Positions 1-64,000 of a stretch of DNA of 64,000 nt are shown here, in pieces (positions within the stretch are counted from its first letter, which is position 1; every line of letters starts with the position of its first letter). This stretch comes from Cordylochernes scorpioides. Lineage: Eukaryota; Arthropoda; Arachnida; Pseudoscorpiones; Chernetidae. Made by a program: the position numbers and the translations under genes. The notes beneath the pieces are model-generated. The model was not told where the DNA came from. It saw only the letters and a program-made list of their open reading frames with translations, and made no database searches. The stretch lies in the NCBI GenBank assembly GCA_030710605.1, contig CP092865.1, positions 144,073,081 through 144,137,080 on the forward strand, written 5' to 3'.

Positions 1-484
1 TATGCAATGAACTTATACAATTAGTAGGCTGAAGATGAAAAAGGATTGGAATGAGGCTTGGCTCATTAATGGTGAACTTTCCCAGCGATTTTGCCAATTT
101 AATCTACCAGCTCGATACAACGATTGTACTATTCATTATGCTTATAGTGTCTGTACTTGAAGTACTCTTGTGTTGGTGTTTAACGAAATTATGTACAAAG
201 GCTTCTGTAATTTTATAAATTTCCCAAATTTTATCTTCAGTTCACTAATTGTAGAAATTCGTCCATACATTAAAAAGTGTTGAGCAATTCCATTCTCGAT
301 AAAACAGAGCGTGCTATGTAGTTAGAGTTGAAATATCTACCTATACACACACTTTGTTCTTCCGTTCCGAATTTGATATGAGGCTATGTTTATAGATTGG
401 CCCAATACCTGTTTATGGGCAAAATGAAGTTCTACTGGATATGGCATCAGACACAAACTGTGATTTTTTGGTGAATCTAAATAT

Positions 485-600
485 ATATTATTATCCCTAG
501 TTCGCATGGTACAGGCCATGGTAATCAGAGTGAGTGGAAGTTGGCGACTGTTTTTATTGTAAGTGCACCACATGTCTACACATGTGAAAATCAGTTTGGC
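485..600. repeat. Dispersed repeat (GGTACAGGCCATG)
   Basis: GGTACAGGCCATGGTAATCA, GTAAGTGCACCACATG and a CATGTCTACACATG dyad recur at 5525-5610 and 31295-31370. Its class is unknown. Confidence 0.5.
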
Positions 601-775
601 ATTTGCTCTACAAGGGTGCCAGAGCTCCGTTTTTTACTTGCACTAGCTGGTGAGGTTGGACTTTTTCAAGGATCGGTGACCATTGGAGAAATTTTAAAAT
701 TAGAAAAAAAGTGCCCAATGTGGAATTCGATCCCGGGTCGTAGCAACCAAAGGTTTAGACCCCTCGTTCAGCTCA
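600..775 (-). mobile_element. tRNA-derived SINE, second copy
   Basis: Shares GCCAGAGCTCCGTTTTTTAC, GGTGAGGTTGGACTTTTTCA and the box B region (GAATTCGATCCCGGGTCGTA on the plus strand, one mismatch) with the 24.6-24.9 kb copy. The 140-aa plus-strand frame across it is not a gene. Confidence 0.55.
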
Positions 776-1087
776 AGAAGACCATTAAACAAGGAATTCT
801 GTGCGGAACAAAGAAGTGGCGGGACACAGCGAGGAAGGAATTCCGCCGACGCCTATGTATCCTAGGCAAACAAGAAGTGCAGGGTTTGTGTGATCTGGAC
901 GGGAACAATGGTCCTTTGTTGGGTCAGCTTCGCGGCCAAGTGGGATGCAGCCACAGAACATAGCACCTTCATTTTAATTAGTTTTTTTTTTTTATTAATT
1001 TGCCCACACACTCGCACTGGATGGAATCAAACACGCGGTTGATATGCTACGTATGGTACAAAGTATCCAAGCTTCTGGCAAATCTCT
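776..1087. other. Unassigned sequence after the SINE
   Basis: Moderately GC-rich (GGGACACAGCGAGGAAGGAA, GTGCAGGGTTTGTGTGATCT) and ends in a T run near 990. It may be older repeat; no homology recognised. Confidence 0.3.
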
Positions 1088-1380
1088 TCTTATTTTTCTT
1101 ATCTCCACTCAATCATATCAGGATATTAATTCTGTAGAGCTTGATATTTTGGATGGTGTCCGCTGGGGATGAGTAGAGCTGATTATAGGATGAACCAATA
1201 CAGTCAATGATGTGGTTTGAAGTTGCAGAATTATACTTAGTACATAGTGGGAAAACCTTGGACCATTCTGGAAAATCATTGTCCATAGATGACCAGAGGC
1301 AAATCTTAATCGAAATGAAAAAGAAATGATTGTATGCATGTTCCGCCATTTCCCTATAATACCAGGCCTATTCGGATAAA
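1088..1380 (-). pseudogene. Non-LTR polymerase C-terminal fragment (LYSSPADTI family)
   Basis: The minus strand reads PLCTKYNSATSNHIIDCIGS, then SYNQLYSSPADTIQNIKLYR and a stop, followed by TTGAGTGGAGATAAGAAAAA. The same coding end and UTR occur at 5.99-6.05 kb and 63.72-63.93 kb, showing a family with a (GAA)n-type tail. Confidence 0.75.
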
Positions 1381-1620
1381 ACACAGCTTCAATATAGAGT
1401 TATGTCTGGAAGGATTTTGTCAGTTTTTTTTTAATATACTTTTCATATATATGTATAGATATTGTGCGTTATTGCCTTATTAAATAAAAATTAGCATTAA
1501 ATATTTGATCGCATATTTTATTCGAACAGTTAGGAATTCATTTTAAAACCAGAAAATAAATCATTTGTGACGTAAAGCTGCTAAGTTTGAATAATTGTTG
1601 ATTGTACTTCCAACTGTACT

Positions 1621-2000
1621 TTACAATTGACAATTGAAATAACTTTATTGACATATTGTCCATACATGCAAAAGTGCACAGTCTTCACTATTTAAAAAAA
1701 TAATAATAAATATATCCTTGTATATATATACAGTTAAACCTGTCTATAGCGCCCCCTCTTGGGACTCACCAAAAAAGGGTGCTGCAGGTCACTTTTAATT
1801 TAAAATGTTTACATTTTAATGTTTAAAATAGGGCGCTATAGAGAGGAAGGCGCTATTTAGAGGGAGCGGTATAGACAGGTTTAACTGTATATGCATGATA
1901 CTATGTACAAAGAACATGACGTCTCTGCCACCGCTGCAGAGTTTGGTGGAGAATCGCCAGCGGGTCTCCAGCGACACCACGTATTTCGCGAGCTACGAAG
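1621..2000 (-). mobile_element. Non-LTR 3' region (ATTGTCAA tail), split by a pogo-like MITE
   Basis: Minus-strand sequence CACTTTTGCATGTATGGACA, then ATATGTCAATAAAGTTATTT and CAATTGTC matches the tail at 35.34-35.40 kb. The upstream 100 bp (1893-1990) matches 35.44-35.55 kb. The MITE at 1731-1887 lies between the two parts. The plus-strand frame 1895-2158 that looks like an exon lies mostly in this shared repeat. Confidence 0.6.
1731..1887. mobile_element. 157-bp pogo-like MITE (CAGTTAAACCTGTCTATAGCG ends)
   Basis: Ends CAGTTAAACCTGTC and GACAGGTTTAACTG are inverted complements flanked by TA. The interior is GC-richer, with CGCTATAG boxes. CAGT-type termini and TA duplication fit pogo/Tigger-derived MITEs. 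It interrupts a non-LTR tail. Confidence 0.75.
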
Positions 2001-2329
2001 AATACCTACCAACTATACTTGATGTCTACACGGATGTCCAACAGTTTCAAGCAGACGAACGGTTTCAGCGTCATACGTCCTCAGTAATCCAAAGAGGTAA
2101 TATGAAACCCCCGGGACAAAGTCCAACCTCCCCAGAAACTTCTGGGCAAAGTCTGTGATGGTTTGGATGAAAATACGTCACAGTTTAAAACTCTCAGCCT
2201 GTCGTATATTATTCTAAATAAGCTGTAAATATAACTTTTTATTTTAGCTCTTAAAAATAAGACACTTAGGCTGATACATGAGAGAGATTTTAAATCAAAA
2301 TTCAATTAAACTATATGAACATTAATGAA

Positions 2330-2500
2330 CAAGGGCAAACAGCGTGCGTGGTTAGCTTTTCTTGATTTATCAAGAGAAAGGATATTTGACCAATATTCTA
2401 AATAATCATTAAAAATCAATCATTATAGTTGATATTTATTCCGAAAGATGGAGTAAGCCATCAGTAAATTTCAGTTGCATTATAACAATAGATTCCTTTT
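2330..2500 (+). mobile_element. Decayed hammerhead-family repeat
   Basis: GGGCAAACAGCGTGCGTGGT, then TAGCTTTTCTTGATTTATCA, TTGATATTTATTCCGAAAGA and TGGAGTAAGCCATCAG reproduce the unit order, with the ribozyme core degraded. Confidence 0.6.
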
Positions 2501-2530
2501 ATTAATAGCAGATATTGCCCAATTTGAAAT

Positions 2531-3095
2531 AACCATCAGTGTCAACCATGAGTTCTTTTTTGGAGTACAGACTTCGGTCTAGGTAGTCCACTATCCATCA
2601 GTGTCAACCATGATTTCTTTTTCGGAGTAGACTTCGGTCTAGGTAGTCCACTATCCATCAGTGTCAACCATGATTTCTTTTTTGGAGTAGACTTCGGTCT
2701 AGGTAGTCCACTATCCATCAGTGTCAACCATGATTTCTTTTTTGGAGTACAGACTTCGGTCTAGGTAGTCCACTATCCATCAGTATCAACCATGATTTCT
2801 TTTTTGGAGTAGACTTCGGTCTAGGTAGTCCATTATCCATCTGTTTCAACAATGATTTCTTTTTGGAGTAGACTTCGGTCTAGGTAGTCCACTATCCATC
2901 AGTGTCAACCATGATTTCTTTTTTGGAGTAGACTTCGGTCTAGGTAGTCCATTATCCATCAGTGTCAACCATGATTTCTTTTTTGGAGTAGACTTCGGTC
3001 TAGGTAGTCCACTATCCATCAGTGTCAACCATGATTTCTTTTTTGGAGTAGACTTCGGTCTAGGTAGTCCATTATCCATCTGTTTCAACAATGAT
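2531..3095. repeat. 60-bp satellite, about nine units
   Basis: CCATCAGTGTCAACC starts at 2533, 2595, 2655, 2715, 2777, 2837, 2896, 2956, 3016 and 3076. Most units are 60 bp; some carry an extra AC in GTACAGACTTCGG. Since 60 is a multiple of 3, a minus-strand frame (LMDSGLPRPKS) stays open by chance. The last unit runs into single-copy sequence at 3096. A lone inverted piece of the unit is at 6405-6434. Confidence 0.92.
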
Positions 3096-3240
3096 TTCGA
3101 GCAATGGCCTTATCAACGACATCTTCAATACCGTGTGGATCATGTTAAGGATAACGATTAAGATATTCTCGAATGCGCGCACCACAAATTCTCCTAAATG
3201 GAGCATGTGGATCTGCCATGTTGATCAGGCCGCGCTGACA
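3096..3240 (-). pseudogene. Small unrecognised coding remnant next to the 60-bp satellite
   Basis: The minus strand reads MADPHAPFRRICGARIREYL, NRYP, stop, then in the same frame HDPHGIEDVVDKAIARNHC. One TAA aside, codon-like composition continues for about 43 codons. I do not recognise the family. The satellite unit begins inside or beside it, so it may be the satellite's source. Confidence 0.3.
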
Positions 3241-3477
3241 ATGGGCCTACATCTGTCACTCCACAGGTGCTAACAACCTCATTGTAGCACCCAATCAAGG
3301 ACGAACCTCTCCATCAGGTCAGCAGCAGAAATAAATAGCTGCTCGCTCTATTATTGAGGATAAACAATTTCAACATAATCAGAGGCCTACTTAGGGAAGT
3401 TATAGGACCATCTATATATAGTGGATTACCTTTTATATGACAGAGAAAACCTTCCTACCTTTAGGATTCTCTTCCCA
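3240..3477. other. Unassigned single-copy-like sequence
   Basis: Includes CAGCAGCAGAAATAAATAGC; no frame or repeat recognised. Confidence 0.3.
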
Positions 3478-4700
3478 ATATGAATGCTGGCCATTTTTAA
3501 ATACCTAGGATTCTGAAGAAGATTATGTTTATCTTCGAAATCAAGCATAGAAAGAGGTATGAGAAATGGTGGCCATTTTTAAATGCTTCGGATTCTGAAG
3601 AAAATTATGTTTATTGTCGAAACCAAACATAGAAAAAGGTATGAGGAATTCGTTGGCTATTTTTAAATACAATGAATTCTAAAGAAGTTGCTGTTTTTCG
3701 TCGACACCAAACTTAGAAAGATGTATGAGAAATGCTGACTTTTTTAATGCATTGGATTCTAGAAGTTGTTTTTTTTTTCCTCGTCGAAATCAGGCATAGA
3801 AAAAGAATGGGGAAATGCTGATTATTTTTAAATGCATAAGATTCCAAAGAAGTTGATGTGTTTATAGTCGATATCAAGCATAGAAAGAAGTATAATGAAT
3901 GCTGATTATTTTTAAAGTCATAGGATTTTGATGAATATTATAGAAAAAGTATGATAAATGCTGACTATATTTTTAAATACACTGAATTTTAAAGAAATTG
4001 CTGTTTTTTCGTCGACACCAAGGCAGGAAAGAGGTATGAGGAATGCTGACTATTTTTAAATCCATAGATTTTGAATAAGATTATATTTATCATCGAAACC
4101 AAGCATAGAAAGAGAATTGAGAAATGCTGATTATTTTTAAATGCATAGGATTCCAAAGAAGTTGATGTGTTTATAGCCGATATCAAGCATAGAAAGAGGT
4201 ATAATGAATGCTGATTATTTTTAAAGTCATAGCAATTTGAAGAATATTATGTTTATATCGTTGATACCACCAAGTATAGAAAGAGGTATAAAGAATGATG
4301 ACTCTATTTTCAACGCATAGGAGTCTAAAGAAAAAGATTTTGATCATTGAAATCAAGTGTAAAAATAGGTATGATGAATGTTGGCCATTTTCAAGGCATA
4401 GGCTTCTAAAGAAATATATTTTGATCGTTGAAATCAAGAATAAAATAAGATATGATGAATGCTGAATATTTTTAATGCATAAGATTTTAAAAAGGTTGAT
4501 GTTTATTGTAGAAATCAAGTATAGAAAAATATATGATTAATGATAAACATTTTCAAGGCATAGGGTTTTGAAAGAATAGATTTTGATCGTCGAAATATAG
4601 CATAAAATGAGGTATAATGATTGCTGGCCATTTTTAAAGACATAGAATTCTACAGAAGATGATATTTATAGTCGACACAACAAGGGATAAAGACGTGAGA
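3478..4700. repeat. Degenerate 82-84 bp tandem repeat, about 14 units
   Basis: Each unit has ATTTTTAAATNCNTNGGATT, a purine stretch GAAGAAG, TCGAAATCAAGCATAGAAAG and AGGTATGANNAATGCTG. Units are well diverged, so the array is old. Minus-strand frames here are artefacts. Confidence 0.85.
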
Positions 4701-4776
4701 TTGCGAAAGAAATTGAGATAACCAGATTCTTATAACCCCCATTCGCACCTAAGACTAAACATTTCAAGAAGATTTA

Positions 4777-5115
4777 CAACAACAACAATAGCCTTTATTG
4801 GGCACACGTGCCATACAGTATTCTCCCGGTAGGACAAAATAAATAAATAACAGATTAGATTCATAGTTATATACAAATATTGGGTATTGACCTCGACCAA
4901 TTATCGAGTTGGATCCGGTGTCTGTGCTAAACATTTTTATTGAGCTGATTTCCAGTATTTATAAAAGCGAATGCAACGGGTCTGGATTTTACGACTTTTG
5001 CCATTAAAACATAAGGCGAATTGCTATTATAGCCGGTCTCTTGACGAATAATTTCTCTTTCTTCTTCCATTGCCGTGCAGTAGAACATGTAGTGTGGAAA
5101 ATCGAGACTAAATTC
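4777..5115 (-). mobile_element. 339-bp 5'-truncated non-LTR retrotransposon with 15-bp target duplication
   Basis: TTTCAAGAAGATTTA occurs exactly at 4762-4776 and 5116-5130. Read on the minus strand, the insert contains a polymerase C-terminus, a short UTR, GAGAATACTGTAT, the hairpin GGCACGTGTGCC (4800-4812 region), AATAAAGGC and a (GTT)n tail. This is the same 3' architecture as the 27-28 kb element, with a different hairpin stem. Confidence 0.92.
4927..5115 (-). pseudogene. Non-LTR polymerase C-terminal fragment
   Basis: About 62 codons, with FPHYMFYCTAMEEEREIIRQ and ending in GNQLNKNV. They align by eye with the HYIFDCSALKEERRT segment of the 28.4 kb element. Reverse transcriptase motifs are absent because the copy is truncated. 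An in-frame ATG lies inside the target duplication and is not a real start. Confidence 0.8.
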
Positions 5116-5204
5116 TTTCAAGAAGATTTAAACCTAAACATATATTGGTAAGATAAAATCGATATATTCTTACGCCGTTAAAATATATTTATTTTTTTTT
5201 ACTT

Positions 5205-5520
5205 ATCTCTAGTACACGTGGTACCTAAGCACAGTTTGTACAGTGGAGTGGACCCGGGAGGTGCTCTGAACCTCAGACAGCATCAAACAATACTAACAAG
5301 ATTTATAACAGGCCATCTCAAGCCATTGAAGATAGAAAATAACAAAACACACTTTCCCAAAATGTAGCTTGGCACCTGCAGCTCCAGAACACATTTTGGC
5401 TTGCATTATAATCACTAAACAGGACCTTTGGGAGAGGCCACTTCCTATCATAAAACAGCTCGAGGAACATGAACTCATGGAATACGTGTAATCTTTACAC
5501 AAGGGGATAAGAAACAACAA
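5205..5520 (+). pseudogene. Non-LTR polymerase C-terminal fragment with one frameshift
   Basis: The frame SGVDPGGALNLRQHQTILTR, then FITGHLKPLKIENNKTHFPK runs to about 5362. After one extra base it continues as CSLAPAAPEHILACIIITKQ, then DLWERPLPIIKQLEEHELME, YV and stop near 5493. LTRFITGH and C...PEHIL.C are standard at the end of arthropod non-LTR polymerases. A short CAACAACAC tail follows. No flanking duplication was identified. Confidence 0.75.
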
Positions 5521-5984
5521 CACATGGTACAGGCCATGATAACCATAGTAGGTAGATAGTGACTGCTTTTACTGTAAGAGCACCACATGGCTACACATGT
5601 GAAAAGCAATTTTTTAATATACACACAAATGGCGATAAAAAAATTAAGATAAATATTGAATAAAGCATTAATAATAGACGACTTTTAAAAGAAACTTACC
5701 GGCCTTTGCCGGTCCCAAGCCCGGATAAAAAAGGAGGAGGGGGAGCAGTAACAAGCCCACTAAAAAACCTGGGCTCGGCTGGCCCGGCTGATAGTACCCT
5801 GTAAGGGCTCCTAATCCAGGGATACAGTATGAGCAGTGTTTGTACTCCATGTTAGGAGCGGCTACACATGGTGTCTGTTCTTCATGTCAGAGGCGGCCAT
5901 TTCTTTTGGAGCTAAGTCAGCCTGCCACTGAGTAGTGCTCCTAGTCTTAATGACAACGGCAGACGCATTCTACTTCACCCAGTC

Positions 5985-6045
5985 ATGATGGTTGACAAAC
6001 AAGCTTGATACCCTGATATGATTGAGTGGAGATAAGAAAGAAGAA
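5985..6045 (+). mobile_element. Non-LTR 3' tail (LYSSPADTI family)
   Basis: AAGCTTGATACCCTGATATG, then ATTGAGTGGAGATAAGAAAG and AAGAAGAAA correspond to the last codons (KLDTLI), stop and GAA-rich tail of the family at 1.1 and 63.8 kb. Little else of the element remains. Confidence 0.65.
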
Positions 6046-6085
6046 GAAACTTATCCCTGGGAGCCAGATGTTTTCACCTTAATAT

Positions 6086-6257
6086 TGTAACATTTATTAT
6101 TCTATGAAAAGATTTTTAAATTTCGATCTTTGTATTTTGATATCCTGTAAAATTTTCTCATTGTCTCTCTGCTATTATATTAATTTTAATTTGGTTTGAC
6201 ATTAAATAAATTGCCGTGTCATCCTGAAGTTTGTCTTTCCTAATTTTCTAAGTCACA
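6086..6257. mobile_element. LTR-like repeat, short copy
   Basis: TGTAACATTTATTATTCTAT ... TTGTCTTTCCTAATTTTCTA, AGTCACA. Flanks ATAT and ATAC. Same termini as the 23.5-24.1 kb repeat. Confidence 0.5.
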
Positions 6258-7364
6258 ATACTGATACAAGGGATTATTTTAACCTATTTTCTTTTAAAAC
6301 ATATAAATCACACTCTTTTTCCATTGTTATGTCAAATATCAAAAGTAATTTAAGAATTAATTGTTTTAAATTTAATAGATAATGTGCATGAAGGCATCAT
6401 TGGATAGTGGGCTACCTAGACCGAAGTCTGTACGCCTGAATGCTTGAAGGCAATGCATATGAAGAGGTCTAAAAAAAAGGCAACATTATAAAAGCTATAA
6501 GAATTTTTTTTAAAGAGGTTAAAATATCAATACGCCATTAATCAAATTATTAGGAAAAAATCTCCAAAGTTATCTATACTGAATTTATTCTGTGAAGACT
6601 TCTGGGCGAAAATTAATTTGCATTTTAAAAAATGATCGTTTGGTTTTTGTGAGCAATGGCAGTCTTCCATCTTTGATTAAACCAGAAGTTTCGTTATTTT
6701 ATTGCTTCTCAACCTTGAGATGTGTATCATCATTTCTCGTTCTCTTATTTTATTATATTTTGTAGAGGATGGGGATTTTTAAAATGGGTATTTAATAGAG
6801 AAAGAAAAAATCAGCACCTATGATGAACTCATTTGGAAATATTCATTCATAGTATTGGTACCGCGCGTTCAATAAGTTCTTTAATAAAGGTATTGACCAA
6901 TTTACATATTTACATATATGCTATTTGCATCATTTCAATTAGCCTATATCTATATATATATATAATAAAAATGCAAATATTTTATTCTCTAAAACATATA
7001 TTTTATTTTCATTCATTGAATGTTCTACATTTTTTAATATAGATTTAGAACATAATATTTTGAATATTTTTGTAAATATGTATAGTTAATCTACCTATTT
7101 TTTTTTAATTCACGAATATAAAATTCATTTTATAAATTCTATATTACTATGAAAAATAATTTTATATGTAATTTGCTTCAAGTAATTCAAAATAAAAACT
7201 ACTTGATGGGTAAATAATTATCTTTCCTATTTTCACGACTGCACCTTCAATTCTCTATCTTTTTCAACAACAAAACAAAATATTCATAACATATATATGT
7301 TTATATATATTTAAAATAGTACAATTTAGTAGAATTTAGTAGAATTTGTACTTGGATCACGTTG
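6258..7364. other. AT-rich intergenic sequence
   Basis: No gene seen. Contains the lone inverted 60-bp satellite fragment at 6405-6434 and TA-rich runs around 6.93-7.15 kb and 7.29 kb. Confidence 0.4.
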
Positions 7365-7530
7365 ATTATTTAAGAAAAAAGGCATTTCCTGATTGTGCAA
7401 CTTGATTAATCAAGAAACAGTATTTGGCCAATTCTGGAATAATTAAAAATCTACGATTAGTTGATATTTATTCTGATAGATGGCGCAAGCCATCAGAAAC
7501 TTTTAGTTTCAAGATCTGGATATGCCTTTT
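7365..7530 (+). mobile_element. Hammerhead-family repeat, body only
   Basis: TTGATTAATCAAGAAACAGT, TTGGCCAATTCTGGAATAAT, TTGATATTTATTCTGATAGA and TGGCGCAAGCCATCAG match the 32.4-32.85 kb unit. The ribozyme end is missing. Confidence 0.6.
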
Positions 7531-7623
7531 TCTTAATTTGTATATATATTAGGAGAAACCCTTGATCCATCCATATATAAAACTATATAAATGCCTGAGA
7601 ACTATGTATAATTCATTATTGTA

Positions 7624-9042
7624 CACTGCGTGACATTGAAAATGGAACACCAAGAAATAGTGGCCAGAAAGTGATGAAACTCGGCAGACAGAGAGAGACA
7701 GGGACGAACAATAAGTGATCTTTATTTCAAAATGATAGTCATAATACAGAGCGAGAACGGCGTCGGCTTAGTAGCAAGTAGGACCACCGCGGACGGCGAT
7801 GCACGCAGCAACACGTCTAGGTAGAGAGTCAATCAGAGTACGGATGGCGTCCTGAGGGATGGCTCTCCATTCCCTCTCAACCATTTGCCACAGTTCGTCT
7901 TCTGAACGCGGCTGTGGCAAGGCATGCAAACGGCGTCCAATGATGTCCCAGACGTGCTCGATTGGTGAGAGATCAGGAGAGTACGGTGGCCAGGGAAGCA
8001 TCTGTACATCTTGCAGAGCTTGTTGGCTAATGCGAGCAGTGTGCGGTCGGGCGTTATCCTGCTGATAAAGGGCATTGGGTACCCCCTGAAGGTAGGGGAG
8101 TGTCACCGGTCGCAGCACATCATCAACGTATCGTTGGGCCGTCATAGTGCCCTGAATACGAAGTAAAGGTGACCTGGAATCATACGCGATTGCGCCCCAA
8201 ACCATGATTCCACGTTGTCGCACGGTGGGGCGTTCCACAATTGCTGCCGGATTGGACCTTTCTCCACGTCGACGCCACACGCGTACACGGCGACTATCAC
8301 TGGACAAGCAGAAATGCGACTCATCTGAGAACACGACCCTGTGCCATTCCGTCATCCACGTCGATCTAGCCCGGCACCATTCCAAACGTTGGCGCCTATT
8401 CGGTGGGGTCAATGGCAGTCTTCTTAGCGGACGGCATGAGTGCAAGCCATTAGCAACCAATCGACGGGAAATGGTTCTGGTCGAGATGGAATGATCTAGG
8501 GTGTCTTGCACATGCTGCAGGATGGCGGTACAAGTGGCTTGTGGGGCCGCCACTGCTTGTCGAAGGATACGACGATCCACACGTGCTGACGTCACTCTGG
8601 TTGCACCGACATTCCTATAAATTGCCACATTTCCTTGTTCCAACCATCTTCTCCACAGTCGGTGCACCGTGGACGCACCAAGGTGTGTATCAGCTGCGAT
8701 TTGACGTATGGACCAACCTGCCCTTTTCAGTCCGATCACCATGCCCCTCGTAAAAGCGTCTGTCTGCTTGAACTGCCTCCGTTTACGATGACCTGGCATT
8801 CTCTGTTATTACACGTGTCTTTTGACACAAGAACAAAATTTCTACAATGATTTTCCTTGAAGAAATAACGACACGAATACTGTCCTTTCTGCAAGTTCCT
8901 TCCCTTATATCTTACTCCATGTGCGCACGAGAGCTGCGCATTTTACATCATTTGCATAACTCGGTTAGGCGCGTCTACCCTGAAATTTGCATAATTTTCT
9001 GGCCACTATTTCTTGGTGTTCCATTTTCAATGTCACGCAGTG
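7624..9042 (-). mobile_element. Complete Tc1/mariner transposon with 47-bp perfect inverted repeats
   Basis: The left end (7624-7670) and right end (8996-9042) are exact inverted complements over 47 bp, beginning CACTGCGTGACATTG. A TA dinucleotide flanks each side (7622-7623 and 9043-9044), the normal Tc1/mariner target duplication. The 1419-bp element carries one uninterrupted transposase gene on the minus strand. Perfect terminal repeats plus an intact frame indicate a recent insertion that could still be mobile (inference). Confidence 0.95.
7768..8799 (-). CDS. Tc1-family DDE transposase, 343 aa, apparently intact
   Basis: Cut-and-paste transposase acting on the flanking 47-bp inverted repeats. 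Residues about 1-60 form a helix-turn-helix DNA-binding domain (GWSIRQIAADTHLGASTVHR), and a second Tc1-type binding domain extends to about 125. The catalytic domain has D159 (FSDESHF), D248 (QQDNARPHTA) and E281 (SPDLSPIEHVWD). By my count 32 residues separate the second D and the E, not the 34 of classical Tc1 (DD34E), because the loop before LPWPPYSPDL is two residues shorter. The C-terminus has the LPRRVAACIA box common in arthropod Tc1 elements. The length matches the family. The start is the first ATG of the frame, with no upstream competitor carrying homology. No stop or frameshift is visible. The dead copy at 55.7-56.7 kb keeps the same short spacing. Confidence 0.95.
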   Translation of the reverse strand: MPGHRKRRQFKQTDAFTRGMVIGLKRAGWSIRQIAADTHLGASTVHRLWRRWLEQGNVAIYRNVGATRVTSARVDRRILRQAVAAPQATCTAILQHVQDTLDHSISTRTISRRLVANGLHSCRPLRRLPLTPPNRRQRLEWCRARSTWMTEWHRVVFSDESHFCLSSDSRRVRVWRRRGERSNPAAIVERPTVRQRGIMVWGAIAYDSRSPLLRIQGTMTAQRYVDDVLRPVTLPYLQGVPNALYQQDNARPHTARISQQALQDVQMLPWPPYSPDLSPIEHVWDIIGRRLHALPQPRSEDELWQMVEREWRAIPQDAIRTLIDSLPRRVAACIAVRGGPTCY

Positions 9043-9179
9043 TATATTCCTTTTTAACTTATACTAATCTAAATTTCTGTTAATTTTACTATTATTGTTT
9101 AAGAAAAGAACTGCTTGTTCTCGATTGCTTGTATATAAGTTTATACCAATCCTTTTCTTTCTTCTTTCCCCTATTTGAT

Positions 9180-9300
9180 ACATTTTAATACCATTGCTGA
9201 TTATTGTTACTATTACTGTGTTATTTCTGTATATATCCTCTTATACTTGGAGAATCTGTATAAGATCAAAAGGTCTTAACAAAGCTTTTTTGTTGTATAT
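9180..9300 (+). mobile_element. Solo non-LTR 3' end with hairpin
   Basis: Matches the hairpin family: a T-rich UTR resembling that of the 29.9-30.3 kb array, GGAGAATCTGTAT, hairpin arms AAGATC and GGTCTT, then AACAAAGC and TTTTTTGTTGT. No coding sequence remains and no flanking duplication was identified. Confidence 0.7.
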
Positions 9301-9431
9301 ATTAGTAGAGGCTGTTTCATTAGTGATTAACCCTCCCAGTAATTTCGTCAATGTAATACATTAAGCCTTTACTACTGTATTTGTTCGTTTGGCTTCTCTA
9401 TAGATCTTGAAATTATCGCCAAATATATATA

Positions 9432-9609
9432 CAGTTAAACCTGTCAATAGCGCCCCCTCTAAATAGCGCCTCCCTCTCTATAGCGCCCGATTTTAAATAC
9501 GTAGTACGATGCGATTTACATTAAAAGTGACCTGCCTATAGCACTCCCTCTCTATAGCACCCTATTTTGGTGAGTCCCAAGAGGGGGCGCTGTAGACAAG
9601 TTTAACTTT
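9432..9609. mobile_element. Pogo-like MITE, second copy
   Basis: Same ends and CGCCCCCTCT/AGAGGGGGCG blocks as at 1.73 kb. The right end is mutated (TTTAACTTTA). Confidence 0.7.
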
Positions 9610-9899
9610 ATATAAATATAAACAAGAGAATCATCAAATTTGATTCCGTTCTTAAATAAAAAAAAGTATAAACGTCAACTTTACATAACCCAATGGAACA
9701 TCAGTTCCCAATATAAAAAAGGAAATAAATCCCAAAAGACGGAAAGAGGCTAACACAACCATCAGAAGAGCTCTATTGACTTTTTTTTTACGATCTCGAG
9801 TAAGATTTCCTTGATGTTGGGGTTGTTGAGCGTGGGTGGCTCCATTTAGAAGTTAAGTAGCGCTTGTTCTGACTCATCTTTCTTTCAACACACACCTTT

Positions 9900-11215
9900 G
9901 TAAAATACCAAACTTCTGAAGAAGTCTAGATTGCAAGGATATGCTATTTCCTCTGTAATTTATTCTGAAGCATCAATCATGACATATTATGAGAATTGCC
10001 GAGAAAAAGTGGACACACATGTTAAATTATGATTTTTAAACTTTTGATGAAGTCTATATTGATCCATTAAATGTTATTTTGTCTGTAATTTCTGTGGAAT
10101 AACGCATCAATCAAGAAATACCGAGAGAATGGTAGAGAAAGTGAACATACTTTCAAATTCCAGAACTTTTTTGAATTCTAGATTGCCCAGAAATGTGCTA
10201 TTGCGTCTATAATTTCTTCTCAAGTATCCTTCATGAAACACAGAAAGAATTATAGAAAAAGAGAACTCACTTTTCAAATCCCTAAAATTCTGATGATGTG
10301 TATTTACATTGAGACAAGAAATGTTATTTCATCTGTAATTGCTACGGAAGAGCAATCAATCATGAAACAACGAGAGAATTGCAGAGAAAGTGAACACACG
10401 CTTTCTAATTTCTCAAACTTCTTATGGAGTCTACATTGAGCCAGGAAATATTATTCCATCTGTAAATTGCTACGGCCGGCTTATGGATCGAAAGGTCTGG
10501 GAGGTCATTTGCTTCAAGGATGTAATTGCTGCGAAAGCATCAATCATAAAACACTGGGAGAATTGCAGAGAAAGTGAAAACACGCTTTCTAAATTCCCAA
10601 ACGTCTTATAAAGTCTAGATTGAGACAGGAAATGTTTTTTCATCTGTAATAGCTACGGAAAAGCATCAAGAGAAAGTGAAAACACGTTCTCAAACTTCTT
10701 ATGAAGTCTGCATTGAGACAAGAAATGTTATTTCATCTGTAATTGCTGAGAAAGAGCATCAATCATCGAACACAGCTAGAATTGCCGAGAAAGTGAAAAC
10801 ATGCTTTCTAAATCCTCAAACTTCTTATGAAGTCTTCTAAAGACAGGAAATGTTATTTCATCTGTAATTGCTGAGAAAGCATCAATCATGAGAAATTGAG
10901 AGAATTGCCGAGAAAGTGAAAACGTGCTTTCTAAATTCCCAAACTTACGAAGTCTACATTGAGTGAGGAAATGTTATTCCATTTGTAATTGCTACGGCCG
11001 GCTTATGGAACGAAATGAGGCCATTTTCTTCTAGGATGCAATTGCTACGGAAAAGTATCAATCATGAAACACTGAGAATTGCCGAGAAAGTGAAAACACG
11101 CTTTCTAAATTCCCAAACTTACGAAGTCTACATTGAGTGAGGAAATGTTATTCCATCTGTAATTTCTGAGAAAGAACATCAATCAAGAAACACAGCTAGA
11201 ATTGCCGAGAAAGTA
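9900..11215. repeat. About 125-bp degenerate satellite, roughly ten units with long variants
   Basis: Shared blocks: CCAAACTTCTTATGAAGTCT, AGGAAATGTTATTTCATCTG, TAATTGCT, CATCAATCATGAAACA, GAATTGCCGAGAAAGTGAAA. Two units carry a roughly 50-bp insertion with ACGGCCGGCTTATGG (10471 and 10990 regions), giving longer units. Confidence 0.85.
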
Positions 11216-11859
11216 CTGCGGTGAAGCAAACCGTTTAATATTCAGCCAGAGAAACGACCGGTTCCTGATTTCCAGAGGCCACTACAGCCGGAAGACAAAA
11301 TGTGAAATGAAATTCATTTAATGCCATTTTTCTAATAAGAACAATTTTGGTTTGAACCAATATAATCCCTGCTTTATATTTGCGAAGCATTTTACATAAG
11401 AAATATTTTAACAAATCCTTTTTAGGAAACAAATATCTCGGATTAAAAATAGCTCAATTTAAAGATTCAGTAGGTTAAACCGACAAAAGTCTATCCAAAC
11501 AGAAGCATTCGACCTCAAAAAAATCTCTAAGGCTCTAACATGGATAATATTTGCCCGACCGCTGAGAAACCTTTAAATAAATCACCTTAGAAGTCTCATT
11601 TTCAGGGTAACCAGTCTAAGACTGGCGTACCTCCCCGTTCAGGGTCCTCCAAGACGAAAAGCCACAGAAGGTTCAGGATATTTTCTTGCTCTAGAAGCAT
11701 TCATTGGGGGTTTATTTAGAAAAATGATGCAGTTATTCCACTTTCCTTCCTCATCTATATGCCATTGACCCAATAGTAGGTTTACAACCCTCTTTTAAAA
11801 GACGCTAAAAGCTTAGATGAATCACAAAATTCTCGACTTTTTTTTCAAATATTAGTTTA
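11216..11859. other. Unassigned sequence between arrays
   Basis: Short degenerate frames only (for example the minus frame at 11235-11432, 65 codons, no homology). No repeat recognised. Confidence 0.35.
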
Positions 11860-12164
11860 CACTCATGGACAAAAATCAAGGAAATTGTACCTTTTAGCAG
11901 CATGTATATCGAGATTCAGACAATAACAACAACAAAAAGCTTTATTAAGACCTTTCAGTCTTATACAGATTCTCCGCTGTATGGTACATGCAGGAGTGAT
12001 AGGGACAATAACTATGAAAGATATTTGATATACAGTGACCTTTATTGAAGGCATGCGAGTTAACCAAGTGTGAAAAAAATTGTCTCTGTCTCCTTCAAAA
12101 AAAAAAAAAAAAGACCACCGCGATATCAAAGAATTTTCACTTCTTTAAGTTTTGTCCATGAGTG
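11860..12164. mobile_element. Mariner-type MITE, carrying a nested non-LTR tail
   Basis: Ends CACTCATGGACAAAAATCAA and TTTAAGTTTTGTCCATGAGTG with TA on both sides. Interior matches the 21 kb copy (TGATATACAGTGACCTTTAT, GTCTCTGTCTCCTTC), split at 11926 by a 77-bp insertion. Confidence 0.85.
11927..12003 (-). mobile_element. 77-bp non-LTR 3' end inserted in a mariner-type MITE
   Basis: GACAATAA flanks it at 11919-11926 and 12004-12011; if mutations are allowed the duplication could be 15 bp (11 of 15 positions agree). The insert is only the family hairpin (arms AAGAC and GTCTT class), AATAAAGC and (GTT)n, plus a few UTR bases. It splits the MITE consensus cleanly. Confidence 0.85.
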
Positions 12165-12194
12165 TAGCTTAGGATTAAAATTGATTACAAGCGA

Positions 12195-13000
12195 AAAACA
12201 CCATCAGATTTGAGTCAACAAAGGTTAATTCAAATAGGAAACCTACAATCTCAAACAAAGCTATATTATCCTATGATTTTACTAAAGCAAGTTTTAAACG
12301 AACTATTACGGAAACATGCCTCTCGGAATGAATAGTCTCAAATCTTTAGAATGAAACTCACATAGCTCTCGATTTTCTCGCCAATCCTGAGGTAAGATTG
12401 AAATGATCTACAGATTAAAAACGAAATGTTTAAAGTCAACAGAAGGAGATAAAAAAGGAAGTTCACGACTCAAACAAAGCAATAAGCTCAAACATGCATC
12501 AGTAATTCGCCTCAAATATTTAAACTCACATAGTTTTCGATTTACTCGCCAAACGTCAGATAAGATTGAAATGGTCTACAGATAAAAACGAACTGTCTAA
12601 AGTCAACAGAAGTCGGGCGACAGGAAGTGTATGACTCAATTAAAGCCGTTAGCTCAAACATGCCTCACAAATTGCCTCAAATATTAAGCTTACATAGCCC
12701 TCGATTTTCTCGCCAATCGTGAGATAGGATCGAAAGAGTATACAGATGTAAAACAAACTGTTTAAAGCCAACAGAAGTCGGGCGACAGGAAGTGTAAAGT
12801 TCAAACAAGCCATAAGCTCAAACATGCGTCTCTCAATAAATTGCCTCAAATCATTAAACTCACATAGTTTTCGATTTTCTCGCCGATCGTCAGATAGGAT
12901 TGAAATGATCTACAGATGAAAAACGAACTGTTTGAGATCAACAGACGGCAGGAAGTGTACGACTCAAACAAAACCATAAGGTTCTAACAATACGTGCAGT
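12195..13000. repeat. About 168-bp satellite, four to five units
   Basis: The block CATAGNTNTCGATTTTCTCG, CCAATCGTNAGATAGGAT recurs at about 12360, 12528, 12693 and 12862, with TCTACAGATNAAAAACGAAC and CAACAGAAGTCGGGCGACAG. Confidence 0.85.
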
Positions 13001-13430
13001 GGGAGAGGGCCAAGGTGACCATCTCTAGATGAGGACCTTGGCCTCAGCACCACTCTACTGATTGCTTGCCACTTCTCGTAGGCAAAGTGAGGGCAATGGC
13101 TGCCCACCTCTTTTTTAATCATCAACGGCACCAAGATGAGTAGATTCTGCCATCACATTAGAAAATTTAATGGCCAGATAGCATATACTGACACTCTAAT
13201 ATAATGACTAAATTTTAGAATTGGCCAACTGAAGATGAGACCTTTGGTCTCAATCTCAGCACCACTCTTTTGATTGCTTGCCGCTTCTCGTAGGCAAAGT
13301 GGCTCTAGAGGGCAATGGCGGCCCACCTTTTTATAATCAAAGGCACCAAGATAACTAGATTTTTCCATCACATTAGAAAATGTAAAGGTCAAATTGTCTA
13401 CTGACACTATTAAGACAGAATATTCTAAAG
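13000..13430. repeat. Two-copy tandem, about 205 bp
   Basis: CAGCACCACTCTACTGATTG, CTTCTCGTAGGCAAAGTG and CCATCACATTAGAAAAT occur twice in the same order. No frame of note. Confidence 0.75.
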
Positions 13431-13441
13431 TAATTGTAAAA

Positions 13442-14954
13442 GAACATCAGCCCCGATAGAGTGTGAGATGAATGTTCCCTGACATAAGAATGTGTTATCT
13501 ACCAGACAGGGAACATCAGCCCCGATAGAGTGTGAGATGTGAATGTTCCCTGACATAGGAATGTGTTATCTACCAGACAGGGCACATCAGCCCCGATAGA
13601 GTGTGAGATGTGAATGTTCCCTGACATAGGAATGTGTTATCTACCAGACAGGGAACATCAGCCCCGATAGAGTGTGAGATGTGAATGTTCTCTGACATAA
13701 GAATGTGTTATCTACCAGACAGGGAACATCAGCCCCGATAGAGTGTGAGATGTGAATGTTCTCTGACATAAGAATGTGTTATCTACCAGACAGGGAACAT
13801 CAGCCCCGATAGAGTGTGAGATGTGAATGTTCCCTGACATAAGAATGTGTTATCTACCAGACAGGGAACATCAGCCCCGATAGAGTGTGAGATGTAAATG
13901 TTCTCTGACATAAGAATGTGTTATCTACCAGACAGGGAACATCAGCCCCGATAGAGTGTGAGATGTGAATGTTACCTGACATAAGAATGTGTTATCTACC
14001 AGACAGGGAACATCAGCCCCGATAGAGTGTGAGATGTGAATGTTCCCTGACATAAGAATGTGTTATCTACCAGACAGGGAACATCAGCCCCGATAGAGTG
14101 TGAGATGTGAATGTTCCCTGACATAAGAATGTGTTATCTACCAGACAGGTAACATCAGCCCCGATAGAGTGTGAGATGTGAATGTTCTCTGACATAAGAA
14201 TGTGTTATCTACCAGACAGGTAACATCAGCCCCGATAGAGTGTGAGATGTGAATGTTCTCTGACATAAGAATGTGTTATCTACCAGACAGGGAACATCAG
14301 CCCCGATAGAGTGTGAGATGTGAATGTTCTCTGGCATAAGAATGTGTTATCTACCAGACAGGGAACATCATCCCCGATAGAGTGTGAGATGTGAATGTTC
14401 CCTGACATAAGAATGTGTTATCTACCAGACAGGGAACATCAGCCCCGATAGAGTGTGAGATGTGAATGTTCCCTGACATGAGAATGTGTTATCTACCAGA
14501 CAGGGAACATCAGCCCCGATAGAGTGTGAGATGTGAATGTTCCCTGACATAAAAATGTGTTATCTACCAGACAGGGAACATCAGCCCCGATAGAGTGTGA
14601 GATGTGAATGTTCCCTGACATAAGAATGTGTTATCTACCAGACAGGGAACATCAGCCCCGATAGAGTGTGAGCTGTGAATGTTCCCTGACATAAGAATGT
14701 GTTATCTACCAGACAGGGAACATCAGCCCCGATAGAGTCGAGATGTGAATGTTCCCTTACATAAGAATGTGTTATCTATACCAGACAGGGAACATCAGCC
14801 CCGATAGAGAGTGTGAGATGCGAATGTTTTCTGACATAAGAATGTGTTATCTACCAGACAGGGAACATCAGCCCCGATAGAGTGTGAGATGTGAATGTTC
14901 TCTGACATAAGAATGTGTTATCTACCAGACAGGGAACATCAGCCCCGATAGAGT
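13442..14954. repeat. 71-bp satellite, about 21 units, highly uniform
   Basis: Unit: GAACATCAGCCCCGATAGAG, TGTGAGATGTGAATGTTCCC, TGACATAAGAATGTGTTATC, TACCAGACAGG. Units differ by few substitutions, indicating recent expansion or strong homogenisation. Each unit contains an 8-bp dyad, GGGAACAT and ATGTTCCC, about 30 bp apart. No coding potential. Confidence 0.95.
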
Positions 14955-15062
14955 CCGGTGCGTGACATTTTCCGCTCGGCAAGTCGCCACGCTCGGCGGT
15001 CAACCCACATTTGGGCGGCGCCAATAACCTTCATCGCCTGCCCGACGGCACGAGACAGCAGC
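14955..15062. other. GC-rich island at the end of the 71-bp satellite
   Basis: About 108 bp (TCCGCTCGGCAAGTCGCCAC, TTTGGGCGGCGCC) much richer in GC than its surroundings. One minus frame is open (RAVGQAMKVIGAAQMWVDRR) but too short to assign. Confidence 0.4.
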
Positions 15063-15780
15063 CGATAGAATATGCCATTCCATTTTATAATACAATACTT
15101 CTTTATAACCGATATAATTAGCTATATGTACTAAGAGACATCATAGTCTAATAAAAAGATTGATTAAAGATTCATTGAAGACCTCAAATCAAGAGAACGC
15201 CCTCGTACTTCATTCTAGACAAACTAAAGAGAGATAAACTAAGACATATCTTACCATTAGTTGATGGCTATGGATTGATCATCTCGGAGAGGAGTCTGAT
15301 TAAAGAGGTACACCAGCTTGTATGTTTTTCCTGAAAAAATGATATTTGTGTTACATCCTTCTATTCTTTTATACTATCCGGGCATTCAACCGGTCAATAT
15401 AGAACTAGTAGATATCTCTTCCTAAAAGAAACTTCCAACATCCTATACACCAGAAGGGTAAGAAAATTCTATAATCTTGAAGATAGAGGTTGCCTTGCCA
15501 GCATCCATTGTTTTTTAAATAAAAGATACTTCAGCCAAACTGTCTCTTATTTTAAGAACAAAATATTCTGATAGTCAAACTAAAAAACTAAAACAGAACA
15601 TCGTCCTCTGCTCCTAGAATTAAGATTACGAGCGATTTCTCTTGATTGAGCTTATTTGGTGCAAAGAGGAAATATTGGATTGCTTTTTCAATAAATTCAT
15701 TGCCGAATGGTGTCTTTAGCAAGGTGGCTGTATTCGACCTCATCGATTAATATATACATTATTTTAATCGCAGAAGGACA
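15063..15780. other. AT-rich sequence between two satellites
   Basis: No gene. Near 15.48-15.55 kb is a fragment of the repeat that flanks the 47.2 kb hammerhead (TTGCCTTGCCAGCATCCATT, AAAGATACTTCAGCC). Confidence 0.4.
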
Positions 15781-16574
15781 GTGGTGTCTTGTCCATGGAG
15801 CAGATCAGATCGGTCCATGCACCCTGATCACAATACCGGCCAACTGAGGTGGTGGTGTTTTGTCCATGGAGCAGATCAGATCGGTCCATGCACCCTGATC
15901 ACAATACCGGCCAACTGAGGTGGTGGTGTTTTGTCCATGGAGCAGATCAGATCGGTCCATGCACCCTGAACACAATACCAGCCAACTGAGGTGGTGGTGT
16001 TGTCTTGTCCATGGAGCAGATCAGATCGGTCCATGCACCCTGATCACAATACCAGCCAACTGAGGTGGTGGTGTTGTCTTGTCCATGGAGCAGATCAGAT
16101 CGGTCCATGCATCCTGATCAAAATACCGGCCAACTGAGGTGGTGGTGTTTTGTCCATGGAGCAGATCAGATCGGTCCATGCACCCTGAACATAATACCAG
16201 CCAACTGAGGTGGTGGTGTCTTGTCCATGGAGCCGATCAGATCGGTCCATGCACCCTGATCACAATACCAGCCAACTGAGGTGGTGGTGTTGTCTTGTCC
16301 ATGGAGCAGATCAGATCGGTCCATGCACCCTGAACATAATACCAGCCAACTGAGGTGGTGGTGTCTTGTCCATGGAGCCGATCAGATCGGTCCATGCACC
16401 CTGATCACAATACCAGCCAACTGAGGTGGTGGTGTTGTCTTGTCCATGGAGCAGATCAGATCGGTCCATGCACCCTGAACATAATACCAGCCAACTGAGG
16501 TGGTGGTGTCTTGTCCATGGAGCAGATCAGATCGGTCCATGCACCCTGATCACAATACCAGCCAACTGAGGTGC
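15781..16574. repeat. 71-74 bp satellite, about 11 units, derived from the VHGPI non-LTR 3' end
   Basis: Units contain GTCCATGGAGCAGATCAGAT, CGGTCCATGC, CAATACCGGCCAACTGAG and a (GGT)2-3 run with TGTTTT or TGTTGTCTT variants. Read on the minus strand each unit is the last codons, stop, 3' UTR and (CCA)n tail of the adjoining polymerase fragment. The same 3' end occurs alone at 18103-18154 with its own target duplication. Confidence 0.9.
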
Positions 16575-16858
16575 CTTGTCCGTATTGATGTCCTCTTCTG
16601 GATTGATGTCTGCCATATAGAGGGCTGCAAGGATGACCGGGTATTTATGGTCCGGAGTGAGTTGGGTGTTGTGACAGTTATTGTAGTTCCTGTAGGATCT
16701 AGTCATGTCTGGGTTTATCTTCATTTTTTTAAATGTCCCTGTTCTGATTCTTGAAATTGTTGTTAATTCTCTGTCAATGTTGAGGTTGCATATGGGCTGG
16801 GGTATTTTGGTTTTTGTAATGAGTTTTGCTTTTGTAATTAAGGACAGTAGAAATTTGA
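16527..16858 (-). pseudogene. Non-LTR polymerase C-terminal fragment (VHGPI family)
   Basis: The minus-strand frame reads IPQPICNLNIDRELTTISRI, then RTGTFKKMKINPDMTRSYRN, YNNCHNTQLTPDH, YPVILAALYMADINPEED and ends RVHGPI with a stop at 16527-16529. It parallels the 32.2 kb fragment (IHPDGTRTNRTCNNC). The second Cys-His pair is partly lost (DHKYPV where relatives have HIFSCP). The stop and UTR lie inside the rightmost unit of the 71-74 bp satellite, so the satellite grew from this element's own 3' end. Confidence 0.82.
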
Positions 16859-17269
16859 TTTATGTGTAAAATAAATATTCGCGTCTTAATGTTTTCATTT
16901 ACTCTATATTTAGATGGTACGTTATTGCCTTATATTAATATATCCATTGTTGATAACCATTATTTCAATGTCAATTATAAAGGTCAAAGACTCTTCCAGT
17001 AAAATATATCAAGAAAGAAGTTTCAGAAGATGAGTTTCTTTTAATAATATGTGCTCCTGGCAGGATATGCCTTTTTTTATTTTTAATATCAACACCTGAT
17101 CTTTTTATCTTTTATTTTTTCTTTCGTTTTTTAATTTAAATATATATATCCTCATTCCCTCAATTTACAGCTATGCCTGTGGAAGTAATGTAAAGATATG
17201 AAAGCTCACAATTTGCACAAATAAAGAAACACATTGCACTGTTTATATTTTTATTTTATACTTTATAGC

Positions 17270-17395
17270 AATTTTCTCTCTTTTAAAGGAGACAGAGACA
17301 ATTTTAATCAATTAGGAACAAAATTACCCTTCTTCAAACGTCTTCTTCAAAAAACAGAAGACATCAAAAACTCGAGTTTTATCCATGAGTGTATG
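17270..17395. mobile_element. Mariner-type MITE, degraded
   Basis: AAAGGAGACAGAGACAATTT and the end GAGTTTTATCCATGAGTGTA are recognisable; the rest is diverged. Confidence 0.5.
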
Positions 17396-17576
17396 CTTCT
17401 AGGACTGTGTGTATAAAACATATATACCCAAATATTTAGTACATCAAGCAATGTCCTTACGAATAACCACAACTACGCCTGTTAGGCCACATATTAAATA
17501 GCATTGTAATATAGTCAAATGTTTTATTTTCTGTAATTCACAGAATGTGTATTATCATATTAGTTTTTTTTGTTGA

Positions 17577-17775
17577 ATATATATATTAAGTTTAATTAAT
17601 TAATTATTCCCACACAGAGTATATATGTAAGATCACAAGTAAATAGGCGCTAACTGTAAGAAGAATCGATTTTTTTGTTTACTATTGTAATAAGTTGTTA
17701 TTTTGATTGTTCTACCTCATGTAAATCAATAAAATAATGTTCGATCAAACTTCTTGGGATCAGTATCTTTAAAAG
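17577..17775. repeat. Dispersed repeat, also at 37.57-37.74 kb
   Basis: TATATTAAGTTTAATTAATT, CAGAGTATATATGTAAGATC, AATAGGCGCTAACTGTAAGA and GTAAATCAATAAAATAATGT are shared. The class is unknown. Confidence 0.55.
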
Positions 17776-17904
17776 GTCTAAGCAAAGTTAACATTTTTTA
17801 ATCATCATCAACAACCATGGAGTAAAAGTTGTATATTCGAACAATAAAATTAAACAATAAATTATTTTCAAGTTTTAGAGTTTTGGATTTTTGTGACTTA
17901 ATAT

Positions 17905-18094
17905 TGTAGCAAAGTATTTATTATTTTATGTACAGATTATTAATTTTGATTTTCTCATATTTTATTACTTTGAGGAAATTTCCCTCATTGCTTCTCTTGT
18001 ATTTTATATTCTTTATTTGTGCATCATTTGCGCTTGTGCTTTAATAAATTGCCGTGTCATCCTGAAGTTTGTCTTTCCTAATTTTCTACGTTAT
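17905..18094. mobile_element. LTR-like repeat, short copy
   Basis: TGTAGCAAAGTATTTATTAT ... CCGTGTCATCCTGAAGTTTG, TCTTTCCTAATTTTCTACG. The right terminus is degraded and is followed by the 52-bp non-LTR insertion. Confidence 0.45.
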
Positions 18095-18102
18095 AATATA
18101 TT

Positions 18103-18154
18103 CGTGTTGGTGTCTTGTCCATGGAGCAGATCAGATCGGTCCATGCACCGTGAC
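18103..18154 (-). mobile_element. 52-bp non-LTR 3' end (VHGPI family) with 8-bp target duplication
   Basis: AATATATT flanks it at 18095-18102 and 18155-18162. The insert is one unit of the satellite sequence, ending in a short CAC-type tail on its left. It sits next to the LTR-like repeat that ends near 18,094. Confidence 0.8.
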
Positions 18155-18510
18155 AATATATTGCAATCATCAATAACGTTTAAGGGTGATGATACTATAA
18201 AAAGAAGAAAAGTGTTGCTGTGTGAAAGGTGTATCTACAGATACAACGACGGGCTGTAGAGACAGCCATCATCCGTAGAAACCTGTAGTCAGACAGGCCA
18301 CCTCAGCTATTGTTTTAAAGTTTTAGAGGTTTAGATTTTGGCTTAATACATTACAGTCATCATAAACGATAGAGGGTGACGATGATTGAAAAAGAAAGGT
18401 ATTTCTGTGTGAAAAGTGTAGCTACAGAGCTACAGATAGGACGACGTGCTGTAGAGACTGCCATCATCCGTAGAAACCTGTAGTCAGACAGGCCGCCGCA
18501 GCAGAATTAA
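18155..18510. repeat. Two-copy tandem, about 185 bp
   Basis: Both copies have TCATCATAAACGAT-like starts, GTGTGAAAAGTGTAGCTACA-like middle and the identical block GCCATCATCCGTAGAAACCT, GTAGTCAGACAGGCC. Confidence 0.7.
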
Positions 18511-19929
18511 GGTCATTCAGGTGATGGAAACGCTGTCTACCCCTGCTAATTTGTGCAGTACCTTTCGTCCCATTTTGTCCTCTCGCCTTTCCAGGAATGT
18601 CCTTTGTTCCCTCACTACCATATCTCAATTATCATGGCATCACATTTGTTTCGCTTCCGCATGTTTTCCCAATTGTTGGAAAAACCTTCTTTTTATCTCT
18701 TTGCTTAATGTTTTCGAAATATTCTCATTAAATAAGCCTGCTTTAATCTTCTTTTGTATATTTGTTTTTGTTTTTCTAAAATATTGAAAAACTAAATTTT
18801 CCTGCGTGAATTCATTATTTCTTTTAAATCCAAACGAATTCTTTTAGTTTGTAAAATTGTTTATACATTTTTAATTAGTGAATACACAAACACACAATAC
18901 AAAATATATTGCTAACTTAAACCAAAAATAATCCACAAAACACACATAAATCCACTGTTCCCCAAAATTATTATTTATATATTTAGTCAAATTGTATTAA
19001 TATTTTTCAATGAATAATTTATTTTTCTTACAAACAGTATTGTCCTTGTGCTCTCCGAAGACAATGTAGAAATAAAACTACAGCGATAATATACAACATA
19101 TAAATAGAGATTTTATATATTGAACTTTCAAATAAATACTTGTATTTATACGATGAAGAGGAAACCCACTTCCTCTCTATTTTTGGCATTGCATCAATAT
19201 TGATGTTTGTTGATATAGGTTCACTGGACTCTTTCTTCCTTTTCGTATTGGATTTGAAGCTATGGAAAAATTAAAAATGACATTATAATAATGAAAAACG
19301 GCCTCCTAGAACAAGTTTTTAGCTTTATTTATATATTCTTTCAAGATTTCAGGTATTCTAAACTCTTCTATAGGAATATATGACAAACACTTTTTATCAC
19401 ATAATCTTTTGGAAGGGTTTATAAAGGAGTATATGATAAAAAAAAATTGTTATAAGCTTGAGAGAATATATAAATTTATAAGTTTCTATTATAAGGTGAA
19501 GATTAATAGTGAAAGTTATTTTATATGAAAATTGCACTTTATATTTAGATATATTTAAAAGAAAAATAAAAGATACGAAATTTTATGCTACTATAATTAT
19601 TTTATTGTTTCACAATTCTTACACACATTATAAACAAAGTCTTTAATAATTAACATACCTTCGATTGTCTCAAATCAAAACAAAGTAAAGTTATATCACT
19701 GATATATTATCTTTACACAAAACAAATCATAAATAAATTAAAAAATTATCCTTGGAAGACGCGTGTTTTTTTTTTATTATTATTACTGCTTGCTTGTATT
19801 TATATTTCAGAGGATTTTATCTCTCGAATGTCATTTTATAAAGCACAATTTGATTATTCGATCGGAAACTTGGTATCAAAAATTGTGTATATATTCATAG
19901 GATAATGTACTAGTATAACCTTTTTAATA
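18511..19929. other. AT-rich intergenic sequence
   Basis: No gene, RNA or transposon terminus recognised. Long A/T runs around 19.43-19.60 and 19.74-19.80 kb. Confidence 0.4.
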
Positions 19930-20300
19930 CATAGTAAAATCTCGCTATAGCGAACTCTATTTGGACTGAACTTTTGTTTTCCTATGGTCAATTTATTTAG
20001 AAAAAAATGATATGGAAACTGCCTGACCTTCTAATATCAAAGATTCATGATGGCGATTCTCTTAGGGATCATCAACACAAGTTCAATACATCTCTAAATC
20101 TCTCAATAAATAAAAGTGCATGGCACCACCTCAGGAATTGGACTTCCATTGACATGGTGAATAAAGCTGAAAAGACTCACGGACAGGTTTAAAAGTCAGC
20201 CCGGGTAGTTGGCAACTTTTGTACTCTAAATATTAATATGATTTTGTGTGGAATAGTAGGGGTAGTTCGTCATTTAAGGTTCGTTATAGCACTATTATTT
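19930..20300. mobile_element. Old pogo-like ends flanking other repeat sequence
   Basis: TAGTAAAATCTCGCTATAGC on the left and AAGGTTCGTTATAGCACTAT on the right resemble degraded inverted ends of a CAGTAAAAYCTCGCTATAG-type element. Between them a frame at 20007-20192 (SAWHHLRNWTSIDMVNKAEK) may be retrotransposon-derived; I do not recognise it. Confidence 0.35.
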
Positions 20301-20319
20301 TTTTCCTTCCTTCGATACC

Positions 20320-20575
20320 CTCCTTTACTGAGGGTAGGCCACATGGTCTATCCATATCTCCCCCCCTCAATGCCTTCCTCTACTAAGGGTAGGCCATATC
20401 CCCCTCCTTCAATGCCTTCCTCTACTGAGGGTGGGCCACATGGTCTATCCATATTTCCCTCCCTCAATGCCTTCCTCTACTAAGGGTAGGCCATATCCCC
20501 CTCCTTCAATGCCTTCCTCTACTGAGGGTGGGCCACATGGTCTCTCCATATCTCCCTCCTTTAATGCCAATGTTT
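20320..20575. repeat. About 97-bp tandem repeat, under three units
   Basis: CTACTGAGGGTNGGCCACAT, GGTCTATCCATATCTCCC and CTCTACTAAGGGTAGGCCAT alternate, so each unit is itself two related halves of about 48 bp. Confidence 0.75.
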
Positions 20576-21018
20576 CAGTCAGTTTGTTCCCTGATGGTCG
20601 CTAGCAGAGTGAGAGCACCTGGTGGAATCCTTCCTTCCTTGACCTACTTTGGGTCGGCTGACATCCTATCAAGTTTTTTCATCAGAATTTCTGCTTTGCG
20701 TTTAATTTTTTCCAAAAAAAATGATGTAAGAATTTAAGTAATTCATTCTTCTAAAGCTTGAAGTACCTTTTTTATGGATATCTGTTTATTGTAGTATTCA
20801 AATTACCCTTTTTTAAATATCACTTTGGCCTGTAGAAGTATCAAATACTTGAAAACTTGCTGCAATTTAAAATTAAAGAAACTTGTGAAGTTTCTTTATG
20901 TTTTTATTGCATGTGAATGCAGTCAATAAATTCAAATTGTACTGAACATATTACGGCTAAGATATCAATTTTCAATTCGAAATATTTTGTTTTTCTCTTG
21001 GATATCTGTCGAACTATA

Positions 21019-21303
21019 CACTCATGGACAAACTTAAGGAAGTTTCAAATTTTGATGTCACCAACCATCTATTTTTCTGAAGGAGACAGAGGCGATTTTG
21101 TTTACATTTGGTTATCTCGTGTGTCTTCAATATAGGTAACTGTGTATCAAATATCTTACAGAGTTATTGTATGAATCCTGATATACATGCTAAAAGATAC
21201 AACTTCTTTAAGTTTTGTCCATGAGTGTATCTTTCAGAGTTATTGTCTGAATCCTGATATACATGCTAAAAGGTAAAACTTTCTTAAGTTTTGTCCATGA
21301 GTG
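21019..21303. mobile_element. Mariner-type MITE with duplicated right end
   Basis: Left end TA-CACTCATGGACAAACTT and right end AAGTTTTGTCCATGAGTG-TA. The basic element is 21019-21227. The right 76 bp (TCTTTCAGAGTTATTGTCTG, ATATACATGCTAAAAGGT) is then repeated once more to 21303. Confidence 0.8.
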
Positions 21304-21583
21304 TACTCAACTAGGTAAGATTAATCAAAATGGACCTGTGTCTTGGAAGTTCAACGTGTTCTGAATAAATTTAAAGTGTCCATCCATGTAGCTGTCGGAT
21401 TTTAAAATTCAAAATTTTAGAATTCCCGATTACTTCTGAATTACTATCTTCTGAAATAATATCTTTGACGATTGGCATCGACGAAGAATTGCGGGTAACT
21501 CATCTTCTCATCAAGTACCATATTATCTGTGACATCTTTCACCGGTGTGGACTGAACCCAGACATCAATCAGACTCTAAAATA

Positions 21584-22468
21584 CACTCATGGACAAAACT
21601 TAAGGAAATGCAAAGTCTTGAAGGAGACAATTTTTAAATTCACTCATGGACAAACTTAAGGAAATGCAAAGTCTTGAAGGAGACAATTTTTAACTTCACT
21701 CATGGACAAAACTTAAGGAAATGCAAAGTCTTGAAGGAGACAATTTTTAACTTCACTCATGGACAAAACTTAAGGAAATGCAAAGTCTTGAAGGAGACAA
21801 TTTTTTGAACTTCACTCATGGACAAAACTTAAGGAAATGCAAAGTCTTGAAGGAGACAATTTTTAACTTCACTCATGGACAAAACTTAAGGAAATGCAAA
21901 GTCTTGAAGGAGACAATTTTTAACTTCACTCATGGACAAAACTTAAGGAAATGCAAAGTCTTGAAGGAGACAATTTTTAACTTCACTCATGGACAAAACT
22001 TAAGGAAATGCAAAGTCTTGAAGGAGACATTTTTTTTACGCTTGATTATCACGTATGTCTTCAATAAAAGTCACTGTGTATCAAATATATTTCAGAGTTA
22101 TTATCTGAATCCCGATATACATGTTAAAAGGTACAGCTTCCTTAAGTTTTGTCCATGAGTGTATCTTTCAGATATATTGTCTGAATCCCGATATACATGT
22201 TAAAAGGTACAGCTTCCTTAAGTTTTGTCCATGAGTGTATCTTTCAGATATATTGTCTGAATCCCGATATACATGTTAAAAGGTACAGCTTCCTTAAGTT
22301 TTGTCCATGAGTGTATCTTTCAGATATATTGTCTGAATCCCGATATACATGTTAAAAGGTACAGCTTCCTTAAGTTTTGTCCATGAGTGTATCTTTCAGA
22401 TATATTGTCTGAATCCCGATATACATGTTAAAAGGTACAGCTTCCTTAAGTTTTGTCCATGAGTGTAT
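21584..22468. mobile_element. Mariner-type MITE with both ends expanded into tandem arrays
   Basis: Left: eight 56-59 bp units starting at 21584, 21641, 21697, 21754, 21813, 21870, 21927 and 21984, each being the left terminal repeat plus GGAAATGCAAAGTCTTGAAG and GAGACAATTTTTAACTT. Right: the 76-bp right end repeated so that GTCCATGAGTGT recurs at 22151, 22227, 22303, 22379 and 22455. Between them (22030-22090) is the ordinary MITE interior (CACGTATGTCTTCAATAAAA, CACTGTGTATCAAATA). The 126-aa frame across the left array is a repeat artefact. Confidence 0.9.
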
Positions 22469-22489
22469 ACCCTAATACAACACCACATA

Positions 22490-23476
22490 TAATAAAAAAT
22501 ATCGTTTAGTATACAATGACAATATCCACTTGTATAATATTCTAATATTTATGCAAATTATTATTATTTTTAATTATAAACTAGCACTCATGAACAAAAC
22601 TTAAGGAAGTTGTACCTTTTATTATGCATATCGGGATTCAGACAATAACTCTGAAAGATATTTGATACACAGGGACCTTTAATGAAAACACACGAGATAA
22701 CCAAGCGTAAAATAAATGCCTCTGTCTCTCCTTCAAAAAAAAAAAATAGCCGGCGACAACAAAATATGAAATAGTAACAGTACACAGTAAGTACATTACA
22801 TTCTGCTTAAGTGCATAGACAGTTAAAGAATTTAGCAAAGGAGAGGCGTTCGTTCTTTTGTATATGTGCATATGTATAAATCATGCTGGTTTTGTAAATC
22901 TGGAATGCTATACTTTCGCTTGGTTACTTGCACCGACTTTTAAATTTAGGACATATGCAAGTCGGTGGCCATCAAAACCTTTTATTATTTTTAATTTTGA
23001 AAATGGATCAATGCAGTATATTAATCATAATTAATCATTAATTCTACCATTCCAAAATGTCATTTAGATCCTATAATTATGATAAAAGTTCAAAAATCGA
23101 TCTTATATTACACAATAAGAGAGCGGGCGGCATTAATAAATGATATAGATGAAAGTGTAATTGATCGAAATATCGGTAATTTTAAAATGGTATTCCATCA
23201 TAATTTGGTAATCTACTTGACGGGATCCATGCGTAGGAGGGACAAGCTATTCCTTCGCTGTTGTAACCCACATTGATAATGAAGATGTTCAGGATGTGGA
23301 AGGAAGTCTTCGCTGTTTTTCAATTTCGAGATGATGAATAGATGAGTAGAGTATGCCATTATAAAATCATCTAACAGCCAAACATATCTACAGTGACGGC
23401 TACAGTAGATTACATCTCCTCTATAACCTTGAAGATTCAGATGTCAAAACGTAAACGCTTGTTCGGCGGTACATAT
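22490..23476. other. AT-rich sequence, no gene beyond the MITE half at 22.6 kb
   Basis: The frame at 23079-23276 has no recognisable homology and is not called. Confidence 0.35.
22583..22750. mobile_element. Mariner-type MITE, left half
   Basis: CACTCATGAACAAAACTTAA, GTACCTTTTATTATGCATAT, ACAGGGACCTTTAATGAAAA and CTCTGTCTCTCCTTC follow the consensus from the left end, then stop at an A run. Confidence 0.7.
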
Positions 23477-24133
23477 TGTAACAAAGTATTTATTATTTTA
23501 TTAGCAGAGTATTATTTTTTATGTTTATATTTTGCTATACTCTGTACACTTCCCTCTTTTGCTTATCTTTTGTTTATCACTCATAGCTTGTTCCTTCCGG
23601 CCTAACCTGCCTCTTCCCTAAAGGAGATCCTGTCCCTAGCCTCTCCAGCCTGGTCATAGTGGTTTTATATATTCCGCTTTACGCGGCCATTGGGGCTCAA
23701 AAATCATTTTATTTTAGTTAGCAGCCCCGTAAATAAAGGTATTTCCATAGTTTGTTCTTTATAATGCACTGCGGCCTGTGATTATAAAACGACACTTGAA
23801 GTTTCACCGCATGAGTTTCTTTTCTGTGAAAAATCAACATTTATTTCAAGGAGAAATATTGAATATTTCTAACCTTTTTGGATGAAGTATGAAAAGGTGA
23901 AATATGAAGAGTATTATTTTTCCGTTCGTCATTACTCTTCATATTTCACCCTTTCATACTTCATCCAAAAAAGGTTAGACATATTAAATATTTCTCCTTG
24001 AAATAAATGTTGATTTTTCACAGAAAAGAAACTCATGCGGTGAAACTTCAAGTGTCGTTTTATAGTTTGTTCTTGCCTGAAATAAATTGTTATCTGATCC
24101 CGAAGTTGGTCTTCCCTAATTTTCCTCGTGACA
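23477..24133. mobile_element. LTR-like repeat (TGTAAC...TGACA) with nested foldback
   Basis: Begins TGTAACAAAGTATTTATTAT and ends CCTAATTTTCCTCGTGACA, flanked by ATAT on both sides. Related shorter copies lie at 6086-6257 and about 17905-18094, each with an ATAT-like flank. TG...CA ends and a 4-bp duplication fit a solo LTR, but no internal retrotransposon genes were seen. An inverted second copy of the right end starts at 24138. Confidence 0.5.
23760..24074. mobile_element. Foldback element, arms about 137 bp
   Basis: Arms 23783-23919 and 23930-24064 are near-perfect inverted complements around CCGTTCGTC. ATAGTTTGTTCTT occurs at 23747-23759 and 24062-24074 and is probably the target duplication. 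The left end keeps ATAATGCACTGCGGCCTGTG, which the right end has lost. Arms match the ends of the larger element at 43.9-45.8 kb. Confidence 0.8.
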
Positions 24134-24179
24134 ATATTGTAACGTAGAAAGTCAGGAAAGACAAACTTCAGGATGACAC

Positions 24180-24345
24180 AGGCAACAGTCCGACACGTAT
24201 ACGTGGCTAATTTTTCTCGATTTATCAGGAAAAATATATATCGGTCAATATTCTGGGATAGAACTTAACTTTTAGTTGATATTTATTCCTATAGATGGCG
24301 TATTACATCAGAAATGTTCAATTTCACGATGATTCTGTACTTTTT
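24180..24345 (+). mobile_element. Decayed hammerhead-family repeat
   Basis: GCAACAGTCCGACACGTATA then CGTGGCTAATTTTTCTCGAT preserves one stem I arm and part of stem II. The body boxes (TTGATATTTATTCCTATAGA, TGGCG) follow. Confidence 0.58.
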
Positions 24346-24599
24346 CGTAATTTGACCATCACGATCTTATGCATTCTTTTTCCCACCGAAGTAATGTATT
24401 ACAAAAAAACATACAAACACACATTGTAAACGTCACAGATTACTGCAATATTTATTCTTTAGGGCCAATTATTGGAAAATAAAAGTAAATTTGAAAATAA
24501 AACCCCTCATTGACCTATTTTCTTTGTTCTTATCATTAGTTCCTGGGGGGGGGGGATGGAGAAAGTGGGGAAATTTCTGCCATTATATTGGTTCTACAC

Positions 24600-24872
24600 T
24601 CGACCTACCTCCCCGGGTAAATATTGGGGGATGATGATGATAAAGACTTATAGCGTCATCATCATATTGGCGAATCTGTTCGACTTTTGCACATACAAAT
24701 ATGCCAGAGCCCCGTTTTGTTATTTGCCCTCGTTGGTGAGGTTGGACTTTTGCAAGAATCGGGGCCCATTGGAGCTTTTTTTTATCATATAAAGGGTCCA
24801 ATGTAGGAATCGAACCCGGGGTCGTAGAGATCGAAAACCAACGGTTTAGACTATCCTTCCACCGATCCCCCT
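24600..24872 (-). mobile_element. tRNA-derived SINE
   Basis: On the minus strand the head (24790-24872) carries a box B, GGGTTCGATTCC (24807-24818), and a box A-like GTGGAAGGATAGTC. The body contains GGTTGGACTTTT and CCAGAGC blocks (plus-strand reading) shared with 600-775. The A-rich or T-rich tail is not clear. Pol III transcription would be expected if intact. Confidence 0.65.
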
Positions 24873-26661
24873 CTTGGCGAATCTATAGGGGAGATGTATG
24901 GTTCACCAGTTTCACTTTGTATTAGTGTTGGTACGTATTGAGGCTTTCCTCAGAGAAGGCAGTTGAAGCAAAGGATTGGTATAAACCTTCTCTTGAATTA
25001 CTGTTGTGTATTTGCATATTTATTCTTTATTGTAGCACAATTTGCATAGTTTTAATTGAACGGTGCTATAAATAGGACATATGGATTAAGTTGAAGAGTC
25101 CAGTCCAGTGTTAGGAGTCCAGTAATCTTATTACTTTTAGATGTCTACTGTAGTCTTAACTTGGCATTGAAGAATATTTGTTCAAACATAAGAGCTGTTT
25201 GGTGGCTCAAATGAAGCACCGTGACACGACAACTACAAAACATTCAGTACTTTTGTCTGATGAAAGTTCACAGTTGTAAATAATTAAGTAGATATAACGT
25301 GTCAAACACAACCTGACATCTGAGAAAATGCTCACCCACTCCCGGCCATCTTAAAAAAACCTCAGAAAAATACAACTAGGAACATCAACCACGACATCAG
25401 GACATGGGTATGTTAAAGCTGATATGGCCAGAATTAAGTCCCTGATCCAACTTGTCCACACTGCTAAGAGGAAGATCAAACCGTAGAGTATGTCAACTGC
25501 CCAACTACAGCGATTCCAGATGGCTACACTTCTTGGACTGTCCTTTTTCAATGGCGCTGCTCTGTTTAACCTACCAAGAAACAAACACTTGTTGAACTGG
25601 TTCACTATGGCTACCAAGACAGACTTCTAAACTGTAGGGCAGCCTGGGTAGTTGGAGATCTATGGATACGCTCCAGAAACCCGAGTTATCTAGTTGTTAC
25701 TACTGTCAAACACGCCTATTTTTCCTATATATCTTCAAGGGGGATAATTCGCCCTTAAAGCAAATTTATTTCATTTTCCCTCTTTTTAGATATTTCTAGC
25801 ATTATATACAGACGCATACAGACTACATGAATATTGATAATCAAACATACTTTTGTTCCAATCAAATTTGATGTCTTTAAATGGAAAAACGCCGAAAACA
25901 TGTTTGTTGGGAATTAAAGAAAGATAGAAAAAAAAAAGAATTTAGAAAACTATGAATAACCAAATGACCAATTTAAATAGATAGTTTTTGTGTCTAACTA
26001 TTGTAGCGATAGGCAGGTGGTATTCTTGAGGGAAATGAACGACAGGGTTTGGTGATCTCAAATATAATGGGCTTTATTTAACTATGATGAATGACACACA
26101 AAATTAAACTTATCTCAGTTGGAGCAAAGTATGCGGCTATTTTGCCAATAATATTTTTGCCAATCTAAGCCTCTTCTTTTTCCTCAATTTCTTCAGTGGG
26201 CTTTTTATCAACTTGAGCTCTTTCACTTTCCTCAACTTCTACCAGAGGCTTCCCATAGATTTCTTTATCACTTTATTCTTCTGAGCACGAGTATTCCATC
26301 TCCTAGGCTCTAATATCTTCCTCAACCTGATTCTTATCAATCCCCTGCTAATCTCACCAACTCTGCTAATCCCCACGCACCGGCCACTACGCCGTGCCTT
26401 TTATATATTCCTTGCCCGTGCAAACTCTCACCTGATTGGTTCTCGTGATCCGCGGATGATACTATACAAATGATCTTATGCAAATCACACTATGTAAATT
26501 ATCTAGTTTTAACAATGTTTGTCTGAAATTTATAGAGTAGATTCATATGAAGAACTGTAAAAATTGACATATTATATTGTTACAATATATTTTAAATCCT
26601 ACAGATATTTCTCTTAGAATTTTTATTAATTTTAAAAGCTTCTATTTTTTTTTTCAAAATA
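24873..26661. other. Mostly unassigned sequence
   Basis: Apart from the possible polymerase remnant at 25.34-25.72 kb, nothing is recognised. A Glu/Ser-rich-looking stretch at 26.17-26.34 kb (repeated TCTTC, CTCAAC) gives no usable frame. Confidence 0.35.
25340..25720 (+). pseudogene. Probable non-LTR polymerase C-terminal remnant, frameshifted
   Basis: One frame has GTSTTTSGHGYVKADMARIK, another DQTVEYVNCPTTAIPDG, and a third FNLPRNKHLLNWFTMATKTD followed by a stop. The middle piece resembles the DQTVEHIVNCP knuckle of some non-LTR elements. The fragments occur in the expected order, but this is a weak call. Confidence 0.4.
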
Positions 26662-26838
26662 CAGTAGAGCTTGTATAATTCGAACGTTCTTTATAATTCG
26701 AAAAACATCTTCAATTCGAATATTTATCTTGGTCTCTAGAATTTCCTATAAATAGAATTTCAGTTTTTAATTCGAATTTTTGGATATTTCGATTTTTATT
26801 TTTGAAACCTTGGGCTTTGAATTATTTAAGTTCGGCTG
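26662..26838. mobile_element. Pogo-like element with AATTCGAA termini
   Basis: Starts CAGTAGAGCTTGTATAATTC and ends AATTATTTAAGTTCGGCTG, diverged inverted ends flanked by TA. Repeated AATTCGAA boxes fill the interior. A different, older pogo-like family. Confidence 0.55.
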
Positions 26839-27252
26839 TATTTAGAAACTATTCAACAGAATTTGTACTTACAAAGATTTTAGAAAGCTTAAATAATAAA
26901 AATTGTAAAGGGTAAGCATGCTTCATCAGTAATGAACACGTACTGAGGTTTCTCCAGTTTAAACTCCAGATGATCTACTTTTGTATTGGGTATATCAATG
27001 GTATAAAACCGAAAGTTTGTCCCAATACCTCCTCCTCCTTTGGAACGGCAAATATTGTGGACGTGTTATTTACACAGGTCATTGCGGCTTCTGGGTCAAT
27101 TGTCGTTATTTCAACTTTGAGAGCTGCAAGATTATAGCGTTTTATCGAAAACAATGAGAATATAAACAATTTGTAATTGTTTCTCTCTTTTTTCATTCCA
27201 CTCCTTTTCTATATCTCTCAGGAGAATATGTATAAAAGACTAAAGGTCTTAA

Positions 27253-28781
27253 ACCACTTTCCCCACTGCTATTTATATTATTTATCACGGACTTAATCGA
27301 AATTTATAATAACTCAGACCTGCCGAGTGTAAATTTGCCAGAATTTGGAGATATCCATTTATTGCTGTACGCCGACGACATAGCAATTATAGGTGAGTCC
27401 AGGATAAACCTCCAAAAGAAGATCAAAATACTGAAAGAATATCTCGATGAGAACTTAATGACACTAAATGAGTCCAAGTCAAAGATTATGGTGTTCCGTA
27501 ATGGAGGTAAACCCTCAAATAAGGATAGATGGTTCTGGAATGATAAACCCATAGCAATAACTTCAAGATATACATACTTGGGATTCCCTCTGACACCAAC
27601 AATAACAACTACTCACCCGGCAAATTACTTTAAAGGAAAAGCACTTACAGCAATTAACGCCACACACCCAATATTAATTAAATCAAAAGCAAAGTCAATA
27701 AATTTATCAATCAAACTCTTTGATACAATAGTGAGAGCTGTCCTGATGTATGCCGCTCCATTATGGGCAACAGAGCATAAAGACTTACTGGACAATATAC
27801 AAGACATATTTATCCGTAGGTTCCTGAATCTGCCCAGATACACTCCAGGTTACCTAATCAGATTAGAAACCGGTCGTATCTCATTGAGTGTAACAGCCTT
27901 AAATTTAACCCTGAAGTATTGGCTGCGGGTGTTGAATATGAGCAGTGACAGATTGCCACGTATATGTTTTAATAGAACACGGGAACTCTCTAATGCTTCG
28001 GGCACACCCATCGGTTTCATTAAAAAGCTCACTAATCTGCTTAACGATAATGGATCCCCTGCACTTGTTTCCTGTGATGACCCTGAAACGCTGAGGAGCG
28101 CGATTACAGGGCTCTTAAAAACAGCGGCAGACCAATCTATACAAAACGACCTTACAAGAATGGATAAATCTAAGCTATACTCTCACTACAAAGACATTCA
28201 CATATCTTTCATGACGGAGGGATACCTTTTAGGGGATTTTCCTTTCCCGGTTGTAAGACTACTCGCACAAGTTAGAATACTTTCAAGTTTTTTTAGAGAA
28301 AACCACACCAAGATGCTCTGCGGTGAGGACCCGACTTGTACCTTCTGTAATTCAAAACTACAAAATGAAATCACTCACTATATTTTTGATTGCTCTGCTC
28401 TGAAAGAAGAAAGAAGAACCCTTATGCTCAAAACTGGGCAACTCTGTGCTTCACTTCCATCAATAATTGACAATATGACCCAGAATAAGTATATTGCTAC
28501 GGCGTTTTATGGTTTCCACAAGTCCATATCTCAGAAGAAGGCCAAGTGATACTCACTCCTCACTTTCTTACTGCTACTCTTTTTGTGTTGATTTCTTGCT
28601 TCCCTCTTTCTTATTATTATTTTTTTTTCCCCTTTTCTTGTTTTTTTTTTTTCTTTCTCTTTTTACTCTGTATATATCGCTATTTCCGTTGTCTCACTGC
28701 TTTGTTCTTATGCATACCTCTGGTGAATCCTGTATAGGGTCAGTGACCCTAAATAAAGGCTTTTTTGTTGTTGTTGTTGTT
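27253..28781 (+). mobile_element. 5'-truncated non-LTR retrotransposon with 15-bp target duplication
   Basis: The element is bounded by an exact 15-bp direct repeat, GACTAAAGGTCTTAA, at 27238-27252 and 28782-28796. It carries the C-terminal part of a reverse transcriptase ORF, a T-rich 3' UTR, a terminal hairpin (GGGTCAGTGACCC, 28737-28749), AATAAA and a (GTT)n tail ending at 28781. The target is the 3'-terminal hairpin of an older related element, whose tail resumes at 28782. It lacks the 5' half of the polymerase, so it is a dead-on-arrival copy. Confidence 0.92.
27254..28549 (+). pseudogene. Non-LTR reverse transcriptase, C-terminal fragment
   Basis: The frame opens inside palm motif PLSPLLFILF, then reaches the catalytic LYADDIAIIG motif about 33 codons in. 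The thumb region (YTYLGFPLTP, AVLMYAAPLW) follows. The C-terminal tail holds a cysteine-histidine motif (CTFCNSKLQNEITHYIFDC) typical of Jockey/R1-like polymerases. The frame is continuous to TGA. Fingers, the first catalytic motif and the endonuclease are absent because of 5' truncation at the insertion site, so no working enzyme is expected. The clade is not resolved; a Jockey/CR1/R1-like group is likely. Confidence 0.92.
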
Positions 28782-28820
28782 GACTAAAGGTCTTAATAAA
28801 AATTTTTGATTGATTGACTG

Positions 28821-28899
28821 GATAGAGTACATTGCGAACTGCTGTGATAGAGATGCATTGAGACTTCTGAGACTCTTTATTGGACACGACAACAACAAC
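28821..28899 (+). mobile_element. 79-bp non-LTR 3' end (EMYGDI family) with 12-bp target duplication
   Basis: ATTGATTGACTG occurs at 28809-28820 and 28900-28911. Between them lies a diverged copy of the 3' end that is tandemly repeated at 32.85-33.58 kb: the end of a polymerase C-terminus, a short UTR with GGACACGAC and a (CAA)n tail. It is extremely 5'-truncated. Confidence 0.75.
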
Positions 28900-29200
28900 A
28901 TTGATTGACTGACAATGAATATCTCTCTTAGGATGTTTTGAAATCAAAGCATTTTTCAAAAAGTCTCCAATTCTAATTATGAAAAATAAAATAAAAATAA
29001 CCTCTTAGACTAAGACAAGTTCTATATAAATGCAAGTAAAACAATGAAAAAATGAAGGAATATTAAATAATAGTGAACAATAATCTAGGCCATGGGGTCA
29101 GCAAACTGCGGTTCGCGAGTTACAAGCGGCTTTTTGGATGTGAAGCTGTGGTTCTTTAGTTCCTTACACAAATATTTATTTATACAAGAACATAATATTT

Positions 29201-29388
29201 ATTATGAAAAAGGCATCTCCTTATCGTGCAACTGAAGGTTGCTAATGACTTGCGCCATCTATCGGAATAAATATCAACTATTCTCGTTTATTTTTAATTA
29301 TTCGAGAATTGGCCAAATACCCATTCTTAATTAATCAAGAAAAGCTAACCACTTCAGTTGCACGATAAGGAGATGCCTTTTTCATAAT
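29201..29388. mobile_element. 188-bp palindromic repeat (CTCCTTATCG hammerhead subfamily), 36-bp perfect ends
   Basis: Left 29201-29236 and right 29353-29388 are exact inverted complements beginning ATTATGAAAAAGGCATCTCC. The interior keeps GGAATAAATATCAACTA, CGAGAATTGGCCAAATACCC and TTAATTAATCAAGAAAAGCT, blocks of the ribozyme-bearing family. It could equally be called a MITE. Confidence 0.7.
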
Positions 29389-29885
29389 TTATGCACCTTA
29401 TCCCAGTACAATATCACATTTGTACTATTTTTTCACATAATATTTATTGTTGGTAATAAAATCATTTTGTGGCTCTTTGAAAAATTGAAATTTTGTAAAT
29501 TGTAATTTTTGATTCTTCCGACTCAAAAGATTGCCGACTCCTGATCTAAGCAGATATGATTCACTCACATTACTGAAAGAAACATGCCGCAGATGGTACA
29601 ATTCGGATGACACTGGTTGTAAATATTGGATAATCTAGATATACAAACCGCTGTAGATAACTATTCAATGTAAATTTAGGAACTAGGAGATTCTTGGTGA
29701 GCGGCGCACCTAGTAAAGCTTTGCGCAGAGGCGATATCGTAGCCCATGAGGATCTTCCGAGGCGCGATACTTTATTGCTAGTTGAAAACTTTACCCTAGT
29801 AAAGTTGATTTGAACTGGACCTTGTTGTGAAAACAAAACCGTCACTGTGCTGGTTAGTTATGATGAGGGTCATAGTCCGAAGTCA

Positions 29886-30300
29886 TCAACAACCAAAATC
29901 TTTATTAAGACCTTTTAGTCCTTTACAGATTCTCCAAGCGGAAATGTAGGGTATATGTAGGAATAACACTAATAGTACCAGTAATTAGCAATGTACAACA
30001 ACAAAAAGTTTTATTAAGACCTTTTAGTCTTATATAGATTCTCCAAGCAGAAACGTAGGGTATATGTAGGAATAATTCTAATACTACCAGTAATCAGCAA
30101 TGTACAACAACAAAAAGTTTTATTAAGACCTTTTAGTCTTATACAGATTCTACAAGCAGAAATTGTAGGATATATGTAGGAATAACACTAATAGTACCAG
30201 TAATCAGCAATGTACAACAACAAAAGGTTAAATTAAGACCTTTTAGTCTTGTACAGATTCTCCAAGCAGAAATGTAGGATACATACAGGAAAAACAGTAA
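29886..30300 (-). repeat. Tandem array of a non-LTR 3' end, four copies of about 108 bp
   Basis: Units start at about 29889, 29995, 30104 and 30214. Each consists of the (GTT)n tail, AATAAA, the hairpin (AAGAC and GTCTT arms) and about 60 bp of 3' UTR. All are truncated at nearly the same point and head-to-tail. Uniform truncation favours duplication of one insertion over repeated independent insertions. Confidence 0.85.
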
Positions 30301-30600
30301 TAGTATTTTAACGGTAATATGATATTTATATACAGGAAAAATTATATAAAGACAATCAAGCTAATAGATTAGTCTGGGTAAATTGGAGGAAAAGAAATTT
30401 ATTATACATGGATTTACCACGGATTCTCTGCAAATAAAGATAAAAAAAAAGTAAAAGCTAATCACAACCAATATTGAGATAATGAAATTTATATACAAGA
30501 AAATCTAATTAAGACAATTGAGCTCATAAACAGATTTGTAAGGGTAAATCCGAGGATAAGAAAAAAAGATACAAACATAATCCGAAGTCATGGTATACAG
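30300..30600. repeat. Two-copy degenerate duplication, about 170 bp
   Basis: TTTATATACAGGAAAAATTA and TTTATATACAAGAAAATCTA begin two related segments containing AAGACAAT, GCTAATAGATT or GCTCATAAACAG, and GGGTAAAT. It may be the extended UTR of the non-LTR array to its left. No gene is seen. Confidence 0.5.
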
Positions 30601-30699
30601 GTTGGTTTTGTCGAATTTCCCAAAGATAGTAATGATGCTTTGATGTGAAATTTTGCCTTCAGGGAAAAAGAGAGTGTCGATAATTCGTCACCAAATAAT

Positions 30700-30850
30700 A
30701 TGTAACTTAAGAAAAAGGCATCTCCTTATCGTACAAATGAAAGTTGCTGATAGAAAATTTCAGTTACACAATAAGGAAATGTCTTTTTCTTAATGTATCC
30801 ACCTTATACCAGTACAATTTCACTTTTGTGCTATTTTTTCACAAAATGTA
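30700..30850. mobile_element. Short palindromic remnant of the hammerhead family
   Basis: AAGAAAAAGGCATCTCCTTA and the inverted ATAAGGAAATGTCTTTTTCT lie about 45 bp apart, joined by GTTGCTGATAG. The right flank has the family sequence TCCACCTTATACCAGTACAA. Confidence 0.55.
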
Positions 30851-31084
30851 ACTTGTGCTGTAGCCTACAATATTTTCAGGAAACATTTAACGTCACATAT
30901 TGAGGACTTTCACCTATACAATATTCCTCTCACAGCTTCCCGCAAATTCATCAAATATTTCGGGAAGGCATTTCTGGAACACGTGCGGTCTGGCGGAAAT
31001 CCGCCGTGCTGGTTACCTGCCACGGTGGGTTAGCTCCACCGGCGTGACCGGCTAGACGGCCTCCCAGTGTACAGTACACATCTC

Positions 31085-31260
31085 ACATACATATAGCTTT
31101 ATTAAGGCCATCGGTCTTATACAGATTCACCGCAGGAAAGAAGCATAGATGGAGAGCTCCTATATTTACAGTCAGCTTCCAGATACGAAGCATGTCCAGT
31201 AGCCACAGATTTCACCGTGCAAACGTCAAGGTTAGCGTATCACTGTGTAATATACCTTGT
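31085..31260 (-). mobile_element. Non-LTR 3' end, relative of the 37.2 kb copy
   Basis: The minus strand has GGTGAATCTGTATAAGACC, then GATGGCCTTAATAAAGC, the same hairpin-AATAAA layout. Upstream UTR sequence (ACGTCAAGGTTAGCG) is shared with 37.28 kb. The same UTR resumes at about 31,480-31,520 after an interruption that contains the GGTACAGGCCATGATAATCA repeat. Confidence 0.65.
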
Positions 31261-32149
31261 AATATATGTATTTTTTGCTTATCCCTACTATACGTGGTAC
31301 AGGCCATGATAATCAAGGTGAGTAGAAGTAGGCGACTGCTTTTACTGTAAGTGCACCACATGGCGTTGTAATATTAAAGAGAAAAGAAAGAAAAGAAGAG
31401 AAAGAGATAGATTGTTTGCCCGTCGAACGGAGCCGAGTGAATTCACGAGACGCGCGCTCATCGAACGAGTGACTTCACAAGAAAGGCGAGTGTAGAATCA
31501 GCTGCGTTCTAGTCCTCGCTTTCCCCATCCAAATTGTAGTTACAATATTCTATCAAAATTAGCATTATATATAGTATTTATTTATCATTTTGGTTCATTT
31601 GAAGTAGTTGTCGTTCTGCGCTCCAGGAACCTGGGTTATATATAAATATATTGTAACGTATAAAATTAGGAAAGACAAACTTCAGGATGACACAGCAATT
31701 TTGTTTAAGACAAGCACAAAATCAATATTTATAAGATACAAGATAAGCAATGATGGAAGTTGCCAGAGTAACACAAAATATAAACAACACAGGTCTACAA
31801 AATCTTTAAAAGTTTTTGGTGTTTGAGCATTTAAAATTATTAATATTAAAATTTGTTCGTAATAAAATGTAGATGCAAACACATTTTTTGTTTTACTTAT
31901 TATTTTTTTGTTTATTTGAATTTTTTTATTTGATGATTAAAAAAACATAGTGTTCATTTATTTTTTAATCAGTGAAAAAAAAATAGAAAAAATTATACAA
32001 AATTACAATAGAATAGAGCGTAAATTGATCATTTTTTGAAGATTTTGTTGGTCGTATAGCGAAATAGTATTGTTCTGGTACCATAGTACAGTGTGTCCAT
32101 AGTAACATGGCTCAGGAATTTGCAGACCAATTGGATTAAAGTAAGGGAA

Positions 32150-32416
32150 GCGATTGAGAGGCTCAGCAGGGTTCAGCAAATTTGGACCAAAGTTCAGTCA
32201 GACAATATCTCGTGTTGTCCACATTTTGGCCAACTCCTAAATACTATCCTAACCACAGTAAAACCACAGTCTTCTAGGAATAACTATAAAGGAATGGCAA
32301 TACATCCAGATGGCACAAGAACCAACAGGACATGTAACAATTGTCCTGGTGTGGAACTAACACCTACCCACATATTCTCATGTCCAGAAATGACCGCAGC
32401 CTCGCAGAAAATTGAA
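32150..32416 (+). pseudogene. Non-LTR polymerase C-terminal fragment (EMYGDI family)
   Basis: The frame includes NNYKGMAIHPDGTRTNRTCN, then NCPGVELTPTHIFSCPEMTA and ASQKI, a C-x2-C...H...C knuckle typical of arthropod non-LTR polymerase ends. At QKI it is interrupted by the hammerhead element at 32417-32851. The rest of the coding end (QKIDMDPEQ..., ending MYGDI) resumes at 32852. The left limit of homology is approximate. Confidence 0.8.
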
Positions 32417-32851
32417 GTTCTGGAATAATTGAAAATCAACGATTAATTGATATTTATTATTATAGATGGCTCAAGCCATCAGTAACATTTTAGTTACACG
32501 ATGAGGAAATGCCCCTTTTTCTCAATTTATCCACCAGGCCAAAGTACAAATTCACTTTTGTACTATTTTTCACATTGATTGACGTTCACACGCCCTTCCG
32601 GCCTAAATTCCTGTCTCAAGATACCCCAAAGACCACCTTTTTGGTCGTTGAGATACAGCTTGCACCACGTTGACGAGGGCCAACAGCCCGAAACGCGTAC
32701 GTGGTTAGCTTTTCTTGATTAATCAGGAAACGGTATTTGGCCAATTCTGGAATAATTAAAAATCAACGATTAGTTGATATTTATTCCTATAGATGACGCA
32801 ATCCATCAGCAACTTTTAGTTGTACGATCAGGAAATTCCCCTTTTTTTTTA
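32417..32851 (+). mobile_element. Hammerhead-ribozyme repeat (retrozyme/Penelope-type), 326-bp direct tandem
   Basis: The segment splits a non-LTR polymerase and is flanked by AGAAAATTGA (about 32407-32416 and 32852-32861). It contains a truncated first copy and a second copy of the same unit: TTCTGGAATAATT recurs at 32419 and 32745, a 326-bp period. The hammerhead-like core (32665-32704) starts the second copy. Each copy has a GATGGC/GCCATC dyad and ends near CCCCTTTTT. Tandem units with type I hammerheads, the upstream one truncated, are the layout reported for animal retrozymes and Penelope-like LTRs (family knowledge). No reverse transcriptase is present, so mobilisation would be in trans. 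Confidence 0.72.
32665..32704 (+). ncRNA. Type I hammerhead ribozyme, probably inactive (C3 changed)
   Basis: Stem I arms CCACG and CGTGG enclose TTGACGA, a GGGC/GCCC stem II with loop CAACA, GAAAC and a GTA cleavage triplet. It differs from the canonical core only in having T where C3 should be. The copy at 46.28 kb has C there and a compensated stem II. Confidence 0.7.
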
Positions 32852-33577
32852 AAGAAAATTGACATGGACCCAGAGCAGAAGCTTTACACACCCAAGATAG
32901 AGGACATTGCTACTGCTGTGATAGAGATGTATGGAGACATCTGAGGCTCTTCATTGGAGACGACAACAACAACAGAAAATTGACATGGACCCAGAGCAGA
33001 AGCTTTACACACCCAAGATAGAGGACATTGCTACTGATGTGATAGAGATGTATGGATACATCTGAGGCTCTTCATTGAACACGACAACAACAACAGAAAA
33101 TTGACATGGACCCAGAGCAGAAGCTTTACACACCCAAGATCCCAAGATAGAGGACATTGCTACTGATGTGATAGAGATGTATGGAGACATCTGAGGCTCT
33201 TCATTGAACACGACAACAACAACAGAAAATTGACATGGATCCAGAGCAGCAGCTTTACACACATAAGATAGAGGACATTGCTGTGATAGAGATGCATGGA
33301 GACATCTGAGGCTCTTCATTGGACACTACAACAACAACAGAAAATTGACATGGACCTAGAACAGCAGCTTTACACACATAAGATAGAGGACATTGCTGTG
33401 ATAGAGATGTATGGAGACATCTGAGGCTCTTCATTGGACACGACAACAACACAACAGAAAATTGACATGGAATCAGAACAGCAGCTTTACACACATAAGA
33501 TAGAGGACATTGCTGTGATAGAGATGTATGGAGACATCTGAGGCTCTTCATTGGACACGACAACAACAACAACAACA
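32852..33577 (+). repeat. Six-unit tandem array of a non-LTR 3' end (115-129 bp units)
   Basis: Units begin at 32852, 32974, 33095, 33224, 33339 and 33456 with AGAAAATTGACATGGA. Each encodes the last about 30 residues of the polymerase (IDMDPEQ, LYTPKIEDIA, AVIEMYGDI, stop), then GGCTCTTCATTGGACACGAC and (CAA)n. The array is the direct continuation of the polymerase fragment at 32.15-32.42 kb, so one inserted element has had its 3' end multiplied. Long minus-strand frames across it are artefacts of the repeat. Confidence 0.88.
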
Positions 33578-33939
33578 GTCTTCCTAAGAAAGTCGTATTT
33601 TTACCGTGAGAGAGGGGTATCTAGACCAAAAATAGAATCAACTGGACAAAGTGTCAGCTTCTCTCTTAGCCAACATCTTGAGACACATCTTTATCGATCC
33701 AAGCTTTCAATAAAATTGGATCAATATTAAGGTGAAAACATCATGCTTCCAGGACTTCGAGCTTTAAGTGTATATAAACTATCGTGTCATTTTGTACCCA
33801 TAGAAGGACGTCTTTCCCGAAGGCTTGTACGATCATCCTCTTATAAAAAGAAGCTCTTCTTCCCGACTTGGGTAGCTTCTTCTATTGCAAATAGGGAGAT
33901 TATCGTTGTCTTAGTATGCATATTCCTAATATTTCTCTT

Positions 33940-34120
33940 TTCATGCATTAAATAGATGAGGGCCAACAGCCCGACACACGTTCGTGGTTAGCCAAATATC
34001 AAGGAACAGGTTAAATCATCGTTTAGTTAATTTCTGTTCCACTAGATGGCGCTCTTCCATCTTAAAACGATCATGTTAGTGGTCACGATATGCCTAATCT
34101 ACTTATATATTTGCCTTATT
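33940..34120 (+). mobile_element. Decayed hammerhead repeat, GGAGCACATG subfamily
   Basis: GAGGGCCAACAGCCCGACAC followed by GTTCGTGGTTAGCC keeps stem II and one stem I arm, but GAAAC has become GACAC and the other arm is gone. The downstream blocks (TTTCTGTTCCACTAGATGGC, GATATGCC) are intact. Confidence 0.65.
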
Positions 34121-34173
34121 CTGTCTGTTTGTCTGTTTGTTTGTCTGAAGCTCACGGATGGGATTTTTCATAA

Positions 34174-34243
34174 CCATCGGTGGTTCAGTGGTAGAATGCT
34201 CGCCTCCACGCGGGCAGCCCGGGTTCGATTCCCGGCCGATGCA
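34174..34243 (+). tRNA. tRNA-Gly(GCC)-like gene with a 6-nt anticodon loop, probably a pseudogene
   Basis: D arm, T arm (GGGTTCGATTCCC) and acceptor (ATCGG/CCGAT) fold as in animal tRNA-Gly(GCC), and box A and box B look intact. Compared with the usual 71-nt gene one base is missing from the anticodon loop (CTCCAC where CTGCCAC is expected), and the first acceptor pair is C opposite C. A T run of twelve follows, a strong Pol III stop. It may be a recent retropseudogene or the head of a SINE. Confidence 0.75.
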
Positions 34244-34289
34244 TTTTTTTTTTTTTACAATTTTTAAAACTCATTTATATATTATACAA

Positions 34290-34938
34290 GAATGACATCC
34301 ACGGCGCCAATTTATAATTGTAACGAATAGTATTTGAATAAAAGCACTTAATCGGGTAAAACCCGGGCGTTGCCCGGGTCATTCGTATATAATAATTGTA
34401 TAAACGAATGCAAGACAAAATCACCGCGAATGTTTCTTTTTTTTTTAAGGCAATTTCTTTTTAAGGCAATTATCGTTATTTATCGTTAATTTTTGTTTCG
34501 ATTTTATTGAAAAAAAAACGATATGGTGCCTTTAAAAAATGATCTTTATTACTATGCAGTTTTCTATTTAGTCAATATACCTAAGTTCATGTTGCAAATG
34601 TAATTATCTCTATCGATTTAGTAGGTGAAATGCAAAAAAAAAATCGACATGATGAAATCTTTATGAAAATTCACATTTTTATTTTTATATTTTCAAGGCA
34701 CACACAGTTTGGGGCGGGACGTTTCACAAGAGAGACATCCACGGCGCCAATTTATAATTGTAACGAATAGTATTTTAATTAAAACATTTTAAAAACACAC
34801 AGTTGGAACGGGACGTTTCACAAGAGTGACATCCATGGCGCCAATTTATAATTGCAACGAATAGTATTTGAATTAAAACGTTTTTAAAATATATACGCAC
34901 TCGGGTAAACCCGGGCGTTGCCCGGGCCATTCATCTAG
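34290..34938 (+). mobile_element. Helitron-like 3' terminus with tandem subterminal repeats
   Basis: A GC-rich hairpin CCCGGGC-GTT-GCCCGGG (34910-34926) is followed after 8 nt by CTAG (34935-34938) and then TT. Helitrons end in CTRR shortly after such a hairpin and insert before T (family knowledge). Upstream are about 87-bp repeats with ACGGCGCCAATTTATAATTG and GACGTTTCACAAGAG. A second hairpin copy at about 34,350-34,385 lacks CTAG. No Rep/helicase ORF is present, so it is non-autonomous. The 5' TC end was not identified. Confidence 0.65.
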
Positions 34939-34943
34939 TTTAT

Positions 34944-34961
34944 ATATAATAGCCTTGCAGA
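34944..34961. other. Short AT spacer between Helitron-like end and non-LTR 3' end
   Basis: Only ATATAATAGCCTT-type sequence; the place where two unrelated insertions abut. Confidence 0.3.
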
Positions 34962-35083
34962 AAATTGACATGAATCCAGAGCAGCAGCTTTACACACCCA
35001 AGATGGTGGACATTGCTGCTGCTGTGATAGAGATGTATGGAAACATCTGAGGCTATTCATTGGACACGACAACAACAACACAT
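34962..35083 (+). mobile_element. Solo non-LTR 3' end (EMYGDI family)
   Basis: A single copy of the unit repeated at 32.85-33.58 kb: CAGAAAATTGACATGAATCC, coding end, TGA, UTR and (CAA)n tail. It lies just downstream of the Helitron-like terminus at 34938. Confidence 0.8.
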
Positions 35084-35340
35084 GCCTAATTTATTTTAAT
35101 AACCACACCTGACCTTTTTAATTTTTCATAGATATAGAGATATATAAGATACTAATTTAAAACTTATCGACTGTTGAAGAGTTTTAGTTGACCGCTCATT
35201 GTACACATACATCAAAGACAAACGTCAAACTGTCCACTGTCCAGACCAGATGACCTTTCCCTGCTAAATTCATCCCCTTTGGGGGAGAGGGGTTCCTTGT
35301 CCAGGGGACACCACTACTTTCATCGATGTCGCATGGAGAT

Positions 35341-35560
35341 AGACAATTTGACAATTAAAATAATTTTATTGACATATTGTCAATACATGCAAAAGTGAAC
35401 AGTCTGCACTATTTTGAAAAGATAATTATATATTTGTATGATACTATGTACAATGAATATTGCGCCTCTACCATCACTGCAGAGTTTGTGGAGAATCGGG
35501 TCTCCAGCGACACCACGCATTTCGCGATCTACGAAGAATATGTAGATCGCATGCTTTCCC
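35341..35560 (-). mobile_element. Non-LTR 3' region (ATTGTCAA tail)
   Basis: Starts on the left with GACAATTTGACAATTAAAAT, the reversed tail, then the UTR shared with 1.62-1.99 kb, here without the MITE. The shared distal part (CTCCAGCGACACCACG) differs by small indels. No clean frame survives. Confidence 0.6.
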
Positions 35561-35584
35561 GCTGAGGAGATCGTGATCGCAATG

Positions 35585-35712
35585 TTTTCACACTTGGTTA
35601 ACTCGTGTGTCTTCAATTAAGGTCACTGTGTATCAAGTTATTTCAGAGTTATTGTCTGAATTCCGATATAAATGCTAAAAGGTACAGCTGACAGTTGTCC
35701 ATGAATGTATTT
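35585..35712. mobile_element. Mariner-type MITE, right part
   Basis: TTAACTCGTGTGTCTTCAAT, GTTATTGTCTGAATTCCGAT, then GTTGTCCATGAATGTAT. The left end is missing and the terminal repeat is mutated. Confidence 0.6.
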
Positions 35713-35755
35713 GCGTGTATAACAAAAGAGGGCACTATCCTTTAATTATGTATTG

Positions 35756-36236
35756 AAACAATGCATTATGTGTTTATCACCACAGTAAAAACTTTACCAG
35801 TGGTGATAATATTCACTATTTATTTTGTTATTTGTCTTAATTTGCCAAAATGGTGTTGTTTGAAGTTTATATGTTAATTTTGTAATTGTTCTTATTTTTT
35901 AATTCATAGAAAGCATTTTTCTGGCAGACGTATTCAATTTTTTTATCATCATCATTTTTGATATTATGTTTTTTTTCTCTTAGTTAGTTATCAAATAATT
36001 TGCCATATTGTAGTTTCTTTTTTGTTTTGTTCCTTCTTAAGCAATAAAATATATAGAACTAAGGTGTAATATTCAATTCAAGCATATGGAACCAACATCG
36101 ATTCATTTTTTAAACAAAGAAAAATCATAGGCTTATACAACTTTCACTTTTTCATACAGGTGTCGTGGCTCATTCTTTATTACCACTATCAAAGTTTTAA
36201 CTGGGATGATAAACATTAGTGTATTGTTTTAATGCT
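35756..36236. mobile_element. Non-autonomous DNA element, about 50-bp inverted ends
   Basis: Left AAACAATGCATTATGTGTTT, ATCACCACAGTAAAAACTTT and right complement AAAGTTTTAACTGGGATGAT, TGTATTGTTTT. The interior (35858-36150) recurs inverted at 46885-47165. No frame is present. Confidence 0.55.
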
Positions 36237-36341
36237 TAATTAACGGAAGAAGAACCTTTTTTGATACATGAACATCATCCTCCCGCAACTTTATATTTTA
36301 TATATAATTGAATACTAAGTTACAAAGATTTATCGTAAAAA

Positions 36342-36486
36342 TAGAGACTGCCTGGCCAGCATTCATAGTTCTTAAAATTAAAGATACTTCGATCAGTAAA
36401 TCCTTAATATAATAATAAAAAGAATAACTGGCCGAAGTATCTTTAATTTAAAAAATAATTATTTCTTGTATCGGCCATATCTCTAC
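36342..36486. repeat. 145-bp inverted repeat related to the 47.2 kb hammerhead family
   Basis: Arms share TAGAGA, GCC, AAAGATACTTCG and its complement CGAAGTATCTTTAATTT around a short centre. The ATACTTCG box is the one downstream of the 47.2 kb hammerhead. The core itself is not present here. Confidence 0.55.
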
Positions 36487-36539
36487 AGTTTGAATAGGTA
36501 GTGCAACGGCACCCATTTTCCAATGAAAAGCAAATGCCC

Positions 36540-36797
36540 AGCAATGGCCACAGCCTTTCAGAAAAATGACATAGACCCAGAACAGCAGCTTTACACACCC
36601 AAGATAGTAGACATTGCTACTGCTGTGATAGAGATGTATGGATACATCTGAGGCTCTTCATTGAACACAACAACAGAAAATTGACATAGACCCAGAGCAG
36701 CAGCTTTACACACCCAAGTTAGAGGACATTGCTGCTGCTGTGATAGAGATGCACGGAGATATCTGAGGCTCTTCATTGGACACGACAACAACAATAG
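36540..36797 (+). repeat. Two-unit tandem of the EMYGDI-family non-LTR 3' end
   Basis: Two head-to-tail copies, the first extending slightly further 5' (GCCACAGCCTTTCAGAAAAA). Both end in (CAA)n after GGACACGAC or GAACACAAC. It is a second, independent case of duplication of this terminus. Confidence 0.82.
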
Positions 36798-37149
36798 GTA
36801 GTGCAGGTTTTCTATCCCAGAACAATGTGTCTAAAGACCTAGGTACTGTCTCATCCATTTTGATTGGCTTAATGAGCTGATGTGAACAGCAAGTATTGAC
36901 CTTGTTTTGTCTAATGGGATTGCTAACTCTCGGGTTGGGGGTGGGAACTATCTTGTCCAGGTATCTCGGCCCCTCCTCGGCCTTGACATCGTCAGTTTCT
37001 AAACTTGATAGTAACGTTCCAGTAAGATAGAGAAATCATTCTTAGATAGTCTGTATTCTAATTCCTTTACACCTGGAATATGGAAATAAGGTAAAACTTC
37101 GAATTAATGTTATATACGTATATAATATGTTATAATCGTATATTAAGTT

Positions 37150-37572
37150 TACAAAAACACAGCTTTATTAAGACCACCGGTCTTATACAGATTTACCACA
37201 GGAAGAAATAATAGATGGAGCTCCTATACTCCAGGCAGCACAGAACCCAACAACAGCCTCCAGGTCCAATGGCCACACGTTCCTTCGTACATACGTCAAG
37301 GTTAGCGAATCACTGAACAGACGAGTGTGGAATCAGCCGTGGTCTAGTCTTCCCTTTCCTCATCCAAATGGACCACGACATTCGGCGATTCTATTAATCT
37401 CCTCCGTATGGTGATTGCGACCTTGTAGAATTTATATAAACCAAAAGGAAGACCTTGATCAAACATCATTGTATTCATCCAGTTATATATTTGTTGACTA
37501 TCGGATTGAGACAAGGATAAATCACCCAAGAGTTCCCCTCTTTGTTTCTCCAGGCAAGAGCAGTCAAATGTA
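37150..37572 (-). mobile_element. 5'-truncated non-LTR retrotransposon with hairpin 3' end
   Basis: Flanked by TATATTAAGTT at 37139-37149 and 37573-37583, part of a slightly diverged longer duplication. The 3' end (left side) has the perfect hairpin arms AAGACC and GGTCTT around GGT, followed by AATAAAGC and a short tail. It lies in a dispersed repeat also present at 17.58-17.77 kb, whose sequence resumes at 37,573. Confidence 0.8.
37344..37572 (-). pseudogene. Non-LTR polymerase C-terminal fragment
   Basis: The minus-strand frame reads DCSCLEKQRGELLGDLSLSQ, then QQIYNWMNTMMFDQGLPFGL, ending HLDEERED and a stop. The leading DCSCLEKQRG corresponds to the FDCSALKEERR box of the related elements. 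No upstream polymerase is present. Confidence 0.7.
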
Positions 37573-37789
37573 TATATTAAGTTGAATTAATTGTTCCCAC
37601 AGAGTATATATGTAAGATCACAAATAAATAGGCGCTAACTGTAAGAAGAAAAATTTCTCGTTGTTTACTATGTTATATTTTGTTCTCTCTCTTGTAAATC
37701 AATAATGTTTGATTAATCTTCTTGAAATCTGTATCTTTAAAAATTCTAAGTCAACAATTAATGAATTTTTAGAGACCATACAAATTAAA

Positions 37790-38600
37790 GAGTAGATTGG
37801 CCCTGGAAGTTTACCTGGGTGCGAGTCCCAGCTGTGAAAGCTAACGGCCCGAGTGGGGGAAAGCTTGGCTCGAAAGCTTGAAACATCTCAAAATGAAAAA
37901 CTCTTTGTCCTAATTTCTGCTTATTTGAATATAAGCTTGGAATATTGGCCCTGGAATTTACAGGATTATCTGGCTGCGAAGCAATTACTCCAGCTGGGAA
38001 AAGCTTTGCTCGAAAGCTTGCAACACCTCAAAATAAAACTATTCGTTCTAATATTTGTTTATTCGAATATAAGCTTAGAGTAGATTGACCCTGGCAATTT
38101 ACTTGGCTACGAGCCAATCATCCCAGCCGTGAATGCTAACGGCCCAAGTGAGGGAAAGCTTTACTTGTAAGCTTTCAACGCCTCAAAATAAAGAAACCCT
38201 TTGCCCTATTTTTACTTATTTGAATATAAGCTTAGAGTAGATTGGCTGCGAGCCGTGAAAACTAACGGCCCAAGTTGGGGAAAGCTTTGCTCGAAAACTT
38301 GTAACACCTCAAAATAAACTATTTGTCCTAATTTTTGATTATTCGAATATAATCTTATAGTAGATTGACCCTGGCAATTTACCTGGCTGCGAGCCGTGAA
38401 AGCCAGCGGCCCAAGTTGGGGAAAGCTTTGTTTGTAAGCTTTCAGCACCTAAAAATAAAGAAACTCTGTGTCGTAATTTTTGATTATTCGAATATAAGCT
38501 TAGAGTAGATTGGCAGTACCTGGCAGTTACAGGATTATCTGGCTGCAAGCCAATCACCCCAGCCGTGAAAGCTAACGGCCCGAGTGGGGAAAGTGGCCCC
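37790..38600. repeat. Degenerate satellite, about six units of 120-165 bp
   Basis: Common blocks: AATATAAGCTTAGAGTAGAT, TGGCCCTGGAATTTACCTGG, GTGAAAGCTAACGGCCCAAG, GGGGAAAGCTTTGCTCGAAA and CACCTCAAAATAAA. Unit length varies because the GAGCCAATCACCCCAGCC segment is lost from some. Confidence 0.82.
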
Positions 38601-38969
38601 AGTTAAGTGGGGTTGACCGTGGGATCCTGGCCCGCCCCCACCGCTCAACTTGACCCAGTTCCTCCTTCATAAACCGTTGGTAATTCCCACCGTGACCGTC
38701 CCACATTAGGTCTGGGTGGGATTTTATGAGTCTTTCTATAATGGGGGTAAGTTTCCAAAAGAGTTTGTGACCACTCTAACTGGGAATGTCTAAAATTGGA
38801 GTCCTCTTTATAGTAAGCGATAAAAGAAAGAGTTGTGCATACATGGGTACAAGAGAATAAAATTCGCCTCCCCCCCCCCCCCGTCAAAATAGACGCTTAA
38901 AACTAAGTGTACAAGATAATGCACAATTTGGATTATAGATTAGAACTGCAAAATAATTCCCAATCCAAA

Positions 38970-39060
38970 TAAATAGTGTGTGACGGTAACAGCTTGTTAT
39001 CGAACCACGTCACACGCTTTTTATTTATTTATATTTGATTTTATTACCTTGTAATAAGCG
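38970..39060. repeat. Decayed copy of the GGTAACA hammerhead-like family
   Basis: AATAGTGTGTGACGGTAACA and TTGTTATCGAACCACGTCACAC, with TTATTTATTTATATTTGATT and TTATTACCTTG beside them, match the 63.4 kb repeats after several mutations. Confidence 0.5.
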
Positions 39061-39211
39061 CCATCTATTAAGGTCTCCGCAAAGATGCCAAAGCTGGTGT
39101 TGTGGCTTTGTCACCGACCTGATCTGCTAGGAGACGGTCAATTAGTTTTAGTTTTCAATTAGTTTTCGCGTCTATTTGACGGTAGAGAGGATCTTTATCT
39201 TTATAGATCAA

Positions 39212-39300
39212 CTAGCCGAATGACCCGGGCAACGCCCGTGTTTTACCCGAATGAATGTTTTGATTCAAATACTATTTGTTACAATTATAAATTGGCGCCT
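39212..39300 (-). mobile_element. Helitron-like 3' terminus, opposite orientation
   Basis: The minus strand ends GGGCGTTGCCCGGGTCATTC, GG, CTAG with the following host base T, and shares GGCGCCAATTTATAATTGTA and the GTATTTGAAT box with the 34.3-34.9 kb copies. One hairpin arm has a substitution. It is cut on the right by the palindromic insertion at 39.3 kb. Confidence 0.62.
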
Positions 39301-39444
39301 TAAATAAATGCATATGTTAGTTAATAACTATAGCCTATGTGCTTTATCTGTCTATGTACTGTTGGCTTCCGTAGGCGTCTCTTACTGGGAAAAAGAAAGA
39401 GAGGATTCCATTTGGTTATTAACTAATATATGCATTTATTTAAG
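39298..39444. mobile_element. 147-bp palindromic MITE-like insertion
   Basis: Ends CCTTAAATAAATGCATATGT and its near-complement ACATATGCATTTATTTAAGG-like arm enclose about 80 bp. Arms are about 32 bp (39298-39330 and 39412-39444) with one or two mismatches. It follows directly on the Helitron-like sequence. Confidence 0.6.
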
Positions 39445-39484
39445 GAGCGACCCACTCCAACACAATAGTTACAAAAACGAAAAA

Positions 39485-39530
39485 GCGAGTGGGGGGGGGG
39501 GGGCATGATGGGGGGGGGTGCAAAGGGGGC
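39485..39530. repeat. Poly(G) tracts
   Basis: Runs of about 14 and 9 G separated by CATGAT, and a poly(C) run at about 38866-38881. Such tracts are prone to assembly error and can form G-quadruplexes. Confidence 0.8.
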
Positions 39531-40085
39531 ATGATCGTAGTCAACCAATAGGAATTCGCCATTCCAAAAAAAAAAAGCAAACGGTGACAGAGATGAATGA
39601 AAACTGAAGAATTAAGAACGCATAACGCTCGTAACTGTATATATAATATCCTCCCGTCAAAATTTCCATCAATATGTTTGTTTTTAGTTATGTGAACATA
39701 CGCACACATATAATACTGGAATGACACCTCAAACCTTCAAAACAAACAATCCATAGCCTTAATTTTCAACTTTTTGTAAGACTATATTGTCTTTGTTTTT
39801 ATCTTCAGTTGGTTTACAAATGTAGCACGTCCTCTTGATCTGATGCCTTCAATTCATCCTTCAACCAATATTGATAGTAGGCTATCATGTCTTAGCATAG
39901 AGCTTATCCAATTCAGCTTTAGTTTTCATTGTATTTCATTGAGGCATCTGTTCTCTCCCACTATTGGTAGCAACAGCTCGTCGTTTGCAACAATCTAAGG
40001 TATTTCCAACACCATCTCCTTCAGCAATTCAGTCCTTGGCTGACCATGTTTTGCCACCGTATAATTTTATGCTCCAAACATGTAC

Positions 40086-41225
40086 GTTATAAACTGTTCA
40101 AAAACTATTACAAAAAGTACAAAATCGCGAGGCTAAAAGTTTCTTGTAAGATTTTTATTTAGCCGAGCTCTCCCTCTCTTCTCTTTCGAGTATTTCTGCC
40201 TTTCTACAGGAGTAAAATTGAGTTTAACCTCTGTAGAAGGGTAGAAAAAGGGTACAAAAAGTACAAAATCGCGAGGCTAAAAGTTTCTTGTAAGATTTTT
40301 ATTTAGCCGAGCTCTCCCTCTCTTCTCTTTCGAGTATTTCTGCCTTTCTACAGGAGTAAAATTGAGTTTAACCTCTGTAGAAGGGTAGAAAAAGGGTACA
40401 AAAAGTACAAAATCGCGAGGCTAGGAGTTTCTTGTAAGATTTTTATTTAGCCGAGCTCTCTCTTCTCTTTCGAGTATTTCTGCCTTTCTACAGGATCAAA
40501 ATTGAGTTTAACCTCTGTAGAAGGGTAGAAAAAGGGTACAAAAAGTACAAAATCGCGAGGCTAGGAGTTTCTTGTAAGATTTTTATTTAGCCGAGCTCTC
40601 TCTTCTCTTTCGAGTATTTCTGCCTTTCTACAGGAGTAAAATTGAGTTTAACCTCTGTAGAAGGGTAGAAAAAGGGTACAAAAAGTACAAAATCGCGAGG
40701 CTAGGAGTTTCTTGTAAGATTTTTATTTAGCCGAGCCCTCTCTTCTCTTTCGAGTATTTCTGCCTTTCTACAGGAGCAAAATTGAGTTTAACCTCTGTAG
40801 AAGGGTAGAAAAAGGGTACAAAAAGTACAAAATCGCGAGGCTAGGAGTTTCTTGTAAGATTTTTATTTAGCCGAGCTCTCTCTTCTCTTTCGAGTATTTC
40901 TGCCTTTCTACAGGATCAAAATTGAGTTTAACCTCTGTAGAAGGGTAGAAAAAGGGTACAAAAAGTACAAAATCGCGAGGCTAGGAGTTTCTTGTAAGAT
41001 TTTTATTTAGCCGAGCTCTCTCTTCTCTTTCGAGTATTTCTGCCTTTCTACAGGAGTAAAATTGAGTTTAACCTCTGTAGAAGGGTAGAAAAAGGGTACA
41101 AAAAGTACAAAATCGCGAGGCTAGGAGTTTCTTGTAAGATTTTTATTTAGCCGAGCCCTCTCTTCTCTTTCGAGTATTTCTGCCTTTCTACAGGATCAAA
41201 ATTGAGTTTAACCTCTGTAGAAGGG
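40086..41225. repeat. 140-bp satellite, eight units
   Basis: Unit includes AAAAAGTACAAAATCGCGAG, TTTCTTGTAAGATTTTTATT, TAGCCGAGCTCTC, TTTCGAGTATTTCTGCCTTT and CTACAGGAGTAAAATTGAGT. The first two units are longer. Each unit has a hairpin from TTTCTACAG and CTGTAGAA. Diagnostic variants (GGATC, GGAGT, GGAGC; GAGCT, GAGCC) recur every third unit, suggesting a 420-bp higher-order unit. Confidence 0.92.
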
Positions 41226-41320
41226 TAGAAATGCTCGAAAGATTGGCTAAATAAAAAAAAAACGTACAAGAAACTCTTCACCCCACGATTTTGTACTTTT
41301 TATAATTTACTGCTCTAGGT
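41226..41320 (-). repeat. Inverted partial unit closing the 140-bp satellite
   Basis: GAAATGCTCGAAAGATTGGC, TAAATAAAAAAAAAACGTAC, AAGAAACTC and ACGATTTTGTACTTTTTATA are the reverse complement of a whole unit with an internal deletion. The array thus ends in opposite orientation to its start. Confidence 0.85.
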
Positions 41321-41974
41321 GGTTATTCAACTTATGTACAAAAACTGCTTTCGGGTTCTGTATGTTGCGGATTTTATTTAATAAACTTGTCTCAAAATCA
41401 ATTCTAGAAAACTCGTGTTGAATTCAAAAATTTCGAGCTCTGGTTCTCGCCACATGATCCAGACAGCTTCAATTTCAGCTTCAATATTTTGTAGAACTTT
41501 CTTTGCAAAATAATTCTAAAAATATGCAGAGTGGGCGTGTGTATTGTTCACTTAAGCGTTGCATTTAGTGATTTCTTTATTTCGACTTAGAACACTATGT
41601 CCCCCTAGGGACACTTGCACTTTAAAGATATTAGTGATATCAGTGATAAACGACCACAAACTGCGGTTATCATAGAAAATTCTAATTGTGATCTAGATAT
41701 GTAAATAGGGTATACAGTCGATACCAAGTCCATTAGAGGAAGACCATGTAAAAACTGCTGCCAACTGAGACGATCTATCTGGCACGGGGCGCGGTGAAAA
41801 AAAAAAAGGAGTAGGCCTGCGTCACCCTCGATACGCTCAGTTACATTCCCCGCATCGTTTGCAAGCTGTGATGGACGACTTCCTCTTGCGGGTAATTCGA
41901 CACCCGCACAGGACACCGGGTGGTGGTGGTGACATATTTTCTAGACTCTCTGCGGCCTCAATTCACATCACGAT
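41321..41974. other. Unassigned sequence between satellites
   Basis: The 103-codon minus frame at 41605-41916 shows no recognisable domain and is not called. Confidence 0.35.
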
Positions 41975-43165
41975 TATAGTGTATCTCACATGTCAGCGAA
42001 TATATGCTTCAATGTTCTAAAGTCAAAACTCTGGCCACAATTCAGATGCCAGCGAAGACATATTTCAATGTTCTAAACTCAAAACTCTGGCCACAATTCA
42101 GATGCCAGCGAAGACATGTTTCAATGTTCTAAACTCAAAACTCTGGCCACAATTCAGATGCCAGCGAAGACATGTTTCAATGTTCTAGACTCAAAACTCT
42201 GGCCACAATTCACATGCCAGCGAAGACATGTTTCAATGTTCTAGACTCAAAATTCTGGCCACAATTCACATGTCAGCGAAGACATGTTTCAATGTTCTAG
42301 ACTGAAAACTCTGGCCACAATTCACATGCCAGCGAAGACATGTTTCAATGTTCTAGACTCAAAACTCTGGCCACAATTCACATGCCAGCGAAGACATGTT
42401 TCAATGTTCTAGACTCAAAACTCTGGCCACAATTCACATGTCAGCGAAGACATGTTTCAATGTTCTAGACTCAAAACTCTGGCCACAATTCACATGCCAG
42501 CGAAGACTTGTTTCAATGTTCTAGACTCAAAACTCTGCGGCCACAATTCACATGCCAGCGAAGACATGTTTCAATGTTCTAGACTCAAAACTCTGGCCAC
42601 AATTCACATACCAGCGAAGACATGTTTCAATGTTCTAGACAGAAAACTCTGGCTACAATTCAGATGCCAGCGAAGACATGTTTCAATGTTCTAGACTCAA
42701 AACTCTGGCCACAATTCACATACCAGCGAAGACCTGTTTCAATGTTCTATACTCAAAACCCTGCGGCCACAATTCACATGCCAGCAAAGACATGTTTCAA
42801 TGTTCTAGACTCAAAATTCTGGTCACAATTCACATGCCAGCGAAGACATGTTTCAATGTTCTAGACTCAAAACTCTGGCCACAATTCAGATGCCAGCGAA
42901 GACATGTTTCAATGTTCTAGACTCAAAACTCTGGCCACAATTCACATACCAGCGAAGACCTGTTTCAATGTTCTATACTCAAAACCCTGCGGCCACAATT
43001 CACATGCCAGCGAAGACATGTTTCAATGTTCTAGACTCAAAATTCTGGTCACAATTCACATGCCAGCGAATACATGTTTCAATGTTCTAGACTCAAAACT
43101 CTGGCCACAATTCACATGCCAGCGAAGACATGTTTCAATGTTCTAGACTCAAAACTCTGGCCACA
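41975..43165. repeat. 56-bp satellite, about 21 units, with four-unit higher-order copies
   Basis: Unit: GACATGTTTCAATGTTCTAG, ACTCAAAACTCTGGCCACAA, TTCACATGCCAGCGAA. Some units have CTGCGGCC. A block of four units (about 226 bp) starting near 42622 is repeated at 42848 with the same private variants (ATACCAGCGAAGACCTG, CTATACTC). Frames reading FQCSRLKTLATI are artefacts. One more diverged unit lies at 43447-43545 beyond the inverted repeat. Confidence 0.93.
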
Positions 43166-43271
43166 ATTCACATCACGATGATTTTATCTTTCCTCACAAG
43201 CCAAGCGAAAACATACTTCAATACAATAGTAGGACTCACAGGATACCATTGCTAATAAGAGATAAAAAGTT

Positions 43272-43443
43272 AACGGCGACGAGTTTCTTTATTAAAAAGA
43301 TATAAGCATGGCAAGCTGTCGGACAATAACGACCTCCAACAGGCTGGAATATGAATACCTATTCGTATTATGCAGCCTGTTGAAGAACGTTATTGTCTGA
43401 AAGCTTGCCAGGCTTATATCTTTTCAATAAACAATATCGTCGC
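43272..43443. repeat. 172-bp inverted repeat within satellite sequence
   Basis: GGCGACGAGTTTCTTTATTA ... AAGATATAAGC and its complement GCTTATATCTTTTCAATAAA ... GTCGCC form the arms. The centre has CAACAGGCTG and CAGCCTGTTG. It is inserted at the right edge of the 56-bp satellite, whose sequence resumes at 43447. Confidence 0.7.
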
Positions 43444-44882
43444 CTTTAACATGTTTCAATGTTCTAGACTCAAAATGCTACGGCTTCAATTCACATCACG
43501 ATGATAGTATATCTCACATACCAGCGAAGACATATTTCAATATGTTCAGACCTATTTATTTAAGGACAATAAATAAACATACATTTTAGATCTGTATGAA
43601 AAAGAAACAAAATTTATTTACATTTTTACAAACTATTATTCGCCCTTTCTTTTCATTTTTCATCCATAATAATCCAACTCCAACTTTTTTCATCATTCTC
43701 ATTACCATTGAATTATTTCAACCTATCTTTCTAATTTCCTAAGTTTATACGTCTACTGGATGGTTAGTTTAGTTATAGGAGCTGGTCAAGTGTTTATACC
43801 GAGGTGCCATCGTTGTCTGAGAATTGTTAGATATAATAAATCCTATTGTAAAACACGACGGAGGTGGATGATAGTTATTGGCACAAAAGCATCCTTTTAT
43901 AAAAATTCATTATAATACACTGCCGCCTGTGATTGTAAAACGATACTTGAAGTTAAACCGCGTGAGTTTCTTTTCAACGAAAAATAAATATTTTATTTCA
44001 AGGTGAAATATCGACCATTTTTATCCTTTTTGGATGAGGTATGGAAAATTCATTAGAAAAATGCATTTTGCTGACGTGAATTCACGCCTTCTCGAACAAC
44101 AAGCAAATTCATATAAAAGAATATACCTCAATACCAGCTTTGGCAAATTCAAACAAATAATCCAACCTGTGTACCATATTTCGAACTATGTTATGTAATC
44201 GAAGGTTCCCCTCTACTGATAAGGGTCATAGCTCGAAATCATTAGTATATACAGGTTGGCTTTCATGAATTTAGCATTAATTTGCCCATTCTGGCTAAAG
44301 AACACCAACAAAATGCATAGTTTTAATACATCTTTATAAAAAGGAGAGGTTCTTTTTAGCTAATCAATATTAAATATATAAAATTTCATATCAACTTTTA
44401 TAACTTTATTTTCTTATCTTACAATAACTCTTTCAGTTGTCTTATTGGAAAATTGTTAATCAAAAGATTCGAAGTTGTTTTCCAAAAAAAGGTTATCCAA
44501 AGTCAATTTTGAACATTTCAAAATCAAATATTTCCTTGAAAAGAACTACATGGTGTTAATGGAATGTCGAACAATAATAAAACATTTTAAGATTGATGTG
44601 AGCTTGTTTATAATTAATGATCACATCAACAATAATTGTAACGACACCCTAGTGTGGACATTCTTCCATTAAAGTCAAGTTCATCAAATCTAAAGTTTGT
44701 TCATCGATTTTTTCTTTCGTAACACATTTTATATATAATTAGAATCCTTCAAAAAGATGTCCCATATCTTCTTTTTTTTTAAATTTATTTATTCATCAAC
44801 CAACCTCAATATTGACATATTTGCACCTATTACAGAGAAAACAAACAAAACAGCAAACAAATTAGGACTTAGAATTAAATAT

Positions 44883-45122
44883 TTACAAATTTACATGTAT
44901 TATTCTACAGAGTTCATAAAATGTATATAGACAAAGTGGCTGATGTAAGAGAGTTAAATGATTTAGATCAGGGAACAATCGATGTCTCACTTCAGTAAAG
45001 TTCGGACAGTCATAGATAAGGTGAAGAGCAGTTTGTTCTGTTTCTCCGCAGGAACAATTTTGTGTTTCTGATAGACCTATTATATGTAAGTATTTCTGGC
45101 CGTGTGATGTGACAAATGTCAA
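44883..45122 (-). pseudogene. Non-LTR polymerase C-terminal fragment
   Basis: The minus strand has TSHGQKYLHIIGLSETQNCS, then CGETEQTALHLIYDCPNFTE, ending CRIIHVNL and stop. Same domain end as the 54.7 kb fragment but a distinct sequence. A mariner-type MITE abuts it at 45,13x. The whole lies inside the long-inverted-repeat element at 43.9-45.8 kb. Confidence 0.8.
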
Positions 45123-45134
45123 AACTAGTCCTAA

Positions 45135-45290
45135 AGTACACTCATAAACTTAAGGTCGTTGTACCTTGTAACATGTATATCGGGATTCAGACAATAACTC
45201 TGAACGATATTACAGTGACCTTTATTGAAGACACACGAGATAACCAAAGTGTGAACAAAATTGCCTCTGTTTTCTTCAAATATAGCAAAG
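45135..45290. mobile_element. Mariner-type MITE, left half
   Basis: ACACTCATAAACTTAAGGTC, GGATTCAGACAATAACTCTG, CCTTTATTGAAGACACACGA, then CTCTGTTTTCTTC. The right terminal repeat is missing. It abuts the 44.9-45.1 kb polymerase fragment. Confidence 0.7.
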
Positions 45291-46119
45291 ACTCTCTATA
45301 TCATATAAATCTCTATTCATGATAAAATTGTGAAAAATGTTTAAAATTACAAAATATTTTCTCACAATGAGTTTCTTTTTATTACAAAACGCTAGCTTTC
45401 AAGCGATAATCGCTTTTCAACGGGCTTAAAAATATATCGACTATATCTTACAAGAAATGTTTACAAATATATACGCGCGTAGCATATACTTTCTGTTGGA
45501 ATATTACAGAGTAACAATGGCTATAGATGAGACTGAGTTTGAAAAGGAACTTGTATGTATATAATGTTTTGTTGTTTTGTTGTTTTTCATATATAAACAT
45601 ATACCACATTGTGGGTTCGATTCCCATCCCTGGACACTTTTATTTTTCCGTTCATCATTACTCTTCATAATTCACCCTTTCATACCTCATCCAAAAAGGT
45701 TAGAAATAGTCAATATTTCACCTTTAAATAAATTTTGATTTTTCATTGAAAAGAAACTCATGCGGTGTAACTTCAAGTGTTGTTTTACAATCACAAGCCG
45801 CAGTGTATTATATACCAAGATTTGTTTTGTATAATTGCTATTAATAATAAATAATATGTAAAGTTAAATTGGTTACGTCCTTCTTACTTACTTTAATTAC
45901 ATAACACTTTCTACGTCCTTAATGTTTTGCCCATGAGTGTTTATAGATCTTAATTCTAACGAATTTATTTATTTTGAATCAAAAGTAATTATTTAGTTGC
46001 TCTTTTTTTTTTCAATTGTTGTCGTTGTGAGCCATTTTTTACACAATATCAGAATATATCTTTTGTTGTCATTTTAAAAACCCTTGTTCTTCACTTTTTT
46101 TTTTCCAGTATCATATAGA

Positions 46120-46400
46120 AATATTAAAAATAAAAAAGGCATATCCTGACTAGGAGCACATGTGCTTTACGGAAGGCAGAGCGCCATCTGGTGGAACAGA
46201 AATAAACTATTCATTGATTTAGCCTGTTCCCTGATATTTGGCCCACCCAATTTCTTGATAAATCAAGAAAAGCCATCCACGAACGCGTTTCGCGCTGTTG
46301 GCGCTCGTCAGCGTGGAGTAGTCTGTACCACTGAGACCAAAAAGATTTTTGATCCCAGTGGCTTCTTGAGAAATCAAGAAATGGGTATTTAAAGCCAAAC
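46120..46400 (-). mobile_element. Hammerhead repeat, GGAGCACATG subfamily
   Basis: Minus strand order: hammerhead, a TTTCTTGATTTATCAAGAAA dyad, TTGGGCCAAATATCAGGGAA-like sequence (one base differs here), TTCTGTTCCA, GATGGCGCTCTGCC, CACATGTGCTCC, GGATATGCCTTTTTT. It is the diverged counterpart, block by block, of the 32.4-32.85 kb unit, including the GATGGC box and the T-run end. Confidence 0.7.
46277..46316 (-). ncRNA. Type I hammerhead ribozyme with complete canonical core
   Basis: Minus strand: stem I arms CCACG and CGTGG pair over 5 bp. The core CTGACGA and GAAA are exact. Stem II is GCGC/GCGC with loop CAACA. A minimal stem III (A-U and C-G pairs) precedes a GUU triplet, so cleavage is predicted between 46282 and 46281. 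Relative to the 32.67 kb copy, stem II changed from GGGC/GCCC to GCGC/GCGC with pairing kept. Very short stem III is typical of animal retrozyme and Penelope hammerheads, which often act as dimers (family knowledge). Confidence 0.75.
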
Positions 46401-46884
46401 TTGCGTAAGTATAGAAATATGCATGAAAGAATAATATTCTTAAGTTTTTAATTCAGGCTTCTTCTGTTTTAAAGAACCAGGAGGATATTTGTATAAGACG
46501 CATATCTTTCAAATTAAAAAAAAAATTAAACTCAAGAAAAGTTTTGTATTTGTGTTCATTTTTAGATTTAGTTTATCCGTTGATGTATTAGCTTGATATA
46601 TTACAGCGCATCAATTGGAAAAAAAAATCTAATTATGGATCTTAATTTGAGAAAAAAAATGTTAATGTGAATTTTTAACTTTATTTTTTTACCTGGTTTT
46701 ATTTTGAAACTCTTACTGATAAATTTTAAAGACTCAAATTGAGTTTAAGAACAGGATTATGGACTCCTGACTTTTTCTAACTTCGAACAATCACTTACAG
46801 ATAAATAGAACCAGTATATACTCGTATTTTAACAATTCTTTAAATTTCTTGAAATTAAAGATGTATGAAAAGTGAAATTTGTAT

Positions 46885-47165
46885 AAGCTTATGATTTTTC
46901 TTTGTTTCAAAAATGAATCGATGTTGGTTCCATATGCTTGAATTGAATATTACACCTTAGTCCTTAGTTTACATATATTTTATGGCTTAAAAAGGAACAA
47001 AACAAAAAAGAAACTACAATTACAAATTGATTTGATAACTAACAAAGGAAAAAAAGCAATAATTATTTTTTTAATGATGATGATAAAAAATTGAATATGT
47101 CTGCCAGAAAAATGCTTCTATGAATTAAAAAATAAGAATAATTACAAAATTAACATATAAACTTC
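46885..47165 (-). mobile_element. Partial inverted copy of the 35.8-36.2 kb element
   Basis: CGATGTTGGTTCCATATGCT, AATTGAATATTACACCTTAG and TCTGCCAGAAAAATGCTTCT are the reverse complement of 35.86-36.15 kb. It stops exactly where the 47.16 kb hammerhead-family repeat starts. Confidence 0.65.
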
Positions 47166-47370
47166 AAACAAAAGATACTTCGACCAGTAAATATTTTTAT
47201 TGTCTCGACGTTTCGACAAAAATCTTTTGTCCTCGTCAGAAGAAAACAAAAATTAAAACATTTGGCAAGGCGTTGAAAATTATTCTAAGATTCCTAGGGC
47301 GTTCTCACGCGATGTATCTTTAATTTCAAGAAATATGAATGCCGGCCAGGCAGCTTCTATCTTTATGATA
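47160..47370 (-). mobile_element. Second hammerhead-like family with GAAACGTC core
   Basis: The minus strand carries CTGACGAG, a 7-bp stem (GACAAAA/TTTTGTC, loop GAT) and GAAACGTC (47207-47239), then GAGACAATAAAAATATTTAC and GGTCGAAGTATC. Related flanks (AAAGATACTTC, GGCCAGCATTCAT) occur at 15.48 kb and in the palindrome at 36.34-36.49 kb. One extra base separates CTGACGA from a perfect stem II. Confidence 0.6.
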
Positions 47371-47879
47371 ATTCTTTAAATATTATGAAATATTTTTGTA
47401 TTTTTCATAATTATTATATATCAGAAAAGAAAAAAATTTCAAGTATTCTAGAAGATTTTATTAAATTGGGAGCTAGTTGGAAGTAAAATAGTTAAAATCC
47501 CTGCCTGTAGATGGCAGGACCATACAGTGGTGTTCTTTTTTTCCATACTGTTAGCATGTTGGGCGGCCGCCATTTTGAATATTATAGGCTATATTTGTTT
47601 ATTTATATATAGAAAGTTTAATAAAAGGTATATATTGGATTAAAATATAAATTATTCAGTAAGTTTTTGGCTAGCTGCGCGCCTACCTTTTTTTTTTTTT
47701 TTTTTTAAAGATACAATAATGTATTTATTTGATATAAATGAGCTCTCAGCGCCACATAGCGTCAATTTATTATATTTGAAAATTAGTTTTGGTCTTTATG
47801 AAAGTATTGGCGAGCCATCATTCTCTGTCTCAAGAACAAAGGGGAAAGGCTGTTTCTGCTGGAAAGAGGATTGAACGTG

Positions 47880-48050
47880 TTGACTTGACTTACGTTGATT
47901 TATCAAGAAAATGGGTTTGGCCAAATATCAGGGAACAGGTTAAATCAATGTTTAGTTGATTTCTGTTCTACTAGATGGCGCTCTGCCATCTAAAAAAAAA
48001 CACATGTGTTTTTGGTCAGGATATGCTTTCATTATTTTTAATACGTATAC
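47880..48050 (+). mobile_element. Hammerhead-family repeat, 3' portion
   Basis: GATTTATCAAGAAAATGGGT, GGCCAAATATCAGGGAACAG, TCTGTTCTACTAGATGGCGC and GATATGCTTTCATTATTTTT match the body of the 46.1-46.4 kb unit in the opposite orientation. The ribozyme end is not recognisable. Confidence 0.65.
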
Positions 48051-48059
48051 TCTGTGGGA

Positions 48060-48782
48060 GCAATTAACAACAGAATGTCTATTTATACAAGAGACGTGCC
48101 AGAAGAATATAAAAAATATTTGATAAAGAAGATAAACCTATTGTGAATTAGTAGTTTTATCATATTTATTTCGTTATTGACTCATTTAATGTATTTTAAA
48201 AATAGTTTTAACTTTTAAATTTTAATTGAAAAATAAATGAATATCTTCACATCCTTTTTATATTTTATTTCCAAAGTCTCGGCGACCCGCTGTTGCCCTT
48301 TTTAAGGAAAACTGTATTTGCTATTGTTTACTTTTTGATATTTAGTGACTGAAATCGGTTATATTGAATTTTGGTTTATCTCACGACGTGTTTTATTAAA
48401 ACATTTTTAAAATATTACTCGTTTTAGAGAGATAATTTAAAATATTTTATTTGTATATAAACCGCTGGGAGGGTTCACCACTGATGACCCCAGACCAGAC
48501 TATGACCCTCCCATTATTTTATCAATGCAGTAAGGGCAGTATAAATTGTTTGATTTCAAAAAGAAGTATACGCGTCTAAAATAGTTTATATTTCTTATAT
48601 ACATTTGTGTTTTCTATTACTTTGCATATTTTTCTGATGACTTTGAATGTACACAATCTCGGCCTAGTAAGTTTTACCTTGATAAATGGCAACAATGGGT
48701 CGTCTAGGCATTGGTGAACAAATTCTACCTCACATAGCATCAGCTGTAACTTTAGATTTCGAACAGAGAGACTAACACGAAG
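48060..48782. other. Sequence upstream of the USH1G-like exon, presumed intron
   Basis: Holds a fragment of the GGGAGGGTTC MITE family (48460-48545). No further ankyrin coding was seen. Confidence 0.45.
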
Positions 48783-48794
48783 TTGTGTTTGCAG
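48783..48794 (+). promoter_or_regulatory. 3' splice acceptor of the USH1G-like terminal exon
   Basis: A short T-rich tract ending in TTTGCAG immediately precedes the point where ankyrin homology begins. In-frame conservation starts one base after the AG, so the intron splits a codon after its second base. The open frame does continue upstream into AT-rich sequence, but without ankyrin similarity, which supports splicing here. Confidence 0.75.
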
Positions 48795-49632
48795 GGGTGA
48801 TCCTGACCGCTGCGACAACTTCGGCAACACAGCGCTCCACTGGGCTGCAGCCCGAGGCCATATTAACTGTGTTTCCTTCCTGGTCAACTTCGGAGCCAAT
48901 CTCTGGGCACTGGACAACGAATACCACTCGGCCAAAGACGTAGCGGCCGTTCATCGTAGAGAAGAAGTGCTGCGCTACCTAGACGACTGCATCGCCACGC
49001 AGAGCGCCACTCGGCGCAAGCAGGTCGCACGCCTCAAGGAGAAAGCTGTCAAAGATGTCGAGAAACGTCTGAAAATCATCAACAAGCTTCAAAACAAAGC
49101 TTTGAAGAGAGCAGAGAAAGAGACCCTGGAGATGTCGGAGAACGTAAAAAACAGGTGTCATATTGTACTAAGTGCAAAGGATTCCCAGAAGTATTCGGAG
49201 ATCGTGAACGATGGCTATAAGAAATGTGGGATACAGGTACAACAGTCCAGGCGGACCGTACAGCCGGTATCCCTCAGACGTCCGTTACAGGATCTCTTCG
49301 ATAAACAGAGCATAGATGTCCCGGACTCGGGGATCGGCGAGGAGAGTCTGCAGCCGGAGGATAGCATCGGTAGCGCGGGTAGCCTGGCCCGTCGTAGCCG
49401 CTCGGGGTCCGCCCCACCCGTGGCACGGTTCCTAGCCTCCCAGGGCCTGCTGGAGTACGTAGCGGTCTTCCTGAGGGAGAAGATCGACCTCGACGCGCTG
49501 ACCCTCCTCACTGAGACAGACCTACGAGACCTCGGCCTTCCACTGGGTCCGCGCCGTAAGCTGGGCCGAGCGCTTGAGCTACGCAAGGCTGCAATCGCCG
49601 ATCCAGGCTGCGTGCTCGATTCCCGTCTGTAG
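48795..49632 (+). CDS. USH1G: USH1G/Sans-like ankyrin-SAM scaffold protein, terminal coding exon
   Basis: The open frame encodes 278 residues and a TAG stop at 49630-49632. It starts after a 3' splice site (pyrimidine tract then AG at 48793-48794), so the first base completes a split codon. Residues 1-22 (GDPDRCDNFGNTALHWAAAR) and the following 30 are ankyrin repeat. A basic, charged, helical stretch (about 65-110) follows, then a short variable region with a RRPLQDLF box. A SAM domain (about 209-268, with EKIDLDALTLL and PLGPRRK) comes next, and the protein ends DSRL. This is the order of vertebrate USH1G (SANS) and ANKS4B: ankyrin, central region, SAM, PDZ-binding tail. In that family the protein scaffolds harmonin and myosin VII complexes in stereocilia or microvilli (known for the family). 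SRL fits a class I PDZ ligand. The central region is much shorter than in mammals. Upstream exons with the first ankyrin repeats were not found by eye and may lie outside the window. The exon is GC-rich against AT-rich flanks, as expected of the only host coding sequence seen here. Confidence 0.9.
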
Positions 49633-51160
49633 TTCCAGATTCTTCAGAATCTTCTCTAATGTTTCATCCTTTGTATATACACCTATTTGACCCCTTTCTA
49701 TATTTGTTTTGAAGAGAGATTAGCTTTCTTAAAAGTGTTTCTTATCCTATTAATCTGTCAAAATGCTTACAATCGATCTTTCCCCCAATGATTAGAACAA
49801 TCTAAACGATAATGTTTATTGATGCCCATTTATATGTATGTCCTACGGCCCAAATTTACGAATTTGATGCACTTTCGCCCGGAGTTTGAACCAGACAATC
49901 CTAACACCCACATCTATAAATAGAATCAAATGTTGTTCGCCATCCTAGTATAGAAGCATATTTTCTGAAATATGTACATACCTCTTTATTTTTCCTCCCT
50001 GCTCTTTAAGATGATACGTTCTTTAGAAGATCTGGGCTTCATTGACGCTACGCTCCTCCATTTTTAGCCCCTATTCCTCAAAATTTGTTTCCCATTCAGT
50101 CCATCATTACAATTATTCTTGTTGGCGCGATGAGGCTGTCAGCCCTAGTTGCCCTTAAATTCAGATATCGAGGGACCACGTGGAGACAATTTTAAGCTGT
50201 AAAGGAGGTTCAGTAAGAAGCCCTAGACAACCTCACTTTCACACTCACCTTTATTAATTGAAATTTTTTCTTTTATCCTAACCTATTTTACATATATTTC
50301 ATACATTACACAATTTACAGAATTTTCTTCACCGATTCATTTCCTTTCATAATATATACCCCATCCAATTCTTCTATTCTCCGATGACCTTCAACAGGCC
50401 ACATACCTCTCCCAAACTTCTCAAGACCTCTTCTTTATATCTTTATTTTATCAACACAAAACAGAAATAAAAGACTGCCTACTAGATAGAGCTTTAACTA
50501 GTGGCTTCTCTTCTCCCAAATTTCTTTCTACCCCCAATTAAAATAATAAGACCACATCTTCCATATAATCTAGATAGTAGATTTCATCTTGAATGGCTAT
50601 TCATAGGCTGTTATGAATACCAACCTACTTGCCATGTTTTAGGTCAAATTAATTCACCCATGTAGTTGGCTAAACTCCAGAGGAAAGCGGTTACACTGAT
50701 AGCCTGATATAATCACGAGCTAAATAGGACAGTAGAACAATGAGAAAAATAAATAAAATGATAAATAATGGTTTATAACAGCTTACAATGATTGATTATA
50801 CAAATTAAAATATAAATAACACAATTTCGGTTCAAAATTATTCAAAAAATCACATTATAATTAATAAATGTTAACATTGTTGGTAAGGCTCCTAAACTAC
50901 TCTATTTGTAACTTTGAAGTGATAGGCCATCTTCAAAGATAGAATTGTATACAGATCTTTTGGGCTCTTGTAAAATTAGAATAGACAAAAAATAGGTAAA
51001 AATTAACACAAAACATTTTAAAGACATTTTAGTCTTTTATAAGATATTTTTAAATATTTACAAATAAATAGCTTATGATAGAAGTATGAGAAAGATATTG
51101 GTTTATAAAATGAAAGGATTTAAAAGCGCGAATAACAACATTTAATAAAAACATTTTATA
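49633..51160 (+). other. Probable 3' UTR of the USH1G-like gene and AT-rich flank
   Basis: No other gene is recognisable. The first part should be 3' UTR. Candidate AATAAA signals occur near 50467 and near 50750, and I cannot tell which is used. No transposon end was recognised before about 51,160, where hammerhead-family sequence begins. Confidence 0.4.
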
Positions 51161-51239
51161 TGTATAGATGGCGCGTTATTGCTTTATATTGGTTTATATA
51201 CGGATAAAAATTTAAATTTAATATTTAAAACTATTTCAT

Positions 51240-51395
51240 GTTTAAGAAAAAATAAAGGGCATCTCCTTATCGTACAACTGATACAAATACTCTTTGGAAT
51301 AAATATCAATTATTCGTTGATTTTTTTATTATTCCAGAATTGGCCAAATACCCATTCTTGATAAATAAAAAAAAAAGCTTACCGCGTACGCGTTT
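51240..51395 (-). mobile_element. Hammerhead-family repeat (CTCCTTATCG subfamily)
   Basis: GGGCATCTCCTTATCGTACA, GGAATAAATATCAATTATTC, CCAGAATTGGCCAAATACCC and TCTTGATAAAT follow the minus-strand order of the 32.4-32.85 kb unit. It ends at TTACCGCGTACGCG, where the ribozyme's stem I would begin; the core itself is gone. Confidence 0.62.
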
Positions 51396-51689
51396 TTCAC
51401 ATTATTTCATGTTTGTTTATATATTAAAAAAAAAAAGTGTAAGAAATAAATATATTGGGTTTTTCATATTTACAAATATTAATTTTAATTTACTATCTAA
51501 AATGGCATGCTTATTTTCTATTTTAAAAAACGAATAAAAGGGACATTTATTGAATTATGTACTAATATTACTATAAATTTAATAATTTGAAATTTATCTA
51601 TATGTTTATTTATACATTAAAATGGAGAGAAATCGGTATATATATAAATATCTTTTGAAATTGGTATAAATATAAATTTATTATGCATA

Positions 51690-51945
51690 TAAATATATTA
51701 AAATCAAAAAAGGCATATCCTGACCAGGAGCACATGAGATTTTTAGATGGCAAAGCGCCATAGAGTGGAACAGAAATCAAGAAAATGTATGTTTTATTAA
51801 GAAAATGGGTTGGCCAAATATCAGAGAACAGACTAAATCAACGTTTAGTTGATTTCTGTTCCACTAGATGACGCTCTGCCATCTAAAAAACTCATGTGCT
51901 CGTGATCAAGTTATACCTTTTTTGATTTTAATACCAATACCTGAC
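51690..51945. mobile_element. Inverted-repeat form of the GGAGCACATG hammerhead family
   Basis: The two ends are diverged inverted copies of about 80 bp, sharing AAAAAAGG, GAGCACATGAG, TTTTTAGATGGCA, AGCG and CAT and GTGGAACAGAAATCAA. The centre holds the GGCCAAATATCAGAGAACAG block. Two units in inverted orientation look like a MITE, but the blocks match ribozyme-bearing repeats. Penelope-type elements are known to form such inverted terminal copies. Confidence 0.6.
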
Positions 51946-52597
51946 CTTTTTTATTATTTGTATTATTTTATATATAAATATATATTATATTGGTTATATA
52001 TACGACATATATAAAACATAATGTTATATTTTTAGATAATAAAAAGTCATATATTGGATTTTATTATGTAAAGATTTAAATATGAATTGCTCTATTTTCA
52101 TAAATATTGTCATATATAACTTGGTATATAAATTACATTTTGAGATAATAACTTAATACACCAAAATGTTTTTTTAACTTATTTTTTTCAATCTATTTTA
52201 ATTTTTTCCAGCTCAGTTTCTCTCTTCAACTTATATCAACATATTTTAATTTGTCAAATATGGGCATTTTTCCCTTTATATGTTTTATATAACACTATGA
52301 TTCCTATTTGTATATAAATGTAAATAAACGCATTAAGAGTGAGTAAATGTTTTGTTTCTTCGTTTGGTATACATAACGATCCTTCTTTTGCGACTGGTAA
52401 CCCTTCTATTGATTGGGAATACATACAATAAGTACATACCTGTATCTTAATATTAGGCAATAACGTTGTTGCTGTTGTTGCTTATTCCTCAAGTCGTTTA
52501 AATGATCTCCATTAGGTCTAGTTGTATCAGCTTTTTATTATAGTCCTGGGGTTTTCCCAGAGGTCTTTTTTGGAGGATTTGATACAATAGATGCAAG

Positions 52598-53104
52598 GCA
52601 ATAACGTACTATCTATATACAGAAAATGAAAACATTAAGACGTGAATATTTCTTCTACGCATCAATCAAACTTCTACTATCCTTACTGCGATGAAAAATA
52701 TATTGGGAGGGTTCGGTTCATCAATGGTAAACCCTCCCAGCGGTTTCACCAGTTTAATCTACCAGATCGCTTCTTTAGAGCTCTAATACTGTATTGAATC
52801 ATTCTATTTATATATGCAACACTGGAGGGTGGAATCTCAGAAATGTATGTAATTCTACTGTCCTAAAAGCTTATGTTCATAATTTGTTTGAATATCATTT
52901 CTGAGATTCCACCTTTCACAGAGCATATAAAAACAGAATGATCCAATACAGTATTAGAGCTCTAAAGAAACGGTCTGGTAGATTAAATTGCGAAATCGGT
53001 GGGAGGGTTCACCGATGAACCACTTGATGAACCAAGCCCTCCCTATATTTTTCATTGCAGTAAGGACAGTAGAAGTTTGATTGGTGCATGAAAGATATCC
53101 GGGT
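52598..53104. mobile_element. Near-complete palindrome, about 465 bp, MITE family with GGGAGGGTTC box
   Basis: Arms run from about 52640 to 52856 and 52887 to 53104. Paired blocks include CAAACTTCTACT, TATTGGGAGGGTTCGGTTCA, TTAGAGCTCTAATACTGTAT and GGTGGAATCTCAGAAATG. Related ends lie at 0.05-0.12, 9.31, 16.84-16.92, 48.46-48.54 and 55.30 kb, some with GGCAATAACG outside. Confidence 0.75.
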
Positions 53105-54069
53105 CTGCTTACTGTGTGAATTAAGTTGCAGGAATCACAGTAATGTACACTTTAAATAACACGGGGAACACGCATTATCAATATGGGTGGAATTTTTGTT
53201 ACCGGGAGAAAAAAAAATTGTGTGGTCTAAATAATAATCTTTAATTATTTCAAAAAGTTTCATTAAATATGCACACTGAAAATGTAAACTATATATTTCA
53301 TCTATTGACATTGAACAATTAGATTTTGAATAAAAAATTAAAGTAGCGGGGGAAACACGTTCATCAATATTGATTAAGGAGATTAAAAATTTAGTGAAAA
53401 ATGAAAATTTTCTAATCAGTTTCTTCATTTTAAATCACATTTTATTAATTAATTACTTAGTTAAATTTTTGTCATAAATTTTAAATTATAGTCAAATTTA
53501 TTTTAGTCAAATTATTTCTAAATTTAGAAACATCAGGATAAAGAGCTAATTTTATTGTTACGTCGTACCCTGACGCTGTTCTTTGTCTAATCAGGATGCC
53601 ACAAAGATACACATGTGAGTTCGAAGGGATTGCAGAAAAAGTTAAGAGATTTATTGTACGTGGCACTAAACAGAAGGAATACAATAAGTGGGATTTGCCT
53701 TCAACTTCCCCGTCAGAAGGAATTCTTGACGCCGTGGATGTCACTCTTTTGAAATGTCCCGCTTCACAATATACACGTGCAGCTTCCGTCTTGTAGGCCG
53801 CTCTGATGTCAGTCTCTCCTGGCGCCGCCTTGTAGATCATCCACACACCTGGAGGCAATTCCACACGTTTTATACTTGCCGCCGATGTGACCAGACTACC
53901 CGTTGTCCTCCCCCCACACAGGAATGCCGTTTTTGGCGCCTCACACATGGCTAGCGGGGGCAGCTGGAGTCCACCCCACTTTCCCCAAATTTACTCTGGA
54001 ATCTTGGTCTCTCGGAAAGCTTGTCATCCATTTTACAATATATAAATCTAAACAAAATATCTAAATATA
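53105..54069. other. Unassigned; GC-richer patch at 53.55-53.99 kb
   Basis: Two overlapping frames (plus 53596-53796 and minus 53481-53948) cross a patch with CGCCGCCTTGTAGATCATCC. The other strand and frames give fragments such as SLSWRRLVDHPHTWRQF. None is recognised, and the patch may be a decayed transposon. Confidence 0.3.
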
Positions 54070-54225
54070 CAGTTAAACCTGTCTATAGCGCCCCCTCTTG
54101 GGACTCACCAAAATAGGGTGCTATAGAGAGGGGGTGCTATAGACAGGTCACTTTTAATGTAAATCGCATCGTATTAGGTATTTAAAATCGGGCGCTATAG
54201 AGGGGGCGCTAGACAGGTTCAACTG
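54070..54225. mobile_element. Pogo-like MITE, third copy
   Basis: Ends CAGTTAAACCTGTCTATAGC and AGACAGGTTCAACTG with TATA flanks. Best conserved of the three copies. Confidence 0.75.
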
Positions 54226-54653
54226 TATATACAATATTAAACACAATATTAGTAATAAAAAACGTTCACTATGATATTAAAAAAAAATATATATATGTAA
54301 AATAATACATTTACATATACATAATTATGAATATTTGAAACTATTATAGACGTGTATGATTCTTTTGAAAATTAAACAATTTCTACTGCCCTTATTTTTT
54401 TTATTTATTATCATTTACAAAGCACGCGATATCCGTCTTGGATATTTGCATGCATACACAAGTTTTGGAGCTTATTTACAGTAATATTATTAATATGATT
54501 TTAGTTATTATAAATAGAAATTATTAACGTATTTGTCAATTAGTTAGCGATTTTTATTTACCCTATAATGAATATTAGTGAACATCACAAATAAGAACAG
54601 AAATTTAGAGCTATTTACAGCATATAACTATATACCAGTTATTACAGCCCAGG

Positions 54654-55292
54654 CTATCTATTACTAAAAAACATTCTACAAAATCTATTAAAATTTATAT
54701 ACATATATCTATTATTAACTATTTGATTTAAACTATTTATATTTATTCGATTTTTAACTCTCAAGTCCTCTACAAGTCGACAGTCCGTTAGAATATGTAC
54801 AGGATTTTCTTCTTCTGCACCACATGAGCATTTAGGCGAATCCGTCTTTCTGACATTGTACAAATATGATCTGAAGTTACCGTGTCCAGTAAAAAATTGA
54901 ACATTGTAAAAATTTGGCTTGGCATATTTGGGTATTTGGGAATCAGTGAAAAGGGACTTGAAAATGGTATTAGTCTTCTCATAGTATTTCTGCAATTTTT
55001 CCCTTATATAATTAGAAATTATATTCCTACTTGAAGAGTCAAATCGATTGTAATTTATTTCAGTTTTCAACATGTTAGATTCAATATATTCAGTAAGTTT
55101 GGGGACTTGTGCAAGTATGTATGTACAATCCGATGATGTTGTACTGTAGGCCTGTATACAATGTTTTTAAATATTATATTGAAGAGAATTTAGTTTGTCC
55201 TTAGACTTTTTGTTTATGAATGGATACCATATTGAATAACCATAAGTAATTGTACTTCGATATAATGTCTTATACAATATCAGTCTTCGCCT
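54654..55292 (-). pseudogene. Non-LTR polymerase, thumb to C-terminus, one internal stop
   Basis: The minus strand reads RRLILYKTLYRSTITYGYSI, then WYPFINKKSKDKLNSLQYNI, a TAA stop, and continues in the same frame with ILAQVPKLTEYIESN. It ends with FFTGHGNFRSYLYNVRKTDS, CSCGAEEENPVHILTDC and a stop near 54654. TITYG..IW is the thumb-region motif; GHG.FRSYL and C.CG...HIL.DC are the usual end. A different clade from the hairpin family. Right limit set where MITE sequence begins. Confidence 0.82.
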
Positions 55293-55727
55293 ATATCAGT
55301 CTACTGCCCTTACTGCAATGGAAAAAATGAAATACGTAATTATAATATAAAATTACGGAAGGGTGATATTCACCTACCAAAAGTGATATTTCTCCCTTTT
55401 AAAATGCATTTAAATAATGAAACAATGTATTTTAGCTTATCACAACGGTACAAAACATAGAGTTGATGATAACGGATAAGCCTGAAAGCCAGTTTTAGAG
55501 ATTTCAGACAAAAGTCAATATCCTGTATACCATGGTTTCGGATTTTGGCCCTCATCAGTACAGGGGTAGCTTCGATTTTATAACGTCCTACGAGGTAAGT
55601 TATAAAATCGGTCGATTTGACCAAAAAGGGAGAGGTGCTACTTTTAATACATGAATATCATCCTCCTGTATCTTTATGTTGTGTTCTTGTCTGAAAATTA
55701 GCCCCCGCCACTTCGACCGATTTCATA

Positions 55728-56716
55728 ACTCTACGGATAGACACTTCAACGCGTCCACAATGCATATGTTATGGTGAAGATGGTTGGAACAAGGAAATGC
55801 AAGAGTGACGTCAGCACGCGTGGACCGACGCATCCGCCGGATGGCGCCCACAGTCCACTTCTGTCGTTCAGGATGTGCAGGACACTCTTGATTCCCCCAT
55901 ATCGACCAGAACCATTAAGAAGACTTCCATTAACCCAATGACGCAGGCACCTCCGTTTGCAATTTTGTCGGAATAGAGCAACCTGGACATCGGAATGTCA
56001 CGCTAGTGTTCTCATATGAATCTCGCTGCTGTTTCAGAAATGACAGTCACCAAGTAAGAGTTTGGAGCCGTCTTGGTGACAGGTACAATTGGGCCGCATC
56101 AACGGCACGCCGCACCTCACGACAACACGGCATTATGGTTTGGGGAGCCATTACCTATTATATCTGATCACCTAGGATTCGAATTGACATCACTATGACA
56201 GCCCAACAATACGTGGATGACATGTTGCGGCCGGTGATACTACCCTTCCTTCAGGGGATACCAAATTCATTTTTCAGCAGTCTAACGCCCGACCTCATAC
56301 AACACGCATTAGCCAACATGTCCTGCATGAAACCTTGGCGCTTCCATGGCTACCAGTCTCTCCTAAGATCTATCACCTATAGAACACGCCTGGGACCTAG
56401 TTGGACGTCGCTTACGTGCGCTGCCACAGCCGCGTTCAGAAGATGAACTGTGGCTGATGGTTAACAGGGAATGTACAGCCATCCCTCAGGACCATCTGCA
56501 TGCTCATTGAGTCAGTACCAAGACGTTTTTCTACCTGCATAGCCGCCCGCGGTGGTCCCACAACATATTGAGTGGACAGCGATGTCGCTAAATGTATAGG
56601 TGCATTCTGTTCTAATAAAGATCATTTATTGTTTGTTATTGGTACTCTCTTTATTCAGATTTTCACAACTTTTGTCCACTAATTCTTGGTGTAGAAAATT
56701 CAGTGTCACGTAGTCT
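55728..56716 (+). pseudogene. Decayed, 5'-truncated Tc1 transposase copy (same family as 7.6-9.0 kb)
   Basis: Translated pieces match the intact transposase in order: the helix-turn-helix end (TLQRVHNAYVMVKMVGTRKC), LRRLPLTQ, TRHYGLG, SNARPHTTRISQH, ALPWLPVSP, then the C-terminal RFSTCIAARGGPTTY. Stops and frameshifts break it throughout. The second catalytic Asp codon is now Ser, and the Glu codon has become TAG. The right terminal repeat is recognisable at about 56668-56716, ending in GTGTCACGTAGT next to TA. The 5' end and left terminal repeat are missing. Any mobility would need transposase from elsewhere, and with one end lost it is probably immobile. Confidence 0.85.
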
Positions 56717-56795
56717 ATGTATGTAGCAATATACGTAAATGTCAATATTCACTAGATTGTCTTATACATAATTATAATAAGCGTTACCGTCCCAA

Positions 56796-57320
56796 ATGTA
56801 TATAAATTCAACGCTCCAATTTGACGTTCATGTAATCTTGAATGAGACAATAATCAAGTTTCTAGAAAGAGGCCAGATACCAGCTGACACAGGCGATATT
56901 TCAATTTGTAAGCAACAATTGTCGAGATTACATAAGACAAAATGGGAATTTCTTATATTTTCACGTGGACCCTTCCCAGGGATCTTCCACAAGTCATTAG
57001 TCGGCAAAGTTACGGATCTACCGCCACTTTGTTCATGTTGGGCTCGGTGGAGTGGAGGACCCGCTCATCACCTGGAGGAGAACACTCGCGCGCCGGGGAT
57101 GCCTCCCTTCATCCTCCATTATATAATTTTTGTACATATTTTAATTTTTCTACTTATTATTATATTATTTTTATCTTAATTTACTACTACTATTATTATT
57201 AATATTATAACTCTCTTTGAGTGTAAACATTGACGAGATGTCAATAAAGTTGTTCTAATTGTCAAATTGTCACAAGTCATTAGTGAGTTTCACGACCAGC
57301 CGCTGGACGACCTTTATCTT
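56796..57320 (+). pseudogene. Older coding fragment interrupted by the 57.0 kb insertion
   Basis: Excising the insertion and one target duplication gives a frame ending IFTWTLPRDLPQVIS, EFHDQPLDDLYLI and stop. It resembles a non-LTR polymerase C-terminus but I do not recognise it securely. The upstream part (VILNETIIKFLERGQIPADT) is in another frame, implying a frameshift. Confidence 0.45.
57002..57270 (+). mobile_element. 269-bp non-LTR 3' end with 14-bp target duplication (ATTGTCAA tail)
   Basis: CACAAGTCATTAGT flanks it at 56988-57001 and 57271-57284. The 3' end is GACGAGATGTCAATAAAGTT followed by a TCTAATTGTCAAATTGTC tail. The same tail in reverse occurs at 1.62 kb and 35.34 kb. The 5' part includes CSCWARWSGGPAHHLEE, probably the polymerase end. 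Removing it joins an older frame, LPRDLPQVIS to EFHDQPLDDLYLI, stop. Confidence 0.8.
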
Positions 57321-58460
57321 ATATAGCAGACCCGCCTGGACTTAGTCCGTGTCGCGTCGCTGAACTCTCTTAGGTGCCATCCAACCTGTCTCGTTCTTTT
57401 TGTATTAACCCAGACACCTGAGAAACCACGAGACCGCTCGACTCGTATTGCTTGTGGTACAATATATATATATTGCTTGCTGTTTACGAACTATTATACT
57501 CATAGTATTTGTTTGTTTATACTCTCTGTCACGTTTATTCTTAACTCTAAACTATAACTGGGGCTATGTCAATAGTTAACTTCAGAGCATTTTATCTATA
57601 TTCTTAAAACCAATCTCTATCTTATTATATGGAAATGGAATGTTATTCAAATTATGTTTATGCCTTAAAAAAAAAAAAAGAAATCACCCGTTGCAACTTT
57701 CAACACATTTAGCGATTTTTCTTCCACATTAAACATTTTTGATTAATTAATTTTGAATTAAACCTTTGTGGCAGTATCAAATATCCAAAGTATTGCGTTC
57801 ACTTTGGAAAATTTTTAACCAAAAGGAACTTACATTTGGTTTTGACATTCTTCATTTGAACAAGTAAGGTCTTGGCAATTTTCTGAGGTCTTTGAGTCGT
57901 GTTGAAGACTATAATGTCATCCTTTCTTGGAATCTTTGAGAATAGAAGATTAAGTTTGATAAAAATTCACAACAGTAAAATGATTCAGTCTGACATGGCT
58001 TTCATCAATGGAACTTAAATTTAGGAGTTCTGTTGAAATGTCTTCTGCTGAAATGTCTTCTTCACAAGAATTTTGAAGATTTCCATTTCTTGAAGACTCG
58101 AGCCAAATCCAAGCCTCCATTTGGATTCCATACTTAGCTTAATTAATCAGGATCATCTTCAAGGTATCATATTCTTCGAAAATTGGTGGAATTCGAAAGA
58201 ATTCGATTATTTGATTCCAAAGCAGATTCCTTCTTGTTGTCTAGTTAATTATCAACATTGTGTGTGCCAACAATGAGCCTTCATTTCTAATAATTTCAAA
58301 CACACATTCCCCACGGACCAATGCTCTCAATCTTTAATTCTAAAGTTATAATATTAAAATTAAGAACATTTGAGAGAGACTTTTGAAAATATTTTCAAGT
58401 AAATATAAAAAGAGAACAAAAAAATATATCTAAAACTTTCAATTTAAAAAGGTTATGTGT
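57285..58460. other. AT-rich intergenic sequence
   Basis: After the polymerase remnant ends, 57.33-57.45 kb is GC-richer (GTCCGTGTCGCGTCGCTGAA) and could be an old LTR. Nothing else is recognised. Confidence 0.35.
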
Positions 58461-58475
58461 GCCTTTTTAAAAATA

Positions 58476-58837
58476 CACACACAAAAGCCTTTATTAGGGA
58501 CTTGCCCCATACAGATTCTCCCAATTGGGTAAGGTAATAATCATCTTGTGTTATTTACATAGGTAGTGAAAAAGAAATTGAACTGGCTTTACTCTTCATC
58601 TCAAAGTCTTTCCATTAATGACTGGTCCTTACATAATGAGGATCTAAAAATGTATAGTAAGCTATTGCTTTATATTTGTTTGCTGATATTTTTGAAAGCA
58701 ATACGTAGGGTGAAGTGTTGGTACATTTAATTTGTTGATATAGGGCCTTCCTCTCTGCATCAAGGACTGTACAATTAAGCAGGTAATGGGGAATTTCTTC
58801 AGTAATTTCCTTATCACACAGTGTACATATTAGGTTT
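58476..58837 (-). mobile_element. 362-bp 5'-truncated non-LTR retrotransposon with 15-bp target duplication
   Basis: GCCTTTTTAAAAATA flanks the insert at 58461-58475 and 58838-58852. On the minus strand it has a polymerase C-terminus, then GAGAATCTGTAT, a hairpin built from GGGG and TCCC around CAAG, then TAATAAAGGC and a TTTTGTGTGTG tail. The tail is a GT microsatellite instead of the GTT of its relatives. Confidence 0.9.
58613..58837 (-). pseudogene. Non-LTR polymerase C-terminal fragment
   Basis: The minus-strand frame reads ANLICTLCDKEITEEIPHYL, then LNCTVLDAERKALYQQ, TSPYVLLSKISANKYKAIAY and a stop. C-x2-C, H and C spacing matches the terminal zinc-knuckle-like motif of the 27-28 kb polymerase. 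The gene is cut off at the element's 5' end. Confidence 0.8.
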
Positions 58838-58852
58838 GCCTTTTTAAAAATA

Positions 58853-60780
58853 TAAAAGTATATTTATATTATAAATAAGTCGATTTATATCAAATATATT
58901 TGAAGAAAAAATTCGTTGAAATGTTTACCTAAAATTCTCCCTCTCTACGAACTATGTGAAACTGATTAATACAGTCATACAATTCTTTGGCATAACCACT
59001 TCTTTCAATAAAAATTGCACTTCAAAAATAACCCATTTTAATATATGTCAGAAATTTTTTTACTGGAGGATTTTTAAAAGAAAAATGGTTTTTTCCCAAA
59101 AAAAATCGACTTCTCAGAAGCAGGTTAGACTGAATATGTATCTATATATTCAAGCATCAAGTCTTCACGCAAGGCAAAGGTACAGGCAAGAATTAGATGG
59201 AATCAACAAATTTTTACGAAAGTTTGATCATGAGGAAAATATATATTTTAGAAACTACAATAGTGACATGTGTGGCTACTAGGGCAGATAATAAAGCCAC
59301 TAGATCCAAAAACTATGATGTCCAGCATGAAAGTGGCTTGAAGATCAAACTCCATGGGGATCAATTAAAATCTAGAGAGAGCTACTGTTATTATAAATGA
59401 AGATCAGCATCTGTCTGAATGCTCAGCTCTCAGGCGGAAAACCATCAATCAGAAGATTTCTTAAGGCCTAGGAAAAGACTAATTTACCTCAAGTACTACG
59501 ATTTGTCATAGATAAACTTTTATCTTATCCAAAAGGCTGAGGATCCTGATTTGCCATAAAGGGGAGAGAGAGAGGTGTTGTATATTCTTTTTATTATTAC
59601 TAATTATTGTTATTGATGGTGTTCGCCCTTTATAGTCATATAAGGTTTATTGGCTAGTAGCGCTGTTGTTGAAGGATTATGTATAAACACAATATATATA
59701 CTTGAAGTTATAAAAATAATAATCATTACATTCCAAACAAAATTCCATTTATGGTCTCCTATAATTTCCTATAATACAATATATACATCGCACGATTCAG
59801 TATGTAACACACAAAAGAACAATTATCTGCCGTAAGCCAGGAATGGTTCATGTTGATGTACACTAGTGGTGGGGTGTCATGCAGACAAGTAAAAATCGTC
59901 TTGAATTTTAAAGCAATTTCGTGAAGAGGATGTCTCCTTGTTGTTGTCATCACTTGTCACACCATGGTTATTGCGATCGCTGGGTTTGTTTAGATTGAAT
60001 TAGATGGTTTGTTAAACATTTTCAAAAAGTGCATATCAAGATCACAGCATCATCGTGGCAATGTAATAGGGTGTGGGTGGAGGGCTGCTGATCTTCAATC
60101 TGGGCAACAGACTGCAGTCCAACAAATGTAGTGTTTCTATTTTTTCTTACTCTACAAAACATTATTTTTAGAACATGTTATGCAAACATATTACTTATTA
60201 CAATCAATACCTATTGAAAATCGCTACTATTTGAAAATCCTCTTTTGGTAAAAAATGGTTAAAACAAATAAATGAATAGTTTAGGTCACCTCGTGACTTT
60301 TATGATGTATATAATAAGTACGCCACGATTCACCTAAAACTCTACCTAACCTAACCATGTCTCAACTTTTCCTCTCAAAGCTGCATAGCTCTGATGACTA
60401 AGGCGTAGATGGAGACTGAAGCCTTCAGTCTTGACAGCACCAAGACAGAGTCTAAGATAGACTTAAACGCCCCTTTCCTCTGGTCGAGCCACATGACCTA
60501 TGGTGGCTGACTTGATCCCAACAGCACTAAGCCATAAGCCAGCATGGACTCTACCTAAATGCTTCTTCCCTATGGGCAATCCATAGATCCGTGGTCCAAT
60601 TGTAGCCGATCACAGTGGCAAATCTTCAGGCAAAACATCAGCTCCACCACGATCCCTGAACTTTCCCCAAACAAACCCCAAGATAACCCAAGTCCTATAG
60701 TGTTCATTTTATTAGTTTTTAAAATAAGCAATACACTATTTTTACATCCATATTTATTTTTATTGTTGTGAATTTTTAAT
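58853..60780. other. Unassigned sequence
   Basis: Frames at 58956-59282 (ASSLHARQRYRQELDGINKF) and 59197-59400 have no recognised homology. 60.36-60.70 kb is somewhat GC-richer without a clear frame. Confidence 0.3.
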
Positions 60781-60803
60781 ATCCAATTAGGGTTTTTTCC
60801 GCA

Positions 60804-60932
60804 GCGTTTTGAAAGTGGTCCCCAGCAGATTTTCTTGCGGCTTGAAGAGCGATTTGTAGTCATGGCGTCAATAGGGGCATCATCTTGGAGGGAAGTCTTT
60901 GACCAGGCGGTGGGATACTGGAGTCAAAAATA
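60804..60932 (+). CDS. Possible terminal exon of an unrecognised gene
   Basis: A T-rich tract and AG (GGTTTTTTCCGCAG, ending 60803) precede an open frame reading FESGPQQIFLRLEERFVVMA, then SIGASSWREVFDQAVGYWSQ, K and TAA. Codon composition looks protein-like and the acceptor is good, but I do not recognise the family. A retrotransposon end is the alternative. Confidence 0.3.
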
Positions 60933-60934
60933 AG

Positions 60935-62939
60935 AGAAGAAAAACATGAGGAGGACAAGGCAATTTATTTTGATCAAACAATATAATTTAAGAACAAAAA
61001 TAATAAAAATAAGAGAAACAATAAATGAAATATTCAGAATAACAAATACGTATATACTTTTTTTCGAAAAAGATACAATATTTATTATTTATACCCCACC
61101 AATCATTTTAACACACTCTCAATTTTATTTTTAGTAACAAAATTATTTTAGAAAACATAGCATACAGTGCTTGGTTTGAGTGATTAAAAAGTCCCAATTC
61201 CTTCCCCATTACCTAATTTATTTTGTTCTGCCCTTTCGAACGGCCTATTCAAAATATATTACCAAAAGATCCCAGATTTTCTAAAATCCTTAACACCTCT
61301 CCCCAAATACACGCACAGCATCATTTTCTCGACGGAAAACAAGATTTTTGGCTTTCTCTATTGTCAACTTTTGCAAGAAAATATGATAAAATCTTTAACG
61401 GAATATAATAGAAATGTGCGTCACCTTTAATTTTGCTTTTGATCCTGAACCAATTTTGAAATTTTAAAGGTTAATATTTCTCAGCCATTAATTTCTCTCT
61501 ATTGATTTCCTATTCAGTTAATAATCAGTAAAAATAATTTTATTTTGTGGTTAATTTAGAGAAAATGTCGTTATCGTTTATCTTTTAAAAGGAGATCATA
61601 TTGCTTCCAAGTTAAGTTTCCTTTAAGTAGTACCTCTATTTTTCTCTTTAACAGTTCTATGAGACTAAATAATTATTCTATCTGAAAAGCCAGTTGGAAT
61701 ACTAATAACAATACAAACAAATAATGAATCAAAATAATATATATTTTTTATTAATAATAGATATATTATTAAAGTATGTATATTTTACATAAATAGTATG
61801 AATAAATGTATGAAATAATATATTTCTGATATTAAAAAAATATATTTTAAATAATAATAATTTTTTATTACGTTTATATTTTATTTATTTAACCCCTCTA
61901 ATTTTGTTCTTTTATTAATATTATGCTTTTAATTAATTATTACGCCTTGAACAATTAACTAGTTAAACTTTTTCGTCGCTAGGCGTCTATTTCATACTTC
62001 CGTATGTCCAATTAGTCATCTTGTGTTGTTTATGGTTTTTAATGAATATTTTGTCCTTTATTTTTCATTTTTTCTTTCGTTTTTGCATTTTGTATTATGC
62101 CAGTACGGTTATACCATCAAAAAATTAAGGTAAGAGAGATAACAAAATAATTTTTTGAAAATAATTTTCATTTATTTCCTTCCCTTTAAATATTTGTTTA
62201 CCAAATATGAGCAATATATTGCCCGTAGTTCACAGACTTCTCCCCCAATTTTTCATACCTTTTGTTAAAACTTGAATTATATAAAATAATAATTTATCGT
62301 CTGTAAAAATTAGTTCGATTTGATATTATTGAAAATAACATTCCTCAATATTTCAAGTTTTTTTTTTTTTTTTTAATATGATATGGGTGTGTATTAGTTT
62401 TACAAACCTCGGGTACTCATTTTGTATTATTGCATAATATCTATATTGATAGTATATTATTATATATTTCATAGCTATCTGAAAATACCAATTTTAATAA
62501 TTCTATTTTATGGTTGGAGTAATGTCATCCACTAAAAAAAGTATATTTAATATAAGCAGCAGATAGTATTAATAAACAGATCTTTCACAATACCCTATTG
62601 TTTACATGTCATTGACTTATTTTAAATCTCTTTTGGAATCTTTATTTATTAATTTTCTCACAGAAGTCTATACATTCAATTTTTTTTTTTTAAATACTGA
62701 ATATCAAGCTATATTTAAAAATACATATTAATCCAATACAGTGGCTTTATAAGTATTAATAGATATAATTTTTATCATTTTTATGTTTAGAAAAAAAAAA
62801 AAAACTGGAGAAAAAAAGCAAATTTCTGAATTAAGGAATGTTGACATATATTTTAGCTATTCTGTTGTTTTCTGATAAAAATTCATTTTTCTAAGTCTCA
62901 TTATTTTCAGTAAATTTAGAAATTTTAAATTTTTTTTAT
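60935..62939. other. Very AT-rich intergenic sequence
   Basis: No gene, RNA or transposon end recognised. A/T runs dominate 61.7-62.9 kb. Confidence 0.45.
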
Positions 62940-63960
62940 GGTCGAACGTTACTCTCTGGGACAACCACAGAGTGGTATACAGAGTGGTCTGTATAGACAG
63001 GGTGTATGTATCACACAGCCGATAACAGGGGTTGTCTAGAGTGTCTGCTATAGACAGGGTGGTCTGTATAGACAGGTGTATGTATCACACTGCTGATAAC
63101 AGTGTTGCCTAAGGTGACCGCTATAGACAGCATGTTACCATCAGACAAATCCCCGTATTCAGTACTTTTGTCTTGTGATGGTAACAATGCTGTTACTGAA
63201 AGACTGTTTATTTGGATTGGTTCTTATTACCTTGTGTTTCAAAACTATGAGAAAAAAACCTAACATGAACAGAGTAATGGCTACAAGAGCCAATGATATA
63301 AGCAATGTGGTGTCCCACTGAATAATATTCTACAATCACAAGGTAATAAGACCAAATCCAAATAAATAAATAGTGTGTGACGTTTCGGTAACAGCGTTGT
63401 TACCATCTTCAGACAAAAGTACTGAAAAGTACTTGTCTGAAGATGGTAACAACACTGTTACCGAAACGTCACACACTATTTATTTATTTGGATTTGGTCT
63501 TATTACCTTGTTTTATATGAAAATTCACTTTCTTAAGTCATTATTTCCATTATATTTAGAAATAAAAAATAAAAAAAAATAGTAGAACATTGATGAAACC
63601 CAATTTAGATTATAAACACAAGGTACTTTCAGTACTTTTGTCTGAAGATGGTAACAACGCTGTTACCGAAACGTCACACACTATTTATTTATTTGGATTT
63701 GGTCTTATTACCTTCCCCGACAGACACCATCAAAAGTCTCAAGCTCTACAAGCTTGATACCTTGATATGATTGAGTGGAGATGAGAAAGAAGAAGATTTG
63801 GCAAAATACACATTATTGACTATTGACTCATCCATTGATGAGCTCTACTCTTCCCCTGCAGACACCATCAACAAACTCTACAAGGTTGATACCTTGATAT
63901 GATTGAGTGGAGATAAGAAAGAAGAAGAAGTTTTTTTGGATTTATTCTTATTACCTTGTT
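62940..63960. mobile_element. Cluster of hammerhead-like repeats (GGTAACA family) in direct and inverted order
   Basis: CTGAAGAT, a perfect GGTAACA/TGTTACC stem and GAAACGTC occur at 63437-63470 and 63642-63675 (plus) and 63379-63412 (minus, one loop change). A mutated copy is near 63,170. Each good copy is followed by ACACACTATTTATTTATTTG and GGTCTTATTACCTT. The plus copies are 205 bp apart. The minus and first plus copies form a near-perfect palindrome (63339-63510). GTC before ACA would be the cleavage site. The left part (62.94-63.13 kb) is a two-copy tandem of about 100 bp with TGTATAGACAGG. Confidence 0.62.
63716..63930 (+). repeat. Two non-LTR 3' tails in tandem (LYSSPADTI family)
   Basis: Two copies encode LYKLDTLI or LYKVDTLI, stop and LSGDKKEEE-type UTR (GAGTGGAGATAAGAAAGAAG). 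The second also keeps SSIDELYSSPADTINK. They sit between two copies of the hammerhead-family flank GGATTTGGTCTTATTACCTT. Confidence 0.72.
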
Positions 63961-64000
63961 TTTCTAATCTCTAATAAAAATTTTATCTTATTGTTTTAAA

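What the first reader, a model, noticed from the sequence alone, without database searches (positions are those of the whole stretch)
32417..32851. Retrozyme-like insertion: tandem hammerhead unit with its own target duplication
Seen directly: a 326-bp direct repeat (first copy truncated) carrying a hammerhead-type core, inserted in a non-LTR polymerase and flanked by a 10-bp direct repeat AGAAAATTGA. Known: animal retrozymes and Penelope-like LTRs are short tandem units with type I hammerheads. Inference: this family moves by copying a circular or multimeric RNA with a partner's reverse transcriptase. The block order is shared with at least nine other repeats in the window, so the family is abundant.
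Basis: partly seen in the sequence, partly recalled or inferred. Interest (0 to 1): 0.88.

Follow-up and report, generated by a model that had tools for sequence, protein, structure and literature searches.

The report
Penelope-type hammerhead repeat inside a retrotransposon
A short mobile repeat with a degraded self-cutting RNA motif jumped into another jumping gene; its ends carry the marks of the Penelope class of retroelements, so it is a good example of something already known.

Summary
A 437-bp insert (32416-32852) interrupts the last coding stretch of a non-LTR retrotransposon, flanked by a perfect 10-bp duplication (AGAAAATTGA). Two paralogues in the window have the site uninterrupted. 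Inside, a 103-bp block recurs at 326-327 bp, with one hammerhead core at 32664-32705. That core has U for C3 and is probably inactive. A second copy (46317-46276, minus) has the complete core; two double compensatory changes relate the two. A hammerhead descriptor finds only these two sites in 64 kb and none in 100 shuffled windows. Rfam finds no hammerhead above its curated threshold.

The window holds 11 loci; 6 have 9-14 bp duplications. Their copied ends fall in two zones about 49 nt apart; the three bounded inverted loci use one zone at each end. This resembles the pseudo-LTR, tail and inverted-copy anatomy published for Penelope-like elements. Only 1 of 11 loci is tandem, and it has one hammerhead, so it could not release a unit circle by itself. 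Best reading: an ORF-less Penelope-type element moved in trans. A retrozyme-style RNA circle is possible but untested.

The parts
32416..32852 (+). the insert: 5'-truncated unit followed by the rest of one further unit, 437 bp
32406..32415 (.). left copy of 10-bp target duplication AGAAAATTGA
32853..32862 (.). right copy of 10-bp target duplication AGAAAATTGA
32418..32520 (+). block A (post-hammerhead part of the unit, first copy)
32745..32847 (+). block B (same part, second copy), 90 of 103 aligned positions identical to A
32664..32705 (+). hammerhead-like core: stem I ACCACG/CGUGGU, UUGACGA (C3->U), stem II GGGC/GCCC, GAA, ACGCGU; predicted cut after 32699
32516..32520 (+). site 1 (T run after CCCC) in copy A; in copy B the run begins at 32842 and the insert ends 11 bases past the CC
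32543..32574 (+). tail hairpin AGTACAA/TTGTACT (32543-32564) and site 2 (GTACTATTTTTCACA from 32560)
46125..46409 (-). monomeric copy (285 bp), duplication ATATTTCTATA (46420-46410, 46124-46114); complete hammerhead core at 46317-46276, predicted cut after 46282
51244..51402 (-). copy starting inside the hammerhead core, duplication AAACATGAAATA
29204..29434 (-). inverted-plus-direct copy, duplication AATAAATATTATGT; left end at site 2, right end at site 1
7312..7540 (+). inverted-plus-direct copy, duplication TATATATATT (simple sequence); left end at site 2, right end at site 1
30709..30845 (+). inverted-plus-direct copy, duplication ATGTAACTT; left end at site 1, right end at site 2
51704..51925 (+). 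inverted-plus-direct copy of second subfamily, no clear duplication
2333..2502 (+). family copy with decayed core, no clear duplication
24188..24348 (+). family copy with decayed core, no clear duplication
33955..34101 (+). second-subfamily copy with decayed core, no clear duplication
47889..48035 (+). second-subfamily copy whose match does not reach the hammerhead, no clear duplication
34951..35068 (+). paralogous non-LTR end with the insertion site empty, 108 of 118 identical to the joined flanks
36534..36663 (+). paralogous non-LTR end with the insertion site empty, 117 of 130 identical to the joined flanks

Best explanation
The insert is one copy of an ORF-less Penelope-type pseudo-LTR (pLTR) family. 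The unit is about 327 nt: a leader of roughly 100 nt, a near-minimal type I hammerhead, about 142 nt of hairpin-rich RNA up to site 1, and a tail hairpin up to site 2 about 49 nt further on. A Penelope-like reverse transcriptase/GIY-YIG endonuclease encoded elsewhere would cut AT-rich DNA and start copying inside the RNA at site 1 or site 2. Where only one DNA end is extended, a direct copy with a variable 5' end results; where both are extended, an inverted-plus-direct copy results. The duplication comes from the staggered cut. The partial tandem here would come from a multimeric template or a template jump. Shown by sequence: insertion, duplication, empty site, end zones, inverted copies, hammerhead pairing. 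Inferred: the partner enzyme, priming of both DNA ends, and any hammerhead cleavage in the cell.
For: Empty site and continuous frame. Six loci with 9-14 bp duplications. In those six loci I count nine RNA-templated ends: six lie 8-14 bases past the CC of site 1, three lie 6-13 bases past the GTNCT of site 2, and each of the three inverted loci has one of each. Published Penelope features that match: two adjacent internal RT starts that bound the 'tail', both DNA strands cut and extended, AT-rich targets (PMC11167929, parts 1-2 of 4 read); inverted pLTR next to a direct pLTR, optional 31-bp tail on one of them, 8-10 bp duplications, solo pLTRs, pLTRs enough for movement in trans (PMC3846280, passages). 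Near-minimal helix III as said of Penelope hammerheads (PMC7761336, passages). Compensatory changes in hammerhead stems I and II and in the hairpin before site 1 (two pairs, U-A to C-G and A-U to G-C, in 4 of 10 sequences each).
Against: No Penelope coding sequence in any of 105 ORFs of 75 aa or more, so the partner is not seen; shorter or decayed pieces would be missed. Five of 11 loci have no clear duplication, and duplications of 9-10 bp are weak on length alone (9 and 2 of 110 in the flank swap). The ends scatter over 7-8 bases. In the Anolis element copying starts in an AC-rich stem-loop inside the ORF, not at T runs, and start sites did not differ between strands. Its hammerhead was not needed for insertion in vitro. 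RNAalifold finds no consensus structure on the 11-copy alignment; the hairpin's number of co-varying pairs does not beat shuffles (481 of 500 as high), though cells with double change (8 of 500) and covariation score (13 of 500) do. The two-sequence hammerhead test has no power against shuffles (137 of 500). The tail is about 49 nt against the published 30-40. The partial tandem in a non-LTR element in PMC3846280 had no duplication.
Confidence: 0.78

Rival explanations
1. A true animal non-LTR retrozyme: multimeric transcripts are cut by two hammerheads, ligated to about 327-nt circles, and the circle is reverse transcribed, giving tandem DNA copies. (Overlaps the best explanation, since a Penelope enzyme could copy the circle.)
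For: Unit size, GC below 50% (37.8%), partial tandem, long duplications and a type I hammerhead fit the published description (PMC7229834, abstract and sections 13, 14, 17); those authors name Penelope enzymes as likely movers.
Against: Only 1 of 11 loci is tandem, and in this window no locus was found with two hammerheads. Helix III is near minimal as in Penelope hammerheads. The two half copies share 1 derived state, while A32 and c51m share 2. The 46 kb copy is a monomer whose ends are not at the cut site.
Confidence: 0.25
2. Solo pLTR fragments of a full-length autonomous Penelope element, 5'-truncated or deleted, with no independent life as a short element. (Overlaps the best explanation.)
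For: Most loci match only the part downstream of or around the hammerhead; Penelope elements leave solo pLTRs (PMC3846280 passages).
Against: The tandem at 32416-32852 has a whole 327-bp period, too short for a Penelope ORF (830-842 aa in the passages of PMC3846280), with the tail running on into the next leader; the 46 kb insert is 285 bp between duplications.
Confidence: 0.3
3. Inverted copies arise by self-priming on an antisense template, as the authors of PMC3846280 propose, rather than by priming at both DNA ends.
For: Proposed there for Penelope inverted copies with palindromes at the junction (passage).
Against: In the three bounded inverted loci the two outer ends fall in the two RT-start zones, one each, which both-end priming explains directly; three loci are few, and junction palindromes were not tested.
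Confidence: 0.25
4. A DNA transposon (MITE) with terminal inverted repeats.
For: Four loci have inverted parts.
Against: In the other seven no significant inverted part was found; duplication length varies from 9 to 14; in the three bounded inverted loci the two ends are different points of the unit.
Confidence: 0.03

Closest known systems
Penelope-like element pseudo-LTRs with tail and minimal hammerhead (Poseidon of Anolis; Penelope of Adineta vaga and Drosophila virilis)
   Same: hammerhead in the repeat, two RT-start zones that bound a tail, direct-plus-inverted copies, short duplications in AT-rich DNA, partial tandem, insertion in a non-LTR element
   Different: no ORF in the unit; tail about 49 nt instead of 30-40; starts at T runs, not in an AC-rich stem-loop; helix III slightly longer than the bare minimum (recalled)
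Animal non-LTR retrozymes (Acropora, Mytilus, axolotl)
   Same: non-coding unit within 170-400 nt, type I hammerhead, GC below 50%, long duplications
   Different: mostly single partial copies here, not multimers; near-minimal hammerhead; circular RNA not shown
Plant LTR retrozymes
   Same: hammerhead-bearing non-autonomous retroelement with direct repeats
   Different: those have type III hammerheads, PBS/PPT, LTRs of about 350 bp and 4-bp duplications; here type I and 9-14 bp duplications

Membership tests
Penelope-like element (pLTR derivative) | telomerase-like RT with GIY-YIG endonuclease, in the element or in trans | tested here: inconclusive
   not in the element; 105 of 105 ORFs (>=75 aa) scanned, the only RT domain is in ORF 27236-28546, which I read as non-LTR; host genome not held
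Penelope-like element (pLTR derivative) | RT-start ends at two adjacent internal sites (tail) | tested here: met
   nine of nine ends in six duplication-bounded loci fall in the two zones, with 7-8 bases of scatter; zones defined from the same loci
Penelope-like element (pLTR derivative) | inverted pLTR next to a direct one | tested here: met
   4 of 11 loci
Penelope-like element (pLTR derivative) | short target duplications in AT-rich DNA | tested here: met
   6 of 11 loci, 9-14 bp; 58 of 66 duplicated bases are A/T; 5 of 11 loci without
Penelope-like element (pLTR derivative) | minimal type I hammerhead in the repeat | tested here: met
   descriptor hits at 32665-32704 and 46316-46277; only the second has the complete core
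animal non-LTR retrozyme | tandem units each carrying a hammerhead | tested here: not met
   1 of 11 loci tandem, with one hammerhead; the rest of the genome could not be searched
animal non-LTR retrozyme | unit expressed as circular RNA | not testable with these tools
   no RNA-seq
hammerhead ribozyme (Rfam clan CL00010) | covariance-model score at or above the curated threshold | tested here: not met
   best 22.9 bits vs 52 (RF02275, 46262-46327 minus; E 5e-4 in 101 nt, 0.33 in the window); none at 32.6 kb
hammerhead ribozyme (Rfam clan CL00010) | invariant core CUGANGA...GAA, A15.1-U16.1, H17 and three helices | tested here: met
   met at 46317-46276 (helix III near minimal); at 32664-32705 C3 is U; core rules recalled, role of C3 and G8 also in PMC11167929

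The most novel reading that the evidence does not exclude
An ORF-less Penelope element reduced to leader, hammerhead, hairpins and tail (about 327 nt) that spreads as an independent short element: a link between Penelope pLTRs and animal retrozymes. Its inverted copies record priming of both DNA ends by one RNA-protein complex, one end started at site 1 and the other at site 2.
Probability: 0.35. Interest if true: 0.6.

Novelty: new member of a known kind. Interest (0 to 1): 0.38.

Why it matters
Which enzyme moves animal hammerhead repeats is open in the papers read here; Penelope enzymes are named as a strong candidate. Here the end structure of natural copies points to Penelope-type priming in an ORF-less hammerhead family. 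The pattern that each bounded inverted copy has one site 1 end and one site 2 end (3 of 3) can be tested on any genome that holds this family.

Tried and rejected
MITE/DNA transposon: rejected on variable duplication length and unequal ends. Rfam: whole window at gathering threshold and at E<=10, and four shorter stretches: no hammerhead above threshold. RNAalifold on 11 copies: no structure. Dimer energy of the two cores against 300 shuffles each: not significant (46 kb core 89 of 300 as low, 32 kb core 28 of 300). The 32 kb dimer fold resembles the expected double-hammerhead pairing; the 46 kb one does not, probably because its stem II is self-complementary. Relatives elsewhere: 0 hits for two hammerhead patterns and one body pattern in viral contigs, 0 for one pattern in genome contigs, no match in plasmids; none of these collections is of animals, so this says little. 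Penelope coding sequence: none in 105 of 105 ORFs of 75 aa or more. Same-circle test of the half copies: uninformative. Paper searches: hammerhead ribozyme with spider and retrozyme, or with Penelope and spider: 0 papers. Non-autonomous Penelope or solo pLTR: 2 papers, of which PMC3846280 was seen in passages and PMC6685494 in the listing only. Two cited papers on Penelope hammerheads (PMC4209133, PMC5785218) are not held and were not read. The host was guessed to be an arthropod from its mobile elements; no call establishes it.

Full report
What was checked. The window is 64 kb, 35.5% GC. It holds a U4 snRNA and a tRNA match, a Tc1-type transposase and an RT frame, so I take it for a eukaryote, by guess an arthropod. 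No whole genome is held for it. The insert at 32416-32852 is flanked by AGAAAATTGA at 32406-32415 and 32853-32862. The left flank is an open frame that I read as the 3' end of a non-LTR polymerase from its cysteine/histidine pattern (recalled; Pfam gave no significant family for this ORF). With one duplication kept, the joined flanks read straight on to a stop, and paralogues at 34951-35068 and 36534-36663 cross the site without an insert. AGAAAATTGA also begins the units of the downstream 115-bp array, so the duplication alone could be suspected to be array sequence; the two paralogues and the frame speak against this.

Anatomy. Blocks A and B (32418-32520, 32745-32847) agree at 90 of 103 positions, spacing 326-327. 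Between them lie the tail hairpin (32543-32564), site 2, a leader of about 100 nt (110 nt from site 2 to hammerhead position 3) and the hammerhead core. Because the first copy begins downstream of the hammerhead, the insert contains one core. Self-cleavage could therefore not release a unit-length monomer from this copy alone, even if it were active.

The hammerhead. The core at 32664-32705 has stem I (6 bp), stem II (4 bp), GAA, the self-complementary ACGCGU and H17=A, but U at C3. The copy at 46317-46276 (minus) has C3 and H17=U. Between the two, stem I pair 6 changes A-U to U-A and stem II pair 2 changes G-C to C-G; all 12 pairs form in both, against 21-42% of cells when partners are slid. 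With two sequences the shuffle control has no power (137 of 500). The descriptor finds just these two sites and none in 100 shuffles. Rfam gives RF02275 at 22.9 bits for the second (E 5e-4 in 101 nt, 0.33 in the window) and nothing for the first. In four further loci whose sequence reaches the core region (2.3, 24.2, 34.0, 51.4 kb) the core is decayed or cut off. So 1 of the 6 loci that reach the core has it complete, and the reported copy is probably inactive.

The family. BLAST finds 11 loci; nhmmer seeded with ten of them recovers all 11 and no further one below its inclusion threshold. There are two subfamilies by my reading of the alignments. Six loci have exact duplications of 14, 12, 11, 10, 10 and 9 bp. 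Swapped flanks reach 9 or more in 9 of 110 and 11 or more in 0 of 110, so the three longest are strong on length, and the others rest also on lying at the element edge; the one at 7.4 kb is simple TA sequence. The other five have no clear duplication. I trimmed the nhmmer seeds near site 1, so only the six bounded loci say where the ends are.

Ends. Direct copies end at site 1 (32.4, 46.3, 51.4 kb). Inverted-plus-direct copies have site 2 on the left and site 1 on the right (7.4, 29.3 kb) or the reverse (30.7 kb). That is nine ends: six lie 8-14 bases past the CC of site 1 and three 6-13 bases past the GTNCT of site 2. The 5' ends of the direct copies differ: downstream of the hammerhead (32.4 kb), 92 nt upstream of it (46.3 kb), inside its core (51.4 kb). 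Variable 5' ends with fixed 3' zones are what target-primed copying gives. The hairpin between the sites is formed in three of the four copies that reach it, as aligned. Before site 1 there is a longer hairpin with two double changes, each in 4 of 10 sequences. There the paired-cell percentage is 90% against 29-52% for slid versions; cells with double change and the covariation score exceed most shuffles (8 and 13 of 500 as high), but the number of co-varying pairs does not (481 of 500), and RNAalifold on all 11 copies finds nothing.

Comparison with print. PMC11167929 (parts 1 and 2 of 4 read) shows that a Penelope protein starts copying at two adjacent sites inside its RNA, that these bound the known 'tail', that both DNA strands are cut and extended, and that targets are AT-rich. 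It also shows an AC-rich stem-loop as start region, no difference of start between strands, and a hammerhead that is not needed for insertion in vitro; none of these three supports my picture. PMC3846280 (passages) describes direct plus inverted pLTRs, a 31-bp tail on one of them, 8-10 bp duplications, solo pLTRs, movement in trans, and a partial tandem inside a non-LTR element, the last without a duplication; its authors explain inverted copies by self-priming on antisense RNA. PMC7761336 (passages) says Penelope hammerheads are minimal in helix III. PMC7229834 (abstract, sections 13, 14, 17) describes animal retrozymes as repeats expressed as circular RNA and proposes Penelope enzymes as movers. 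PMC4918200 was seen in passages. The present family matches the Penelope set in most features except the missing ORF, and the retrozyme set in size and lack of coding sequence but not in tandem hammerheads.

Verdict. The better name is a Penelope-type, ORF-less pLTR element with a mostly decayed hammerhead. That it works like a retrozyme through circles is possible and untested. It is a good specimen of a known kind; its best new point, one end of each kind in inverted copies, rests on three loci.

Noticed in passing
window 5688-5742 (+): Twister-P1 ribozyme-like site, RF03160 at 31.3 bits (gathering 67.2; E 0.0085 in the window, 2e-5 in 151 nt); the core matches, but the outer stem P1 does not pair in the alignment.
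   Followed up: partly
window 32853-33571 and 36559-36790 (+): Tandem arrays (period 115) made of the 3' coding end of a non-LTR element, units starting at or near AGAAAATTGA.
   Followed up: partly
window 29717-29802 (+): U4 spliceosomal RNA match above threshold, with a 109-bp tandem array just downstream (29887-30305).
   Followed up: no
window 34174-34243 (+): tRNA match above threshold followed by a T run, soon after a copy of the family at 33955-34101.
   Followed up: no
window 23863-23985: Region that matches plant microRNA families on both strands below threshold; probably an inverted repeat.
   Followed up: no
window 7771-8805 (-): Open Tc1-type transposase frame of 345 aa (PF01498, PF13358) next to a family copy.
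   Followed up: no
window 48718-49629 (+): Open frame with ankyrin repeats and a SAM domain, perhaps an exon of a USH1G/SANS-like host gene (name recalled).
   Followed up: no
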